Source: an archaeon
GTDB lineage: Archaea; AGJL01; Methanococci; Methanococcales; Methanocaldococcaceae
NCBI GenBank assembly: GCA_024278985.1
Contig: JAJRSC010000016.1
Coordinates: 1-58,410 of the forward strand
Reading direction: 5' to 3'
Length of the DNA stretch: 58,410 nt
In this document: piece by piece, positions 1 to 58,410 of the stretch
Layout of the letters: each line of letters starts with the position of its first letter
Numbering within the stretch: position 1 is the first letter of the stretch
The notes under the pieces: generated by a model
What the model was told of the DNA's origin: nothing
The model's input: only the letters and a program-made list of their open reading frames with translations
The model's database searches: none
Position numbers and translations under genes: made by a program

Positions 1-2552
1 TTCTTAAAGCTAGTGGTGTTCCTGTAGTATAGTAGTATGTAGTTGTTTCTTCTGGTAATTCTGTTGCTAATGTTATTGTTACGATAGGATCTTTAACTAA
101 TGTTATTTCCAAAATACCATTTTCATAGATATACCATCCTACTTTACTAGTTATGTCATTTTCTTTTAGTGTTATATTATCTGTACCATTATTTATTGTT
201 ATATTTTTAATATTAAAGTCACCTATAGGAATAACTATTATAGCAAATCCTTTATCTGTAGTATTTGTAACATTTAACCTTATTTCTGAAATAACTTCAT
301 TATTATTTATTTCTGTTTTTACTTCTTTTTTTGTAATATTAAATCCAACTGATATAAGTGGTTTAATACTCTCATTAATTTCTTTAATTACATTGTTGAT
401 GTCATCTTTATTTTTTATAGTTATATATTTTGCTTTTTGTTTTGTTTCATTTAATATTTCAATAACTGTTTTATTAATAGATATATTATTTCCAATAATT
501 GGAATACTTATTTTATCTCCAGTATTAAGGGTTAATATAGTAATATTATACTCATCACCAATAATAAAATCTATATTGTTAATATTATTTTCTATATCAT
601 TGTTAATATTTACATAGTTTTTAATAAACTCTAAATTAACCATTTTATTATCTATATAAACCTTTAAAAATTTGTATCCATATATATCTGATAATACAAC
701 ATTTTTTATTATTGCAGAGTAAGTATTGTTAGTTGTATTAAAGGTAATCTCTGCTAATTCAAAATCTCCAGTTTTTGAAAGATTATATCCACTTATAAAT
801 AATGTATTGTTAGATACATTCCAATAATAAGTACCTATTGCTGTAACATTTAAGACTGATAAATTTTTTAATGAAATGTATATATCATACCCACCTAATG
901 CTCTTTCTCTATTAATTCCACAAACTTCTATTTTTGCTTTTATAATTCCATTATTATCTGAAACTTTATACATTTTTAATAATACTGGAGTTTCAACGAC
1001 TTTAACAGTTTTAACAACTTTGTTATCAGATTCATTTTCTTCTTTAATATTATTTAGAGTATCTGCAACTACAACAATAGTATATGTATTTAACTCATTT
1101 GGTGTCCAATTAAAACTTATAGTTTTTGACTCACCAACATTTAATGAATTTATTATAACACTTCCAAGTTTTTCAGTATTTACATAAACACTGACATCAA
1201 AAGGTTCTTTTATATCTTGATGTCCATTATTTATTATAGTTACATTTATAGGATTATTTACTCTATATATTGCAGGATTATTAACATCTACTTTTAAAAT
1301 TTTAATATTTGGTCCTTCAACTGTAACAATTGCTGGATTTATATAAATTTTATTAAATTTGTAACCATTAGCATCAGATACTTTAATATCTGCTAAGTTA
1401 ATCTCGGAACTACCTATATTTACTGCCTTAAATGTAGCTCTTGCAATTATTGTTGGAGTAGTTATATTTCCATCTAATATACTAAAGATTACTTTTCCAT
1501 TTTCAAAGGTTATATTTTCTAAACCTTCAGATGCATTTATTAAAAACTCAAATTTTGTACAATTTAATATCTCAGGATTATATGTTAAGATTCCATCAAT
1601 CCCTTTAGCAGGTCTTTTATCAGTAATATTATCTAATTTAATATCCACTGTAAATGTATCATTTATTTTTACTAATGTTGATGATGGAATTAATTTTATT
1701 TGTATTGGTTCTTCAATTGCACATAAGGTTTTAACATCCTTATTATTACTTTCATTATATTCTATTATAAGATTATCTGGATCCACTACTGCAACTACTG
1801 TATAATTTCTTTCTTCAGTAGGTATAAATGTAAAGTTTATTTCTTTAGATTCATTAACTTTAAGACCATTAATTACTTTTGTTCCAAGTTTTTCAGTATC
1901 TACAAATACACTAACAGTAATATTATTTGTTATATCACTTTCTCCAACATTTTTTACTAATACTGGAATTATGTTATCTTCATACGCTTTTAGAGTAGTT
2001 TGAACGACATTTACAGTTAAATCATAGGGGGAAAGTATTTTTACATTTGAATTTCTCACAACTAAGTTATTCTTATCTACTTTCCATGTGTAGTCTCCAC
2101 CAGAGTTAGATATTACAGTTCCACTTAAGGATATTGATGTATTATCTGAAGGTTTTAATGCTTTAAACTTTAAAGTTGCTATTGTAAAGTTTCCATAAGG
2201 ATAGTTATTAAACCATGACAAGCTAATATATACTCTTCCATTTTCAACAGAAATATTCTTAAGATTTGCACTATTAGCAATATCACTTAAAACAATATCA
2301 TTTTCAGTTATGTTTAATAAACTTGAATTAAAGTATATATATGTTTCAAATCCACCACAATATCCAGAATAGTTATTATAACCATCTGATATTGTTCCAT
2401 TTGGGACATTTTTTACTTCTAAAGTTAAGTTAAAACTTTGTCCCATCTTTACTACAACATTTGATGGAACTAATTCTACTGTTACATTTTCTCCATAAAC
2501 TCCAATAAAGGATATCATTAAAATTGATAATAATATCAACTTCCACTTCATT
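1..2552 (-). CDS. Secreted cohesin/CARDB-domain surface protein (3' end beyond window)
   Basis: About 850 residues are visible and the frame is open to the left edge, so the C-terminus is missing. The ATG at 2552 follows a GGTGA ribosome site. Residues 1-20 are a signal peptide. Three cohesin-like beta-sandwich regions (about 22-165, 278-405, 515-640) alternate with CARDB-like segments (about 170-270 and 410-512) that end in the typical 'N-N-G/D' and 'T-V-V-D' strands. Many N-x-S/T sites suggest glycosylation. The first cohesin is very similar to that of the protein at 12571-14604 (shared core SANLK..S.ENG...S..WFNNYP). It is probably a cell-surface scaffold; the neighbouring gene encodes a dockerin protein, its likely partner. 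Cohesin assignment is from sequence pattern; the partner is inferred. Confidence 0.8.
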
Positions 2553-2662
2553 ACTATTCACCATTTTAAAGATTTTGATTTTAATTAAGTAGAATAATAT
2601 AAAAATATTACTTTTTATTTTTTTGTTATTAAAATAGTAATTAAAAATTAAAGTAAGGATAG

Positions 2663-4036
2663 TTATCCTGCAGTATATGGTACTGCTGTATTATTATCAG
2701 GATAATATCTTAAGAAATAGTGTGTAGTTCTACCTTTAAATACTTCTGGATGAATTATTGTTCCTAAATCCCATAAAACATCATCAGTGTTCAACAATCC
2801 CAGTTGCCAGTAGTCATCACTTATACAGAATAACCTACCGTTTTGTACTGCTTTGAAGTACTCATATCCTGGGTGGTCTTCTTTGAATGTTGATAACCAC
2901 TCTGTACTTGATGGTACTACCCATATATCTGCATTCTTAGCTCTTTCTGCAAAGGTTTCATAACTTATACATGCACTTCCAGTTCCTGGAATATCTTTAA
3001 ATATGTAATCTCCATGACAATCTTCCATTATCGCCTTAGCAACGTATGACTGTGCTTTTGGAACATAAGTTCCTCCAAAACTTGGATAATTTTTACCCCA
3101 TGCTACTAATGGTCTGTCTGTATTTCTTGTTAATCTTCTAACATCTAATGATCTCTTTACTATTCTTGTAAAGTATTTTTTTGCAACATCTTCCTTGTTG
3201 TAAAATGCTGCAAACAACTTTACCCATTCACATCTAGCAAGATAGGAATCTTCTAAGTATTCTGCATCAGCGACATAAGTTAAGTTCAACTCTTTACATT
3301 TTTCAATTACTGCGTCTCCACTATATCCTGGATAGACAAATATAACTTGTGGTGAGATATTAAGGATTAAATCATAGTTTGGATTGTATGTTGAACCAAC
3401 ATCAATTATTGAACCATTTTCTAGACCTTCCTCAATATTTTTAAAGTACCACTTATATTGTTTACCCCACATTATTCCTTTTACTGAAGCAATTACTGAA
3501 CCATCATTATTTATCGCTTCCATTAAAGCTATTTCTGTAGAACTCATTACAACAACTCTTTTTAAAGGAACATTAATTACTTTATCATATTTTCCTTTAG
3601 CCCATGAAGGAATTGGTTCAGTTTCATTTTTTAATAAAAATCTTTGTCCAGTAGCATCTACTACTATTTTATATGCATATGGTTCTCCATTATAGGGATT
3701 TACTTCAATACCATTTTTATCGTAGTAGGTTATCTTTATATTTTTAGCGTAGACGATAGGTTCTCTTAATTTTTGATAATTATCAAAGAGATAGACCACA
3801 TCTGCAATATCAATTGAACCATCTGCATTTATATCCCCATCTTCCAAACTAAGGTTTCTATGTTTGAAAAGATAGACTACATCTGCAATATTAATTGAAC
3901 CATCTCCATTTACATCTCCGAACCTATGGTTATAGTCTCCTGGAGTAATATCTTTCCATGTTAATGCATTTACATCTGAATATATAGGTATAAATATTAA
4001 AAAAGCTATAGCTATATACCAAATATTTTTTATCAT
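2663..4036 (-). CDS. Dockerin-fused periplasmic-type substrate-binding protein (corrinoid/metal-chelate family)
   Basis: 457 residues. I start at the ATG at 4036, seven bases from a GGTGAT site; an ATG 12 bases upstream lies inside that site. Residues 1-24 form a Sec signal peptide with no lipobox cysteine. Residues about 30-90 are a type I dockerin with two calcium loops, DVNGDGSINIAD and DINADGSIDIAD, each followed by an Asp-Val-Val-Tyr-Leu-Phe helix. From about residue 150 it matches the PF01497 fold (FhuD/BtuF-like: V-V-V-M-S-S-T near the start of the first lobe, then a long linking helix and second lobe). No permease or ATPase gene is nearby. No C-terminal membrane segment is seen, so the dockerin is the only visible tether. 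Ligand is unknown; the cobN/cbiZ context suggests a corrinoid or other tetrapyrrole. Confidence 0.9.
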   Translation of the reverse strand: MIKNIWYIAIAFLIFIPIYSDVNALTWKDITPGDYNHRFGDVNGDGSINIADVVYLFKHRNLSLEDGDINADGSIDIADVVYLFDNYQKLREPIVYAKNIKITYYDKNGIEVNPYNGEPYAYKIVVDATGQRFLLKNETEPIPSWAKGKYDKVINVPLKRVVVMSSTEIALMEAINNDGSVIASVKGIMWGKQYKWYFKNIEEGLENGSIIDVGSTYNPNYDLILNISPQVIFVYPGYSGDAVIEKCKELNLTYVADAEYLEDSYLARCEWVKLFAAFYNKEDVAKKYFTRIVKRSLDVRRLTRNTDRPLVAWGKNYPSFGGTYVPKAQSYVAKAIMEDCHGDYIFKDIPGTGSACISYETFAERAKNADIWVVPSSTEWLSTFKEDHPGYEYFKAVQNGRLFCISDDYWQLGLLNTDDVLWDLGTIIHPEVFKGRTTHYFLRYYPDNNTAVPYTAG

Positions 4037-4120
4037 TAATATCACCATTTGGAATTTTAAATATTTAAAATTAATACTGTAAAGATATTATGTCATAAAT
4101 TATATTTTAAAGGATTACAA

Positions 4121-4150
4121 TAAAACTATATAAAATAAAACTATATAAAA
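4121..4150 (-). promoter_or_regulatory. Tandem 15-bp TATA-containing repeat upstream of the dockerin gene
   Basis: TAAAACTATATAAAA occurs twice head to tail at 4121-4135 and 4136-4150. Each copy contains a TATATA core that can serve as a TATA box on either strand. It sits about 85-115 bases upstream of the dockerin gene. Promoter role is inferred. Confidence 0.4.
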
Positions 4151-4229
4151 TTTATGGTAAACTTTATTATTAATAAAATAATCTTTAAAATATAAAAATA
4201 TATTATTTGCTTTTAAATCATAAATTTTA

Positions 4230-4664
4230 TTATTTTATTTTTTCTATTCTATTTTCTGGGAAAATTATAGCATTGTTCTCACAACACATATAGGAACAGG
4301 CATTGCAGTTAATTATACAGTTATATGGATATTTAACAATAACTCTACCATTTTCTATATCATAAACACCTTTAGGGCAAAATTCAACACATTTCTTACA
4401 ATTTTTGCATTTTTCATAATTTATCTTTGGGAACCATGGGATTTCTTTCCTCTTCTTCCCATTAAATTCCTCATACTCTATTTCCATAACTGCATCATAA
4501 AGCGTTTTATATAATCTTTTATTTGGTTCTCTAACAAGTTTTGTGACTTCTTCATAAGTATTATATATTTCATCCATTCCCAATTCTTTTGAGAGTTTTT
4601 TAATCTCCAAATTTAAAATCATAAATTTTCTAATTTTCTTTAGTAGTTCTTTTTTCTTTTCCAT
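4230..4664 (-). CDS. 2[4Fe-4S] ferredoxin-like protein
   Basis: 144 residues. The N-terminal ~70 residues are helical and charged. The C-terminal half has one classical cluster motif (CKNCKKCVEFCP, CX2CX2CX3CP) and a second with altered spacing (CIINCNACSYMC, CX3CX2CX3C). The same altered spacing and the preceding 'W-F/Y-P-K-I-N-Y' occur in the ferredoxin at 19949-20323, so the two are paralogues. It is divergent from cobN with a 144-bp gap, so both may be fired from one promoter region. A role as electron donor to the nearby radical SAM enzyme or chelatase is an inference. Confidence 0.85.
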   Translation of the reverse strand: MEKKKELLKKIRKFMILNLEIKKLSKELGMDEIYNTYEEVTKLVREPNKRLYKTLYDAVMEIEYEEFNGKKRKEIPWFPKINYEKCKNCKKCVEFCPKGVYDIENGRVIVKYPYNCIINCNACSYMCCENNAIIFPENRIEKIK

Positions 4665-4753
4665 CTTTTCACATTATTTAAGTTTTAAAAGTCATAAAAA
4701 AATCTACAAAAATTTTAATTATGTACCATGGATGATATATTAATATTAGTTGA

Positions 4754-4767
4754 AACTTTATAAATAT
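4754..4767 (+). promoter_or_regulatory. Probable TATA box for cobN transcript
   Basis: GAAACTTTATAAATA (BRE-like purines followed by TTTATAAATA) ends about 43 bases before the cobN ATG. Spacing allows a start site near 4790 and a short leader holding the GGTGA site at 4798-4802. Confidence 0.5.
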
Positions 4768-4808
4768 TAATTGAAAATTTTTTAATTTAATTTTAATGGT
4801 GAAAATTA

Positions 4809-7800
4809 ATGATAAAAATAGGGTTTGTTTCTACAGTAGATAGTGATGATTTGGTTTTTGAAGAGGCATATAAAGAAGTAAAAAAGTATGGAATTGAATT
4901 TAAAATTTTGGATTATAAATGTAACGAGAAAGAGTTTAAAGATTTTTTAGAGTTTATTAAAGATGCTAACATTGTATTTACAAAACTTATGGTAGGAAAA
5001 AAAGCCTTTAAATACTTTGATGAATTAAAAGCATTTGTTGATAAACGTAATATTCCATTTCTTCCACTCCCTACATTAAATGAAGTTCATCCAGATTTGG
5101 ATGATGCTACAACTGTAAGTGAGGAAGTTAAATTAAAGGTTATCAAATATTTGGGATATGAAGGAATTGAAAATTATAAAAATCTCTTATTATATTTAGC
5201 AAATAAATTTGGAGATAAAAATATTCCTTATAAAGAACCAAAGCCCATGCCATGGCAAGGAATTTATTATAAAGGAAAATACTTTGAAACCTTAAATAAC
5301 TATTTAAATTATTTAAAAAAAATTGATAAAAAAATAGATGGAAAACCAATTATTGGAATTTTATTTTACAGAAATTGGTTTATTGCAAATAATATTGATT
5401 ATCTTAACGATTTAATTAATGTTATTGAGAATAAAGGAGCAATACCTGTTGCTGTCTTCACATCACATTTAAAAAATGAATTGGGGGCTATTGGGACATT
5501 AGAAGTGTTTAAAAAATTTTTTTATAAAGATGGCAAACCATTTATTCATACTTTAATAAACACAACTATGTTTACCTTATCTATGGGAGTTAAGGCAGAT
5601 ATCCTAAAAGATGAACCTGAATTTTTAAAAGAGTTAAATGTCCCAATCTTGCAGGGAATTATAAGTACTGGATTTATTGAAGATTGGGAAAAATCAATAT
5701 CTGGAATAAATCCAATTGATTTAGTTATAGGAATGGCAATGCCAGAATTTGATGGAGCAATAATACATTTCCCAATAGGTGGAAAGAAAAAGGTTAAGGA
5801 TGGAGATGTTGGAGTTCCAATTATAAAATATAAAGCAATAAAAGATAGAACTGAGAAAATAGTTAATTTAGCATTGAAATATGCAGATTTAAAGTTAAAA
5901 CCAAACAAAGAGAAAAGAATTGCAATAATTTTCCATAACTATCCACCAAGGAATGATAAAATAGCAAGTGCTTTTGGATTAGATAGTCCTGAAAGTGTTG
6001 TCAATATATTAAAAAAGTTAAAAAATAGAGGTTTTATAGTCGATGAAATTCCAAAAAATGGAACTGAACTAATTAAAAAAATGTTAAATTATGCAACAAA
6101 TGATAAGAGATTTTTAACTGAAGAGATGATAAAAAAAGCTGTAGGAAAAATAAAAAAAGAAGATTATGAGAAATGGTTTAATTCTCTCTCTAATAAAGTT
6201 AAAGAAGAATTAATTAAAAATTGGGGGGAAATTCCAGGAGAAGTTATGAATTTTGATAATAACTTAATTATTCCAGGAATAATTAATGGAAATGTTTTTA
6301 TCTCAGTTCAACCACCAAGGGGCTTTGGGGAAAATCCTTCCGCCATTTATCATTCTCCAGATATGCCACCTACTCATTACTACATTGCTTTTTATAAATG
6401 GATTAAAGAAGTTTTTAAAGCAGATGCTATAATGCATATAGGAAAACATGGAAGTTTAGAATGGTTGCCAGGAAAAGGTGCAGGTTTATCAAGAGATTGC
6501 TATCCAGATATTTGTATGGAATTGCCAAACATCTATCCATATATTGTAAATAATCCTGGAGAAGGAACTCAAGCAAAGAGAAGAAGTTATGCAACAATTA
6601 TAAGCCATTTAATTCCACCAATGACAATATCTGAGTTGTATGGAGATTTAGAAGAATTAGAAAAGAATATTGATGAATACTATGAAACTGAAAATAAAGA
6701 AAAGAAAGAGTTTTTAAAGAAAGAAATTTTGAATAAAATTAAAGAATTAAAGCTGAATGAGGACTTGATGGATGGGAAAGTTATAGATGAGGAAATTAGT
6801 GAAAAAAACTTTGATAAATTGTTAAATAAAATCCATGATTATTTAGAGGAATTAAAAAATAGGCAGATAAATGAAGGATTGCATATAATGGGAGAACCTT
6901 TGGAAGAGGAGAAGTTAATTAATATGATATTTATGATTATCAGATATCAGTTTAACTACTTGGAGATTCTATCTAAAATTTTAGGGTATGATTGGAATAA
7001 ATTAAATGAAGAAAAAGGAAAAAAACATAAAATTATTGATAAAATAAATAAAATTGGAATAAATCTAATAAAAGAATATATGAAATATAATTTTGATGAA
7101 AATAAAATTGAGGAATTAAAAACCATAAAACCTAATTCTGAACTAAAAGAAGTTTTAAAAATTATATCAAAAATATATAGAAATTTAATGATGGTAAATG
7201 AAGAGATTGAAAATGCAGTAAATGCCTTAGAAGGAAAATATGTTCCTCCAAAAATAGCAGGAGCACCAACAAAAGATATAAACTGCCTCCCGACAGGAAG
7301 AAACTTCTATTCTTGCAACCCTCAAGAAATACCAACAAAATCTGCTTATGAAATGGGAAAGAAATTAGCTAATGATTTAATTAATAAGTATTTAAAAGAA
7401 GAGGGAAAGTATCCTGAGTATATTGGAATTATTGTCTGGGGTTCTCCTACAATGAGAACAAAGGGAGATGATATTGGGGAGATTTTATATTTATTAGGGG
7501 TTAAACCAGTTTGGAATAAGATGGGGAGAGTTGTTGGTTTAGAAGTCATACCATTAGAAGAGTTAGGAAGGCCAAGAATTGATGTAACTTTAAGAATTAG
7601 TGGTTTATTTAGGGATACTTTTCCACAAGTTATTGATTTAATAGATGAGGCAATAAAAATGGTTGCAAACTTAGATGAGCCAGATGACCTAAATTTTGTT
7701 AAAAAACATTACAAGCAGGAAGTTATGGAAAAAATAAAGAAAGGAATTGATGAAAAAACAGCAAGAGAAACATCTCTATATAGAATATTTGGATGTAAAC

Positions 7801-8498
7801 CTGGATGTTATGGAGCTGGAGTTGCAGATTTATTAACTGAGAAAAATTGGAAATCATTGGAGGATTTGGCAAAGGTTTATGTTGAATGGGGAGGTTATGT
7901 TTATGGAAAAGGAATTCATGGTATTGAGGCAAAGGAAGAATTTATTAAAAGGTTATCAAAGATTGAGCTAACTGTTAAAAATGAAGATAGCCAAGAATGG
8001 GACATTTTTGAGGGAGATGATTTCAATAGTTATCATGGTGGGATGATTGCAGCTGTAACTTTCTACTCTGGTAAGCAACCAAAAAGTTATATTGGAGATA
8101 CTTCAAATCCAAATAAGATAAAAACAAAACATTTGAAAGAGGAAGGAAAGCAGATATTTAGAACAAAAATAATGAATCCAAAGTGGATTGAAGGGTTGAA
8201 GAAGCATGGCTATAAGGGGGCAAGTGATTTCTCAAAGTATATTGACCATATCTTTCAATGGGATGCAACCTCAAATATAATAGATGACTGGATGTATCAA
8301 AAAATTGCTGAAAATTATGTTTTTGATAAAGAAATGGAAGAGTTCTTTAAAGAAAACAATCCTTATGCCTTATTAAACATAACTGAAAGGTTATTAGAAG
8401 CTATAGAAAGGGGAATGTGGAAGACAGATGAAGAAACAAAAGAAAAGTTAAGAAAAAAATACTTAGAAATTGAGGGAATGATAGAAGAGAAATTATAA
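4809..8498 (+). CDS. cobN: CobN/ChlH-type cobaltochelatase large subunit
   Basis: 1229 residues, the usual size for CobN/BchH. Family blocks are visible: PPRGFGENPSAIYHSPD, MHIGKHGSLEWLPGKG, the PNIYPYIVNNPGEGTQAKRR block, and near the C-terminus CKPGCYGAG and FQWDATSNIIDDW. CobN inserts cobalt into hydrogenobyrinate diamide in aerobes with CobS/CobT; in anaerobic archaea, which insert cobalt early with CbiX/CbiK, the role of CobN homologues is unsettled. HmuS, a bacterial CobN relative, removes iron from haem, so dechelation is a possibility here. No AAA+/MIDAS partner lies in the window. It is followed 26 bp later by the radical SAM gene, probably one operon through cbiZ. Confidence 0.9.
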   Translation: MIKIGFVSTVDSDDLVFEEAYKEVKKYGIEFKILDYKCNEKEFKDFLEFIKDANIVFTKLMVGKKAFKYFDELKAFVDKRNIPFLPLPTLNEVHPDLDDATTVSEEVKLKVIKYLGYEGIENYKNLLLYLANKFGDKNIPYKEPKPMPWQGIYYKGKYFETLNNYLNYLKKIDKKIDGKPIIGILFYRNWFIANNIDYLNDLINVIENKGAIPVAVFTSHLKNELGAIGTLEVFKKFFYKDGKPFIHTLINTTMFTLSMGVKADILKDEPEFLKELNVPILQGIISTGFIEDWEKSISGINPIDLVIGMAMPEFDGAIIHFPIGGKKKVKDGDVGVPIIKYKAIKDRTEKIVNLALKYADLKLKPNKEKRIAIIFHNYPPRNDKIASAFGLDSPESVVNILKKLKNRGFIVDEIPKNGTELIKKMLNYATNDKRFLTEEMIKKAVGKIKKEDYEKWFNSLSNKVKEELIKNWGEIPGEVMNFDNNLIIPGIINGNVFISVQPPRGFGENPSAIYHSPDMPPTHYYIAFYKWIKEVFKADAIMHIGKHGSLEWLPGKGAGLSRDCYPDICMELPNIYPYIVNNPGEGTQAKRRSYATIISHLIPPMTISELYGDLEELEKNIDEYYETENKEKKEFLKKEILNKIKELKLNEDLMDGKVIDEEISEKNFDKLLNKIHDYLEELKNRQINEGLHIMGEPLEEEKLINMIFMIIRYQFNYLEILSKILGYDWNKLNEEKGKKHKIIDKINKIGINLIKEYMKYNFDENKIEELKTIKPNSELKEVLKIISKIYRNLMMVNEEIENAVNALEGKYVPPKIAGAPTKDINCLPTGRNFYSCNPQEIPTKSAYEMGKKLANDLINKYLKEEGKYPEYIGIIVWGSPTMRTKGDDIGEILYLLGVKPVWNKMGRVVGLEVIPLEELGRPRIDVTLRISGLFRDTFPQVIDLIDEAIKMVANLDEPDDLNFVKKHYKQEVMEKIKKGIDEKTARETSLYRIFGCKPGCYGAGVADLLTEKNWKSLEDLAKVYVEWGGYVYGKGIHGIEAKEEFIKRLSKIELTVKNEDSQEWDIFEGDDFNSYHGGMIAAVTFYSGKQPKSYIGDTSNPNKIKTKHLKEEGKQIFRTKIMNPKWIEGLKKHGYKGASDFSKYIDHIFQWDATSNIIDDWMYQKIAENYVFDKEMEEFFKENNPYALLNITERLLEAIERGMWKTDEETKEKLRKKYLEIEGMIEEKL

Positions 8499-8524
8499 AC
8501 TATTATAATTATAGTTGTGAAATT

Positions 8525-9385
8525 ATGAAATATCTCATTTTAAAAATAACAAATAGATGTAATTTAAACTGTGTTTATTGTTATGCAATTAATAAAAATA
8601 ACAGAGATATGGATTTTGAAACAGCAAAGAATGCCATTGATTATATTTTAAAAATGGATGATAAGTTAAAAATTCAATTTACTGGTGGAGAACCACTTTT
8701 AAATTTTGATTTGATTAAAAAAATAATAGATTATTGCAATGAAAACTATTCCAATAAATATATTTCCTATGCAATACAAACAAATGGAACCCTACTAAAT
8801 GAAAAAATTATTAAAAAAATTAAAAATTTAAATATAAAAATTGGTATTAGTATAGATGGTTTGGAGGTAAATGATAAGCTAAGACCCTACAAAAACAAAA
8901 ATCCTTCAACAATAGATACATTAAAAGGAATATATCTTTTAAAAGAATATAATATTCCTTTTGGTGTAACAATAGTTGTAACAAATAAAAATTTACCATA
9001 TATAAAAGAATTTGTTGAATATTTAATGGCTTTAGGTATTAAAAGCATAAGTTTTGATTTATTAAAACCAAAGAGAAAAGAACATTTAAAACTATTGCCT
9101 GATAAAGATGAATTTAATAAAATTTTAAATGAATTAAAGAATTATCCAATATATATTAAAAATATAGTAAGAAATGAAAAGTTAAAATATTATAAAAAAT
9201 ACTGCTTTTTAAATACTGGAGATTTACTCTTTGTTAATGAATATGGAGACATTTTTCCCTGTCCAACATTGGAAGGATATTTTTATATAGGAAATATAAA
9301 TAAATCTAATAAAAAAAATTTAAAATTATTTAAAGTTGATTGTAGTTATTGTTTTGCAAGAAAATATTTAATGAATCAATTTTAA
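8525..9385 (+). CDS. Radical SAM protein with C-terminal SPASM-like cysteines
   Basis: 286 residues; ATG preceded by GTGA. The radical SAM motif CNLNCVYC lies at residues 13-20 and the SAM-binding GGEP at about 57-60. C-terminal cysteines (K-Y-C-F-L, F-P-C-P, D-C-S-Y-C-F-A) suggest an auxiliary SPASM/twitch Fe-S cluster, common in peptide- and cofactor-modifying enzymes. It is 26 bp after cobN and 10 bp before the TIM-barrel gene. Substrate is unknown. No small precursor peptide gene is seen in the operon, so I do not call it a peptide maturase. Confidence 0.8.
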   Translation: MKYLILKITNRCNLNCVYCYAINKNNRDMDFETAKNAIDYILKMDDKLKIQFTGGEPLLNFDLIKKIIDYCNENYSNKYISYAIQTNGTLLNEKIIKKIKNLNIKIGISIDGLEVNDKLRPYKNKNPSTIDTLKGIYLLKEYNIPFGVTIVVTNKNLPYIKEFVEYLMALGIKSISFDLLKPKRKEHLKLLPDKDEFNKILNELKNYPIYIKNIVRNEKLKYYKKYCFLNTGDLLFVNEYGDIFPCPTLEGYFYIGNINKSNKKNLKLFKVDCSYCFARKYLMNQF

Positions 9386-9395
9386 GGGATAAACA

Positions 9396-10145
9396 ATGAT
9401 TGGAGTTTCAACAAGCATATTTTTAAATTCTAATAAAAAGTTAGAAAATGCTCTTTCCTTTTTAGAGAATAAAACAAAATATGTAGAACTTATTTGTGAT
9501 GGATACTTAAATGTTATGGAACATACTGAAATTCCTCTATCATACAATTTAAAATATACATTACATTGTCCTCTTACAGATATGAACCTATCATCTTTTA
9601 GAGAGAAAGTTAGAAAAACAAGTATAGAGATTGTTGAAGATATTTTAAAAGTTGCTGATGTTGTTAATGCCTCTTTAATTGTACTACATCCAGGATATTG
9701 TGTATTTAAAGAGGACTATTTAAAGGCATTAAATTCTCTAAAAAAATCTTTATATGAATTAAATAAACTTCAAAATGAATATTCTATACAAATAACAATA
9801 GAGAATATGCCATCCTATAGTATGTTTATGTTTAGAGAACCAAATGAAATTATTGATACTTTAGGAGATATTGGAATAACTTTTGATATTGGCCATTCTT
9901 TTTTAAATAAAAATATTGAAAAATTTTTAGATAATAACCTTATAAAAAAAATTTATCACATTCATATCCATGATAACAATGGAGTATTTGATGAACATCT
10001 ATGTATAGGAAAGGGCAAGATTGAATTTGATAAATATAAAAAGAAGTTAAAAAAAATAAATTGTATAAAAATGATAGAAATGCAGTATAAAAGTATTGAT
10101 GATTTAGATTTATGTATTGATAGAGTTAAAAGATTGTTCAGATAA
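9396..10145 (+). CDS. TIM-barrel protein, xylose isomerase/AP endonuclease 2 family
   Basis: 249 residues. Family landmarks are L-H-C-P-L near residue 50, L-I-V-L-H-P-G-Y at ~90, I-T-I-E-N-M-P at ~131, T-F-D-I-G-H at ~160 and I-H-I-H-D-N-N-G at ~188, ending in G-K-G-K-I-E. These His/Glu/Asp positions form the usual divalent-metal site of sugar-phosphate isomerases, epimerases and endonuclease IV relatives. The reaction cannot be assigned. Position between the radical SAM gene and cbiZ suggests a role in the same cofactor pathway, for example on a nucleotide-loop or sugar-phosphate moiety (inference). Confidence 0.75.
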   Translation: MIGVSTSIFLNSNKKLENALSFLENKTKYVELICDGYLNVMEHTEIPLSYNLKYTLHCPLTDMNLSSFREKVRKTSIEIVEDILKVADVVNASLIVLHPGYCVFKEDYLKALNSLKKSLYELNKLQNEYSIQITIENMPSYSMFMFREPNEIIDTLGDIGITFDIGHSFLNKNIEKFLDNNLIKKIYHIHIHDNNGVFDEHLCIGKGKIEFDKYKKKLKKINCIKMIEMQYKSIDDLDLCIDRVKRLFR

Positions 10146-10149
10146 TAAA

Positions 10150-10187
10150 TTTCTTTTTATACAATTTAAGATTATTATAAAAAGAAA
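10150..10187 (+). promoter_or_regulatory. Perfect 12-bp inverted repeat just upstream of the cbiZ ribosome site
   Basis: TTTCTTTTTATA (10150-10161) and TATAAAAAGAAA (10176-10187) are perfect reverse complements around a 14-base loop. The second arm is 8 bases before the AGGTGA site of cbiZ. It could be an RNA hairpin controlling cbiZ translation, an operator over a TATA box, or an intercistronic terminator. Not classifiable from sequence alone. Confidence 0.5.
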
Positions 10188-10205
10188 CTCTTTTAGGTGA
10201 TCAAA

Positions 10206-10982
10206 TTGGAGGATGTTTTAAAAATGGATGATTGGAGAGCATATAAAATTTCCCATACTGTTGAAATTAATGGAGATATTGAAAAAACAAAAACCTTAAT
10301 AATAGAGTTTGAAAAAAGAAGAAAAGTTTTATCAACAAGAGAAGGTTTTAAGATAGTTAAATATGTTGGTAACCATTCAATCCCTGTACTATTTTGGGAT
10401 AAGGTTCATAATTATAAGGATTATGAAGACCATGTCTTAAAGAAAATTGGAATTAAAAAAGAGGATATTGCTTTATTATCAACTGGAGCTGATATGGATA
10501 ATTTAGCAGTTGCTAAAGAAGAATTTGATGAGTTTTATACAATTGCTTTTACAACTGCAGGAGCAAAGTATAATGCTGTTAGATTAGGAGATGAAGAAAC
10601 AGATTATATTGAAAAGGATTTCAAAACATACAAAATTGAAAATGGAAAATTAATTCCTAAAGAAGAAGTAGGAACAGTTAATATTATTTTAATAACTAAT
10701 GCAAACTTAACTGATGGAGCAATGGCAAGAGCAATTATAACTATAACTGAGGCAAAAACAAATGCTTTTCAAGAGTTGGATATAAGAAGTACTAAACATC
10801 CAGAACTTCAAGCTACAGGGACAGGAACTGATAATATTATTATTGTTAAAGGTTTTGGTAGATGTGTTAATTATACTGGAGGACATACAAAGATTGGTGA
10901 AATGATAGCGAAATGTGTTAAAAAATCCGTTATAGAGGCATTAATAAAGCAAGACAATATAAAAATTAATAAAAATTTTTAA
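10206..10982 (+). CDS. cbiZ: Adenosylcobinamide amidohydrolase
   Basis: About 258 residues. CbiZ cleaves the aminopropanol side chain of adenosylcobinamide or pseudo-cobalamin to give adenosylcobyric acid, the archaeal route for salvaging and remodelling foreign corrinoids. Diagnostic blocks are present: LLSTGADMDNLAVA, the TDGAMARAIITITEAKTNAFQ region, QATGTGTDN and the C-terminal G-G-H-T-K-I-G-E. I choose TTG at 10206, five bases after AGGTGA; a GTG at 10197 overlaps that site and an ATG at 10224 lies further inside. It closes the cobN gene group and is the clearest evidence that the locus concerns corrinoids. Confidence 0.9.
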   Translation: MEDVLKMDDWRAYKISHTVEINGDIEKTKTLIIEFEKRRKVLSTREGFKIVKYVGNHSIPVLFWDKVHNYKDYEDHVLKKIGIKKEDIALLSTGADMDNLAVAKEEFDEFYTIAFTTAGAKYNAVRLGDEETDYIEKDFKTYKIENGKLIPKEEVGTVNIILITNANLTDGAMARAIITITEAKTNAFQELDIRSTKHPELQATGTGTDNIIIVKGFGRCVNYTGGHTKIGEMIAKCVKKSVIEALIKQDNIKINKNF

Positions 10983-11175
10983 TTAAATAATAATGTAATA
11001 TAGCAAATATTTAAGTGATAAAATATAATTATAAAAATTATTAAGTAAGTTTATCATTTTATTCATTATGTATTAAGATAAAAAATAGTAAATAATATAT
11101 ACTATTTTTTTAATTATTTTTAAGTTATAATAAATATTTTTAATAATAATAAAATAACATTTAATAGGGGTAAGT

Positions 11176-11712
11176 ATGAAAAAAAAATTAATTCTATTGT
11201 TAGTTCTTATGTTTCAAATATGTTTTGCAGTTGATATATCAGTAAATGCTCCTTCAAAAGTTCAGCAAGGAGAAATTTTTACATTAGAAGTTTATGCTAA
11301 AAATGTATCAAATTGTGGAGGATTTGAATGTGATTTATATGTTTCAAATAATTTAAAAATATTAAATGTTACATCCTACAATGTTGGAGCAGATTACAAT
11401 TTAACAATAAATAAAAATAGTTTTGCAGCAATACAGTATGCTTTTTTGACAAATCCAAAGAATGAGGACTTTAAAGTTGGAGAATTTAAAATAAAAGCTC
11501 TAAAGAGTGGCAATGCAACAATAGTAGTTAAAGCTGTTGCCTCAGATAGTGAAGGAAATGCAATTAAAATTCCAGAGAAAGTTATAAATCTTAAAGTTGA
11601 AAGTAATCAAGTAAATGAAGAAAAAAAAGAAACAGGTTTTTCTTTTAATATTGTAGTGGTTATATTTGCAATTATTTTAGTTGGTATATTGATATATATG
11701 ATTAGAAAGTGA
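11176..11712 (+). CDS. Membrane-anchored single cohesin-domain protein
   Basis: 178 residues: signal peptide 1-19 (cleavage near C-F-A/V-D), one cohesin-like domain at about 20-145 (V-Q-Q-G-E-I-F-T-L-E-V ... G-G-F-E-C-D-L-Y ... V-G-E-F-K-I-K-A), a short charged linker, and a C-terminal transmembrane helix at about 156-175 ending in I-R-K. This arrangement shows the cohesin outside the cell, held by the helix. First of three such genes with gaps of 6 and 15 bp, so one operon. It is the simplest candidate receptor for the dockerin protein at 2663-4036; that pairing is inferred. Confidence 0.8.
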   Translation: MKKKLILLLVLMFQICFAVDISVNAPSKVQQGEIFTLEVYAKNVSNCGGFECDLYVSNNLKILNVTSYNVGADYNLTINKNSFAAIQYAFLTNPKNEDFKVGEFKIKALKSGNATIVVKAVASDSEGNAIKIPEKVINLKVESNQVNEEKKETGFSFNIVVVIFAIILVGILIYMIRK

Positions 11713-11718
11713 TTAACT

Positions 11719-12555
11719 ATGTATAGATATATAATTTATTTTTTAATTCCAATGTTTATATTGTTAAATGTTGTTTATAGTGAAGATATCTATGTTAGAT
11801 TAATTCCTGAAGAAGTAGTATCTGAAGGAAATATAATTAAATTTAATATATCTATTGAGAACATTCCAAAGGTCGGTGATATTAAATATTATGATGGGAC
11901 GGAGGATGGAGGTTGTAAAGGAGTTGATATTTATATTAACTATTCTCCTGATTATTTAAAACCTTATGGGTTTAACTGGAGTGATATTTGTAAAAATGAA
12001 AAAATAAAATCATACGAATTTAAAAATGGTACATTTGTATTAAGTATCTTATTTAATAAACCTATTGAAGAAAATTTCTACATTGGGGAAATTATGTTTA
12101 TTCCTACTAAAAAAGGTGAGACATATGTTAATATATCTGGAGTTATTAGTTCAGCTTTAGGAATAAAATATGATGGTATTCAAGACTATTATGATTATTA
12201 TACAAAAACATTTAAAAAGTATCCTAAAACCAAATTTTTTGGAGCAAAGGTTATTATAAAAGAAATTAATGAGACTAATTTAACAAATACAAGTTTAAAA
12301 CTAAGTGAAACTATAGAAGAGAAAAATTTTGAGAATATCAAATCAACATCAACTTCTAACATAATTAATAGAATCTATATAAATCCACAAGTAAGAAAAC
12401 CAGAAGTTATTGTTAAAGAAATAAATATAACTGAGTATAGGCCAATAGTAAAAATAATTGTAAATAAAAAAAATGATTATGACATATCAAATTTATTTTT
12501 TGGAATAATTTTAGGAATTATATTTGGATTTATTTTTTCAAAATTTAAGAAATAA
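11719..12555 (+). CDS. Membrane-anchored cohesin-like surface protein
   Basis: 278 residues. Signal peptide 1-21, a cohesin-like region at about 22-175 (opening D-I-Y-V-R-L-I-P-E-E-V-V-S-E-G, later Y-I-G-E-I-M-F-I-P), a Thr/Ser/Asn-rich linker, and a C-terminal transmembrane helix near 256-274 followed by Lys/Phe residues. It is 6 bp downstream of the previous cohesin gene. The cohesin match is weaker than in its neighbours, and the insertion near residues 52-75 containing two cysteines is unusual. Role as scaffold or receptor is inferred. Confidence 0.7.
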   Translation: MYRYIIYFLIPMFILLNVVYSEDIYVRLIPEEVVSEGNIIKFNISIENIPKVGDIKYYDGTEDGGCKGVDIYINYSPDYLKPYGFNWSDICKNEKIKSYEFKNGTFVLSILFNKPIEENFYIGEIMFIPTKKGETYVNISGVISSALGIKYDGIQDYYDYYTKTFKKYPKTKFFGAKVIIKEINETNLTNTSLKLSETIEEKNFENIKSTSTSNIINRIYINPQVRKPEVIVKEINITEYRPIVKIIVNKKNDYDISNLFFGIILGIIFGFIFSKFKK

Positions 12556-12570
12556 AATTAGGGATAATTA

Positions 12571-14604
12571 ATGAAATTAAAGATAAAAGTAAAGATTTTA
12601 ATATTAATTTTATTTTTAGTATTACAAATAAATTTTGGAATTAATGTTTTATTAATTCCCAATAATATCAGTGTAAAAGAATATGATTCTTTTAATATAA
12701 CATTAATTGTAAATACTAACGAACAATTAGGAGGATTTGAGGATATTATTTATATTCCTGATGGGTTAAATATAACTAAAGATGATATCATTTTAAGTGA
12801 TACTGCTAATAGTGCAAATCTTAAGGATGTCTCTATAGAAAATGGTAAAATAGATATTAGTTTAGTATGGTTTAATAATTATCCATCTGGAAACTTTACT
12901 ATTGCAACACTTAAATTTAAAACATTAAATAATGGGACATATAAAATAATTCAAAGTCCTACTTTATCAGATACAAATGGTAATGAAATAAAAAATGTAT
13001 CCTATAATTCAGTTGTAGTAAATATTATTGGGTTAAATTCAACTATTGTAGATATAATTCCTATAAATCCAACAATAAATAATAGTTTTGATGTTCTTGT
13101 TTCAATAAAAAATGCAAAAGAAAATATTTACAATATTAGTGGAAGTATCTACTATCCAAATTTAAAAATTGTAAATTTAGATTTTTATTATTTTGAGGAT
13201 AATATTACTAATGTTAATTTGTGGTATAATAATGATAGTTTAAGTTTTTTTGTTAAATTAAATACCTCAAAAGATATATTTAACTTAATGAAATTAACAT
13301 TTTTTACAAGTAAAGAAGGTAGTTATATTATTAACGCAACTATAAAAATAAATGGAAAAAATGTAATTGTAAATCCTGCATGTTTTACACTTGGAAATAT
13401 AACTGTTGAAAAATATGTAGGTTTTCCAATAAACGAAAAAAATATTTCTTATGGAGATAGTGGATTTATATATATTAAGGCAGAAAATATTGATTCGAAT
13501 ATATCAGAAATTAGAGGGAATATATCATATAACTCAACATTATTGAATGTTAGTGATATATCTACAAGTTTACAAACTCTTGAAAAAAATTTGTCTATTA
13601 AAAATAATACTATTAATTTTTATATTAAAATAAATGGAAGTGTAAGTAATAATTTTAATATATTATCTTTTTGGATAAGACCACTTATAAATAGGAATAT
13701 AACAACAGAACTTAAGATTTTAAATATATCTTTATTAGATATAAATGGAAGTAATGTAAATGTTCCAGTAAAGGATAGTTTAATTATCCATATAATTCCC
13801 AAAAATCTTACAGAAAATATTTCAAATATAAATAATACACCACCAAAGGTATATTTCGTATTTGAAGTTATTGACGATTATACTGTGAAATTTTATTCTT
13901 TATGTTATGATAAAGAAAATAATACTCTGTACTATTATTGGAATTTTGGAGATAACACTACATCAACAGATATAAATCCAACTCATACATATAAAAAAGA
14001 TGGACTTTATATTGTTAAGTTATATGTTAATGACTCATTTGGAGCTATTGGATATGATGAATGTTTAATTAATATAAAAAAATTAAATCCAATAAATATT
14101 ACACTTAGCAACACTACAATATATCCAACTAATCATAACATAACAATATATTGTAATATAACTTTAAAAAATCCTTTTTCTAAAAGGATTTATGGAGATA
14201 TTCAGTTTTTAGATTATGCTAATTATAAACCAAACAAAACATGTATAACTTTTGAATTATTACCTAATGAAACAAAAGTATTTTCAGTTCCTATAAATAT
14301 CTCAGGTCCTACAGAGATAAAGGGATATGTTGAATATTATATTCCAAATAAAAGAGTAATTAAATATGTTTGGAATTTTAAAAAAGATATTAATGTCTTA
14401 AAGATAAATAAGATAAGTTATAGAGATTACTATTATAATATTTCACTTAACCAATCAAAAGTTATTATAAAAATTAATAAAATTTTAAAAAATTATACTA
14501 TTACAAAAAATATAGATATTGAAAATAATAATCTAAGTATTTTAATGTATTTAATAGGGTTTTTAATTGGCTTTTTAATAATTTATAAAAAGAAAAAATT
14601 TTAA
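12571..14604 (+). CDS. Membrane-anchored multi-cohesin protein with PKD domain
   Basis: 677 residues. Signal peptide 1-23; cohesin-like regions at about 24-150, 155-280 and 285-412; a PKD domain at about 424-506 (Y-Y-W-N-F-G-D-N-T ... P-T-H-T-Y ... G-L-Y-I-V-K-L-Y-V); a beta domain to about 600; and a C-terminal helix at about 655-672 followed by K-K-K-K-F. Rich in N-x-S/T sites. The first cohesin closely resembles the first cohesin of the protein at 1-2552. Several cohesins in one chain would let it hold several dockerin partners, as in a scaffoldin. Last gene of the cohesin operon. Confidence 0.8.
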   Translation: MKLKIKVKILILILFLVLQINFGINVLLIPNNISVKEYDSFNITLIVNTNEQLGGFEDIIYIPDGLNITKDDIILSDTANSANLKDVSIENGKIDISLVWFNNYPSGNFTIATLKFKTLNNGTYKIIQSPTLSDTNGNEIKNVSYNSVVVNIIGLNSTIVDIIPINPTINNSFDVLVSIKNAKENIYNISGSIYYPNLKIVNLDFYYFEDNITNVNLWYNNDSLSFFVKLNTSKDIFNLMKLTFFTSKEGSYIINATIKINGKNVIVNPACFTLGNITVEKYVGFPINEKNISYGDSGFIYIKAENIDSNISEIRGNISYNSTLLNVSDISTSLQTLEKNLSIKNNTINFYIKINGSVSNNFNILSFWIRPLINRNITTELKILNISLLDINGSNVNVPVKDSLIIHIIPKNLTENISNINNTPPKVYFVFEVIDDYTVKFYSLCYDKENNTLYYYWNFGDNTTSTDINPTHTYKKDGLYIVKLYVNDSFGAIGYDECLINIKKLNPINITLSNTTIYPTNHNITIYCNITLKNPFSKRIYGDIQFLDYANYKPNKTCITFELLPNETKVFSVPINISGPTEIKGYVEYYIPNKRVIKYVWNFKKDINVLKINKISYRDYYYNISLNQSKVIIKINKILKNYTITKNIDIENNNLSILMYLIGFLIGFLIIYKKKKF

Positions 14605-14660
14605 TTAACTGACTTTTTCCACCATTTTTATTTTCATAATACTGATAATAATATTAATTA

Positions 14661-14684
14661 TCTGATAGTGTGAATCGAAATTAT
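14661..14684 (+). repeat. 22-bp sequence shared with the transposase remnant at 49074-49095
   Basis: CTGATAGTGTGAATCGAAAT and the following bases match 21 of 22 positions of the minus strand at 49074-49095, which lies at the edge of a decayed transposase frame. The 169-bp gap here (14605-14773) between two convergent genes holds no gene; it is probably a small insertion-sequence relic. Confidence 0.4.
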
Positions 14685-14773
14685 AGATTATAAAACCAAA
14701 AAATAAAATAGCATCAAGATGAAATACGTAAATAAAAAACGATAATCAACATAATAATATGAGCAAAAATTTT

Positions 14774-15826
14774 TTATTTTTTATCTAAATTTTCTGAATA
14801 TATTGTCCATAATGCTATTAATGCTGCAGGTATTGCATGCTCTGTTGCAAAGGTCATTTTAGGGGATAAGTCTATAATATAATCTGCAAATCTAAATAAA
14901 CCCCTTGGTATTCCTTCTCTTGACCCACAGAAAATAATAATTTCTCTCTTACCCTTTAAATCTTTAGATAATTTATCTTTAATTTTCCCTAATTCTTCCC
15001 CTTTTGGGTCAGTTATTATTAATAATCTGTTTTTTCTTCTTTTATCTCTAATAACTTGATATAAATCCTGAACACTTACCTTAACCTTTCTAATATCAAA
15101 AGGATATGCTCTTTTTTGTATTTCATACCTTGAATTTTGTCCTATTTTAACACCTTTTATAAACTCCTCTAATTCATAAGCATCTACTTTTTCTTTTGGA
15201 GCAATTATCAACTCCTTAATTTCAAATGCTTGGGCACTTCTTCCAATAGCTTCCCCAAATTTTCTACAAACCTTTTTTTCTCCTAAATATGGAAGTTGAA
15301 CAACTATAACTCTCCTAAATAACTTTCTGGCATTCTCTTTTTCCTCAGAGTATTTTTTATTTTTAAACTCATCCTTTCCTTCAATGCAAATATATGCCTT
15401 ATCTTTAAAAATCTCCACATAAACAACCTTATCAGGATTATTTAAATCTACTTTAGCATTTGTTAAATCTTTTATCTTAGCCCCTAAAACCTTGTTTATA
15501 TCTATTGAATTATAGTCCTTTTCTCCTCTTTTTATTGTTTCAACTGCATATTTATCATTTTCATTAATATAATCTTTTATTTTTTCAGCCATATTAACAA
15601 TGGAATCAAAGTCAGCAGATGTTTCAAAATCTACCTTTAAAACTCTCTCAACTTCTGGGATACTTAATATTTTATCTCTTATATCTTTACTACTTTCAAC
15701 TATAACAACACCATGAAAACCATCTGGAGAAGGAATTGCTTTAAACTCATCTTTAACTAATGTTTTTAAATGATTTATAACTATATTTTCAAATCCCTTT
15801 TGTGTTTTTATTATAAACTTTATCAT
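14774..15826 (-). CDS. THUMP-domain RNA-binding protein with SPOUT-like C-terminal half
   Basis: 350 residues. The ATG at 15826 is chosen because GGTGA lies just upstream; an ATG 12 bases earlier overlaps that site. The N-terminal ~150 residues have the THUMP pattern (F-I-I-K-T-Q-K-G-F-E; I-P-E-V-E-R-V; A-V-E-T-I-K-R-G). The C-terminal part (I-I-F-C-G-S-R-E-G-I-P-R-G at ~300, then F-A-T-E-H-A-I-P-A-A-L) resembles SPOUT/DUF knotted-fold methyltransferases of the COG1818 type. Probably acts on tRNA or rRNA; target unknown. The start lies inside the end of the upstream polymerase-like gene, so the two are translationally linked. Confidence 0.65.
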   Translation of the reverse strand: MIKFIIKTQKGFENIVINHLKTLVKDEFKAIPSPDGFHGVVIVESSKDIRDKILSIPEVERVLKVDFETSADFDSIVNMAEKIKDYINENDKYAVETIKRGEKDYNSIDINKVLGAKIKDLTNAKVDLNNPDKVVYVEIFKDKAYICIEGKDEFKNKKYSEEKENARKLFRRVIVVQLPYLGEKKVCRKFGEAIGRSAQAFEIKELIIAPKEKVDAYELEEFIKGVKIGQNSRYEIQKRAYPFDIRKVKVSVQDLYQVIRDKRRKNRLLIITDPKGEELGKIKDKLSKDLKGKREIIIFCGSREGIPRGLFRFADYIIDLSPKMTFATEHAIPAALIALWTIYSENLDKK

Positions 15827-16913
15827 CAATCTCACCATTTGCTGTTAGCATTAATATTAACACTACCAAAAAACCAAAATTTATACCAATTTCACAATAT
15901 CCTAATAATAAAGCAGAGTATATTGCATAAATTTTTCTATCTCCTTCATACAATATTTTAGATGCTAAGCCTATTAAAAAAGCTATAACCACTCCAAAAA
16001 GATTAAAATCCATATAGACTGTTCCAAACATTGTAGTTGTATAATTAACATTTTTATTAAATAATAACTCTCCTATTAATCTTTCACCATTAGGGGTAAA
16101 TAATATTTTACCATATGTTATAATCCCACTTTCAACTATTTTTTTAAAAACATATAAATCAAAATATGCTCTATAAGATAAAAATTCATAAAAATTTATC
16201 TTCCAATTTTGAGGAGAAAAATAAACAATAGTCCAACCCATAATATTAAGAACAATAAATAATAAGATAATATAAATAAAAAGATTTCTCTTAATTTTTT
16301 TATAGACAATATAACTAACAACTAACAATAATATTCCAACTTTATAACCCATAAGGGTTAAAAGTATAAATGATATTATAACCCTATATTTACTCTCTAA
16401 ACTACCATATATTAAACCACCCATAGATATTAATCTTAATGGTTCTGTATTAATGGCCATTCTTACATTGTAGTCAAAAAGAGGAATTGCATGATATTTA
16501 ATAATTAATAATATAAAGGACATTAAACCAATATAAAACATAAAATCTGTGAATATTTTTTTGTCCCTTAGTTTTTTATATAATTTAATAACTACAAATA
16601 AAAATATTAAATAAATCAAAGATAAAAATATTGAGTTTGTAGAATAATATGCCCCATAAAAAGAAAATATAAAAAGAAGTCCATATAAAATATATTTATT
16701 TATTTTAATATTTTTAATTATAAAAAAAGGTAAAGTAAAACTTAAAATAAAGATACTTACAATAATAAATAGTTTTAATATAGTTAAATATACTAACCTA
16801 TAATAATATGGGACTGCTAATAAAAATATTGCCAAATATCCAAAAATAACAATAATATAAGGAGAAAAAATATCTATTTCTTTAATTTTTTCCTTAATAA
16901 GATTATTAAACAT
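15789..16913 (-). CDS. Polytopic membrane protein, oligosaccharide repeat-unit polymerase-like (copy B)
   Basis: 374 residues, about ten or more transmembrane segments separated by short loops, and one larger outside loop at ~225-310 (Y-G-K-I-L-F-T-P-N-G-E-R-L-I-G-E-L-L-F). This hydropathy and the final V-Y-M-D-F-N-L-F-G segment resemble Wzy/O-antigen polymerases of the archaeal repeat-unit family. It starts 40 bases inside the end of copy A and its own end overlaps the THUMP gene by 38 bases. A role in polymerising a surface glycan is probable but rests on topology more than on motifs. Confidence 0.6.
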   Translation of the reverse strand: MFNNLIKEKIKEIDIFSPYIIVIFGYLAIFLLAVPYYYRLVYLTILKLFIIVSIFILSFTLPFFIIKNIKINKYILYGLLFIFSFYGAYYSTNSIFLSLIYLIFLFVVIKLYKKLRDKKIFTDFMFYIGLMSFILLIIKYHAIPLFDYNVRMAINTEPLRLISMGGLIYGSLESKYRVIISFILLTLMGYKVGILLLVVSYIVYKKIKRNLFIYIILLFIVLNIMGWTIVYFSPQNWKINFYEFLSYRAYFDLYVFKKIVESGIITYGKILFTPNGERLIGELLFNKNVNYTTTMFGTVYMDFNLFGVVIAFLIGLASKILYEGDRKIYAIYSALLLGYCEIGINFGFLVVLILMLTANGEIDDKVYNKNTKGI

Positions 16914-17890
16914 AGTATCATCCCAACAATATAGTAAAGAATAACATCAAAATCTAATATTCCACTTTCTATACCTACCAAAGTATAGCCCATTAATACA
17001 CAATACAATCCTAAATATACTCCTTTTAATTCTTTAGCCAATTTATAAAAATATCCTAAAAATATTCCTAAAATCCCAAAATATGATATTATTCCTATAG
17101 TTCCATAATCTGCTACAACAGCCCCAACACATGTTGGTGTTATTGAAACTCCACTAACTCCTAATAAATGAGCAATATAATTTCTTGGCCCTGGAGATAA
17201 ACCTAAATAAGAAAATATCCCTGCATATAAAAGATAACCATTTAATTGTCCATTGAAGTAGTTAAAAAGAATATCATAAACAGACATTGTTAAGGATATT
17301 CTTGATGTAATTGGATTTCCAGAGACACCTAAAACTAACAATCTGAGAAAAGATAACAATACTATTATCCCAAAAACTATAACAAAAAGGAGATATATCT
17401 CTTTCTTACTTAACTGATTTTTATAATATAATACAAAAATTGATGCTATTAATAAAACTAAAACTGTTGTTCTATATCCTAAAAGCATCACAAAAATAGA
17501 AAATATTATTGTGTATATAATAGCTTTCTTTTTCTCAATATTTGAAGATGCTAAAACTATTGGCCACCCAAGAATAAAAAATCTTGCTAAAACTGTTAAA
17601 TAAACGGATAAAAATTTTCTTGATAATGGATTAAATAGAGGGATATCTCTAACCCATAATAAATCCAATATTGTAGATATAAATCCTATAATCATTAAAA
17701 TTAATCCTATTTTATAATGTAAAGAATAATTAACCTTTAGTTCAACATTGTCATAAAGTTTTTTTCCAACATTATAAGATAGATAAAATATTATTCCTGC
17801 TAATAAAAAAAATATTCCTGAATAAAAAGATACATTTGAGAAAATAATATATATACATGTTAATATTAAAAATATTTGATTTAATTCCAT
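16874..17890 (-). CDS. Polytopic membrane protein, oligosaccharide repeat-unit polymerase-like (copy A)
   Basis: 338 residues and about ten hydrophobic segments. Motifs typical of the repeat-unit polymerase family are visible: G-Y-R-T-T-V-L-V-L at ~140, an outside loop with S-Y-L-G-L-S-P-G-P-R-N-Y at ~228-240 and T-P-T-C-V-G-A-V-V-A-D-Y-G-T-I-G near 255-270. GTGA precedes the ATG. It follows the broken DUF4330-like gene by 6 bp and overlaps copy B by 40 bases. A surface polysaccharide or N-glycan assembly role is inferred. Confidence 0.65.
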   Translation of the reverse strand: MELNQIFLILTCIYIIFSNVSFYSGIFFLLAGIIFYLSYNVGKKLYDNVELKVNYSLHYKIGLILMIIGFISTILDLLWVRDIPLFNPLSRKFLSVYLTVLARFFILGWPIVLASSNIEKKKAIIYTIIFSIFVMLLGYRTTVLVLLIASIFVLYYKNQLSKKEIYLLFVIVFGIIVLLSFLRLLVLGVSGNPITSRISLTMSVYDILFNYFNGQLNGYLLYAGIFSYLGLSPGPRNYIAHLLGVSGVSITPTCVGAVVADYGTIGIISYFGILGIFLGYFYKLAKELKGVYLGLYCVLMGYTLVGIESGILDFDVILYYIVGMILCLIILLRKKLKK

Positions 17891-17896
17891 AAAGTT

Positions 17897-18199
17897 TCAC
17901 AATGTTATAATTATCTCATTCTTAGAAATTTTAGGAATTTTATTAACAACTATATACATCTGAAGTTTTGAAGTAACTATTTTTTTTGGATTTAATAGAT
18001 AATCTAATTTTTTTAATGTATCTAAATAAATCTTATTTGATAGTATAACTCCCCCATCTACAAAATTTAAATATAATCCTAAATCTATATCTAACGAAAG
18101 ATTATTCTTTATAGCTACTATTTCAGTAGGGGTATATGTTTTACTATCCACTCCAATATCTCCACTTAAATAAACAGTGGTTATATTATATTCTTTATA
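17897..18199 (-). pseudogene. Downstream half of a gene split by an in-frame TAA
   Basis: The frame continues directly from the gene at 18200-18637 after its TAA (18200-18202) with Y-K-E-Y-N-I-T-T-V-Y-L-S-G-D-I-G, and runs to a TAA at 17897. The only usable internal start is GTG at 18151, giving 84 residues, with no good ribosome site. The reading frame, spacing and absence of any gap suggest that the two pieces were one protein of about 245 residues. Alternatively the downstream piece is expressed separately from the GTG. Confidence 0.55.
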
Positions 18200-18637
18200 T
18201 TAAGAAAGATAAGAATCTAATTTTTTATACAACTCAGTGAAATTTTTTGTTTTAATTGGGTTAAGATTTTTTAAAATAATGGCATTACCAACAGGAATTA
18301 AAATTATTTTTTCAGCTCTTATATCCTCCTTATAAGCTAATCTACCTCCTATAGTTACTGTTTCGTTATTGTATATTCCATATAACCTTCCACCAATGGC
18401 CTTATAAATTATAACAGTACCATTAAAATCTCTATTATGATATTTACCAACAACATAAGCCTTTAATGGAAATCCTTTATTCAATATTTGATTTGCTATC
18501 CAACTACATTTATATATTTCATCCCCACTAAATTCATATTTATCATTTTTTGGTTCAAAAAATTTATATGCCAATGCTACAGATGCAGTAATTATAGATA
18601 GAATAACTAAGATATCAATAAGCCCCAATTTTTTCAA
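18200..18637 (-). CDS. Membrane-anchored DUF4330-like protein (truncated by in-frame stop)
   Basis: 145 residues. One N-terminal transmembrane helix at about 4-24 (L-G-L-I-D-I-L-V-I-L), then a soluble outside domain with I-G-G-R-L-Y-G and L-A-Y-K-E-D-I-R-A-E. The signature G-L-I-D-I-L-V near the start recalls DUF4330. The TAA at 18200-18202 is followed by 100 further open codons in the same frame, so the product is probably shortened or restored by one base change (AAA or GAA to TAA). It starts 6 bases after dapF in the same operon. Function unknown. Confidence 0.6.
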   Translation of the reverse strand: MKKLGLIDILVILSIITASVALAYKFFEPKNDKYEFSGDEIYKCSWIANQILNKGFPLKAYVVGKYHNRDFNGTVIIYKAIGGRLYGIYNNETVTIGGRLAYKEDIRAEKIILIPVGNAIILKNLNPIKTKNFTELYKKLDSYLS

Positions 18638-18643
18638 AGCTTT

Positions 18644-19486
18644 TCACCTATAAAGAATTCCATCAAAGACAATATGAGCATCTCCCTCAATATAAATATC
18701 ATTCTTATCCAATACCTCAACTAATAAATCTCCACCATCTAAATGAGCCAATACTTTATTTTTAGTTTTTCCTAAGTAGTAAGAGACAAATACTGATGCA
18801 CTTGCACCAGTACCACAGGCCATTGTATAGCCAACTCCTCTCTCCCAGGTTAATATTCTAATTTCTGAGTCATTCAATACCTTAACAAAATGAACATTTA
18901 TTCTGTTAGGGAAAAGTTCATGATTTTCAAGTTCTTTTCCTATTTCATTAAGATGCTGTCTTATATAATCTAAATCATCAACAAATATTATTAAATGAGG
19001 ATTTCCAACACTTAAAGCAGTACCTTTTACTTTATTTATATATGGATTTTTTAATAATATTTCTTCCTCTATAAACTCCTTATCATATCTTACAGGAATA
19101 TCTTCAGGTTTTAGAGATGCCTTACCCATATATACTCTAATTTTTTTAACTTTATCATTCTCAACTTTAAGCTCACATATTCTTAAACCAGCCTTAGTTT
19201 CAACATATAAAGGATTCTTTTTTAATACTCTTTCATATACATATTTAGCAAAGCATCTAATTCCATTTCCACACATTTCTGCCTCTGAGCCATCACTGTT
19301 AAAAATTCTAAATTTAACATCATATTTATCTGACTTTTGAATGAATATAACCCCATCAGCTCCAACAGAAAATTTTCTCCTACAAACATCTTTAGAAAAT
19401 TTTTCTTTATCATCAACTTTTATATTATCATATTCATTAACTACAACATAATCATTTCCTAAAGATTGCATTTTTGTAAATTCTAT
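18644..19486 (-). CDS. dapF: Diaminopimelate epimerase, apparent AUA start
   Basis: 280 residues from an ATA at 19486, or 275 from the ATG at 19471. DapF interconverts LL- and meso-diaminopimelate in lysine synthesis. Both catalytic cysteines are present (E-M-C-G-N-G-I-R and M-A-C-G-T-G-A-S), with S-V-G-A-D-G-V and S-V-G-N-P-H. Archaeal DapF begins M-E-F-T-K-M; here the bases before the ATG encode E-F-T-K and the expected initiator is ATA, sitting 7 bases after GGTGG and overlapping the TAG of the upstream gene. The ATG at 19471 has no ribosome site of its own. Either AUA initiates or the base is a change or error from ATG. Confidence 0.9.
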   Translation of the reverse strand: MEFTKMQSLGNDYVVVNEYDNIKVDDKEKFSKDVCRRKFSVGADGVIFIQKSDKYDVKFRIFNSDGSEAEMCGNGIRCFAKYVYERVLKKNPLYVETKAGLRICELKVENDKVKKIRVYMGKASLKPEDIPVRYDKEFIEEEILLKNPYINKVKGTALSVGNPHLIIFVDDLDYIRQHLNEIGKELENHELFPNRINVHFVKVLNDSEIRILTWERGVGYTMACGTGASASVFVSYYLGKTKNKVLAHLDGGDLLVEVLDKNDIYIEGDAHIVFDGILYR

Positions 19487-19749
19487 TCTACCACCCTTAT
19501 CGGAGCGTTTTGTAATTCACTTTCATATAGAACAACAATATCCTTTATTGACTTAACAACTCTATAAGGAATTAATACTCTTTTTACTCCTTCTCTCATT
19601 AAAATAGAATTTTCAAATGGTTCAACTTCAATAGACACCAATTTACCAGTTTGTTCATCAAAAACTATATCTTTTAATATTCCCAAAACACTACCTTCAT
19701 CTCCAACAACTCTCTTATCAAATAATATCTTACCAGGAATTTTTCCCAT
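19483..19749 (-). CDS. PRC-barrel domain protein
   Basis: 88 residues with GAGGAGA before the ATG. A single PRC-barrel: G-K-I-P-G-K-I-L-F-D-K-R-V-V-G-D-E-G-S-V at the start, L-V-S-I-E-V-E-P and V-L-I-P-Y-R-V-V. Such small archaeal PRC-barrel proteins are thought to bind RNA or partner proteins; no defined function. First gene of the dapF operon; its stop overlaps the dapF start. Confidence 0.8.
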   Translation of the reverse strand: MGKIPGKILFDKRVVGDEGSVLGILKDIVFDEQTGKLVSIEVEPFENSILMREGVKRVLIPYRVVKSIKDIVVLYESELQNAPIRVVE

Positions 19750-19870
19750 ATTTATCTCCTCACTTATTTATTAAGATTTAATTTATTAAGGTTAAATAAT
19801 AAATATTTTTTCATTTTAAAAATAAACATTATACAAATATACAAATATTTAAATTCTCTTTAAAAATATT

Positions 19871-19902
19871 AAAATACATTGATTAATCAAAAACTATAAA
19901 TA
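19871..19902 (+). promoter_or_regulatory. Promoter with conserved GATTAATC element (copy 1)
   Basis: AAAATACATTGATTAATC (19871-19888) followed after 6 bases by TATAAATA (19895-19902). The same block at the same spacing lies upstream of the thioredoxin-like gene at 21546-21577. GATTAATC is a perfect palindrome. It looks like a regulator site abutting the TATA box. Confidence 0.6.
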
Positions 19903-19948
19903 TAGGAATTGTATATTATAATGATGTAACAACATTTTGGTGTAAGAT

Positions 19949-20323
19949 ATGAGTGATGAGCTTCCTGTTATTGGAAAAGATGCTTTAGGTAGGGTTATAA
20001 AAGATTGGTCTGTTAAACCCTGGTGGGGGATTGATAGGAAGAAAATAGAATGGTATCCTAAAATAAATTATGATAAATGTATTGGTTGTGGAGTATGTTT
20101 TATAACTTGTGCAAATAGAGTTGTATTTGATTGGGATAAAGAAAAGAAAAAACCAGTTGTAGCAAGACCTTACAATTGTGTTGTTGCCTGTACAACTTGT
20201 AAAATGCTCTGTCCTGTGGATGCCCTAGAATTCCCAGAAAAAGATTACATACAAAATATTATTAAAAATTATAAAATTTTAGCAAAAGCCAAAGAAATAC
20301 TAAAAAAGCATAATTTAATTTAA
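19949..20323 (+). CDS. 2[4Fe-4S] ferredoxin-like protein
   Basis: 124 residues. Cluster motifs are CIGCGVCFITC and CVVACTTCKMLCP; the second has CX3CX2CX3C spacing, as in the paralogue at 4230-4664. Conserved aromatic stretch P-W-W-G-I-D-R-K-K-I-E-W-Y-P-K-I-N-Y precedes the first cluster. GGTG lies 8 bases before the ATG. It is transcribed from a promoter carrying the GATTAATC element shared with the thioredoxin-like gene, so it probably supplies electrons in the same redox response (inference). Confidence 0.85.
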   Translation: MSDELPVIGKDALGRVIKDWSVKPWWGIDRKKIEWYPKINYDKCIGCGVCFITCANRVVFDWDKEKKKPVVARPYNCVVACTTCKMLCPVDALEFPEKDYIQNIIKNYKILAKAKEILKKHNLI

Positions 20324-20451
20324 AAGAGTCCGATTAAAGAGTCATTGAAATAAATCCTCTTTATAATAATTTATTATTTTATTCAAATACTTTAAAAATA
20401 TTATTAAGTATAATGTAATTTTACTCATAGGAGGAAAATTGTGGTGGGAAC

Positions 20452-21021
20452 ATGAATCCAGAGATGATTATGGAAATGATAAACTCAGATATTGCTAAAG
20501 AAATGGCTCCAAAAATGATGCCAAAGGTCTTACCTTTAGCTTTGGAAAAGTTTTTAGATAAAATTCCTGAAAATGAAAGAAAAGAGTTTATAGCTAAGAT
20601 AGTGGATATAATTGTAAGTAAGGATGAAAATAAAGAAATTTTTGCTGAATTTTGTGATATGTTTGAAGTATTGTTAAACATTAAGGGACTAAAAATTTAT
20701 TCAAAGGGAGGAAAAGGAGCAGTAAAAGAAAAAATATCCCCAATGGATTTATTTTTAGTAGGATTATGTGGATGTATATGTATAGCTGTTGGTAACACTT
20801 TAAAAAGCAATAATATTGATGCAAAGATAAAAGTTGATGGTAAAGTTGAGAAATCATTTGAAGAAGGAAAAATAAAGAAGATAAGTATAAATATCTATGT
20901 GAAAACCAATGAAAATATTGATAAAGAAAAATTAAAAGAATTAGTTTTAAATGGCTCTAAAAAATGTTTAATTAACAACTCTCTAAATTGTGAAATTGAA
21001 AAGAATATTATTTTTGAATAA
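20452..21021 (+). CDS. OsmC-like protein with N-terminal helical extension
   Basis: 189 residues. The C-terminal ~115 residues fit Osm[17 protein letters not shown] as the first cysteine helix and [10 protein letters not shown] as the second cysteine region; these two cysteines reduce peroxides or act as thiol sites in the family. The first ~75 residues are acidic and helical ([12 protein letters not shown]), resembling small PCP-reductase-like domains. Start ATG at 20452 lies after GTGGTGGGAAC. It lies between the ferredoxin and thioredoxin-like genes, consistent with a redox group. Confidence 0.7.
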
Positions 21022-21034
21022 TTGGTGGATTTTT

Positions 21035-21301
21035 ATGTGGTGCATGCCAATAGATATGATGGGATTTCCAATTTTTGGATTTTTTCTATGGGGAATATAC
21101 TTTATAATTAAAATTATAGTGTTTATAATTGTAGTTATAGATATTTTAAGAAGAGATGATTTAGATACTCTTGAAAAAATCTTATGGTTATTGGTTGTTT
21201 GGTTTTTGGGAATAATTGGGGCGATAATATATTATTTGTTATCAAAAAGAAACTCTAAGAGTATTGGAGATAACAATGGCAAAGATATTGGTAGTAACTG
21301 A
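21035..21301 (+). CDS. Small PLDc_N-type membrane protein
   Basis: 88 residues from the ATG at 21035, four to five bases after TTGGTGGAT; an upstream in-frame ATG would sit inside the preceding gene. Two hydrophobic helices at about 12-38 and 52-72; the second, with [19 protein letters not shown], is the PLD nuclease N-terminal (PLDc_N) signature, found also in sporulation-delaying immunity-like and anti-sigma-like proteins. Function here unknown. 13 bp after the OsmC-like gene. Confidence 0.65.
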
Positions 21302-21489
21302 TGGAGCTTATGATTATAGGAGTAAAGGAACTATAAACTCATTTGGAAAGAAAAATGAATTTATTGGTTTATATTGAGTTTAGTAAAAAATCAGCCATGT
21401 TAATTCAAAGATATCCATGTGTATCTGGAAAAATAAAACTTTTTAGGAAGGAATGTAAAAAACAAAAAGCTCTCAATATACACAAATAA
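21276..21489 (+). pseudogene. Small unknown gene broken by a frameshift
   Basis: An ATG at 21276 follows GGAGAT by 4 bases and opens [15 protein letters not shown], ending at a TGA near 21375. One frame over, 21355-21489 encodes a 44-residue stretch with C-V-S-G-K-I-K-L-F. Removing one A from the A5 run at 21351-21355 joins both into a single protein of about 71 residues. I recognise no family. The rest of the 300-bp gap up to 21611 holds only the promoter of the next gene. Confidence 0.35.
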
Positions 21490-21545
21490 GGATATTTTAG
21501 ATGGAATAATATTCATTTAAATATTTAAATTATTTTTAAAATATT

Positions 21546-21577
21546 AAAATACATTGATTAATCGAAAGTTATAAATA
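21546..21577 (+). promoter_or_regulatory. Promoter with conserved GATTAATC element (copy 2)
   Basis: AAAATACATTGATTAATC (21546-21563) followed after 6 bases by TATAAATA (21570-21577). Identical to the block at 19871-19888 with the same distance to the TATA box, in front of the thioredoxin-like gene. Confidence 0.6.
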
Positions 21578-21611
21578 TTATTTTAATTTCATATCTATTT
21601 GGTGATATTTG

Positions 21612-21863
21612 ATGGTAGTGATAAGAGTATTTGGAACTGGATGCCCAAAATGTAATCAAGCATATGAGAATGTTAAAAAGGCTGTTGAAGAACTTGGGAT
21701 AGATGCAGAGATTATTAAAGTTACTGATATAAATGAGATATCTGAGTGGATATTTGTAGCCCCTGGAATTGCATTTGATGATTATATAGTTTTTGAAGGT
21801 AAAGTTCCGACTGTTGAAGAAATAAAAGAGGAATTAAAAAAATATTTGGAGGAGAAAAAATGA
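21612..21863 (+). CDS. Thioredoxin-like redox-active disulfide protein
   Basis: 83 residues; the ATG at 21612 is five bases after GGTGAT, so a TTG three bases earlier is less likely. The active site is G-T-G-C-P-K-C at residues ~8-14 and the fold continues with V-E-E-L-G-I-D-A-E and the T-x-x-P-equivalent region V-A-P-G-I-A-F. This matches the small 'redox-active disulfide protein 2' family, which in methanogens sits next to PF03773 permeases. It overlaps the CGGC gene by 4 bases (ATGA). Confidence 0.88.
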   Translation: MVVIRVFGTGCPKCNQAYENVKKAVEELGIDAEIIKVTDINEISEWIFVAPGIAFDDYIVFEGKVPTVEEIKEELKKYLEEKK

Positions 21864-22246
21864 AGGTAGCAATTATAGCATGCAAAAAAATGGTTGAAAT
21901 GGGATGTCCTGGGAAAGAGGCTTGTGTATCATGCTTTAAAGCAATAAATGAAAAAAGTGGAGCTTTTGAAAGATATAAAGATGTTGAGTTAGTTGCATTT
22001 ACAACATGTGGAGGCTGTCCTGGTAAAAGATTTCCAATGAGAATTAAGTTATTAAAAAATGCTGCAGGTGCTGAAGCAATACATATAGCAAATTGTACCT
22101 TCTTACAACCAGAATGTCCCTATATAAACTTTGAGGAAATTTGTAAAAAATTAATGGAAGAGTTGGAAATTCCAATTGTGTTTGGAACTCATACATTAGT
22201 TAAAAAGAGTGAAGTTGTTTGTACTTGTGGAGATAACAAGGAATAA
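21860..22246 (+). CDS. CGGC-domain protein
   Basis: 128 residues with the namesake F-T-T-C-G-G-C-P-G-K at ~48-57 and further cysteines (A-C-K-K, G-C-P-G-K-E-A-C-V-S-C, N-C-T-F-L-Q-P-E-C-P-Y, V-V-C-T-C-G-D). Family PF08821; thought to bind metal or take part in thiol redox, without proven activity. Translationally coupled to the thioredoxin-like gene by an ATGA overlap and 112 bp before the permease. The cysteine content and neighbours point to thiol-reactive metal or metalloid handling. Confidence 0.85.
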   Translation: MKVAIIACKKMVEMGCPGKEACVSCFKAINEKSGAFERYKDVELVAFTTCGGCPGKRFPMRIKLLKNAAGAEAIHIANCTFLQPECPYINFEEICKKLMEELEIPIVFGTHTLVKKSEVVCTCGDNKE

Positions 22247-22357
22247 ATCTTATTTAAATTATTATTTTTTTAAATATATTAATTAATTAACTTAAATATA
22301 AATGAATATAGTTTATTTGGTTTATATTTGTATAAAAAAATAATCCAGGTGATTATT

Positions 22358-23420
22358 TTGGATGTATATACAGCTATCCAAATAATGATAAATACAATAA
22401 TTGATTATTTAAGTTTCAATAGAGTTTTAGCTTTATTAACAGCATTTTTTATTGCTGGAGGAGTTAGTAGTTTATTAAATAGAAACTTTATATTAAAATA
22501 CTTTGGAGAATCATCATTAAAATCTTATTTGGTGGCATCTGTTAGTGGAGCTATTTTAACTGTATGTTCCTGTACTATAATTCCATTGTTTGCATCACTA
22601 TATAAGAGAGGGGCAAAATTAGGGCCAGCAGTAACATTTCTCTTTTCTGGCCCAGGAATAAATATATTAGCTATATTTTACTCTGCTGCCCTGTTAGGTT
22701 GGGATTTTGGAATATATAGGGGAATTATGGCAATTATAATAGCTATTATAATAGGAGTAATAATGGATATTATCTTTAAAGAATCATCAAATAAAAAATT
22801 AAGGATTCATGGAGATAAAATTTCAGATAAACCATTATCTCAAATCATAACATTTTTTGGGATTATGCTTTTAATGTTAATTGTAATAACTGCATCTCCA
22901 AAGATTTTTCCCTTTTTATCTCTTAAAATAGTTGATGGTATTCTTTTAAAGCATGTTATTTTCTTTATTTTATTAGGGATTTTAGTATATATATCAAATA
23001 AATACTTTACTAAAAGAGAGTTAAAATCTTGGATTTATGAGAGTTATGTATTAATAAAAACACTATTTCCTTTACTTCTTATTGGTGTAGGGATAGCAGG
23101 ATTATTAAAGGTTATAATCCCTCCTAAAATTGTTGCTCAATATGTTGGAGAAAACACTTTAATGGCTAATTTCATTAGTTCCTTAATAGGGGCTACAATG
23201 TATTTTGCTACTTTAACAGAAGTACCAATAGTTAAAGCATTGTTAGATTTAGGAATGAATAAAGGTCCAGCAATGGCATTACTCTTATCAGGACCATCTT
23301 TAAGTATTGCCACACTCTTAGCATTAATAAAAATTATGAAAAAAAAAGGAAGTTGTATGTTATTATTTACTAGTAGTAATATTCTCCACAATTGCAGGGT
23401 ATATATTTGGATTATTATAA
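22358..23420 (+). pseudogene. ArsP/DUF318-type permease, C-terminus frameshifted
   Basis: About 354 residues if restored. Eight or so transmembrane segments and the family signatures C-S-C-T-I-I-P-L-F-A-S-L-Y-K-R-G-A and F-S-G-P-G-I-N in the first half, echoed by L-T-E-V-P-I-V-K-A and L-S-G-P-S-L-S in the second. Relatives export trivalent organoarsenicals. TTG at 22358 is five bases after AGGTGA. At an A9 run (23339-23347) the frame shifts: as written it ends at 23431 with a polar tail, while removing one A yields K-K-E-V-V-C-Y-Y-L-L-V-V and a final membrane helix stopping at 23420, the expected family end. Could be a real mutation, slippage or sequence error. Confidence 0.8.
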
Positions 23421-23542
23421 ATCAATTTTAAGGACGAATTTTATATTTTATTTTTATTTACATTTATGGAATAAAAATAATTAAGTATATAAGAGCTATT
23501 TATTTAATAAATTTACTATAAAAAAATAAATTAGGGCTAAGT

Positions 23543-24337
23543 ATGATACAAGTGACATTAATTCAGATTGATAATTATGGGCCATGGACAGTAACTCCAA
23601 AACCAAGAAGAGAAAGTGATTTACAAGTTCTACAAAGTAGGTTATATGAGGATTTAAATCTATTATTTGGAGCACATAAGGGTTTAGTTTTCTATACAAG
23701 ATTTGACAATTTAATAGCCATAACTAATGGTATTGATTTATTAACTCATAAAAGAATCCAAGAGAGTATAAAAAATAGATATCCATTTACTGTTAGTATG
23801 GTTATTGCCTCAGCTGAAACTGCTTATGAAGCTCAAAAACTTGCCACTAAAACACTTCAAGAATATGGTAGTGCCCAAGATGAAAATAGAAAAGAAATTT
23901 TAGATGTTGCTAATAGTTTAGTTTCTGACGGTTATGTTCAAATTGCTCATATTGATATAAATAATATAACAGGAACATTTACAGATATTATAAGTGCTTA
24001 TGATACTTACTTAAATGTTAATAAAGTTAAGCTCTTACTTATGGAGGAACTTTTAAAATATAATGCTCTTCTTTTTTTTATTGGTGGGGACAATTATATG
24101 TCACCATGTAATGGAATGACTGAAGAAGATTTTATAAAGATTTTTGATAAGATAAAAAATAAATTAGATATTGAACTGAAGGCAGGTATAGGAATTGGAG
24201 AGACTGCTGAAGATGCTGCCAATCTTGCAGATATTGGTTTAGAAAAAATTAGAGGTAAGCTTGTAGATAAAAATGTATGTTTTTTAAGAGATGATATTAT
24301 AAAATTAAAACCTAAAAAATTCTGTGGGTTACAATAA
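23543..24337 (+). CDS. arfA: GTP cyclohydrolase III
   Basis: 264 residues. Forms 2-amino-5-formylamino-6-ribosylamino-4(3H)-pyrimidinone phosphate from GTP, the first step to F420 (and riboflavin) in methanogens. Opening [17 protein letters not shown] and Y-T-R-F-D-N-L matches the archaeal enzyme, and [12 protein letters not shown] plus K-A-G-I-G-I-G form the second nucleotidyl-cyclase-like half. A TATA-like AAGTATATAAG lies about 60 bp upstream. It overlaps the next gene by one base (TAATG), as in M. jannaschii where the two homologues are adjacent. Confidence 0.95.
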
Positions 24338-25065
24338 TGATAATTTTAGCCCCAATGGCTGGTTATACAGATGGAACCTTTTGTAAAAAATATGAGGATT
24401 TGTTTGATGTTGTAACTTTAGGTGGCTACAATATAGATAAAAAAACATATCTTGCTGCAGAAAAAATAGAAAAAAGAGGAAGAAAAGAATTTTTAATTAA
24501 ATTAGATGAATTTAATGAATATATAGAAAAGCAAATTAATATTCTTGAAAAAGCCAAAGTATCTATAAATGTTAGATTTGTAGATATAGATGAATGTTAT
24601 AGTAAGTTGGAATATATAAGTGGATTAGTTGATTATATTGAACTAAATTGTCATTGTAGGCAGAGAGAAATAACAGAGTTAGGAATTGGTCAAGAATTGT
24701 TAAAAAATAGAGAGTTGCTATATACCTTCCTAAATAAAATGGACAAATTGGACAAACCAATTTTATTAAAGATTCGTTTAAATTATATTACTTTAAATGA
24801 GTTAATTAATAACCTTAACTACTGTAGAGAGTTATTTTATGGCTTACATGTTGATTGTTATTATCCTAAAAAACCATACCCTGATATTAAATCTTTAAAA
24901 GTATTGTATGAAGAATTTAAAGATAAGTTTATAATTGGGAACAATTCCATAACATCCATAAAAATAGCTAAAGAAATGTTAAAACACTCTAATGCAATAT
25001 CTGTTGCAAGGGCAGTTTTAAAAAATAATATCAATTGGATTAAAGATATTCACAAACTAATTTAA
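24337..25065 (+). CDS. TIM-barrel protein related to dihydrouridine synthase (nifR3-related archaeal family)
   Basis: 242 residues. It starts I-I-L-A-P-M-A-G-Y-T-D-G-T-F like a tRNA-dihydrouridine synthase and has V-D-Y-I-E-L-N-C-H-C-R-Q and L-L-K-I-R-L-N, but is shorter than true Dus (about 310-330 residues) and ends soon after S-V-A-R-A-V-L. It belongs with the archaeal nifR3-related set; no reaction is established. Its start is fused to the stop of arfA and its end overlaps the convergent DUF354 gene by 26 bases. Confidence 0.8.
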   Translation: MIILAPMAGYTDGTFCKKYEDLFDVVTLGGYNIDKKTYLAAEKIEKRGRKEFLIKLDEFNEYIEKQINILEKAKVSINVRFVDIDECYSKLEYISGLVDYIELNCHCRQREITELGIGQELLKNRELLYTFLNKMDKLDKPILLKIRLNYITLNELINNLNYCRELFYGLHVDCYYPKKPYPDIKSLKVLYEEFKDKFIIGNNSITSIKIAKEMLKHSNAISVARAVLKNNINWIKDIHKLI

Positions 25066-26056
25066 ATATTTTAGGGATTGGGTCTTCAAACTTAGCTATT
25101 TTTTTTCTCTTACCTAAATTCTCATCAAAATAATATAAAATTTCCTTAATATCTGTTGTGTGTATCATTCTATCCTTTTCAATTAAAAATTTATCCACTC
25201 CTAATAAATCCTGAGGATAGCATGAAATAGTAGGAATTCCTAATATTGCACTTTCTCTATTCATTGTTCCTCCTGCTCCAATCATAAAATCAGAATGATA
25301 TATTAATGAAAGAGCATCAACATTGTTAGGAATAACAACATCAAAATGTTTATAAATATATTTTTGTTTATTATTTCTTGGAAAAACAACAATATCAACA
25401 TCATACCTTTTTTTTAGTTCTTTTATAATTTTTGGTAGAATATCTTTATGTCCATTACAATATGATGAATTTGGGCAAGGTCTCATAACAACAACATCCT
25501 TATCAAGATTTAACTTTTCTTTAATACTTTTGTCTATTGGATAATAGCCCTTTAATCTTGCATTAATATTTGCCACTTCACAGGTTCCAGCAAAGTCAAT
25601 AAAATTTTTTCCTCCACATTCCTTTAATCTATCTTCATCTGTTGCTTTTGGTTTAATAATAGTATCAACTAAAGGAAGGGTCAATTTATTTTGAGCTGTT
25701 GCATGTTCATTATCTACTACAAAAATAGTTGGTATATTTAACCCAAATGCTACTCTTGGAAGTTCAACAGAATGCTTTGCTATTGCCAAAATAGGATTAA
25801 GGTTAGATATTAATTCAGTTAGTCCAATTATTCTTTCAGCATAATAAATTAATTTTTCTTTTAGATTTACTCCATGTTTTCCTATACATTTTCCAGCAAA
25901 TCCATAAAAATTTATTAAATCTCTTAAATAGTTAGATTCTCTATAAGTTAAGACATAATCTATTCCTTTTTTTTCAAATTCTTTAATAAGTTGGCAAAAA
26001 AAATGGACATGTGGAGCATTTGTTAAATCAATCCATATTATAATAATCACCTTCAT
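25040..26056 (-). CDS. DUF354 protein, GT-B-like fold
   Basis: 338 residues. The opening W-I-D-L-T-N-A-P-H-V-H-F-F and later I-I-K-P-K-A-T-D-E-D-R, P-N-S-S-Y-C-N-G-H and M-I-G-A-G-G-T-M-N-R-E-S-A mark family PF04007, which resembles UDP-GlcNAc epimerase/glycosyltransferase GT-B folds and may act on surface sugars. The ATG at 26056 makes a GGTGAT ribosome site fall within the first codons. That site is correctly spaced for an ATA immediately before TGG (W of W-I-D), so the true start may be that ATA, as proposed for dapF. Function unproven. Confidence 0.8.
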   Translation of the reverse strand: MKVIIIIWIDLTNAPHVHFFCQLIKEFEKKGIDYVLTYRESNYLRDLINFYGFAGKCIGKHGVNLKEKLIYYAERIIGLTELISNLNPILAIAKHSVELPRVAFGLNIPTIFVVDNEHATAQNKLTLPLVDTIIKPKATDEDRLKECGGKNFIDFAGTCEVANINARLKGYYPIDKSIKEKLNLDKDVVVMRPCPNSSYCNGHKDILPKIIKELKKRYDVDIVVFPRNNKQKYIYKHFDVVIPNNVDALSLIYHSDFMIGAGGTMNRESAILGIPTISCYPQDLLGVDKFLIEKDRMIHTTDIKEILYYFDENLGKRKKIAKFEDPIPKIFKLVCEYL

Positions 26057-26141
26057 ATAATTTTTGGTTAGTTTTATAAATAATTATATTAATTTTATAA
26101 ATACATTGTAGATTTAAATCAGTTAGTTAGGTTAAGTAAGT

Positions 26142-26642
26142 ATGATAATCTATAAAGAAATATCAAATCTAAATAAAATATTTCCTCTATTAAATGAAGA
26201 AAAAATATTACTTGGAACTGATGGAAGTGTTACAAATATTTTAGAGATACTTTTTGAAGATTTTTGTAAAGTGAGAACTATCTCTCAAAAAATTGTTAAT
26301 GATACAAACATTAGAGAGGTTATTTTAGAAATTAAAGGAACTCCTCTTGTTTATGCAATCTCAAAGACATCATTTAAAAATATAGATGAAGAGATTTTAA
26401 GGGAAGATATAAAAAAAGACTTATTATCTGCAGATATTCCAATAGGAAAAATTATAAAAAAATATAATTTAGAGACAAGAAGAGAGATTTTTTATATTGG
26501 AATAAAGAAACTAAATAATTATTTAAAATCTATTTTAAAAGTTGATTATGATTACTTACCAATGAGAAGATATTATATCATCTACAAAAATAAGGTATTA
26601 ATGGAAATTTGTGAAATATTTGCTATTAGAGGGAGAATATGA
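26142..26642 (+). CDS. Chorismate lyase-like protein (DUF98)
   Basis: 166 residues. L-L-G-T-D-G-S-V-T-N-I-L-E-I-L near residue 24, R-E-V-I-L-E-I-K-G-T-P-L-V-Y-A at ~65-80, and R-E-D-I-K-K-D-L-L-S-A-D-I-P-I-G-K at ~95-112 match PF01947, related in fold to chorismate pyruvate-lyase UbiC. The M. jannaschii relative is described as a chorismate lyase producing 4-hydroxybenzoate, a precursor connected with methanopterin; I cannot confirm activity from sequence. It overlaps the following radical SAM gene by 4 bases. Confidence 0.8.
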   Translation: MIIYKEISNLNKIFPLLNEEKILLGTDGSVTNILEILFEDFCKVRTISQKIVNDTNIREVILEIKGTPLVYAISKTSFKNIDEEILREDIKKDLLSADIPIGKIIKKYNLETRREIFYIGIKKLNNYLKSILKVDYDYLPMRRYYIIYKNKVLMEICEIFAIRGRI

Positions 26643-27637
26643 AAGAAGCAATGTTTTATAAAAGGTTAAATGGTAAAGTTGAATGCTTATTATGTCCAAG
26701 ACATTGTATTATTCCAGAGGGCAAGGTTGGTTTTTGTAGAAATAGGAAAAATATTAATGGAAAATTATATGCTATAGGTTATGGTAAAGTTTGTTCTTTA
26801 GCTATAGACCCAATAGAAAAAAAGCCCTTATATCACTTTTATCCAGGAAGTAAAGTTTTATCATTAGCAATAGCAGGCTGTAATTTTAGATGTCTTCACT
26901 GTCAAAATTGGGAAGTTTCTCAAGCTTCACCTTTAGAGGTTCCATATCGAGAACTTTCTCCTGAAGAAGTTGTATATATAGCAAAAAATTATAATTCTCC
27001 AGGAGTTTGCTATACTTACACTGAGCCAACAGTTTATTATGAATTTATGTATGACACTGCTAAGATTGCCAGAGAAAATGGGCTCTTTAATGTAATGGTC
27101 ACCAATGGATATATTGAAGAAAATCCTTTAAAATCTCTTCCTATGGATGCCATGAATATAGATATTAAAGGAAATGAAGAATTTTATAAAAAAATTTGTG
27201 GAGCTGAGTTAGAACCAGTTTTAAGAACTTGTAAGTTAGCCAAAAAACTTGGCATATGGGTAGAGATAACAAATTTAATAGTTCCTGGTTATAATGATAA
27301 CTTAGAGGATATACTCTTTATAATAGAATTTGTTAGGGATGAACTTGGAAAAGAAACACCACTCCACTTTACAAGATTTCACCCAGATTATAAACTTTTA
27401 GATGTTCCTCCTACTCCAGTTGAAATATTAGAAAAAGCAAGAGATTTAGCTTTACAAATGGGATTAAAATATGTGTATATAGGAAATGTCCCTGGACATG
27501 AGGGAGAAAATACATACTGCCCTAAATGTGGAGCCTTACTAATAAAAAGAGATATTTTTAGTATAGATATTGTTAATTTGGATTTAAAAAATAAAATATG
27601 TTTAGTCTGTGGAGAAAAGATAGATATTATATGCTAA
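26639..27637 (+). CDS. amrS: AmmeMemoRadiSam-system radical SAM protein
   Basis: 332 residues. An N-terminal zinc-like C-L-L-C-P-R-H-C precedes the radical SAM site G-C-N-F-R-C-L-H-C-Q-N at ~79-89. Y-T-Y-T-E-P-T and I-E-I-T-N-L-I-V-P-G-Y-N-D follow, and the C-terminus has a C-P-K-C / C-L-V-C-G ribbon. This is the COG1180/AmmeMemoRadiSam radical SAM family, whose partners AMMECR1 and Memo are not in this window; the family's role is not fully settled. ATGA overlap with the DUF98 gene. Its end overlaps the convergent purP end by 4 bases. Confidence 0.85.
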   Translation: MKEAMFYKRLNGKVECLLCPRHCIIPEGKVGFCRNRKNINGKLYAIGYGKVCSLAIDPIEKKPLYHFYPGSKVLSLAIAGCNFRCLHCQNWEVSQASPLEVPYRELSPEEVVYIAKNYNSPGVCYTYTEPTVYYEFMYDTAKIARENGLFNVMVTNGYIEENPLKSLPMDAMNIDIKGNEEFYKKICGAELEPVLRTCKLAKKLGIWVEITNLIVPGYNDNLEDILFIIEFVRDELGKETPLHFTRFHPDYKLLDVPPTPVEILEKARDLALQMGLKYVYIGNVPGHEGENTYCPKCGALLIKRDIFSIDIVNLDLKNKICLVCGEKIDIIC

Positions 27638-28719
27638 TAAATAATTTTATTTTCCATACCTAATTTTAGAGCTAATTTTATCTCTCTTGCAATTCTTTGT
27701 CCCATACTTAAAGGTTCAGCATTGTATAAAAAGGAATAAGGAGACCCATTCATAAAACTGTTAGTTCCTCCATCTATTCTTGCAGACATTTCAAAAACAA
27801 CCAACTCTAAGTTTTCAGTGCATAAACTTTGCAAACAAAATTGTCCAATAATTCCAGGAGGAACTATTTTTTTACTTGCTAAAACTAAATTATCTCCCAT
27901 CTTAAAAACTTCTGGTAATAAACTTTCTCTTATAACAACTGGAAAGTTCCCAGTTATTACATAACTTGGTTCTATATTTATCTCCATCTGTTCCTTTGCA
28001 GGAATTCTAACTAAACCATCAATATTACTTTCATATCTTCTATCTATTCCAAGTAATTCAACTTCATCCTTTAATGGAGAATAAAAATAATGTAGGCAAT
28101 AGTTTGCTCCAACAACATACTCCTCAATGTGTGCCCTTTTGACATCTTCATCATCAATAATATTTCTACTCTTTAAAAATTCAACTTTTTTGTAGAATTC
28201 TTCTTTTGAGTTGGCAATAAAGTAACCTTTTCCTCCTCTTGCTCCAGGAAATTTGACTATAACACTCCTATCTATTTCATCAGGATTATTAAATTTTTTA
28301 GGAGTTCTTATTTTTGCTTCTTCTAATATTTTTCTTTCCAAATCTCTCTCAGCTTCCCATCTTAGTATTTTTCTATTTCCAAACATTGGAACTAAAAAAT
28401 TATTTTCAATATTATCTAATCCACAATAAGCAATAAAAGACCCATGAGGGACAATAATAGCATTTAACTCCCTTAATTTTTCTTGAACACTTTCAGAAGA
28501 AATTTCAGAAAAATCTTTTATATATATAAACTTATCAGCAACTTTAAACCTCTTATATGGAACATCTCTACCTTTAATAGTTATACATACAGTAGAAAAT
28601 CCCTCTAATTTTGCACCTTTTAATATATGTAGGGCTGTATGACTTCCTAAGGTGGCTATTGTTATCTCATCCTTATCATAATTATTTAATATCTCCAATA
28701 TCTCCTCTTGAGATATCAT
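27634..28719 (-). CDS. purP: FAICAR synthetase (formate-dependent)
   Basis: 361 residues, ATP-grasp fold. PurP formylates AICAR with formate and ATP, replacing PurH in archaeal purine synthesis. Markers: T-I-A-T-L-G-S-H-T-A-L near residue 20, K-F-P-G-A-R-G-G-K-G-Y-F at ~152-163, F-E-M-S-A-R-I-D-G-G-T-N and N-G-S-P-Y-S-F-L-Y at the C-terminus. The ATG at 28719 follows GGAAGTGA. Single-gene unit with about 80 bp to apcT. Confidence 0.95.
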   Translation of the reverse strand: MISQEEILEILNNYDKDEITIATLGSHTALHILKGAKLEGFSTVCITIKGRDVPYKRFKVADKFIYIKDFSEISSESVQEKLRELNAIIVPHGSFIAYCGLDNIENNFLVPMFGNRKILRWEAERDLERKILEEAKIRTPKKFNNPDEIDRSVIVKFPGARGGKGYFIANSKEEFYKKVEFLKSRNIIDDEDVKRAHIEEYVVGANYCLHYFYSPLKDEVELLGIDRRYESNIDGLVRIPAKEQMEINIEPSYVITGNFPVVIRESLLPEVFKMGDNLVLASKKIVPPGIIGQFCLQSLCTENLELVVFEMSARIDGGTNSFMNGSPYSFLYNAEPLSMGQRIAREIKLALKLGMENKIIY

Positions 28720-28797
28720 TTAATTCACTTCCTTTAAGAGTTATTAAAAATTTATTAAAATAGTGTTATTATATAAAAAAATTTATATTATGTTTCT

Positions 28798-30114
28798 TTA
28801 TTTTTTATTTAATGAATATCTGCATACATTTGAAAATGTTCTTTTTGTAACCTTTCTATATATAATTTCAAAAATTAATACCCCAATGAATGTTACTATT
28901 ATTCCATAAAATACAAATCTATTAGATATCCATTGATAATATAATAAAATTAAAAAAACCACCAATACAACAATAAAACTAAAAATTACAATTTCTTTTC
29001 TTCCTCCAACTTCATCAATCAGGATATAATGAGAGAGAATAACAAATAAATATATAACCATAAATACAGCACTTGTTATTGATGCTACTCCTTCCATATT
29101 AAACAACAAGGCAAACAATACTCCAAGAGCTGAAGTTATGTAAAGTCCTTCTGTAGATTTAAACCACACTTTTCTCTCAAAGAATTCTGGAAGTTCTCCA
29201 TCTTTTGCCAATGAATAGGCAACATTAGCTCCTCCATATATTGTGGCATTCATTGCTGATGAAATTGAAAATAATGCTCCTATAGATATTAATAAAAATC
29301 CTAAGTTTCCTAAAAATGGTTTTGCCGCAACTGCTAAAGCATTTTCACTGGCTTTAATTAGCTCATCTATAGGTAAATTTCCTATTGCTGTTATAGCTAC
29401 TCCAACATATACAAGCATTACAATAAATATACTTATAAATATTGCCCTTGGAACATTCTTATGAGGATTTTCAATATGTTCTGATGCATTGGTTATAACT
29501 CCAAAACCCATATAAGATAGGAAGAATATAGCAGATGCAAAAATCATTCCTTTTATAGCAGTTAAAGAAGTATCTGGAATTATATATGATAAATGTAAAG
29601 CCATTAACCCAGCAAATATAAATAACCCTAATATTGAAAGTTTAATCAAAACAATTAAAAACTCTACCCTTCCAACAGCTTTGGAACCAAAAAAATTAAG
29701 GGCTGTAAAAAATGCTACAATTCCAATTTCAGTTATAGCCACATTAAATGGAGTTATTGGAGCATTAATTAAAGGTAAAAAATAGCCTGCAAACCCTTTA
29801 GCAAATAAAGCAATTGATATAACATAACTCATCCACAATAAAATACTTAAAGCTCCAGTTATTATATTATCTCCAATTGCTCTATGTATAAATGCTATTG
29901 GTCCAGCATCTGATATTATTTTTGCACCAAGTTTTCCATAAGAGTATGCAACCAAAACTGCATAAATTCCAGACAATATAAAAGTTTCTGGAAGATTTTT
30001 TCCAGCTATTTTAGCACCAACACCAAATATAGAGAAGATACTTGCCCCAATCATCACACCAACAGCCATAGAAACGGCTTCCCATAAACTAAGTTTTTTA
30101 TCCTTTATTTTCAT
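28798..30114 (-). CDS. apcT: APC-superfamily amino-acid transporter, ApcT-like
   Basis: 438 residues and twelve predicted membrane helices. Opening L-W-E-A-V-S-M-A-V-G-V-M-I-G-A-S-I-F is the APC helix 1 signature. As far as I can recall it, the sequence follows M. jannaschii ApcT (MJ0609) closely throughout, including a lysine at position 158 (L-I-V-L-I-K-L), which in ApcT replaces the sodium ion and makes transport proton-coupled. GGAGGG is well placed before the ATG. It begins inside the 3' end of the DJ-1-like gene (17-base overlap), so they share a transcript. Confidence 0.92.
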   Translation of the reverse strand: MKIKDKKLSLWEAVSMAVGVMIGASIFSIFGVGAKIAGKNLPETFILSGIYAVLVAYSYGKLGAKIISDAGPIAFIHRAIGDNIITGALSILLWMSYVISIALFAKGFAGYFLPLINAPITPFNVAITEIGIVAFFTALNFFGSKAVGRVEFLIVLIKLSILGLFIFAGLMALHLSYIIPDTSLTAIKGMIFASAIFFLSYMGFGVITNASEHIENPHKNVPRAIFISIFIVMLVYVGVAITAIGNLPIDELIKASENALAVAAKPFLGNLGFLLISIGALFSISSAMNATIYGGANVAYSLAKDGELPEFFERKVWFKSTEGLYITSALGVLFALLFNMEGVASITSAVFMVIYLFVILSHYILIDEVGGRKEIVIFSFIVVLVVFLILLYYQWISNRFVFYGIIVTFIGVLIFEIIYRKVTKRTFSNVCRYSLNKK

Positions 30115-30721
30115 AATTTCCCTCCTGAGATAGTAGTTTAATTATTTCCTCTCCAAATTCTTTGGCATATTTTGGTGATTTTGCAGTTACAATGTTTCCA
30201 TCCACTACAACACCTTTATCTATATATATGGCCCCTCCTTTCTTAAGTTCCTCAATTGCCTCCTTATCTGGAAATACTGTTGCCTTTTTTCCTTTTAATA
30301 TTCCAGCTTTTGCTAAAATAACAGGAGATAAACATATTGCACCAATAACTTTATTCTCCTTATAAAACTCTCTTACAATATCTTGAAGTTTTTTATTATT
30401 CCATAAATATTCCTTTGAGCCAATTCCACCAGGAATTACTAAAGCAGAGTATTGGGATATATTATTTATCTCATAGATTGTTTTATTTGTCTCTATTATC
30501 CCTCCTAACATTCCAACATGTATTCCTTTAGTTGTAGAAACTACTTCCACTTCATAGCCATTATCTTCAAAAATCTTTTTAGGAATAAAAAGTTCTTCAT
30601 CTCTAAAGTTTTTGGGAGCAATAACCATTAAAATTTTTCCTCTAAATTTTTTGGGTTTATGTTCATTTAAACATCCAGAAAACAATAAAATAAATATAAC
30701 CAATAATATCCTCATTTTCAT
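30098..30721 (-). CDS. Secreted DJ-1/PfpI-family lipoprotein
   Basis: About 207 residues. ATGs at 30733, 30721 and 30715 are possible; the GGATGATT acting as ribosome site favours 30721 or 30715. A short hydrophobic signal ends in the lipobox L-L-F-S-G-C. The rest is a DJ-1/PfpI domain: I-L-M-V-I-A-P-K-N-F-R-D-E-E, A-L-V-I-P-G-G-I-G-S, and nucleophile elbow G-A-I-C-L-S-P. Archaeal PfpI relatives are usually cytoplasmic proteases or deglycases, so a lipid-anchored outside form is unusual. Overlaps apcT by 17 bases. Confidence 0.8.
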   Translation of the reverse strand: MKMRILLVIFILLFSGCLNEHKPKKFRGKILMVIAPKNFRDEELFIPKKIFEDNGYEVEVVSTTKGIHVGMLGGIIETNKTIYEINNISQYSALVIPGGIGSKEYLWNNKKLQDIVREFYKENKVIGAICLSPVILAKAGILKGKKATVFPDKEAIEELKKGGAIYIDKGVVVDGNIVTAKSPKYAKEFGEEIIKLLSQEGNYENKG

Positions 30722-30970
30722 AATCATCCACAAAAATTTTTTATAAATTTTTTATAATAAATATTTTTCTATAAAAGATTTAAATATTTTTCACAATTTT
30801 AAATTGAAATAATATACTCCGAATTTCGAACCAAAATTAAGATTCTGTATTATAGTTTTTTTTAAATTTTAGGATTTCAAATTAATAATTAATATTTTTT
30901 AATTAGAATAAAATTTTTATAAAGCAATATAAAGATAGTATATTTAGTTATTTTAAAAGGAGGAAAAAAT

Positions 30971-31573
30971 ATGAATAAAAAAATATTAAATAAGGTTATT
31001 GAATTAAAAAAACAGGGTTTATCTATTGGAGAAATTGCTGATGAACTAAATGTATCTATGGACACTGCAAGATATTTAGTTTTAAATGCTGAGAAATTGT
31101 TAGAGAAAGAAGATAAAAAAGAGCACATAGATATTTTTATAGATTGGAAAAATATTGGATGTTCTGCAAGTAGATTAAAATGTATAGCAAATATAATAGT
31201 AGATATAATAAAAAATATTGATTTTGATGTAGTTGTAGGAATATCTGCAAGTGGTGTTCCAATTGCAACATTAGTTGCCAATGAACTAAATAAAGAATTT
31301 ACTATTTATATCCCAAAAAAAGAACTTCAAAATGGAGAAAAAATAATAACTGGAGTAGTTTCAAATAATTTTTCAAATATTGAAAATAAAAAAGTAATAA
31401 TTATTGATGATGTTGTAACAAGTGGAACAACATTAAAAGAGTGTATCAAAAAATTAAAAGATATTTGTAGTCCAGAGTTAATAGTTGTTTTAATTGATAA
31501 AAGTGGATTAGATGAAATTGATAATGTCCCTTTAATTCCATTAATAAGAGTTGGAACATTGTCTATAAATTAG
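30971..31573 (+). CDS. gfcR: GfcR-type regulator: HTH plus phosphoribosyltransferase domain
   Basis: 200 residues. Residues 1-45 are a helix-turn-helix ([17 protein letters not shown]). The rest is a PRT domain with [12 protein letters not shown] at ~88 and the PRPP loop [13 protein letters not shown] at ~137-149. The family is annotated as 'PyrE-like'; in haloarchaea GfcR is a DNA-binding regulator of sugar metabolism, so a PRPP-sensing regulator is likelier than an enzyme. TATA-like TTTTTATAAAG at 30911-30921, AAAGGAGG before ATG. The 237-bp upstream gap holds only this promoter and a 9-bp palindrome CGAATTTCG. Confidence 0.85.
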
Positions 31574-32108
31574 TTCTTTTTAAATATTCATAAAATTTTT
31601 CAAAAGCTTTTTTTCTATGGGAAATTTTATTTTTTTCTTCACCTAATTCTGCAAAAGTTTTATTATACCCCTTTGGGATAAAAATAGGGTCATATCCAAA
31701 TCCATGACTACCTCTTTCTTCATATGCTACATATCCCTCTACTTTACCAATAAATAACTTAACACCATACTCATCACAATAGCCAATAACAGCCTTAAAA
31801 TAGGCATCTCTATTTTCAACACCCTCCAACAACTTTAATATTCCTTTATTTCCAATAGTTTCATATACAAATCTTGAATATGTTCCAGGAAATTCTTTCA
31901 ATGCCTTAACAAAAAAACCACTATCTTCTACAATAACTGGTTTTTTTATTTTTTCATAAACATACTTAGCCCCAAACTCTGCAACTTCTTCTAAACTTCC
32001 CTGTAATTCTGGATAATCTATTTTTATCTGCTCTATATCAACATCTTTTAAAATAGATTTGGCCTCTTTGACTTTATTTATATTTCCAGTAGCAAAATAG
32101 ATTTTCAT
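31563..32108 (-). CDS. rdgB: XTP/dITP diphosphatase
   Basis: 181 residues from the ATG at 32108, which follows GGTGA; the longer frame to 32144 has no ribosome site and runs into the guide-RNA candidate. Ham1/RdgB removes inosine and xanthosine triphosphates from the pool. Motifs: F-A-T-G-N-I-N-K-V near the start, V-E-D-S-G-F-F-V at ~62, [20 protein letters not shown] at ~140 and [10 protein letters not shown]. Downstream of the TatD-related gene and the H/ACA candidate on one likely transcript. Confidence 0.93.
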
Positions 32109-32122
32109 AGTATATTCACCAA

Positions 32123-32198
32123 AAATGTGCCCCCAGTTTAACACCCCCTATCATCTTTAGCAAATGCTACATCAAGGGGGCTAACCCTCTGGGGGCTA
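32123..32198 (-). ncRNA. Candidate H/ACA guide RNA
   Basis: On the minus strand: GCCCCCAG (32196-32189), AGGGTTA, GCCCCCT (32181-32175), a 25-base cap with TAGC-ATTT-GCTA inside a GA-rich loop, AGGGGGT (32149-32143), GTTAAA, CTGGGGGC (32136-32129), then ACA at 32128-32126. Lower stem 8 bp, upper stem 7 bp (one G-U), a two-sided pocket between them, and exactly 14 bases from the upper stem to ACA, the normal H/ACA spacing. The GA-rich part could form a k-turn for L7Ae. GC content is far above surroundings, a known mark of RNA genes in AT-rich hyperthermophiles. The pocket (GUUA on both sides) fits UAAC-U-N-UAAC, resembling helix 69 of 23S rRNA as I recall it. It begins within the stop codon of the upstream gene. 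Confidence 0.65.
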
Positions 32199-32954
32199 TA
32201 AGTTGTAGAATTCTTTAGCATTATAATATAATACTTTATCTATTATATTTTTATCTATATTAAGTTTTTTCATCTCTAACTTAGTTTTAGGAAGGGCATA
32301 AATATCAGACTTTAAACTACCTAAATCAGCACTTAAAATAAGTTTTTTATCACTATATTCTTTAACAATCTTAGCAGCTCTTTCAGGAGTTAATTTTAAA
32401 GACTGTACAGTTAAGCCAATATAATAATCATTATCTATTAAATTAATAGTTTCCTCATTTATGTGGTCAATCATAACAAGATTATTTTTTATTTTTACAT
32501 CATCTAATATTTTTAATATTTTTAAAAGGGCTTCTTTTTTATTCTTCTCTGGAGTATGTATAACTATTGGAATATTATAATCCTTGGCAAGATATAACTG
32601 CTCTATTAATATCTTTTCTTCAGTTTCATTTAAATAGTGTAATCCTGTCTCTCCAATACATATAACATTTTCATTTTCTAAATATTTTGGAATCTCTTTT
32701 ATCAGGATATCCCAATTTTTGGGATAACCCATAGGATGTATTCCTATTCCTACCTTAACATCTAAATTAGCAAGTTTTCCCCTCTTAACTTCAAAATTAA
32801 TTAATCTATCCCACAAATCTAAATAAACCTCTGGAACACTCATTTTATAAGGGTCATGTGATTGAGTTACTACTGTCTCAATCCCTAAAATAGCCATCTT
32901 TTCTAAATCCTCAAAACTTCTAACATCTAAATGACTATGGGCATCTATTATCAT
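32196..32954 (-). CDS. TatD-related metal-dependent hydrolase
   Basis: 252 residues from ATG 32954. The metal-binding D-A-H-S-H-L at the start, G-I-G-I-H-P at ~70, I-G-E-T-G-L-H at ~100, V-I-H-T-P at ~127, and S-A-D-L-G near 210 give the amidohydrolase set, but the spacing differs from classical TatD and V-T-Q-S-H-D-P is present. Archaeal TatD-related family of unknown substrate. Divergent from a more classical tatD at 33039. Its TAG stop provides the first base of the guide RNA stem. Confidence 0.82.
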   Translation of the reverse strand: MIIDAHSHLDVRSFEDLEKMAILGIETVVTQSHDPYKMSVPEVYLDLWDRLINFEVKRGKLANLDVKVGIGIHPMGYPKNWDILIKEIPKYLENENVICIGETGLHYLNETEEKILIEQLYLAKDYNIPIVIHTPEKNKKEALLKILKILDDVKIKNNLVMIDHINEETINLIDNDYYIGLTVQSLKLTPERAAKIVKEYSDKKLILSADLGSLKSDIYALPKTKLEMKKLNIDKNIIDKVLYYNAKEFYNL

Positions 32955-33038
32955 AGTTATCAACTACTTTTATTTTTAATATTTAAAGATTATAAAAAAT
33001 AATTATAAAAAATATAATTAAAATTTTTTGGGATTGTT

Positions 33039-33782
33039 ATGTATGTAGATGCACACTGTCATCTTGAAGATAAGGGTTTTAATAAAAATAGAGATGAAGT
33101 AGTTAATAGAGCAAGAGATATATGTGTTATAACAAGTGGAGCAACTTTAGGAGGTATTAAAAGAGCTTTATCTCTTAAGAAAAAATATAACATCTATCTA
33201 ACTCTTGGATATCATCCTTCAAAAGTAAAATCTGATGATAAAATTGTTAATAATGTCTATAATCTAATAAAAGATAACTATAAAAATATTTTAGCAATTG
33301 GAGAAATTGGTATGGATATAAAAAGAGATAATCCAGAAAGACAGGAGGAAATTTTTAAAAAATTTTTATATTTAGCTAAAGAATTGGATAAGCCTATTGT
33401 TGTACATGCAAGAGGTTATGAAGAGAAAATATTTAATCTTGTAGATATTCCTACTATGTTCCACTGTTACTCTGGAAGTTTAGACTTGGCTAAAAAGATA
33501 ACTAAAGAAGGTTATTATATCTCTATCTCTACTCTTTTACTATTTTCAGAGCACCATAAAATGATTGTTGATAAAATTGATATTGATTATATACTAACTG
33601 AAACAGATTCTCCTTACTTATCTCCATTTAAAGGAGAAAAAAATGAGCCTAAAAATGTTAAATTAGTTGTTAAAGAGATATCCAAAATTAAAGAAATGGA
33701 ATTAGATGAGGTTAAGAGGATAATTTATAACAACTCTGTTAATTTCTTTAGAGAAAAATTAACACCAATATTTACCAAATAA
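33039..33782 (+). CDS. tatD: TatD-family DNase-like hydrolase
   Basis: 247 residues. Y-V-D-A-H-C-H-L at the start, T-L-G-Y-H-P at ~57, A-I-G-E-I-G-M-D at ~87, V-V-H-A-R-G at ~122, M-F-H-C-Y-S-G at ~143 and L-T-E-T-D-S-P-Y-L at ~188 are the complete metal ligand set of TatD nucleases. Slightly shorter than bacterial TatD (about 260). Probably a 3'-5' exonuclease or phosphoesterase. Faces the TatD-related gene across an 84-bp divergent promoter gap. Confidence 0.88.
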   Translation: MYVDAHCHLEDKGFNKNRDEVVNRARDICVITSGATLGGIKRALSLKKKYNIYLTLGYHPSKVKSDDKIVNNVYNLIKDNYKNILAIGEIGMDIKRDNPERQEEIFKKFLYLAKELDKPIVVHARGYEEKIFNLVDIPTMFHCYSGSLDLAKKITKEGYYISISTLLLFSEHHKMIVDKIDIDYILTETDSPYLSPFKGEKNEPKNVKLVVKEISKIKEMELDEVKRIIYNNSVNFFREKLTPIFTK

Positions 33783-33870
33783 TATAAAATTTTTTTAGGT
33801 TAAAATAGAAAATTTTATATAATTTTTTACTATATTATTCCAATTATATTCTTACTAATAAGGTGATAAT

Positions 33871-35001
33871 ATGAGAAAATTGTTGATAGTTTTAAGTTTA
33901 ATAGCCATATTTATTGGATTTGCTGGATGTACTCAACAAGAAAAATCAAATATTCCAACATTAACAGTAGCATATCTTCCAACTGACCACCAAGCAGCTT
34001 TATTTGTTGCAGCAGATAATCCAAATTTGTTTAAAGATAAGTATGGAATATACTTAAAAGAAGTTAAGCCAAAGGAAGAATATGAGTTATATAAAGGAGA
34101 CAAAAAAATAGCTAATGTTAAACTTGTTAGAGTGATGGAAGGAGGAGCTAAAATAATGAACTTAATGACTACAAAACAGGTAGATGTTGGACTTTTAGGG
34201 GTTCCTCCTGCAATTTTCTATATTGACAAGGGAACTAATGCAAAAATTATTATGAATCTACATACAGAAGGTTCTGCTGTTGTAGTAAGAAAAGATATTC
34301 CTGTTAATAATTGGAGTGAATTTGTAAATTGGATAAAAGAACAACATAAAAAAGGTTATCAAGTTAAAATTGGGTATCCATTACCTGCCTCTATACAGTA
34401 TGTTATGATAAGAGATGCCTTAAAAGCAAGTGGCATAACTTACACTGAAAACCCAAATGATAAAAAAGCTATGGTTTTATTAATTAATTGTAAAGGACAA
34501 AAATCCATGCCTCAAATGCTCTCACAGAAGGAATTAGATGCAGTTATTGCATGGGAACCAATGCCAGAAATATTAAGATATAAAAATATAGGAAAACCTA
34601 TTGTATATAGTGAAAACTTACCAAGTGCAACAGGAAAAACTTGGAAAGACCATCCATGTTGTTGTGTTGTTGTATCAGAAGATGCTTTAAAAAATAAGTA
34701 TGATGCAGTTATTGACTTTTGTAAGTTATTAAAATATGCAACTGATGAAATCAATAAAAATAAGGATTTAGCAATTAAATCCTCATGTGCATGGTTAGGA
34801 ACCTCTGAAGAGGTAGAAAAAGCTTCCATATCACATATAAAATATGACTATAGATTAGAGCCAATAGTTCCAAAAGTTATTCAATTTGTTGATGCAATGA
34901 AATTACAGGGATTAATTAAAGGTAGATTAAATACTAACGATGAAAATAAATTAAAAGAAATAATATTTGATTTTAAAGATTATGATAAAATAGTTAAATA
35001 A
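33871..35001 (+). CDS. ABC transporter substrate-binding lipoprotein (NMT1/SsuA-like)
   Basis: 376 residues. Signal peptide ending in lipobox G-F-A-G-C at residue ~19. PBP type 2 fold of the nitrate/sulfonate/thiamine-precursor group: [13 protein letters not shown] near the start, [11 protein letters not shown] at ~108 and L-D-A-V-I-A-W-E-P at ~226. An uncommon H-P-C-C-C-V-V-V lies at ~262. TATA-like AATTTTATATA at 33811-33821 and AGGTGATA before the ATG. No permease or ATPase gene adjoins. Ligand unknown; sulfonate, hydroxymethylpyrimidine precursor or similar small anion are possible. Its end overlaps the restored end of rqcH by 8 bases. Confidence 0.82.
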
Positions 35002-36981
35002 CTAATTCACAACCTCCTGGTGGAAGGACAGATAAAATTTCCTCATCATCTATATCATATTCTTTAAATATCTTTTTAATTCTTTAACAACTTTTCCCTT
35101 TTCTTTATTTCCTGGTTTTAAAAGGACATATTTTAAAAATCTCTCTTTTAATGTCTTTGGTGGAGCAGTTGTTATTTTTATACTACCATCATATTCAATA
35201 ACTCCAACTCCCAACTCAAGAGGAACATTTTTTATATAGTTTCTTTTTCCTCTAATCATAAATGCCCCTCTTTTTAAGTATTCTCCACTCTCTGCCTGTT
35301 TAGATATTTGTTCTGGTTTAACCCAATATACATCTATAGCCCCATATCCTAACTTCCAAGCTTTTGAATGTGATGCTGCAAATTTGGCAACTTCATTAAG
35401 TGTTTCTTCATCAACTTCTTTACCATTGGTTTTTATAACTGTAAAAGGAGCTCCTACTATATCAGCATGAAAGACAATATCTTCATCATTGGTATATTTT
35501 TTAATAATAATTTCATTTGTTATAGCATCCTTTCCAGCAATGACTAAAAAATCTTTAATAACAGTCCATTTAAATTTCTCATACCATTTTCTCTCTTTCT
35601 TAATCTTTTTCTTTGGTTTTTTCTCTTCAATTTCTTCATCTCTCTTTTTTCTTAATTCTTCAATTTTCTTTTTTGTTAATTCAATTGCCTTAATAATCCC
35701 ATCAAGTTTATTCTTTAATTTTTTAGATTTTTCATAATATTTTTCAGCATTTTCAAAGGCACTTTTTCTTATATCTAAAACTACCCTTTTCTCTATATCT
35801 TCTGATTTTAATCTTACTGTAATCTCTCCATTTTTTTCATTGATATTTTCAACCAACCCTAAAATTGGATGGTCTTTATTTTCCTTTATTATTTTTTTAA
35901 TTTCTTCCCAACTCTTTTTTTCTCTTGCTAATTTAATGGCATTTAATAACTCTTCAACTATTTGATAATTTGCATAAATTAAATCTCCCTTGATTTGATT
36001 CTCTTCAGCATCTTTTTTATACTGTTCCAGTGTTTTATACTGTCTTTTTAAAATAGTCTCTTGCTTCTCTATTTCCCTCTCTATTTTACTTTTAACTTTT
36101 GATATCTTTTTTAATGATAAAAAATTAGCAAAATAATCATCTACTGCATCTAAAAAACTATTATATTCTTTTTTTTCATAATCTTTATATTTTAATAGAT
36201 TTATAGGAACTACATCAAAAAAGTTATTATCTTTTAAAATTATTTGTGGTTCTCTTTTATTAAAAACCTCATTAAAGAATTCTTTTACAGTGTTAAATAA
36301 TATTTTAATTTCTTCCTCACTTAAATTTTTCTTCTTTTTATCAATATTTGCCCTTTCACAAATTTCTTCAGCATATAATCCTGATAATCCTAACAATCTT
36401 GATACTAATCTAACACATTCAACATCTTTATTTTCAATAAAGTAATCCCTAAATATCTCATAGGCAATAGAGTAATCTAAATTATATGGAGACAATAACT
36501 TTTGTGGTGGAAATTTATACTCCTCTTTAGGAACTATATTTCTTGTACTCCATTTTTCAATTTTTAAAGGAGAGATTATAATATTATTCTCATCAGTGAA
36601 AATTATATTTCCCTCTTTAAAAAGTTCTATAATTAATTTATATTTCTTAACTTTCATAAATTCAATTATAACGATTCTATCAAAATTAACCTGCTGAATT
36701 TTTTCTATTTTTGCATTATTTAAATATTTCCTTAAAAGCATAGCAAAGGCAGGAGGTAGTTTTGGTTTTTCTCTTTCATAGTTTGTAATTGTAAGATACT
36801 TATATTTTCCAACACTTATAACAAGTTCCCTACTACCCTTTTCAGGAATATGAATTTTTAATATTAACTCTTTATTTTCCTCCCCCAATATTAAAAATGC
36901 CTTATCTACTCTACCATTTTCTATAAATTTAAGTTCATCAACTAATGCACATATATCTACATTTGTAAGTTCTGTTTTCAT
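34994..36981 (-). pseudogene. rqcH: Ribosome quality-control NFACT protein RqcH, frameshifted near C-terminus
   Basis: As written the frame ends at 35050 (643 residues from ATG 36981, chosen for GGGTGGG just upstream). NFACT-N at ~1-230 (opening L-T-N-V-D-I-C-A-L-V-D-E-L), a long coiled coil at ~300-440, and NFACT-R at ~470-580 with D-I-V-F-H-A-D-I-V-G-A-P-F and A-A-S-H-S-K-A-W-K. RqcH binds 60S/50S subunits with peptidyl-tRNA and recruits tRNA for C-terminal tailing. Adding one base at the T5 run 35073-35077 (plus strand) continues with Y-D-I-D-D-E-E-I-L-S-V-L-P-P-G-G to a stop at 34994; this L-P-P-G ending is typical of archaeal members. Confidence 0.85.
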
Positions 36982-37057
36982 TTTACCCACCCAAAGAAAA
37001 AAATTATTTAACATAATTTAATATATTATTTATTTATAACATAATTGGGGGATTGAT

Positions 37058-37822
37058 ATGGTTAAAATAATAACAAGAAAAATTAAAGATATTGAACCTT
37101 TAGATAATGCTCTTTTAATTGAAGGACTTCCAGGAATTGGACATGTTGGTAGATTAGCAGCTGAACATTTAGTTCATGAATTTAATGGTGAGAAGTTTTT
37201 AGAAATATTTTGCTATGATTTTCCTCCACAAGTTTTAGTTAAAAATGATGGTACTATTGAATATATGTGTGCCAACTTCTATAAAATTGAGGAACCTAAA
37301 CCAATGATTGTAATCTTAGGGAATACTCAGGCACTTTCACCTATTGGACAGTATCATCTTTCTGAAAAATTAGTTAAGACTGGAATAGAATATGGTGCTA
37401 AGTTTGTATATACCTTTGGTGGATTTGGAACTGGAAAAATTTCAGAAAAGATAAATGTTTATGGAGCAACTACTAAAAAAGAGTTAGCTGAGAAAATAAA
37501 AGATTATGTAATTTTTAGAAGTGATGGAGGAGGAATTGTTGGAGCTGCTGGTTTAATGTTATTATTTGCAGATTTAAATAATCTCCCAGGAATTTGTTTA
37601 ATGGGAGAAACTCCTGGATACTTTATAGACCCCAATGCTGCTAAAGCAGTATTGGAAGTATTTTCAAAAATAGAAAATATAGAGATAAACCTGGAAGAGT
37701 TAGATAAAAGAGCAAAAAGTATGGAGGAATTCTTTGATAAAATTAGAAAGTTTGAGGAAGAAATGATTAAAAATCTTCAAAGAAAACCAGAAACTGATGA
37801 AGATTTAAGATATATTGGTTAA
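37058..37822 (+). CDS. PAC2-family proteasome assembly chaperone-like protein
   Basis: 254 residues. A-L-L-I-E-G-L-P-G-I-G-H-V-G at ~18-31, Y-T-F-G-G-F-G-T-G at ~126, I-V-G-A-A-G-L-M-L at ~162 and M-G-E-T-P-G-Y at ~184 match PF09754. Archaeal members include PbaA-like chaperones; specific client unknown. C-terminal 50 residues form a charged helix. TATA and GGGGGAT precede the ATG; convergent with DUF169. Confidence 0.85.
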   Translation: MVKIITRKIKDIEPLDNALLIEGLPGIGHVGRLAAEHLVHEFNGEKFLEIFCYDFPPQVLVKNDGTIEYMCANFYKIEEPKPMIVILGNTQALSPIGQYHLSEKLVKTGIEYGAKFVYTFGGFGTGKISEKINVYGATTKKELAEKIKDYVIFRSDGGGIVGAAGLMLLFADLNNLPGICLMGETPGYFIDPNAAKAVLEVFSKIENIEINLEELDKRAKSMEEFFDKIRKFEEEMIKNLQRKPETDEDLRYIG

Positions 37823-37823
37823 A

Positions 37824-38516
37824 TTATCCCCAAACTTTTTTAAAGTGCTCTAATGCCTCAACAATATCCTTTAATTTACTAACTGGAAATGATAATATAG
37901 CTTCTTCATCTTTTATTTTGGCATATTTTCTTGACCCATTACATCCTAATGTCATATTTGGAGCTTTTCTTGTATATACTCCTGCAACAGCATCAGCACA
38001 TAATGACTGGATTCCTGCAAAATCTGCCTGGAATCTTACACCATTATGATAAAGTATTGCCTGAACTAATCTTAATGCCTTTTTTGGAACTCCAATAAAT
38101 AAAATTGCATCTGGAATAAAATCAGTTTCATTTAAAGGAGCATATACTGTTGCATAAATCTCTTCTTCTACTTTTGGTATTGCATCAACTACTTTTTTAG
38201 CAACTTCCTCATCTTTGTAGTTACCTAATTTAACATACAACTTTCCTGTAGCTAAAGGTTCTGGAGGATTTTTAAATATTCCTAAAGCATAGGCCCCTCC
38301 TTTACATAGATGTTCATCTACTGTTGCATAAAATTTTTTACCTTCTAATCTTGCCAATTGAACCATTTCACAGTGTCTTTTTTGTTCATCTATTTCATTA
38401 TATCCTGCTGGAATTTCATCTTTTGATTTTGCTAATTTTACAGCAACTAATGGCTTATCTTCTCCTAATAATTCCATTATTTTTTGCCCTAATGTTCTTA
38501 CTTCATTGATATCCAT
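37824..38516 (-). CDS. DUF169 protein
   Basis: 230 residues from ATG 38516, which follows AGGTGGGAAAT. C-E-M-V-Q-L-A-R near residue 50, H-L-C-K-G-G-A-Y-A-L-G at ~71, A-D-A-V-A-G-V-Y at ~173 and T-L-G-C-N-G-S-R-K-Y-A at ~190 match PF02596. Three conserved cysteines hint at metal or thiol chemistry; no function is established. Monocistronic, 1 bp from the convergent PAC2 gene. Confidence 0.82.
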   Translation of the reverse strand: MDINEVRTLGQKIMELLGEDKPLVAVKLAKSKDEIPAGYNEIDEQKRHCEMVQLARLEGKKFYATVDEHLCKGGAYALGIFKNPPEPLATGKLYVKLGNYKDEEVAKKVVDAIPKVEEEIYATVYAPLNETDFIPDAILFIGVPKKALRLVQAILYHNGVRFQADFAGIQSLCADAVAGVYTRKAPNMTLGCNGSRKYAKIKDEEAILSFPVSKLKDIVEALEHFKKVWG

Positions 38517-38651
38517 ATTTCCCACCTGTGCTTACTTGTGTGCCTATTAAGAACATATTCTATTTAAGAGTATATAAAATTTTCTAAAAATTTAAAATGG
38601 AAAGATTTATATATGAGTTATATATTTTTAATATACTGGTTATTTTTCAGT

Positions 38652-38728
38652 GGGCTCGTGGTCTAGCTGGCTATGATGCCGCCCTGACACGGCGGTGGTC
38701 GGGAGTTCGAATCTCCCCGAGCCCACCA
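38652..38728 (+). tRNA. tRNA-Val (anticodon GAC)
   Basis: Acceptor GGGCTCG (38652-38658) pairs with CGAGCCC (38718-38724); anticodon stem CCGCC/GGCGG encloses CTGACAC with anticodon GAC; T-loop GTTCGAATC; discriminator A and genomically encoded CCA at 38726-38728. No intron. A TTTATATATG sequence about 45 bases upstream is the likely promoter. Confidence 0.96.
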
Positions 38729-38740
38729 TTTTAATATTTA

Positions 38741-39604
38741 TTATTCTACATCAATATGTATATAAGCTTTTCCAATTTTTTCTAAACTTTCCAATCTATT
38801 TTTTATTTTTTCTTCTAAATCATGTAATTCTTTTGCAGACATATTTTTACCATCTACTTCTACATGAGCCTCTACATAAATTAATGGTCCAACATAATGG
38901 GCTTTTAAGTTATGCACTCCTTTAACATTGTCAAATTTTAATATTTCTTCTTTAATTTTCTCTAATACTTCCTTAGGAGGAGATTTTCCTGTTAATTGGT
39001 CTATACTTTCTTTACATATCTCTGCTGCTATTTTAGCAATCATTAAACTAACTATTATCCCAGCAACTGCATCAGCATATTTAATTCCTATTTTTTCCAA
39101 TAAAATACCTAATAATACTATTATACTACTATATACATCACTCCTATGGTGATAAGCATCTGCTATTAAAATATAGTTGTTTAACTTTTTTCCAATATAT
39201 AGAGAATACTGTGTCATAACTTCCTTAAAAACTATTGATAATATTAGAACTCCAATAACTATGGAATTAACTTCAACACTACTATTATGTAAGATTTTAT
39301 TTATAGACATTGCCAATATTTCATAAACTGCATAAAAAAGTAAAAGTCCCATAAATAAAGAAAACAATGATTCATATCTTTTATGACCATGAGGATGATT
39401 TTCATCTTCTGGTTTAGAAGAGATTGCTATCCCAATATATCCAATAATACTTGTAAAAACATCTGATAAACTATGAATACCATCAGCTATAACCCCAATA
39501 CTATTATATAAATATCCAACAACTATTTTAATAATTGCCAATATTATATTTCCAAAAATACTAAAAATTATTGGCTTATTTTCATCTTTTAATGTTAATC
39601 TCAT
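38741..39604 (-). CDS. Cation diffusion facilitator transporter
   Basis: 287 residues, six helices and a cytoplasmic C-terminal ferredoxin-like domain from ~205. Metal-site residues are visible: A-D-G-I-H-S-L-S-D in TM2 and A-Y-H-H-R-S-D-V in TM5 (the latter HxxxD typical of Mn/Fe or Zn CDFs), plus P-H-G-H-K-R-Y-E after TM2. Exports a divalent metal in exchange for protons; which metal is uncertain. Convergent with tRNA-Val, 12 bases apart. Confidence 0.92.
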   Translation of the reverse strand: MRLTLKDENKPIIFSIFGNIILAIIKIVVGYLYNSIGVIADGIHSLSDVFTSIIGYIGIAISSKPEDENHPHGHKRYESLFSLFMGLLLFYAVYEILAMSINKILHNSSVEVNSIVIGVLILSIVFKEVMTQYSLYIGKKLNNYILIADAYHHRSDVYSSIIVLLGILLEKIGIKYADAVAGIIVSLMIAKIAAEICKESIDQLTGKSPPKEVLEKIKEEILKFDNVKGVHNLKAHYVGPLIYVEAHVEVDGKNMSAKELHDLEEKIKNRLESLEKIGKAYIHIDVE

Positions 39605-39679
39605 TTTTTCACATATGAGAGAATTTTATATATATAACATAAAACTATTTTATTTATATAATTTTTGGAGGAGTATAAT

Positions 39680-40936
39680 ATGATAACTATTAAAAATATT
39701 TTTGTTAATGGAAAAAGGCAGGATATTTTAATAGAGGAAAATAAGATTTCTAAAATAGGAGAAGTTAAAGAGAAAAGTGATATTGTTATAGATGGTTCTG
39801 ATATGATAGCTATTCCAGGATTAATAAATACTCACACCCACATTCCTATGACACTTTTTAGGGGTGTGGCTGATGACATTCCTTTAATGGATTGGTTGAA
39901 TAACCATATATGGCCATTAGAAGCAAAACTTAATGAAAAAATAGTTTATTATGGGTCACTTCTTGGTTGTGTAGAGATGATAAAAACAGGAACTACAACA
40001 TTTAATGATATGTACTTTTTTTTGGAAAGTATTGTTAAAGCAGTTGAGAATAGTGGAATAAGGGCATTCCTTTCCTATGGAATGATTGACTTATTTGATG
40101 AAGAGAAGAGAAAAAAAGAAATTAAAAATGCTGAAAAGTATATTAACTATATTAAAAATTTAAAAAATGATAGAATTTATCCTGCTCTTGGACCTCATGC
40201 TCCATATACATGTTCAAAAGAATTATTATTGGATGTTAAAGAGCTTGCTATAAAATATAATGTCCCAATCCATATTCATATGAATGAAACAATAGAAGAG
40301 GTCAAGATAATAAAAGATAAAACAGGAATGGAACCATTTATTTATTTAGATAATTTTAAATTTTTTGATGGTGTAAAAGTTGTTGCTGCTCATTGTGTCC
40401 ATTTAACAGATAAGGAAATTGATATAATCAAAGAAAAAAATATTTCTATTTCCCATAATCCTATAAGTAATTTAAAGCTTGGGTCTGGAATAGCACCAAT
40501 TCCAAAGTTGTTGGAGAAAGGAATAAATGTAACTCTTGGAACTGATGGGTGTGGAAGTAATAATAACTTAAATTTATTTGAAGAAATTAAGGTCTCTGCT
40601 ATTCTACATAAAGGTGTTAATTTAAATCCTACATTAGTTAAGGCAAAAGATGCCTTTAACTTTGCTACTGTAAATGGTGCTAAAGCATTAGGTATTAAAG
40701 CTGGAAAAATAGAAGAGGGTTATCTTGCAGATATTGTTTTAATAAACATAAAAAAACCATTCTTATATCCAAAAGAAAATATATACTCTCACTTAGTTTA
40801 TGCATATAATGGATTTGTAGATTACTCTATAATCAATGGTGAAATTGTTTTAGAAAATGGAAAACTAACAAAAATAAAAGATGAAGAAAAAGTCTATGAA
40901 AAAGCAGAAGAGGCTTATCATGATTTAATAAATTAG
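39680..40936 (+). CDS. dadD: 5'-deoxyadenosine deaminase
   Basis: 418 residues from ATG 39680 after a perfect GGAGGAG. Amidohydrolase with I-N-T-H-T-H at ~59, H-I-H-M-N-E at ~199, A-A-H-C-V-H at ~226 and [10 protein letters not shown] at ~285. The methanocaldococcal enzyme deaminates 5'-deoxyadenosine, the by-product of radical SAM reactions, and also SAH and MTA, to feed salvage. That is relevant here because this window encodes at least two radical SAM enzymes. Overlaps the convergent DUF1931 gene by 4 bases. Confidence 0.92.
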
Positions 40937-41394
40937 AGTGTATAATCTAAAACCTTTTTTGCTTCTTCAATATGCTCTTTTCTAATTCTTTCTATATCTT
41001 CATGTAATGCCTTAATAACTTTTCCTAAGATTATAAATATAGTTCCTGTTATAAGTGGAAGGTTATCAACAACATTATCCTCTAATGGTAAGTCACCAGG
41101 TATTTTTTTCATAACAAACTCTTTAATTTTTTCAGCTAAAATATTTTCCTCTTCAATAACCTCCTTAAACAATTCCATAGAATTTAACATACCTTTTGTA
41201 AGTGGTATATGTCTCATTAATATTATTTTTGCATTTTCTTGTTTAGCATTTCTGTGTGCAACTTCAAATAAATCTGCTACTTTTTTCTCAACTATTTCCA
41301 TCATATCTTCAGCTTCTGTTTTATATAAATCAACTTCACAGGTAACTTTCATTAATTTTTTTAATTGAGGGTATGGAATAATCATTTCAGCCAA
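40933..41394 (-). CDS. DUF1931 histone-fold-like protein
   Basis: 153 residues starting at TTG, four bases after [19 protein letters not shown] near the start, a histone-fold-like helix pair ([17 protein letters not shown] then I-P-L-T-K-G-M) and a C-terminal helix. Family PF09123, known from archaeal and Aquifex/Thermus structures, of unknown function; DNA binding is not established. Confidence 0.8.
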
Positions 41395-41474
41395 ATTATC
41401 ACCATCAAAAATATTTTTATAGTTAAAAAAGAAAAAGTAATATAAAAAGATTTTTACTTAAAATGTGATAGCTA

Positions 41475-41999
41475 ATGGATGCTAAAGAGATTTTAAAACT
41501 TGTTGAAGAGAGTTATAAAGATGAAGATATTAAATATAAAAATAGAGTATATTTTATTTCTTATTTTGTTTCAGCATTAATTTTTTTATTAATTTATATA
41601 TTTAATAATTTTTTTAATCTGAATCTATTATTTTTTATATCTTTTTTAATTTTAATAAGTGGAATTCTTATATATAGGCATAGAGCTCTCTATCAAAGAA
41701 CAAAATGCTATTTTGAGAAATTATTTGAGGAAATAGTAGCTTATGGGATTTTAGTATTGCTAATATTAACAGTTATTTCTTTACTAACTAACCCAAAAAT
41801 TGTTCCAGTTATAGTATCAACAATATTAGGTTTATTATTATGTATTGATGGGATTTTATTTTCTTCTAAAAAAAGGAAAGTTTTAGGTTTATTTTTAATC
41901 TTAATTTCTATTTTTATATTCATTAACAAATATGGATTTTTGATATTAGCTATTTCATTATTTATTATATCCATATCTTTCCTTAAAAGTGAGAAATAA
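41475..41999 (+). CDS. Small integral membrane protein
   Basis: 174 residues with five or six hydrophobic helices between residues 22 and 170 and short basic loops (R-H-R-A-L-Y-Q-R-T-K; S-S-K-K-R-K). No family recognised. Its stop and the next gene's ATG share one base (TAATG), so it is translationally coupled to the winged-helix protein; such pairs are often a membrane sensor with its regulator, which I offer only as a possibility. Confidence 0.65.
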   Translation: MDAKEILKLVEESYKDEDIKYKNRVYFISYFVSALIFLLIYIFNNFFNLNLLFFISFLILISGILIYRHRALYQRTKCYFEKLFEEIVAYGILVLLILTVISLLTNPKIVPVIVSTILGLLLCIDGILFSSKKRKVLGLFLILISIFIFINKYGFLILAISLFIISISFLKSEK

Positions 42000-42280
42000 T
42001 GAAAATTTTTAATTCTGAGACAAGAGTCAAAATTTTGGCTTTATTGTATGGTAGAGAATTCTGTGATTTTAATTATATTAGGGAGAAACTTAATCTAACA
42101 AGTGGAAATTTAGAGCATCATCTAAATATATTAAAAAAAGCAGATTTAATTGAAGAAAAAAAAACTTTTTATAACAATAGAATTAGAACTATAATTAAGA
42201 TAACAGATAAAGGAAAAGAGGAGTTTAAAAAGTTTTTGAATGAAATTATTTATTTAAGTGGTGAAAAAAATGTTAATTAA
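41999..42280 (+). CDS. Winged-helix transcriptional regulator (ArsR/MarR-like)
   Basis: 93 residues. S-E-T-R-V-K-I-L-A-L-L-Y-G then F-N-Y-I-R-E-K-L-N-L-T-S-G-N-L-E-H-H-L-N-I-L-K-K-A-D-L-I and the wing R-T-I-I-K-I-T-D-K-G are a textbook winged helix of the type used by ArsR-like and PF13601 regulators. Effector unknown. It overlaps cofA by 11 bases, so the operon runs from 41475 to at least cofA. Confidence 0.82.
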   Translation: MKIFNSETRVKILALLYGREFCDFNYIREKLNLTSGNLEHHLNILKKADLIEEKKTFYNNRIRTIIKITDKGKEEFKKFLNEIIYLSGEKNVN

Positions 42281-43658
42281 TGGTAAATGGATTGAAAGGG
42301 AAGATATTGAAACAATTAACCCATATACATTAGAACCTATTAAAAAAGTTACATCATTAAATAGAGATGAAGTTAAGGAGGCAATAGAATTAGCTTATGA
42401 AAATAAGAATAAAGCAAATCTCTCAAAATTAACAAGATACAAAATATTAACCTACATTGCCAATAAAATTAAAGAAAATAAAGAAAATCTTTCTTATTTA
42501 TTGGCATTAAATGCTGGAAAACCAATAAAACAGGCAAGAGTTGAAGTTGAAAGGGCAATAACAACCTTTAAATTAGCAGCATTTTATGTTAAAGAACTTA
42601 GGGGAGAAGTTATAGAAACAGATGATAAACTTATTTTAACTAAAAGGTATCCTATTGGATTATTAGGGGCAATAACTCCATTTAACTATCCAATAAATTT
42701 ATCTGCTCATAAAATAGCCCCAGCTATTGTAGTTGGAAACTTTATATTACATCATCCATCCATAAAGGCAGTTCTTCCAGTTATTGAACTTGCTAAAATA
42801 ATTGAAGAAGCATATAAAAAATATTCTGATTATGTTCCATACTATTTATTAACAGGTTTGGGTAAAGTTGTAGGGGATGAACTTGTTGTTAATGAAAAAA
42901 TAAATATGATTTCTTTTACAGGAAGTTGTCAAGTTGGAAAAGAAATAACTAAAAAGGCAGGATTTAAAAAAATAAACTTAGAACTTGGTGGGGTTAATCC
43001 AAATATTGTTTTAAAAGATGCTGATATAAATAAGGCTGTTAAGTCTCTTGTTAAAGGAAGTTTTTTATATGCTGGACAGGTTTGTATATCTGTTGGTTAT
43101 ATAATGGTTGATGAAGAAATTGCTGATGAATTTATTAAAAAATTTGTTAATGAGGCAAAAAAATTAAAAGTTGGAAATCCATTAGATGATAATACTGATG
43201 TAGGTCCTTTAATATCATTAGAACATGCAAAATGGATTGAAGAGTTAATAAATAAAGAAATTGATAAAGGAGCTAAATTGTTGTTAGGTGGTAAAAGAGA
43301 AAAATCTATTATATACCCTACTATTTTAGAGGTAGATAAAGATAGCCAACTTATAAAAACTGAAACTTTTGCTCCTGTAGTTCCAATTCTTAGAGTTAAT
43401 GAGGAGGAGATGATAGATATAGCTAACAATTCTGAATATGGTTTACATTCAGCTATATTTACAACTAATATAAATAAGGCATTAAAATTTGCTGATTTAT
43501 TAGAATATGGAGGAGTAGTAATAAATGACAGTTCTTTATATAGAATAGATAATATGCCATTTGGAGGATTTAAATATAGTGGATTAGGAAGAGAAGGAGT
43601 TAAATATGCTATTGAGGAAATGAGTGAAATTAAAAGTATCATTATAAATAAAATATAA
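42270..43658 (+). CDS. cofA: Lactaldehyde dehydrogenase (F420 lactate supply)
   Basis: 462 residues from ATG 42270 after GGTGAAAA. Aldehyde dehydrogenase with F-T-G-S-C-Q-V-G at ~209, E-L-G-G-V-N-P-N at ~233 and active-site G-Q-V-C-I-S at ~272 (Cys). CofA oxidises lactaldehyde to lactate for 2-phospholactate in F420 synthesis. In M. jannaschii the homologue precedes methanogenesis marker 3, as here. ArfA for the F420 deazaflavin is also in this window. Confidence 0.92.
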
Positions 43659-43681
43659 TAAAAAGTATAGAAAGTGAAAAT

Positions 43682-45169
43682 ATGGCTAAAGTTATAGTAA
43701 ATGGGAATGAGAAAGAAGGGACATATTTAAAAGATGTAATTAATGGAGAATTATATAAAAAAGGGGCTAATATAGTTATTATAAAAGGAACCAAAAAAGA
43801 AATTGAGACTTCAAAGAAATTTTTAGTTAAAACAAATAAGGGAAGTATAACTATTGCCATAACTGAGGATAATGAAACTGCAAAATATTTTTTAAACAAC
43901 TATAAAAATTTTGTTAATAAAAAATTAAGATGGATTAGTGGAATAGATATTGCTTTTGGTCCTACAAGAATAGATTTAGATATTTCTGATGAAGAAAAAA
44001 AATTAGATAAATGGGATGTTATTCTTTCTATTAGTGGATTAGATAAAGATGAAGGACATCTTATTTTTATAACAAAAAAAATTATTGGTAAATATGGATT
44101 AAAAGAGCCAAAAATTGGTAGGATTGTAGGAGGTAAATGGGTAGTTTCAAAGTTAAATATAGGAGATTATATTGAGGATATAGAGCCTGTCATGGTTGAA
44201 AAGGAAGCAGTTGATTACTTTGTTACTACCAATTTAGATACAAAATTGGAGGATGGTTGGAAGATATATACTTATTTTACTGCTGAATTTGATGGTCCTA
44301 ATGAAGCAGTTGAGCATGCATTGGCATTAATGGAAGATGGTATTTTTGAAGTAGGTGAGGAAACTAATACATATATATGTGATAGAAGGTTACAAACATT
44401 AAAAGTTGAGGAAGGGAATTTAATAGAGAGAGATAGAGGAGTTATAACTGTAAGAAACTTTGGAGTTGGAGAGGGAAAAGTTTTTATTTATAAAGAGAGT
44501 AGAACCTCATCACTTTCTCATACTGTTGTAGGAAAGGTTAAAGAGGGAATGCCATTAATTGACTTTTCTACTTCTGGAATTATAACAGTTAAAACAATTC
44601 CAGAGAGGTTATGTGTTATTGGTTTATATTTAGATGAAGCAATTGAAAAACTTAAGAAATACAATATTGAAGTTGAAGCAGAAGGGGAGGTAATAGTTGT
44701 TGAGCAAGACCCAAAATATACATTAGAAGTTTTAAGACAGAAAAAAGTTAAATTAAAATGTGTCAATGAAAATGAAATATTAAAAATTATTTTATATGAG
44801 GATAAAGCTCCTATAACCTCATGGTACTTTAGAAAGACATCAGGATTAACCACTGTAAAAGTTGGAAAACTTCATGTATACTTTAAACATAAAGATATAG
44901 TAATGTTTAAAGGAAATCCAGACTATGCTAAGGGATTACTACCAGAAAATACACCAAAAGATAAAGTAAAAGCTTATGAAATTGGAGTTTCTAATATGGT
45001 AAGTAGATATAAGGGAATGATAGGAGTTAGAGGAGTGGATAGTGATAAATTTGGACCTACTGGGGAGAGTTTTGATAAAACAAACATAGTTGGAAAAATT
45101 GTAGAAAATTATGAGATTTTAAACAAGGTAAAGCCTGGAGATGATGTTTATATATTGCTAAAAAAATAA
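43682..45169 (+). CDS. Methanogenesis marker protein 3 (UPF0288)
   Basis: 495 residues. Found almost only in methanogens; C-terminal part contains cyclophilin-like and TRAM-like sections ([31 protein letters not shown]). N-terminal ~80 residues resemble a ubiquitin-like fold ([10 protein letters not shown]). Recent work on marker proteins connects several to methyl-coenzyme M reductase maturation or modification, but this one has no firm role known to me. 23 bp after cofA. Confidence 0.92.
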
Positions 45170-45179
45170 AGGTGGAACA

Positions 45180-45734
45180 TTGTTGAAATTAGAGGAGAGT
45201 TTAAAAAAATGTCCTATTGTTAAAAGAGGAGAATATGAGTACTTTATTCATCCTATTAGTGATGGAGTTCCAATAGTTGAACCAAAATTATTAAGAGAAG
45301 TAGTTTCAAGAATTATTAAGGTTGGAGATATATTTAAAGCAGATAAAATTTTAACTGCTGAAGCTATGGGTATTCCTCTTGCTACATCCTTATCTCTTTA
45401 TACAGATATTCCATATGTTATTGTTAGAAAAAGAGAATATAAATTACCTGGGGAAGTTCCTGTTTATCAAAAAACAGGATATAGTAAAGGTCAGTTATAT
45501 ATTAATGGAATTAATAAAGGTGATAAAGTCTTTATTGTTGATGATGTTATCTCAACAGGTGGGACATTATTAGCAATAATTCAGGCAATTGAAAGAATTG
45601 GGGCAGAGATTGTTGATATAGTTGTAGTTATTGAGAGAGGTAATGGAAAAAAAAGAGTTGAAGAATTAACAGGTTATAAAATAAAGACACTTGTTAAGAT
45701 TGATGTTAAAGATGGAAAAGTAGTTATTTTATAA
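45180..45734 (+). CDS. hpt: Hypoxanthine/guanine phosphoribosyltransferase
   Basis: 184 residues. TTG at 45180 (or 45183) after AAGGTGG. PRT domain with [10 protein letters not shown] at ~60, [13 protein letters not shown] at ~117-129 (PRPP loop), and [10 protein letters not shown]. Converts hypoxanthine or guanine to IMP/GMP. 10 bp downstream of marker 3, likely last gene of the cofA operon. Confidence 0.92.
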
Positions 45735-45826
45735 TATTATATAAATTTTTTATTTTTAGTTTAACGAATTTTAATCATTGATAAAAAATAGAATTAATTT
45801 TATTTATATTTATTTTTTTATAGATT

Positions 45827-45884
45827 GTTCATAAAATATGAACTATATTTACAAATAGAAAATTTTATATAGCAAATTATGAAC
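45827..45884 (+). promoter_or_regulatory. Promoter of the alkaline phosphatase gene with palindromic operator
   Basis: GTTCATA-AAA-TATGAAC (45827-45843) is a perfect 7-bp inverted repeat. A further half-site TTATGAAC lies at 45877-45884, on the other side of TTTATATA (45864-45871). Half-sites on both sides of a TATA box suggest a repressor-controlled promoter. Confidence 0.55.
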
Positions 45885-45932
45885 AGTATATAATGTTAAG
45901 ATATTATTTTGATAAGGGTTTGAGGTGGAATT

Positions 45933-47447
45933 ATGAAAAAGATTTTAAAGCTTATGTCGATACTTTTAATATTTAGTATTTTATCTACTGTAATAATTTG
46001 TGGTTGTGTAAATGAAAAGAGTAATATTAATACAAATACTGAGACAAAACTATTGGAAAATTCAAAAGTAAATAACGTTCAGTTAAGTTCTAACTCTGAA
46101 AATACTGTAGAGAGTAACAAAAAAGTTAAGGTTAAAAATGTTATCTTATTTATTGGAGATGGTATGGGTATAACTCAGACTTATGTTGCTGAAAGATATA
46201 AGGAAGAAATTGAACATGGACATTTAGTTCTTTTAACAGATTTTAAAACAAGAGGAACTATAACCACATATTCATTAAGTTCAGAAGTTACTGACTCTGC
46301 TGCAGCAGGAACTGCACTTTTATCAGGTTATAAAACTGACAATGGAATGATAAATGTCAGGCCAGATGGTTCAATACCAAGAAAAACATTAGGAGAAATT
46401 GCTAAAGAAAAAGGAAAATCTGTAGGTATTGTAACTACAACAAGAGTTACTCATGCAACTCCTGCATCTGTTTATGCACATATAAAAGATAGAGAGGAAG
46501 AAGACAAAATAGCAGAACAACTCTTAAAATTTGAACCTGATGTAGTTCTTGGTGGGGGACTTGAATATTTTATCCCAAAATCTGAGAAGGGTAGTAAAAG
46601 AAAGGATAATAAAAATCTCATTGAAATGTTTAAGAAGAAAGGATATGTTATTGTTTATAATAAAAAAGAATTAGAAAATGTAAATCCAAATAATACTACT
46701 AAATTATTAGGACTATTTTCAATGTCTCATATGGCTTTTGAAGTAGATAGAGAAAATATTGATAAATATAAAAATCAACCATCTCTTGCTGAGATGACAG
46801 AAAAAGCTTTAGAAATTTTAAGTAAAAATCCAAAAGGATTTTTTTTAATGGTTGAAGGTGGAAGAATAGACCATGCATGTCATGCACATGATCCTAAAGC
46901 TGCAATAATGGACACAATAGCATTTGATAATGCTATTAAAGTAGCTTTAGAGTTCCAGAAGAAACATCCAGATACTTTAATTATTGTAACTGCAGACCAT
47001 GAAACTGGTGGAATGAGTATAGGAAGAGGTACTGAATACTATGCAAATATCTCAGCACTGAAAAATATTGATACAAGTATTGCATTTATGAGCAAAGAAA
47101 TAATGAAAAATCCAAATAGAGATTATGTACTTAATTTAATTAAAAAATATTGGCATACTAACCTTACAGAAAATGAGAAAAAACTTTTATTTGAATATCC
47201 ATTAACTTCAAAAATAAATGATCCAAATATTTTAAATAATTATCCAAATATAAATCATTATGTTTATTGCTGGGCTGGTTTTGCACTATCTAAAATTGAA
47301 AGTGAGAGAGCAAGAATTGGATGGACATCATTTGCACATACTGCAGTTCCAGTTCTTGTATATGCTAAAGGTCCTGGAGAAGAGCTATTTGAAGGCTTTT
47401 ATGACAATACAGATGTTCCAAAGAAAATAGAGAAAATATGGACATAA
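45933..47447 (+). CDS. phoA: Alkaline phosphatase, lipoprotein
   Basis: 504 residues. Signal peptide with lipobox V-I-I-C-G-C, then a Ser/Asn-rich linker to ~65. Alkaline phosphatase fold: V-I-L-F-I-G-D-G-M-G at ~70, active-site V-T-D-S-A-A-A-G-T-A at ~119-128, M-V-E-G-G-R-I-D-H-A-C-H at ~309-320, and T-A-D-H-E-T-G-G-M at ~354-362. Metal ligands (Asp, His, Glu) are all present. Acts outside the cell, releasing phosphate from organic esters. Preceded by 198 bp without genes that hold the palindromic operator; phosphate-starvation control is a reasonable guess. Confidence 0.93.
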   Translation: MKKILKLMSILLIFSILSTVIICGCVNEKSNINTNTETKLLENSKVNNVQLSSNSENTVESNKKVKVKNVILFIGDGMGITQTYVAERYKEEIEHGHLVLLTDFKTRGTITTYSLSSEVTDSAAAGTALLSGYKTDNGMINVRPDGSIPRKTLGEIAKEKGKSVGIVTTTRVTHATPASVYAHIKDREEEDKIAEQLLKFEPDVVLGGGLEYFIPKSEKGSKRKDNKNLIEMFKKKGYVIVYNKKELENVNPNNTTKLLGLFSMSHMAFEVDRENIDKYKNQPSLAEMTEKALEILSKNPKGFFLMVEGGRIDHACHAHDPKAAIMDTIAFDNAIKVALEFQKKHPDTLIIVTADHETGGMSIGRGTEYYANISALKNIDTSIAFMSKEIMKNPNRDYVLNLIKKYWHTNLTENEKKLLFEYPLTSKINDPNILNNYPNINHYVYCWAGFALSKIESERARIGWTSFAHTAVPVLVYAKGPGEELFEGFYDNTDVPKKIEKIWT

Positions 47448-47512
47448 TTCTTTTTATTATTAATTTTTAATTTTATTTTTATTTAATTTTTAATTTTAAC
47501 TAAGGGATAATA

Positions 47513-47710
47513 ATGTTTAAAGTTTTAAAAGTTGATGCAACAAAATTTAAAAAGAATGTTGGAGATATAGTCAAAAAAGGGGAAATTATTGGATATTTAA
47601 AAAATACTCCAGTAGTTACAAATTTTGAGGGTATAATACAGTGTATATATTTTGATGAAGATATGCATAAACTGAATGTTGTTATTTTGATTGATAAGGT
47701 GAAAAAATGA
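47513..47710 (+). CDS. Small biotinyl/lipoyl-like (barrel-sandwich) protein
   Basis: 65 residues. V-G-D-I-V-K-K-G-E-I-I-G at ~17-28 and T-N-F-E-G-I-I-Q-C-I are the strands of a barrel-sandwich hybrid like the half-domain of biotinyl carriers, without a clear lysine hairpin. Its stop overlaps the YibE/F gene start by 4 bases. Conserved partnership suggests an accessory role for that membrane protein; unproven. Confidence 0.65.
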   Translation: MFKVLKVDATKFKKNVGDIVKKGEIIGYLKNTPVVTNFEGIIQCIYFDEDMHKLNVVILIDKVKK

Positions 47711-48786
47711 TTAAAAACAGAAAAATAAAGATTGAACTTGCTTTTTTAATAGTTATCTTTTTTATATCAATTCTTATTATTATTTATTCTCCATTTTATA
47801 AAAATTTTAATAGTTATTCAATAAAAAAGGGTGTAGTTGTTAAAGTTAAGGATAATTTAGATTATAATGGAGTTGTAAAAATTGGATTTGAAGATGTTTG
47901 GGTTAAGATAGGAAATAAAATTATAAAATTTAGTAATGTTTTAAGAGGAAATTGGTTGTTGGATAATTATTTTGAGAAAGGGGATAATGTTGTAATTATC
48001 TATAAAGGAGATACTCCAATTTATTTAACATATGATAGGGTTACTTACTTATATGCATATATTTTATTATTTTTAGGATTGATTTTATTTATTGGTAGGC
48101 TTAATGGAATTAAAACTATACTGTCTCTTCTATTTACAATAGTAATGATATTTTATGTTCTTTTGCCTTTAATAGTAAATGGATATCCTCCAATCCCATT
48201 AACAATAGTTGTGGTTGGAATTATTATAATAGTATGTTATTTCGTTTTGTGTGGTTTTAATAAAAAAGCGATTTCATCATCGATAAGTACAATTTTAGGG
48301 GTTTCTATTGCTGGATTGTTGGGATATATAGGAATAAAATTGATGAAACCTCCACCAGGAGGATTCTCTGAATTCATTCAGATGATACTTTTTTCAGGAC
48401 ATTTTCTTGATTTTTATGGAATTTTAATTTCTACCATAGTTTTAGCATCTTTAGGTGCAATAATGGACGTATCAATAGATATATCCTCTGGACTATATGA
48501 ACTAAAGAGACATAAGCCAGATATTACATTTAGTGAGTTATTTGAAAGTGGAATGAATATTGGTAAAGATATAATGGGAACTATGGCAAACACTTTAATA
48601 TTGGTTTATGTTGGGTCTTTAATAGCTCCAATACTGTATTTTATGATTAAAGGAACATCAATTTATGTGATATTAAGCTATAACTTTATTGCTTACGAAA
48701 TATTAGCAAGTTTGTGTGGAAGTGTTGGAATTGTTATGACTATTCTATTATCTGCATTAATATCTTCCTATATATATAGTGTATAA
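47707..48786 (+). CDS. YibE/F family membrane protein
   Basis: 359 residues, about eight membrane helices. An N-terminal outside domain follows TM1 (V-V-V-K-V-K-D-N-L; G-D-N-V-V-I-I-Y). The family signature A-S-L-G-A-I-M-D-V-S-I-D-I-S-S-G lies at ~255-270, then G-M-N-I-G-K-D-I-M-G-T-M-A-N-T-L-I-L-V-Y. Family PF07907; transport is presumed but no substrate is known. ATGA-type coupling with the preceding small protein. Confidence 0.85.
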   Translation: MIKNRKIKIELAFLIVIFFISILIIIYSPFYKNFNSYSIKKGVVVKVKDNLDYNGVVKIGFEDVWVKIGNKIIKFSNVLRGNWLLDNYFEKGDNVVIIYKGDTPIYLTYDRVTYLYAYILLFLGLILFIGRLNGIKTILSLLFTIVMIFYVLLPLIVNGYPPIPLTIVVVGIIIIVCYFVLCGFNKKAISSSISTILGVSIAGLLGYIGIKLMKPPPGGFSEFIQMILFSGHFLDFYGILISTIVLASLGAIMDVSIDISSGLYELKRHKPDITFSELFESGMNIGKDIMGTMANTLILVYVGSLIAPILYFMIKGTSIYVILSYNFIAYEILASLCGSVGIVMTILLSALISSYIYSV

Positions 48787-48799
48787 AAATAGAGTGTAA

Positions 48800-49080
48800 T
48801 TACGATAAACTATTCTTTATTAATTCTTTACTACACTTTTTAACTACTTCATAAAATGATATTTCATTTTTGTAGCTTAAATATTCGATACAATTACAAT
48901 TAAATAACATCCCCACTAACCTAATAAATCGGATATTACTCTTTTCTGATGATAAATAGTTTCCCTCAACTTTTAAAATCGATTTATCCCTTTTATGCTT
49001 TTTCTCTATCTTATATCTTTTTAGATATTAATATTCTCAGCTTTCTTTTTATAGTTTGTCGAGACTAAATATTTAATTTC
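48800..49080 (-). pseudogene. Decayed transposase, C-terminal remnant
   Basis: Minus-strand frames 49080-49021 (E-I-K-Y-L-V-S-T-N-Y-K-K-K-A-E-N-I-N) and 49027-48800 (Y-L-K-R-Y-K-I-E-K-K-H-K-R-D-K-S ... R-F-I-R-L-V-G-M-L-F-N) follow each other with a frame break. The order 'LVST ... A-E ... KRYKIE' is the typical end of IS4-like DDE transposases, where the final Glu of the triad lies in a Y-x-x-R-W-x-I-E segment. No start, no intact N-terminus. The 22-bp stretch at its upstream edge recurs at 14661-14684. Confidence 0.45.
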
Positions 49081-49099
49081 AATTCACACTATCAGTATT

Positions 49100-49446
49100 T
49101 TTATTTTTAGTTTAGAGGAATTTAATCGATTATTTTTTAATTTTAAGGATTTTTATCAATTTTCTAAGGGTCGCGTATTTTAATTATTTTAAGTATTTGG
49201 ATGTAGTGAATTATCGAGATTTTTAAAAGATTTTTGACAATTATTTTTAAATTAAAATTTCTCCAATAAACAAAACGTATTTTCAAAATTAAAAAGTTTT
49301 TAGATTAAAAAATCAAAAAAGAAAGATAAATTAAAAATTTCAAAGGTTTATAAATAAAAACTATTACCTACCCCCTGACAAATTACATAATAGAAAAAGT
49401 TATATATTAGAAGAGATATTATACTAAATACGTAAAATTGCCCCTT
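49100..49446 (+). promoter_or_regulatory. CRISPR leader region
   Basis: About 340 AT-rich bases without a reading frame directly before the first repeat. A TATA-like AAAAAGTTATATATT at 49395-49409 is well placed to start crRNA transcription into the array. Orientation is taken from the repeat end TATGAAAAC, comparable to the 3' end of the M. jannaschii repeat. Confidence 0.6.
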
Positions 49447-50286
49447 GTTAAAATCAGACCGTTGCGGTATGAAAACCAATTTGATGGAAAATATATTAAA
49501 ACATTATCTACAAGTTAAAATCAGACCGTTGCGGTATGAAAACTTCACTTGGTTGTGCATGGTTGTTACACTAGTTCACGTTAAAATCAGACCGTTGCGG
49601 TATGAAAACGCATGAAAGTCAAGAAGTAAAGAATATTATATTAGAAAGTTAAAATCAGACCGTTGCGGTATGAAAACCTCATCATACAAAATTGATTCAA
49701 CATTTAATGTCATGTTAAAATCAGACCGTTGCGGTATGAAAACCCAGACTTCGTTTTGACGGCATTGACATTAACTTCGCCGTTAAAATCAGACCGTTGC
49801 GGTATGAAAACAATGGGTTTGTATATTATCTTGAAAATAATTGTATAAGTTAAAATCAGACCGTTGCGGTATGAAAACTCATTTATGATAAAATATAGTA
49901 CAAAATTTTAAAAAGTTAAAATCAGACCGTTGCGGTATGAAAACTGGTAAAACAAATAGGGATTAAACCAATTTACATTTATGTTAAAATCAGACCGTTG
50001 CGGTATGAAAACGTTTTATCAAATTTGAGATCTTTGATTTTTTCTATGTGTTAAAATCAGACCGTTGCGGTATGAAAACTTGTTTGAACAACAAATAAAT
50101 AATTATCTCGCACATTCTCGTGTTAAAATCAGACCGTTGCGGTATGAAAACCTACTGTTTTTTATTTGTGACATTTTTTTGCACAAAAGTTAAAATCAGA
50201 CCGTTGCGGTATGAAAACCTATACATTAAGAAAGGAAGGGTTCTTACCCCTACAATGTTAAAATCAGACCGTTGCGGTATGAAAAC
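49447..50286 (+). CRISPR. CRISPR array, 13 repeats and 12 spacers
   Basis: Repeat of 30 bases, beginning GTTAAAATCAGACCG and ending TTGCGGTATGAAAAC, without a visible mismatch in any copy, at 49447, 49514, 49580, 49648, 49714, 49782, 49849, 49915, 49983, 50050, 50122, 50189 and 50257. Spacers are 36-38 bases, except one of 42 (50080-50121). The repeat resembles that of M. jannaschii. No cas genes occur in the window; a Csx1-like gene is about 7 kb to the right. Even the last repeat is unaltered, so the array may be young or recently trimmed. Confidence 0.98.
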
Positions 50287-50354
50287 TTATTTCATAATTC
50301 AACCTACTATATAAATGGATATCTTTATTTTCTTTAACCAAGTTAGTTTAAATC

Positions 50355-50382
50355 GTTAGTTCATTAAAACAGGGATGGAAAC
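50355..50382 (+). repeat. Solitary CRISPR-repeat-like sequence of a different type
   Basis: GTTAGTTCATTAAAAC then AGGGATGGAAAC. The end GGATGGAAAC is typical of archaeal CRISPR repeats (GTTTCCATCC on the other strand) but the rest differs from the 13-repeat array 70 bases to the left. Single copy, no spacer neighbours. The rest of the gap 50287-50394 shows nothing else. Confidence 0.35.
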
Positions 50383-50394
50383 AAATTAATAGTT

Positions 50395-50933
50395 TTATAA
50401 ACTTAAAAATTTCTCAGCAAGTTGGATATGTTCTTTGCTACCTACTTTTTTTATAGTTTTATATATTTCAAACATTTTATTTTTTACATCTAATAAGTGT
50501 TTCTTGAATATAAAATAGCCATTTCGACAATTAAACCATCAGCTCTACAATATGGTTTTATATCCTTATTAAAATCTATTTTATGAATTTTTTCTCCCTC
50601 TATAATCATTAATTTAGTTTCCCCAATATCATCCTTTTTGGTTATTATCTTTCTTCTTACAACTTTATAAAATATTGTGTAGTATCCTTCAATATAGGGG
50701 ATATTTTTAAAAAATTTATAATTATCTTCATCAGTTATAACTGCTTCAGCTATTTTTAGTGGTTCAACAACATTAACAGAAAAATAGTTTTCTTTTAAAA
50801 GGTTATCATATGTATGGGAGCCAAAAAATAAATGTAATCTAACATTATTATCTTTGTTATCTTTAAGATATATTCCAATAGGTGCCTTATTTGGTCTTTT
50901 TCCATTTGTACATACAACTACCTCATAAATCAT
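50395..50933 (-). pseudogene. DUF447 protein, C-terminus frameshifted
   Basis: As written 147 residues from ATG 50933, ending at 50490. Flavin-reductase-like split barrel: V-V-V-C-T-N-G-K-R-P-N-K-A-P-I-G near the start, Y-F-S-V-N-V-V-E-P and C-R-A-D-G-L-I-V-E-M-A. Family members continue with a helical tail. Adding one A at the TTT run 50500-50502 (plus strand) extends the frame through K-H-L-L-D-V-K-N-K-M-F-E-I-Y-K-T and K-V-G-S-K-E-H to a stop at 50395 (about 178 residues), the usual family length. Start overlaps the methyltransferase stop. Confidence 0.75.
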
Positions 50934-51702
50934 ATATTTTAACACTCTCTAAATCTCCACCCCTTATATATGATAATTTAAAACTAACTTCTCCTATTTT
51001 TCCCTCTCTATTAAGGGGAATAACTAAGGGAGGATTTAACATTCTTAAAGGTCCTGAAATATGATTGCTATCTAATATTGTATATGTTCTTATTTTAACT
51101 CCTAAGTTTTTTGTTTCTTTCTTACAAAATAAAGAGATATTATAACTTACTTTTAACTTATTAATCTTATAAAAATTAACTTCCTCATATATTTTTTCAT
51201 TAGATAGTTCTTTACTTTTATCTTCTTCATCATAATATATATGATTAAGGTCACACTCAACTAATTGAACAGTTGAAATAACCTTTTCAGGAATTATTTT
51301 TCCATTATCTTTTAGGAGTTTTCTTTTATGAATTGAATTTATAACCCTAACCTGAGGCTCAGTTATTAAGGCAGTGTCTAAGAGTTCAGCAATTATTATA
51401 TCTGCCTTTTCTTTAAATCTATAATATTCTGCATCTCCTTCAATAACTTCAATATTATCAAAACCATTAATTTTTATATTCTCTAAAGCATATTCATATG
51501 TAAAACTATCTAACTCAATGGCATAAACTTTCTTTGCAATCCTTGCAGCAAACATTGCCAATATTCCACTACCTGTTCCTAAGTCATAAACTATATCATT
51601 CTCTTTAACATTATTCTCAATAGCACTTTTAAATATAGCCAACCTTTCATAATCTGTAAGCATAGATAAATGCCACTGTGGTGCATTAAGTTTGATTATC
51701 AT
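50923..51702 (-). CDS. SAM-dependent methyltransferase, PRMT-like
   Basis: 259 residues. W-H-L-S-M-L-T-D-Y-E-R at ~10, V-Y-D-L-G-T-G-S-G-I-L-A (SAM motif I) at ~38-49, A-I-E-L-D at ~60, and I-I-I-A-E-L-L-D-T at ~101-109, which equals the double-E-like loop of protein arginine methyltransferases. The C-terminal beta domain also fits that group. Target in archaea unknown. Overlaps the DUF447 gene; divergent from moeA across 19 bp. Confidence 0.8.
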   Translation of the reverse strand: MIIKLNAPQWHLSMLTDYERLAIFKSAIENNVKENDIVYDLGTGSGILAMFAARIAKKVYAIELDSFTYEYALENIKINGFDNIEVIEGDAEYYRFKEKADIIIAELLDTALITEPQVRVINSIHKRKLLKDNGKIIPEKVISTVQLVECDLNHIYYDEEDKSKELSNEKIYEEVNFYKINKLKVSYNISLFCKKETKNLGVKIRTYTILDSNHISGPLRMLNPPLVIPLNREGKIGEVSFKLSYIRGGDLESVKIYDL

Positions 51703-51721
51703 GTTAATCAGGTGATATATT

Positions 51722-52873
51722 TTGTTTAAAACATTAACTAATTTTGAAAAAGCTAAGGAATTAGTTTATAATACATTGAAGAAGTATATTAAAGTTGAGG
51801 AAGTTGATTTATTGGAAGGTTATAATAAAATATTAGCTGAAAATATTTTTTCCCCTATTCCCTTGCCTTACTTCAATAGAGCAGCAATGGATGGGTATGC
51901 AGTTAGAGCAGAAGATACTTATGGAGCATCCCCTACAAATCCAATAATATTAAACTTAGTTGATAAAAATTTTATATCAGAAAATGAAGCAAAAAAAATA
52001 AATACTGGAGAAATGCTACCAGAAGGGGCAAATGCTGTAGTAATGAAAGAATTCTGTCAAGAATTTGAGGATTTTGTAGAAGTTTATAAAACTGTTCATC
52101 CTAATGAAAATGTTTCTAAGATTGGAGAAGATGTAAAAAAAGGAGAGCTTATATTAAAAAAAGGAGAAAAAATAAATAGCTTTCATCTTTCTATTCTTTC
52201 ATCCTTAAATATTCCCAAAATTAAAGTCTATAATATAACTGTTGGAGTTATATCAACAGGTGATGAATTGGTTGAACTTGGAGATAAATTAGAAAATGGA
52301 AAAATTGTTAATTCAAATTATTACCTACTTTATGGGTTAATAAAGAGTTTAGGTTTTGATGTAAACTATGATGGGATTGTAGGAGATGATGAAAAAAAAA
52401 TAAAAGAAACTATAAAAAAGGCAGTTAAAGAAGTTGATATTTTAATAACTACTGGTGGAACATCTGTAGGAGAAAGAGACTATACTGTTAAAGCAGTTAA
52501 AGATTTAGGAGAAATTATATTCCATGGAATAAATATTCGCCCTGGAAAACCATTTGCCTTTGGTTTAATAGAGAAACCAGTTTTTTTATTATCTGGCTAT
52601 CCTGTTGCTTCTGCTGTTCAGTTTGAACTTTTTATATATAGATTTTTTACTAAAAGAAAAACCATTTATTTACCACTAAAAAGGTCAATAGCTTCAGAGA
52701 TTGGTAGAGTAGATTTTGTTAGAGTTAAAATAGATAAAAATAGGGTTGAACCTGTTAGAATAACAGGAAGTGGTGTTATAACCTCTTTAATAAAAAGTGA
52801 TGGATATATATTAATTAATGAAAATGTAGAAGGTTATGAAAAGGATGATTTAGTTAAAGTTTATTTATTTTAA
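51722..52873 (+). CDS. moeA: Molybdopterin molybdenumtransferase
   Basis: 383 residues. TTG start after AGGTGATATATT. MoeA inserts Mo (or W) into adenylylated molybdopterin, here for formylmethanofuran or formate dehydrogenases. Key blocks: F-N-R-A-A-M-D-G-Y-A-V at ~51, N-T-G-E-M-L-P-E-G-A-N-A-V at ~93, S-T-G-D-E-L at ~177, T-T-G-G-T-S-V-G at ~241 and R-P-G-K-P-F-A-F-G at ~271. Slightly short, lacking the C-terminal extension of bacterial MoeA domain IV insertions. Confidence 0.93.
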   Translation: MFKTLTNFEKAKELVYNTLKKYIKVEEVDLLEGYNKILAENIFSPIPLPYFNRAAMDGYAVRAEDTYGASPTNPIILNLVDKNFISENEAKKINTGEMLPEGANAVVMKEFCQEFEDFVEVYKTVHPNENVSKIGEDVKKGELILKKGEKINSFHLSILSSLNIPKIKVYNITVGVISTGDELVELGDKLENGKIVNSNYYLLYGLIKSLGFDVNYDGIVGDDEKKIKETIKKAVKEVDILITTGGTSVGERDYTVKAVKDLGEIIFHGINIRPGKPFAFGLIEKPVFLLSGYPVASAVQFELFIYRFFTKRKTIYLPLKRSIASEIGRVDFVRVKIDKNRVEPVRITGSGVITSLIKSDGYILINENVEGYEKDDLVKVYLF

Positions 52874-52895
52874 AAATTGTTGAGAGGATTAATTT

Positions 52896-53996
52896 ATGTA
52901 TGATTATGCAATAGTTGGTTCTGGTGTTGGAGGGGCAACAGTAGCCAAAGAGTTAAAAGAGCAAAATAAAAATGTTATTGTGTTAGAAAAAGATAGTAAA
53001 GCAAGATATGTTATAGAAGGGTATAATGTAGAGGTTAATTATGCCGTTGGATTAGGTGGTTCTGCTGTCTTTTCAGTGGGAAATGCTGTTAAACTAAAAA
53101 TAAAAGGTTATTCTATTGATAAAGATATCTATAAAGAAATATGGGAAGAATTGAATATAACTATCCCAGAAGATAATTTTTTAAAAGATATTGATAAATA
53201 TTTTTTAGATTTTGGATTTGAAAAAATGCCTAAGTTCATAGATTTTAATAGATGTGATAAATGTGGAAAATGTGCAAGATTTTTATGTAAAGCTAAATGG
53301 TCTCCAATAGATTTTTTAAAAGATATTAATACTATAACAAATTTTCCAGTAAAAAAAATAGAAAAAGATTCTAATGGTTATTTTGTTATTCATAGTGATA
53401 ATAAAAAAATTAAGGCTAAAAATGTTGTTTTATCTGCTGGAGCAATAAATACAGCAAGGTTATTAATGGATAAAGATGAAAGAGTTGGAGAGAAGTTTTT
53501 TGTAGATACCTTTATAACTGTTGGAGGAATTTTAAAAGATAGCTATCTTAATAAAGATGTCCAAATGTTAGTTTATAAAGATTATGATAACTTTATATTA
53601 TCAACTCATTACTCTTCACTTTTGTACAATGAGATTAAAAAATATAATAAAGATGTTAGAGAGAAGGATATAGTTGGATTAATGATAAAAATTAAAGATG
53701 AAAATGTTGGAAAAGTTTTGAAAAATAAAATTATTAAAGATGTTACTAAAAAAGATTTTAAACTCTTAGCAAGAGGGATAGTAAAAGCCACTAAATATTT
53801 ATATAAATTAGGTGTTGAAGAGATTTACTCTACATATCCAAGAGGCTCTCATCCCTCTGGAACATTAAGTTTTGTTAATGATTTTCAAATAGATGATATT
53901 TATATTTGTGATAGTTCTTTATTTAAAGAACCTTTAGGAAAACCACCAATAGTTTCAATTATTGCATTAGCAAAAAAATTTGTTAGAGAGTTATAA
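52896..53996 (+). CDS. GMC-like FAD oxidoreductase with cysteine cluster
   Basis: 366 residues. FAD-binding [14 protein letters not shown] at ~4-17; G-L-G-G-S-A-V-F at ~51; internal [12 protein letters not shown] (CX2CX2CX4C) at ~122-133 suggesting an Fe-S site; L-S-A-G-A-I-N-T-A at ~181; and C-terminal H-P-S-G-T-L-S-F typical of GMC-type enzymes. Shorter than bacterial GMC proteins (about 500). Substrate unknown. 22 bp after moeA and 11 bp before lysS. Confidence 0.75.
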
Positions 53997-54007
53997 AAGG
54001 TGAAAAT

Positions 54008-55585
54008 TTGTATTGGGCTGATGTAGTTGTAAATAAGTTAATTAAAAATAGAAAAGAAGAGCAATATACAATAGCCACAGGAATAACTCCATCTGGACAT
54101 ATCCATATAGGAAATGCAAGAGAAACATTAACAGCAGATGCTATATATAAGACACTTAAAGAAAGAGGAATAGATGCAAAACTAATATTTATAGCTGACA
54201 CTTTTGATCCCTTAAGAAAGAGATATCCTTTTTTACCTGAGGAATATGAAGAATATGTTTCTCTACCAATAAGTGAAATTCCATGTCCAGAAGGTTGTTG
54301 TAAAAATTATGCTGAGCATTTTTTAAATCCCTATTTGGAAAGTTTGGATGATTTAGGAATAGAGATTGATGTTTATAAAGCAGATTAATTATATAAAAAT
54401 GGAGTTTATGATGAAAAAATAAAAATTGCTTTAGAAAATAGAGATAAAATAAGAGAAATATTAAATAAATTTAGAAAAGAACCTCTACCAGAGGATTGGT
54501 ATCCTTTAAATGTTGTTTGTGAAAATTGTAAGAGTTTAAAAACAAAGGTTTATGATTACAATAATGAGAAAGTTAAATATAAATGTGAAAAATGTGGCTA
54601 TGAAGGGGAAACAAAACCTTTTAAAGGTAAAGCTAAACTTCCATGGAGAGTAGATTGGCCTGCAAGATGGAGTATTTTTAATGTCTCTTTGGAACCTATG
54701 GGAAAAGACCATGCTGCTGCTGGAGGAAGTTATGACACTGGAAAGTTAATAGCCAAAGAAGTTTTTAACTATGAACCACCATTTAAAGTAGTATATGAAT
54801 GGATTCAGTTAAAAATTGGAGATAAAGCTGTTCCAATGTCAAGTTCTAAGGGGGTAGTATTTGCAGTTAAGGATTGGACAGATATAGCTCATCCTGAAAT
54901 ATTAAGATTTTTAATATTAAGAAGTAAGCCATCTAAGCATATTGATTTTGATTTAAAAAAGATTCCTGACTTAGTTGATGAATATGATAGATTAGAGGCA
55001 TTTTATTTTGATAATAAGGATAAGGAGTTAGATGAAGAAGGTAAAGAAAAAATAAGAATTTATGAAATATCCACTCCTAAAATTCCAGATAAAAAGCCAT
55101 TTGTTATTCCATATAGATTTTGCTCAATAATTGGACAATTAGCATATAAAAATAATGATATTGATATGAATAAAGTTTTTGAAATTTTAAAAAGAAACAA
55201 CTATAACATTGAAGAGATAGATGATTTTAGCTTAAGAAAGTTAAAAGATAGGTTAATAATGGCCAGAAATTGGGCATTAAAATATGGAGAAAAATTAATA
55301 ATAATTGATGAAGAAGAGGCTAAAAGACAATATAAAGAGTTAAGTGATAAACAGAAAGAATTTTTAAAAGAACTTTATAAAGGTTTAAAAGAGGTTAATT
55401 TTGATGCTTTAACTATTCATGAGTTAATATATGATGTAGCTAAAAAAATTGGATTATCTCCAAGAGATGCATTTCAGGCATGTTATTTAATTTTGTTAGG
55501 TAAAAAATATGGTCCAAGATTAGGAGCATTTTTGGCATCATTAGGAAAAGAATTTGTATTAAAGAGATTTGGTGAATTAGAATGA
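54008..55585 (+). pseudogene. lysS: Class I lysyl-tRNA synthetase interrupted by in-frame TAA
   Basis: Full-length class I LysRS of 526 codons, starting at TTG after GGTGAAAA. HIGH-like [10 protein letters not shown] at ~28-37 and KMSKS-like P-M-S-S-S-K-G at ~276-282; zinc-ribbon C-E-N-C ... C-E-K-C at ~175-200. Codon 127 (54386-54388) is TAA, while the frame continues without shift as L-Y-K-N-G-V-Y-D-E. Homologues have Glu in the A-D/T-E-L-Y context, so GAA to TAA is the simplest change. No start codon context supports restart before 54689. Because this enzyme is normally essential, an error, readthrough or a second LysRS elsewhere are the choices. Confidence 0.9.
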
Positions 55586-56331
55586 TTAAAATTTTAGCCA
55601 TGGAAGAACTAAAAGGGAATAATAAGGATATTGTAAAAAAGGAATTTGACAAATTGGTAGAAGAAATTAAAAAAAATTATAATGCTAAAATAAATTTTAT
55701 TGATGAGGAAGAAAATGAATTATATACAATAGTTGGAGAATTTGAAATAAAGTTTAACAATTTTAGGGATTATATTGAATTTTGTTTAAAATATTCTCCT
55801 GATGTTGAGGTTTTAAAGCCCTCAAAATTAACAATTAATAAAGATGAATTAAATGAAACTTTAGCTTTGGTTATATCCACATTTAAAAACTTTGTTGAAA
55901 AATATAAAATAGGATTTAATGTTTTTTTAAAGGAAAAAAAAGAGTTTAACTTAGAAGATTATAAAAAAGGATTGTATGATAAGGAGGAAATTATAGAATT
56001 GGAAGATGAATATATTAGAACAAAGGTAGTTTTTGAAGCAGTAGGAAAAAGTGAAGAAGAGGTTATAAATAACTTATTAACAACATTGGACGATATTGTA
56101 ATAATTAACAAGATTATAACTCAAAATTTTGAAAAAGATAGTTTTAGGGGTTTAGTTGCTATGGATTTGTTTTGTAAGCCATTTGAATTATTTGAAATTG
56201 CATATAAATACATTCCAATAGCTATATCAGTCCAAAAAGATAAAATTACTTTAGAACTTTCAGAAATTCAAGATATAGGAAATGAGTTAAGTGGAGCAAT
56301 ATTTGAGTTATCTCATGCTGTTATCTTTTAA
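55582..56331 (+). CDS. Uncharacterised archaeal protein
   Basis: 249 residues, no signal or membrane segment. Acidic, alternating alpha-beta pattern with two similar halves: [10 protein letters not shown] and [18 protein letters not shown] recognise no family motif. It overlaps lysS by 4 bases (ATGA) and overlaps the convergent ABC-2 gene by 11 bases. Coupling to lysS suggests a housekeeping role. Confidence 0.7.
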
Positions 56332-57523
56332 GATTATTTATAAGATTATTTATATTTTTAAGAATCTTAAATATCTTTTTTAATGAAATACCTTCCTCAT
56401 ATATGATAAGTCCTATATTAAAAAGTTTTGCTGAAATTTTGAATGATAATATAATAGATATTATCATAATAATCATTGAGATTATTATATCCTCAATAGG
56501 AACATCAGTAATTCCAACTCTAAAAATTATAATCTGTGGAGCAATAAAGGGAATATAAGATAAAATCTTAGCCAATAAAGAATTTGGATTTAATAATAAA
56601 TAGTTCATAAATATCATAGGTATTACTTGGATAAATATTATTGGTGTTATTATCTGCCCAGCATCTTTAGGATTTGAAAATAAAGAAGCAACACCTAAAA
56701 GGATAGAGGTATAAAATAAATATCCTAAGATGAAAAATATAATAAACAATAGTATGTAAGTTAAAGAAATATTAACAATCATTAATATATAAAATATAAA
56801 TATTGCTCCAAATATTCCCCAAACTAACAACTGAATTAAACCTAATATAGCAATGCCAAAAATTTTCCCAATCATTATATCTTCAGAAGAGCAAAAATTT
56901 AATAGCAATTCATATATTCTCTCTTTTTTATCCTCTACAACACTTCCAACAATTAAACCAGATATGGCTGAAAGAGACATATAAATTAAAAACATAAATC
57001 CCATTGGGATTATATAATATATAGGGCTTTCCTTAGTTACTTTTTCCTTGCTAACATAATATATTTCAAAATCTAAATTAGTTATTATATTATATACTTT
57101 TTTATCAACTTTATTCTTTAAAAGATTTTCAATAATTATTTGGTAAATAGCATTTCTGACTATTGGATTTATTACTTTTGATTTAGAATATATATCTATT
57201 TTTCCAATATCTAAAAAGTTTTTAGGAATATATACAAAAAGGTTAATAGAATTATTAAGAACTGCCTTTTTCCCTTCTTCAATAGAAGAATATTTTATAA
57301 ATTTTATAGTTGTGTTATCAATAATATAATATTTTGGGAACTCTATATTATACTCACTAAAATAGCCAACTTCTATATTGTTAGGTTTAGCAATAAAACT
57401 ACTTAAAATACTAAGTCCAATAATTAGTAATGGACCTAAAAAAATAGAAATTAAAAATTGTCTTCTCTTAATATTACCTAAAACTTCTCTTTTAGCAATT
57501 ATTAAAGATTTTTTTAGATTCAT
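56321..57523 (-). CDS. ABC-2 type membrane permease (NatB-like)
   Basis: 400 residues: one helix at ~20-45, a long outside domain (~50-170), then five or six helices. Motif S-G-L-I-V-G-S-V-V-E-D-K-K-E-R-I-Y-E-L-L-L at ~188-208 is the ABC-2/NatB coupling helix. No ATP-binding partner is in the window; downstream of it is only the convergent gene. Its ATG overlaps the stop of the upstream Csx1-like gene (ATGA), so the two are co-translated. Confidence 0.85.
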   Translation of the reverse strand: MNLKKSLIIAKREVLGNIKRRQFLISIFLGPLLIIGLSILSSFIAKPNNIEVGYFSEYNIEFPKYYIIDNTTIKFIKYSSIEEGKKAVLNNSINLFVYIPKNFLDIGKIDIYSKSKVINPIVRNAIYQIIIENLLKNKVDKKVYNIITNLDFEIYYVSKEKVTKESPIYYIIPMGFMFLIYMSLSAISGLIVGSVVEDKKERIYELLLNFCSSEDIMIGKIFGIAILGLIQLLVWGIFGAIFIFYILMIVNISLTYILLFIIFFILGYLFYTSILLGVASLFSNPKDAGQIITPIIFIQVIPMIFMNYLLLNPNSLLAKILSYIPFIAPQIIIFRVGITDVPIEDIIISMIIMIISIILSFKISAKLFNIGLIIYEEGISLKKIFKILKNINNLINNLKR

Positions 57524-58410
57524 ATTTTCTCTACTAATTTGTTAGTTATCTCTAAGATTTCTTTAGTTATATTTTTATAGTTACTTAAGTTTCCTAAGGT
57601 TATCTTTCTTCCAGCATGAGATAAGGTATTTCTAATCTCTGTTATTATATTCCAAACTCTTAAAATATCTCTATCTATACCCTTATCTTTTAATACTTCC
57701 AATATAGAAGTTATTTTTTCATAATTTTCATTTTCTGAATTTTCTTTTTTAGAATTTTGGTATCTTAGTGAATTAATAGCATATTCTATAACTCCTCTTG
57801 AACTTTCATAATCTAACCAATTTTTTGAATATTCAGAATTTACTAAATATATTATATAATCAATAATCCACTCTCTAATAGATTGATAAAACTGTGGAAT
57901 TAAACCAATTTCATATTGATACTTACAAATTTCATATAATTTTAGTAATATCTCTTTATTTAATTCTTTGTAAGTATGATTTCTTCTGTTATATAAATTA
58001 GCTACTCAAAATCTTGAAAAGAATATTATATCATCTTTTAAATATTCTATTGGAGGAAGATCTCCACTTAAATTATCTAAAATTTTCTTTTGTCCATTAA
58101 GTTCTTCAGCTTTTATTAATGTCCAGATATTATGGTTATAATAGATAGAATCAGAGAAAGCTTTTAAAGTTCTGAAAAATTTATTTCCAACTAATTCATT
58201 GAAATCATCAGCTTTTCCATATTTTTTTAAATTTTTGGTAGCATAAACCCAATTAGCTAAATCAATAGCTTTAGATAAATCTATAATAGGAGCATAACCT
58301 AATTTTTTTGACATTTCAAAGGCTCCATAATAAACTCCATTTATTTTTATATTCTTAACTTCTTTTAAAAATAGCAATATTAAAAATCCTAAAAATGGCA
58401 AAGACCTAAA
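57520..58410 (-). pseudogene. csx1: CARF-HEPN CRISPR ancillary RNase (Csx1/TM1812-like), partial with in-frame TGA
   Basis: The frame is open from the right edge to 57520 except for one TGA at 58006-58008. The first visible residues F-R-S-L-P-F-L-G-F-L and N-G-V-Y-Y-G-A-F-E are hallmarks of the CARF domain of TM1812/Csx1 proteins (...H-G-F-R-S-L-P), so about 100-150 N-terminal residues lie outside the window. The C-terminal E-I-R-N-T-L-S-H-A-G (codons near 57611-57636) is the HEPN R-x4-H ribonuclease motif. Such enzymes degrade RNA when bound to cyclic oligoadenylate made by type III CRISPR complexes. Without the TGA the protein would be intact. Confidence 0.75.

Follow-up and report, generated by a model that had tools for sequence, protein, structure and literature searches.

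Archaea have long been known to carry cohesin and dockerin modules outside cellulosomes, though no clear function for them had emerged. The archaeal locus described here resembles the bacterial cellulosome in its type I-like dockerin, its cohesin fold, its multi-cohesin scaffold and its S-layer link, but differs in that no enzymes or carbohydrate-binding modules are seen, the cargo consists of solute-binding proteins (SBPs), and PF05124 takes the place of SLH modules.

Binding of archaeal cohesin and dockerin modules to each other has been verified, according to PMC9012536, and ANME archaea have been reported to combine, within a genome, multi-cohesin proteins with dockerin-bearing SBPs of ABC importers (NikA/OppA and TroA types), for which attachment to the cell surface was suggested (PLoS Biol 2022, PMC9012536). 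A first-pass annotation of the present locus knew of no described use of these modules for tethering a transport-type binding protein to capture a cofactor; dockerin tethering of transport SBPs does have this precedent. The two cases differ, however: the ANME proteins occur among varied dockerin proteins with no clear pairing, whereas the clients in the present genome are two BtuF-type SBPs, linked to the cohesin genes, in which dockerin and lipobox are exchanged between related species.

Two further systems invite comparison. Cobamides are remodelled by CbiR and CbiZ (PMC7733943), and the present locus shares with BtuCDF importers accompanied by these enzymes an SBP, a FecCD permease pair, an ATPase, CbiZ, a CbiR-like TIM barrel and relatives lying by cobalamin riboswitches; it departs from them in the putative cohesin-dockerin tether of the SBP, in having two SBPs, and in the presence of CobN, ferredoxin and radical SAM genes. 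HmuS, a member of the CobN family, strips iron from haem, and the archaeal homologues have been called unexplained (PMC12583661). The Bacteroidota hmu operon likewise sets a FecCD-type importer beside a CobN-family gene, but here the CbiZ/CbiR company and the cobalamin riboswitches point to a corrinoid rather than haem, and there is no outer-membrane receptor.

Results

The window, that is, the whole stretch of 58,410 nucleotides that was analysed, corresponds to contig C18 in a draft assembly of 1.1 Mb from a member of the Methanococcales. Open reading frame and domain checks located every gene named by the first-pass annotation:

2-2551, minus strand: S-layer scaffoldin, 5' 850 codons; signal peptide and three cohesin modules (2057-2467, 1328-1684 and 638-931, by family profile) alternating with CARDB domains
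2663-4048, minus strand: SBP-A (also DocBP); signal peptide, dockerin, BtuF/FepB-type solute-binding domain PF01497
3773-3922, minus strand: dockerin module of SBP-A; two canonical calcium loops, Pfam PF00404 match at 3794-3919
4230-4664, minus strand: ferredoxin-type protein, 144 aa, 4Fe-4S; usually divergent from cobN in relatives
4809-8498, plus strand: CobN/ChlH-family chelatase subunit, by domain match
8525-9385, plus strand: radical SAM protein; radical SAM genes recur in the bacterial operons
9396-10145, plus strand: TIM barrel of the AP-endonuclease-2 type; nearest to the NCBIfam model CbiR (cobamide phosphodiesterase), with a score under the cut-off
10197-10982, plus strand: CbiZ, adenosylcobinamide amidohydrolase family, by domain match
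11176-11712, plus strand: coh178; signal peptide, one cohesin, C-terminal membrane helix
11719-12555, plus strand: coh278; secreted, one divergent cohesin, C-terminal membrane helix
12571-14604, plus strand: cohPKD; N-terminal cohesin, PKD domain, C-terminal membrane helix

Domain matches agree with the identities given earlier to the ferredoxin, CobN, radical SAM and CbiZ genes. The TIM barrel gene is present as well, and CbiR is its closest model, yet at 54 bits it does not reach the NCBIfam equivalog cut-off of 105. An Rfam search of window positions 1-16000 returned no RNA family of interest; a mir-70 match there was sub-threshold and was taken as chance.

On their own, the Pfam models for cohesin and dockerin are not sensitive enough for these proteins (the PF00963 cut-off is reached only by the 2-2551 protein, with 24.4 bits, the 11176-11712 product scoring 20.1 bits, under the cut-off), and family profiles were therefore built. 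They detect six cohesin modules across the genome: the 2-2551 protein has three, and the plus strand proteins coh178, coh278 and cohPKD have one each, in keeping with the four secreted cohesin proteins annotated previously; the module of coh278 was matched at E 9.4e-13 although coh278 itself was absent from the profile-building set. The predicted model of coh178 (mean pLDDT 79.7) finds its best PDB matches among cohesins (2jh2, 2vo8 and the A. fulgidus 2xdh, E 7.5e-9 to 2e-7), which assigns the modelled domain to the cohesin fold. As the first-pass annotation had it, coh178, coh278 and cohPKD each end in a hydrophobic C-terminal helix. Its placing of the cohesins on the membrane holds for these three but not for the 2-2551 protein, whose gene is truncated where the contig stops. 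It resumes on contig C5 of this genome, which overlaps the window end by 26 identical bp and encodes the remaining 153 residues, with the Methanococcales S-layer domain PF05124 at their end; the protein is therefore an S-layer scaffoldin, about 1003 aa long. The layout of cohesins, CARDB domains and PF05124 recurs in complete homologues.

The dockerin-fused binding protein is likewise upheld. Its solute-binding domain matches PF01497 at E 3.7e-20, and its dockerin scores 20.6 bits against PF00404 in the Pfam scan and 23.0 bits, above the cut-off, in the genome search; PDB matches to solved dockerins were obtained with its sequence, and both calcium loops are canonical in all 38 dockerins compared, that of SBP-A included. 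Every dockerin found in G000, G001, G005, G006 and G012 sits on SBP-A or SBP-B. Neither a dockerin-bearing carbohydrate-active enzyme nor a carbohydrate-binding module on the scaffold was found, the dockerins of the window's own genome being all on SBPs and the scaffoldin domains being cohesin, CARDB and S_layer_C only. Some dockerin-like matches fell on other proteins, among them a phosphatase-like protein in G022 and other genomes and a PKD protein in G023; they scored poorly against the SBP dockerin profile and were set aside.

The earlier picture of one dockerin client is right for SBP-A and incomplete, since the system serves two SBPs. SBP-B, the second dockerin-SBP of the genome, is encoded on a separate contig (C28, L053:9285-10604), where two FecCD permease genes adjoin it; in relatives an ATPase gene lies near SBP-B and the permeases, and PF01497, two copies of PF01032 and PF00005 occur together at locus L054. 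By their domains, this cluster III SBP, FecCD permease and ATPase are the predicted parts of a BtuCDF-type importer. The gene order cohPKD-coh278-coh178, followed by the divergent DocBP-scaffold pair, is conserved in relatives of both families. That surface genes flank cobN-cbiZ is true of the window's genome, the only one in which the ferredoxin-cobN-radical SAM-CbiR-cbiZ block lies inside the surface block; elsewhere it lies near but outside, and the DocBP and cohesin genes are direct neighbours. In G003, the cobN and radical SAM copies are frameshifted while cohesins and SBPs are intact, and CobN is therefore not strictly needed.

What the SBPs bind was approached through gene company, as searches of the PDB by SBP fold and sequence did not discriminate among B12, haem and siderophore binders. 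Relatives of the SBPs in Lutispora, Alkalibacter, Treponema and Coriobacteriia are found with FecCD, ATPase, CbiZ, ChlI/ChlD, CobN or radical SAM genes, and the same company recurs in actinomycete, deltaproteobacterial and Methanomicrobiaceae MAGs. A cobalamin riboswitch (RF00174) scores above the gathering threshold at 12 of the 24 relative loci searched (L104, L107, L108, L111, L113, L122, L123, L131, L137, L145, L150 and L167), a count made without matched control loci and on relatives only about 25-35% identical to the SBP. At L137 and L167 it immediately precedes the cluster and shares its strand, and at L111, L113 and L145 it adjoins the SBP on the opposite strand. Because these distant bacterial relatives adjoin CbiZ, CobN and ChlID and, at half of the loci, cobalamin riboswitches, a corrinoid is the likely ligand. 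Granted the proposed anchoring, I regard it as unlikely that the cargo is another tetrapyrrole or a metal chelate (haem, F430 products, a siderophore) and that CobN removes the metal as HmuS does in Bacteroides: the SBP fold is equally near haem and siderophore binders, and the CobN family does include that haem de-chelatase, encoded beside an ABC importer (PMC12583661), but the riboswitches, the CbiZ and CbiR-like genes of the locus and CbiZ in the operons of relatives favour a corrinoid.

A gene-neighbourhood survey of the kind proposed by the first-pass annotation was made over 36 Methanococcales genomes, the same 36 being returned by a phylum-wide search; two drafts (G026 and G027), in which the SBP is without its N-terminus, were left out of the co-occurrence count, G026 having a coh178 fragment. 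Of the 34 genomes judged, 24 have both cohesin and dockerin-SBP, nine have neither, one has only the dockerin and none has only the cohesin, a concordance of 33/34 (Fisher 2e-7, kinship ignored). In the profile search of the 36 genomes no cohesin was detected in G002, G004, G007, G008, G011, G013, G014, G015, G016 and G024, and dockerins are missing from the same ten except G014, which has one on SBP-B and counts against the pairing. M. jannaschii, taken as a named control, gave no cohesin or dockerin family match. On the rpoB tree the cohesin needs four changes and the dockerin five, and in independent pairs the dockerin changes the same way as the cohesin or stays, never the opposite way; with three to four events, a sign test on independent changes is underpowered (p 0.25-0.5). 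Over the genomes judged, the pattern that the first-pass annotation named as refuting, independent occurrence of cohesin and dockerin genes, was not seen; the link to cobN and cbiZ is common but looser.

The fate of the SBPs where cohesins are absent bears on the function of the dockerin. In G002, G004, G007, G008 and G013 a lipobox-type signal occupies the dockerin's place on both SBPs, whereas the dockerin-bearing SBP-A and SBP-B have no lipobox cysteine after the signal peptide. Examples of these lipobox starts are ..MLSGCVNS and ..AFAGCVEE. In a tree of the SBP cores minus the dockerin, the lipobox proteins of SBP-A group into a single clade, as do those of SBP-B, whose clade is nested among dockerin SBPs. 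An unlinked third SBP carries a lipobox-type cysteine at the same N-terminal place in nine dockerin genomes, so that lipid anchoring is not missing there. Among 69 relatives outside Methanococcales the dockerin motif was found in none and a lipobox-like motif, by a loose pattern, in 44. Since the lipobox replaces the dockerin where cohesins are absent, and since the third SBP keeps its lipobox, the most likely reading is that the dockerin stands in for the lipid anchor.

The dockerins of SBP-A and SBP-B also show homogenisation. Their DNA is 97-99% identical within G012, G023 and G033 and 90% within G022, over a tract of about 150 bp that corresponds to the dockerin and at whose borders identity drops sharply, the rest of the two genes (the cores) being only 54-62% identical in DNA in those four genomes and the cores of SBP-A and SBP-B about 30% identical. 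The effect is clear in four of 14 genomes; in the other ten the own pair is no closer than the best orthologue, and in that of the window a dockerin resembles its own partner no more than a foreign one (81 versus 82%). This pattern suggests gene conversion maintained, in some lineages, by a common binding partner.

Two other explanations of the pairing fare less well than the one given above for the cargo. A chiefly structural role, in which dockerins bind cohesins to make S-layer-membrane cross-links or to mediate cell-cell adhesion and the SBPs are incidental passengers, would suit the PKD and CARDB domains, the S-layer domain of the scaffold and the excess of six cohesin modules in four proteins over two known clients; I consider it improbable, as the SBPs turn to lipoboxes exactly where cohesins are missing, the three genomes without these SBPs (G015, G016 and G024) are also without cohesins, and G005 and G006 retain coh178, the only cohesin protein found in them, along with the SBPs. 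Least probable is that the EF-hand repeats are not functional dockerins, the cohesin-like domains serving otherwise and co-occurrence reflecting linkage and joint transfer of a cassette: Pfam scores are close to the cut-off and the locus seems mobile as a block (G001 falls by rpoB among the lipobox genomes while its SBPs cluster with those of G003 and G035), but the invariably canonical calcium loops, the matches to solved dockerins and to the cohesin fold, and an unlinked SBP-B that changes along with SBP-A speak against it.

Discussion

In these heat-loving methanogens, SBPs of a vitamin B12-type importer appear to be held at the cell surface by a cohesin-dockerin clip. I consider it probable that the locus encodes such an attachment and that, in this genome, it serves the two SBPs of an ABC importer of the FecCD/BtuCD type, whose substrates are most likely corrinoids. 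SBP-A and SBP-B would be secreted without a lipid anchor, and their N-terminal dockerins gripped by the cohesins of the three membrane-anchored proteins and of the multi-cohesin scaffoldin with its S-layer end, so that several SBP copies would be retained between S-layer and membrane, where they would bind corrinoid and hand it to the permease. Once inside the cell, the corrinoid would lose its nucleotide loop to CbiZ and the CbiR-like enzyme, and its tetrapyrrole or metal would be the target of CobN together with the ferredoxin and the radical SAM protein. The earlier proposal that envelope cohesins hold dockerin SBPs which capture corrinoids for CobN and CbiZ inside is supported in its main line by the co-occurrence, the anchor exchange, the lipobox control, the fold, the importer and the riboswitches; I infer the cohesin-dockerin binding, the ligand and the direction of the CobN chemistry.

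A more speculative extension, which I put forward tentatively, is that the proteins form a nutrient-capture array in which the scaffoldin, embedded in the S-layer, holds several corrinoid binders at the outer face and the membrane cohesins hold others by the permease. The cofactor would then be relayed from the S-layer to the membrane through the gap that separates them, and the clip would be a reversible substitute for the lipid anchor.

With its defined clients, its probable ligand and the natural control provided by species with a lipid tail on the same proteins, the system makes the long-open question of the archaeal cohesin-dockerin role testable. It illustrates how a cell with an S-layer can anchor an SBP, places the unexplained CobN homologues of archaea in a context, and suggests what an archaeal cohesin-dockerin pair is for.

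The scaffold gene (window 2-2551, minus strand), which encodes a secreted multi-cohesin protein, is cut by the contig end. Positions 1-26 of the window match the right end of contig G000:C5 (L259) exactly, and this 26-bp overlap of contig ends links the two contigs and makes the gene complete. The single-cohesin protein coh178 (window 11176-11712, plus strand) terminates in a membrane helix in the window's genus, a helix replaced in L058, L063, L066, L085, L086 and L089 by a short amphipathic-looking stretch (..NFLKSILGG) that ends the protein.

In the single-contig genome G014, the dockerin of the BtuF-type solute-binding protein SBP-B is intact (L081:10052-11323) and no cohesin is detectable. 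A secreted phosphatase-like protein (L221:4966-6486) carries a C-terminal dockerin-like EF-hand repeat, which scores weakly against the SBP dockerin profile. Some genomes without dockerins encode an SBP paralogue lacking a signal peptide (L216:818-1798, L217:653-1654, G008:C33 and G011:C111), which may be cytosolic. The lipobox SBP clusters are adjoined by a Gate-domain (PF07670) membrane protein (L069:5319-6272 and similar).

Two nitrogenase component 1-type genes (PF00148) lie between cobN and cbiZ at L074:3250-6293, and in the same place in G018 and G020; this pair is possibly a tetrapyrrole reductase. In G003, frameshifts split cobN and the radical SAM gene (L055:10677-14766; protein identity 80-92%), while the genes for the CbiR-like protein, CbiZ, the SBP and the cohesins are all intact. 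The split genes are either recent pseudogenes or the product of sequencing errors.

Genome G001 (L056) is placed by rpoB among the lipobox genomes, but its dockerin SBPs group with those of G003 and G035. Given this discordance between sequence groupings, the locus may have passed as one unit from one lineage to another.

Follow-up and report, generated by a model that had tools for sequence, protein, structure and literature searches.

Dockerin-bearing receptors of a BtuCDF/FecBCD-type importer in Methanococcales, with candidate cohesin sockets in the S-layer and the membrane

We focus here on a substrate-binding protein, PBP1, which is encoded near the start of a stretch of 58,410 nucleotides from an archaeon of the Methanocaldococcaceae (contig JAJRSC010000016.1 of assembly GCA_024278985.1; this whole stretch is referred to as the window). 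In an ORF scan of the window, the reading frame of PBP1 spans 2663..4048 on the minus strand. The in-frame methionine at 4036 is the likely start in preference to 4048, giving a gene at 2663..4036 that is delimited by the ORF, by Pfam and by alignment with 12 orthologs. The encoded protein consists, in this order, of a signal peptide, a dockerin, a linker and a Peripla_BP_2 domain. From Met 4036 the N-terminus reads MIKNIWYIAIAFLIFIPIYSDVNA followed by LTW, and is a predicted signal peptide (3965..4036, minus strand) with a V-x-A-like end; cleavage is predicted to fall approximately after DVNA. The binding domain (2813..3433, minus strand) is that of a class III binding protein and is recognized by PF01497 with 72.8 bits against a cut-off of 27.5, which makes PBP1 a Peripla_BP_2 protein. 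A single tRNA is the sole Rfam match in the window, and no riboswitch was found near the genes of the PBP1 locus.

In archaea, a lipid or a membrane helix normally anchors receptors of this class. The sequence and the anchor tables show that the signal peptide of PBP1 has no lipobox cysteine. There is not a single cysteine among residues 1-89, so the cysteine that ends the signal peptide of an archaeal lipoprotein is missing, and a Kyte-Doolittle scan of the whole protein revealed no hydrophobic helix beyond the signal. What follows the signal closely is the first of two dockerin calcium loops of 12 residues each (loop 1, DVNGDGSINIAD, 3881..3916; loop 2, DINADGSIDIAD, 3800..3835; both minus strand). 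The first-pass annotation had described PBP1 in just these terms, as a protein with a signal lacking a lipobox, no C-terminal helix and two canonical calcium loops after the signal, and both sequence and hydropathy agree with it. A lipid or membrane anchor, which would speak against anchoring by the dockerin, was sought and is absent from the sequence of the dockerin form.

The two repeats of PBP1 carry D1, N3, D5 and D12, the residues that define a type I dockerin. The profile PF00404 places the protein at its threshold of 22.9 bits, barely exceeding it in the search of the genome to which PBP1 belongs (23.0 bits, E 1.2e-4) and falling barely under it when the protein is searched alone (20.6 bits). 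When the retrieved loci (635 proteins, none shorter than 150 aa) were screened for two copies of a strict loop pattern (D.N.D..[IVLF]...D), 47 proteins were recovered, and all 47 are PBP-type binding proteins or their fragments. A chance match as the source of the double loop in PBP1 was rejected because every double-loop protein is of this receptor kind. Loop positions 1, 3, 5 and 12 are invariant in 47/47 dockerins, although the search pattern itself fixed positions 1 and 12 and, loosely, also 3 and 5. Position 11 agrees between the two loops of one dockerin in 87% of cases vs 55% after shuffling (p 1e-4). Clostridial dockerins can bind in two ways, and the agreement at position 11 is compatible with symmetric dual-mode binding. 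In the genome of PBP1, which is 86% complete, the dockerin matches are PBP1 and one further protein, the receptor PBP2 on contig C28; the first-pass annotation had called for such a search. Most dockerins detected in the surveyed genomes belong to receptors of this importer. In a third dockerin-bearing receptor of 627 aa (L080:758-2641, G010:C138), the binding domain is shortened and the C-terminus is extended by unrelated sequence. Elsewhere, a large surface protein of the CARDB type, not a receptor, ends in a dockerin (L155:1465-3045, G023:C2), with the start of a cohesin-like gene directly downstream.

The next gene downstream of PBP1, on the same strand, encodes a cohesin scaffold (2..2551, minus strand) with a signal peptide and at least three cohesins alternating with two CARDB domains; its C-terminus is lost at the contig edge. 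Pfam detected no carbohydrate-binding module on it. Cohesin module 1 lies at 2066..2491, module 2 at 1325..1711 (PF00963 above cut-off; custom profile 2e-36) and module 3 at 641..988 (custom profile 1e-22), all on the minus strand. Pfam alone missed many cohesins, recognizing 38 of 72 modules, and had to be supplemented by a custom profile and by structure comparison. With the profile built from these 72 modules, the 22 best PDB matches were all cohesins (top E 1e-11), one from Archaeoglobus among them. For the AlphaFold2 model of module 1 (pLDDT 94.5), the first Foldseek match was 2xdh, a cohesin of Archaeoglobus fulgidus, to which VIA-align superposed it with a Z of 16.4 and an rmsd of 1.6 over 119 residues; the Z for 6kgc was 16.7. 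The modeled module thus has the jelly-roll fold of a cohesin, and with profile and model combined the assignment of the predicted modules as cohesins is firm. The whole 830-residue scaffold used as a fold query returned mainly Ig-like repeat proteins and was uninformative.

Across the loci of relatives, no gene adjoins PBP1 more constantly than the scaffold, which runs in the same direction. Its orthologs have 1-5 detectable cohesins (2-5 in complete copies). An S_layer_C domain (PF05124) was found on the scaffolds of eight relatives with 31-42 bits against a cut-off of 23.9, and in the complete copies tested it sits at the C-terminal end. From sequence, the missing C-terminal piece of the present scaffold is probably found at the end of contig C5 (G000:C5:74944-75399), which overlaps the start of the window by 26 bases; contig C17 is a competitor for the join, with 141 bases in common with the window start. 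Positions 1-141 of the window are identical to the terminal part of another gene for a surface protein (G000:C17), and this repeat of 141 bases probably caused the assembly to break at the start of the window. In G005, a 1024-aa membrane protein with no Pfam match (L074:3528-6602) occupies the position that the scaffold has in relatives.

Three further cohesin genes are located 7-10 kb from PBP1 (11176-14604); each product has an N-terminal cohesin along with its signal peptide, and a membrane helix at its C-terminus. The first, coh1 (11176..11712, plus strand), is a membrane-tethered single cohesin with its helix at residues 158-176, and the second (11719..12555, plus strand) has the same composition, with the cohesin at 28-154 and the helix at 256-274. 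The third (12571..14604, plus strand) is a large protein in which the N-terminal cohesin is joined by two cohesin-like repeats and a PKD domain before the helix at 654-672. The scaffold that the first-pass annotation had presumed therefore has a candidate in the gene adjacent to PBP1, and three more cohesin genes lie within reach. Single-cohesin genes are found near PBP1 in most loci of relatives.

No permease is encoded near PBP1 within the window. FecCD permeases of the same genome are on contigs C3 and C28, and a matching ATPase is on C1. On C28, two BtuC/FecCD permeases follow PBP2. In two relatives (G001 and G035), the genes form a single run of PBP1, scaffold, PBP2, permease and permease, and in two others (G003 and G033) receptors, cohesins and permeases are likewise close together. 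A shared transporter is likely because the permease pair follows PBP2 and stands near PBP1 in relatives. This part of the earlier proposal, that PBP1 lacks a co-encoded permease and uses a shared one, stands in outline; the expectation that the permeases would be without a binding protein of their own does not, as the C28 pair has the dockerin receptor PBP2. On C3, the genome encodes a third binding protein that has kept a clear lipobox, and dockerin genomes therefore probably still make lipoproteins.

How the receptors are anchored in related organisms was surveyed for PBP1 and PBP2 in 36 Methanococcales genomes. Wherever the N-terminus could be read, dockerin and lipobox exclude each other, every copy having one and not the other, and the lipobox cysteine is confined to orthologs that lack the dockerin. 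In one dockerin copy (G034), the signal contains a cysteine (SISC) ahead of the customary TYA cleavage motif, and this copy was counted as non-lipobox; distant signal-less copies in G004, G008, G011 and G013, probably cytosolic, were left out. The lipobox forms number ten, five of PBP1 and five of PBP2, and come from the same five genomes (G002, G004, G007, G008 and G013). A genome-wide profile search detected cohesins in 24/25 dockerin genomes vs 0/5 lipobox genomes (Fisher p 4e-5, with kinship ignored), counts that are not independent because each gene swapped its anchor once, in a single lineage. The exception is G014, a near-complete genome with a dockerin receptor lacking a lipobox and with no cohesin detected. 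Its receptor (L135:8053-9324) has VV at positions 10-11 of the second loop. The suggestion that the dockerin takes the place of the usual anchor is thus strongly supported by five relatives whose orthologs have a lipobox, no dockerin and no detectable cohesin. In the trees, the lipobox copies form one clade per gene with support of 100/99 in both, and both receptors swapped their anchors in the same lineage. The PBP2 lipobox clade is nested among dockerin forms, which makes a change from dockerin to lipid the likely direction, although the root of the PBP1 tree is less certain. The PBP2 copies of the group to which the present genome belongs are on a branch separate from the one that contains the lipobox forms. 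The anchor swap is a strong natural experiment, though not many independent ones.

A further relationship was evident from comparing the two receptors with each other. In 15 genomes, identity between the dockerins of PBP1 and PBP2 is 74% when both come from one genome and 64% when they come from different ones (permutation p 1e-4); for the receptor bodies it is 34% in either case (p 0.43). The two dockerins are nearly identical in G012, G023 and G033. Likeness of the dockerins within a genome without likeness of the bodies points to gene conversion or to a partner that both share.

Taken together, we consider it very probable that PBP1 is a lipid-free secreted importer receptor which is held at the surface by its dockerin in co-encoded S-layer and membrane cohesins. 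The parts of this reading that were computed are the domains, the cohesin fold, the lack of a lipobox, the mutual exclusion of the anchors, the co-occurrence with cohesins and the likeness of the dockerins. PBP1 would be exported and its signal removed, after which the dockerin would engage, with calcium, cohesins on the same cell. The scaffold would be placed in the S-layer by its C-terminal S-layer domain, to judge from the complete orthologs, and the other sockets would be the three cohesin proteins tethered by a membrane helix at the C-terminus. PBP1 and PBP2 may use the same sockets as well as one permease pair and ATPase, making up an importer of the BtuCDF/FecBCD type in which ligand would be delivered to the shared permease. 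Receptors could then be exchanged or relayed between S-layer and membrane sockets. More tentatively, the arrangement might be a dock of two tiers, with matching dockerins allowing both receptors to move between S-layer scaffolds, where ligand is captured, and membrane cohesins at the one permease they share, where it is passed on, and with the type of anchor being convertible in evolution, scaffold for lipid.

The weight given to the scaffold may be disputed. It is conceivable, if doubtful, that the true anchoring next to the permease is done by the cohesins with a membrane helix, chiefly coh1, and that the scaffold has another role such as storage or adhesion. In G005 and G006, both near-complete genomes, a coh1 homolog is the sole cohesin gene detected and no scaffold was detected, and dockerins are nonetheless retained on both receptors. 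The scaffold is thus not always needed, and these genomes suggest that a membrane cohesin is the minimal anchor; the proximity of single-cohesin genes to PBP1 in most loci points the same way. However, it is the scaffold that accompanies PBP1 most constantly, and the second PBP1 loop of G005 and G006 has drifted (FT in place of IA), as it might under relaxed constraint. It is improbable that the signal peptide remains uncleaved and is itself the N-terminal membrane anchor, with the dockerin merely clustering receptors. The hydrophobic stretch could span the membrane, but A-x-A-like motifs (VYA, VNA, VFA, AFG) stand at the end of the signals, a short way before the dockerin, and a lipobox on the dockerin-less relatives would then be needless. 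Slightly less probable still is a receptor that is released or loosely held and whose dockerin would connect cells or attach to extracellular matrix. Adhesins often contain CARDB domains, and adhesion roles have been proposed for cohesin and dockerin proteins of ANME archaea and their partners (PMC5244752, PMC10553843); against this, the cohesin genes cluster with transporter genes and most of the detected dockerins are on receptors of this one importer.

Anchoring by dockerin and cohesin can be separated from the question of what is imported. Between PBP1 and coh1, on the plus strand, are a CobN-type chelatase subunit (4809..8498; TIGR02257, 1055 bits against a cut-off of 822), a TIM barrel whose best NCBIfam match is the cobamide-remodeling phosphodiesterase CbiR (9396..10145; 54 bits, under the cut-off of 105) and the adenosylcobinamide amidohydrolase CbiZ (10197..10982; PF01955, 180 bits). 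These neighbors suggest a corrinoid, as does the best model for the ATPase, which is a corrinoid one and under its cut-off. We lean slightly toward a corrinoid as the substrate of PBP1 on this genomic context. An appreciable chance is left to iron or another metal chelate, with anchoring as described, for the best matches of the receptor profile are siderophore and iron-citrate binding proteins, and FecCD permeases are common to both classes of substrate. In G003 (L072:10677-14766), CobN and a radical SAM gene are broken into several frames, as though decaying or misread, with both the receptor and the cohesin genes undamaged.

What cohesins and dockerins do in non-cellulolytic microbes is an open question (PMC5244752). 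For one such system, the cargo is identified here as the receptors of one importer, together with anchors and candidate sockets, and the socket-less relatives with a lipobox on the same receptors provide a natural control. It is suggested that the importer might gather its ligand at the archaeal S-layer. The openly available papers searched contained no mention of dockerins in Methanococcales, although Peer 2009 may have mentioned them earlier.

Compared with the type I cellulosome of clostridia, the system predicted here shares the dockerin loops, the cohesin fold and a multi-cohesin scaffold, the end of which would anchor it at the surface. It differs in that the cargo consists of transport receptors rather than glycoside hydrolases and in that the scaffold ends in S_layer_C instead of SLH. 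Membership in a cellulosome was rejected, the dockerin matches of the genome (86% complete) being two binding proteins with no enzyme cargo. The cohesin 2xdh of Archaeoglobus fulgidus, which is non-cellulosomal, has the same archaeal cohesin fold at 14-17% identity to the scaffold module. Like BtuCDF and FecBCD, the importer combines a Peripla_BP_2 receptor with FecCD permeases and a BtuD/FecE-like ATPase; unlike them, it has dockerin-bearing receptors, two of which apparently serve one permease pair. The closest parallel is found in ANME archaea, for which PMC9012536 describes dockerin-bearing ABC binding proteins along with cohesin proteins of up to five cohesins, and cites experimental archaeal cohesin-dockerin binding. 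Dockerins on archaeal periplasmic binding proteins and scaffold-like multi-cohesin proteins are thus already known, as is a proposed link to the S-layer. The binding proteins it describes are of the NikA/OppA or TroA type and belong to a large inventory of cohesins and dockerins, whereas the Methanococcales have a dedicated Peripla_BP_2 system, a scaffold ending in an S-layer domain and the swap between lipobox and dockerin. What appears to be new, judging from sequence, is a complete locus with a defined cargo, candidate sockets in both S-layer and membrane, and an exchange of lipid and dockerin anchors.
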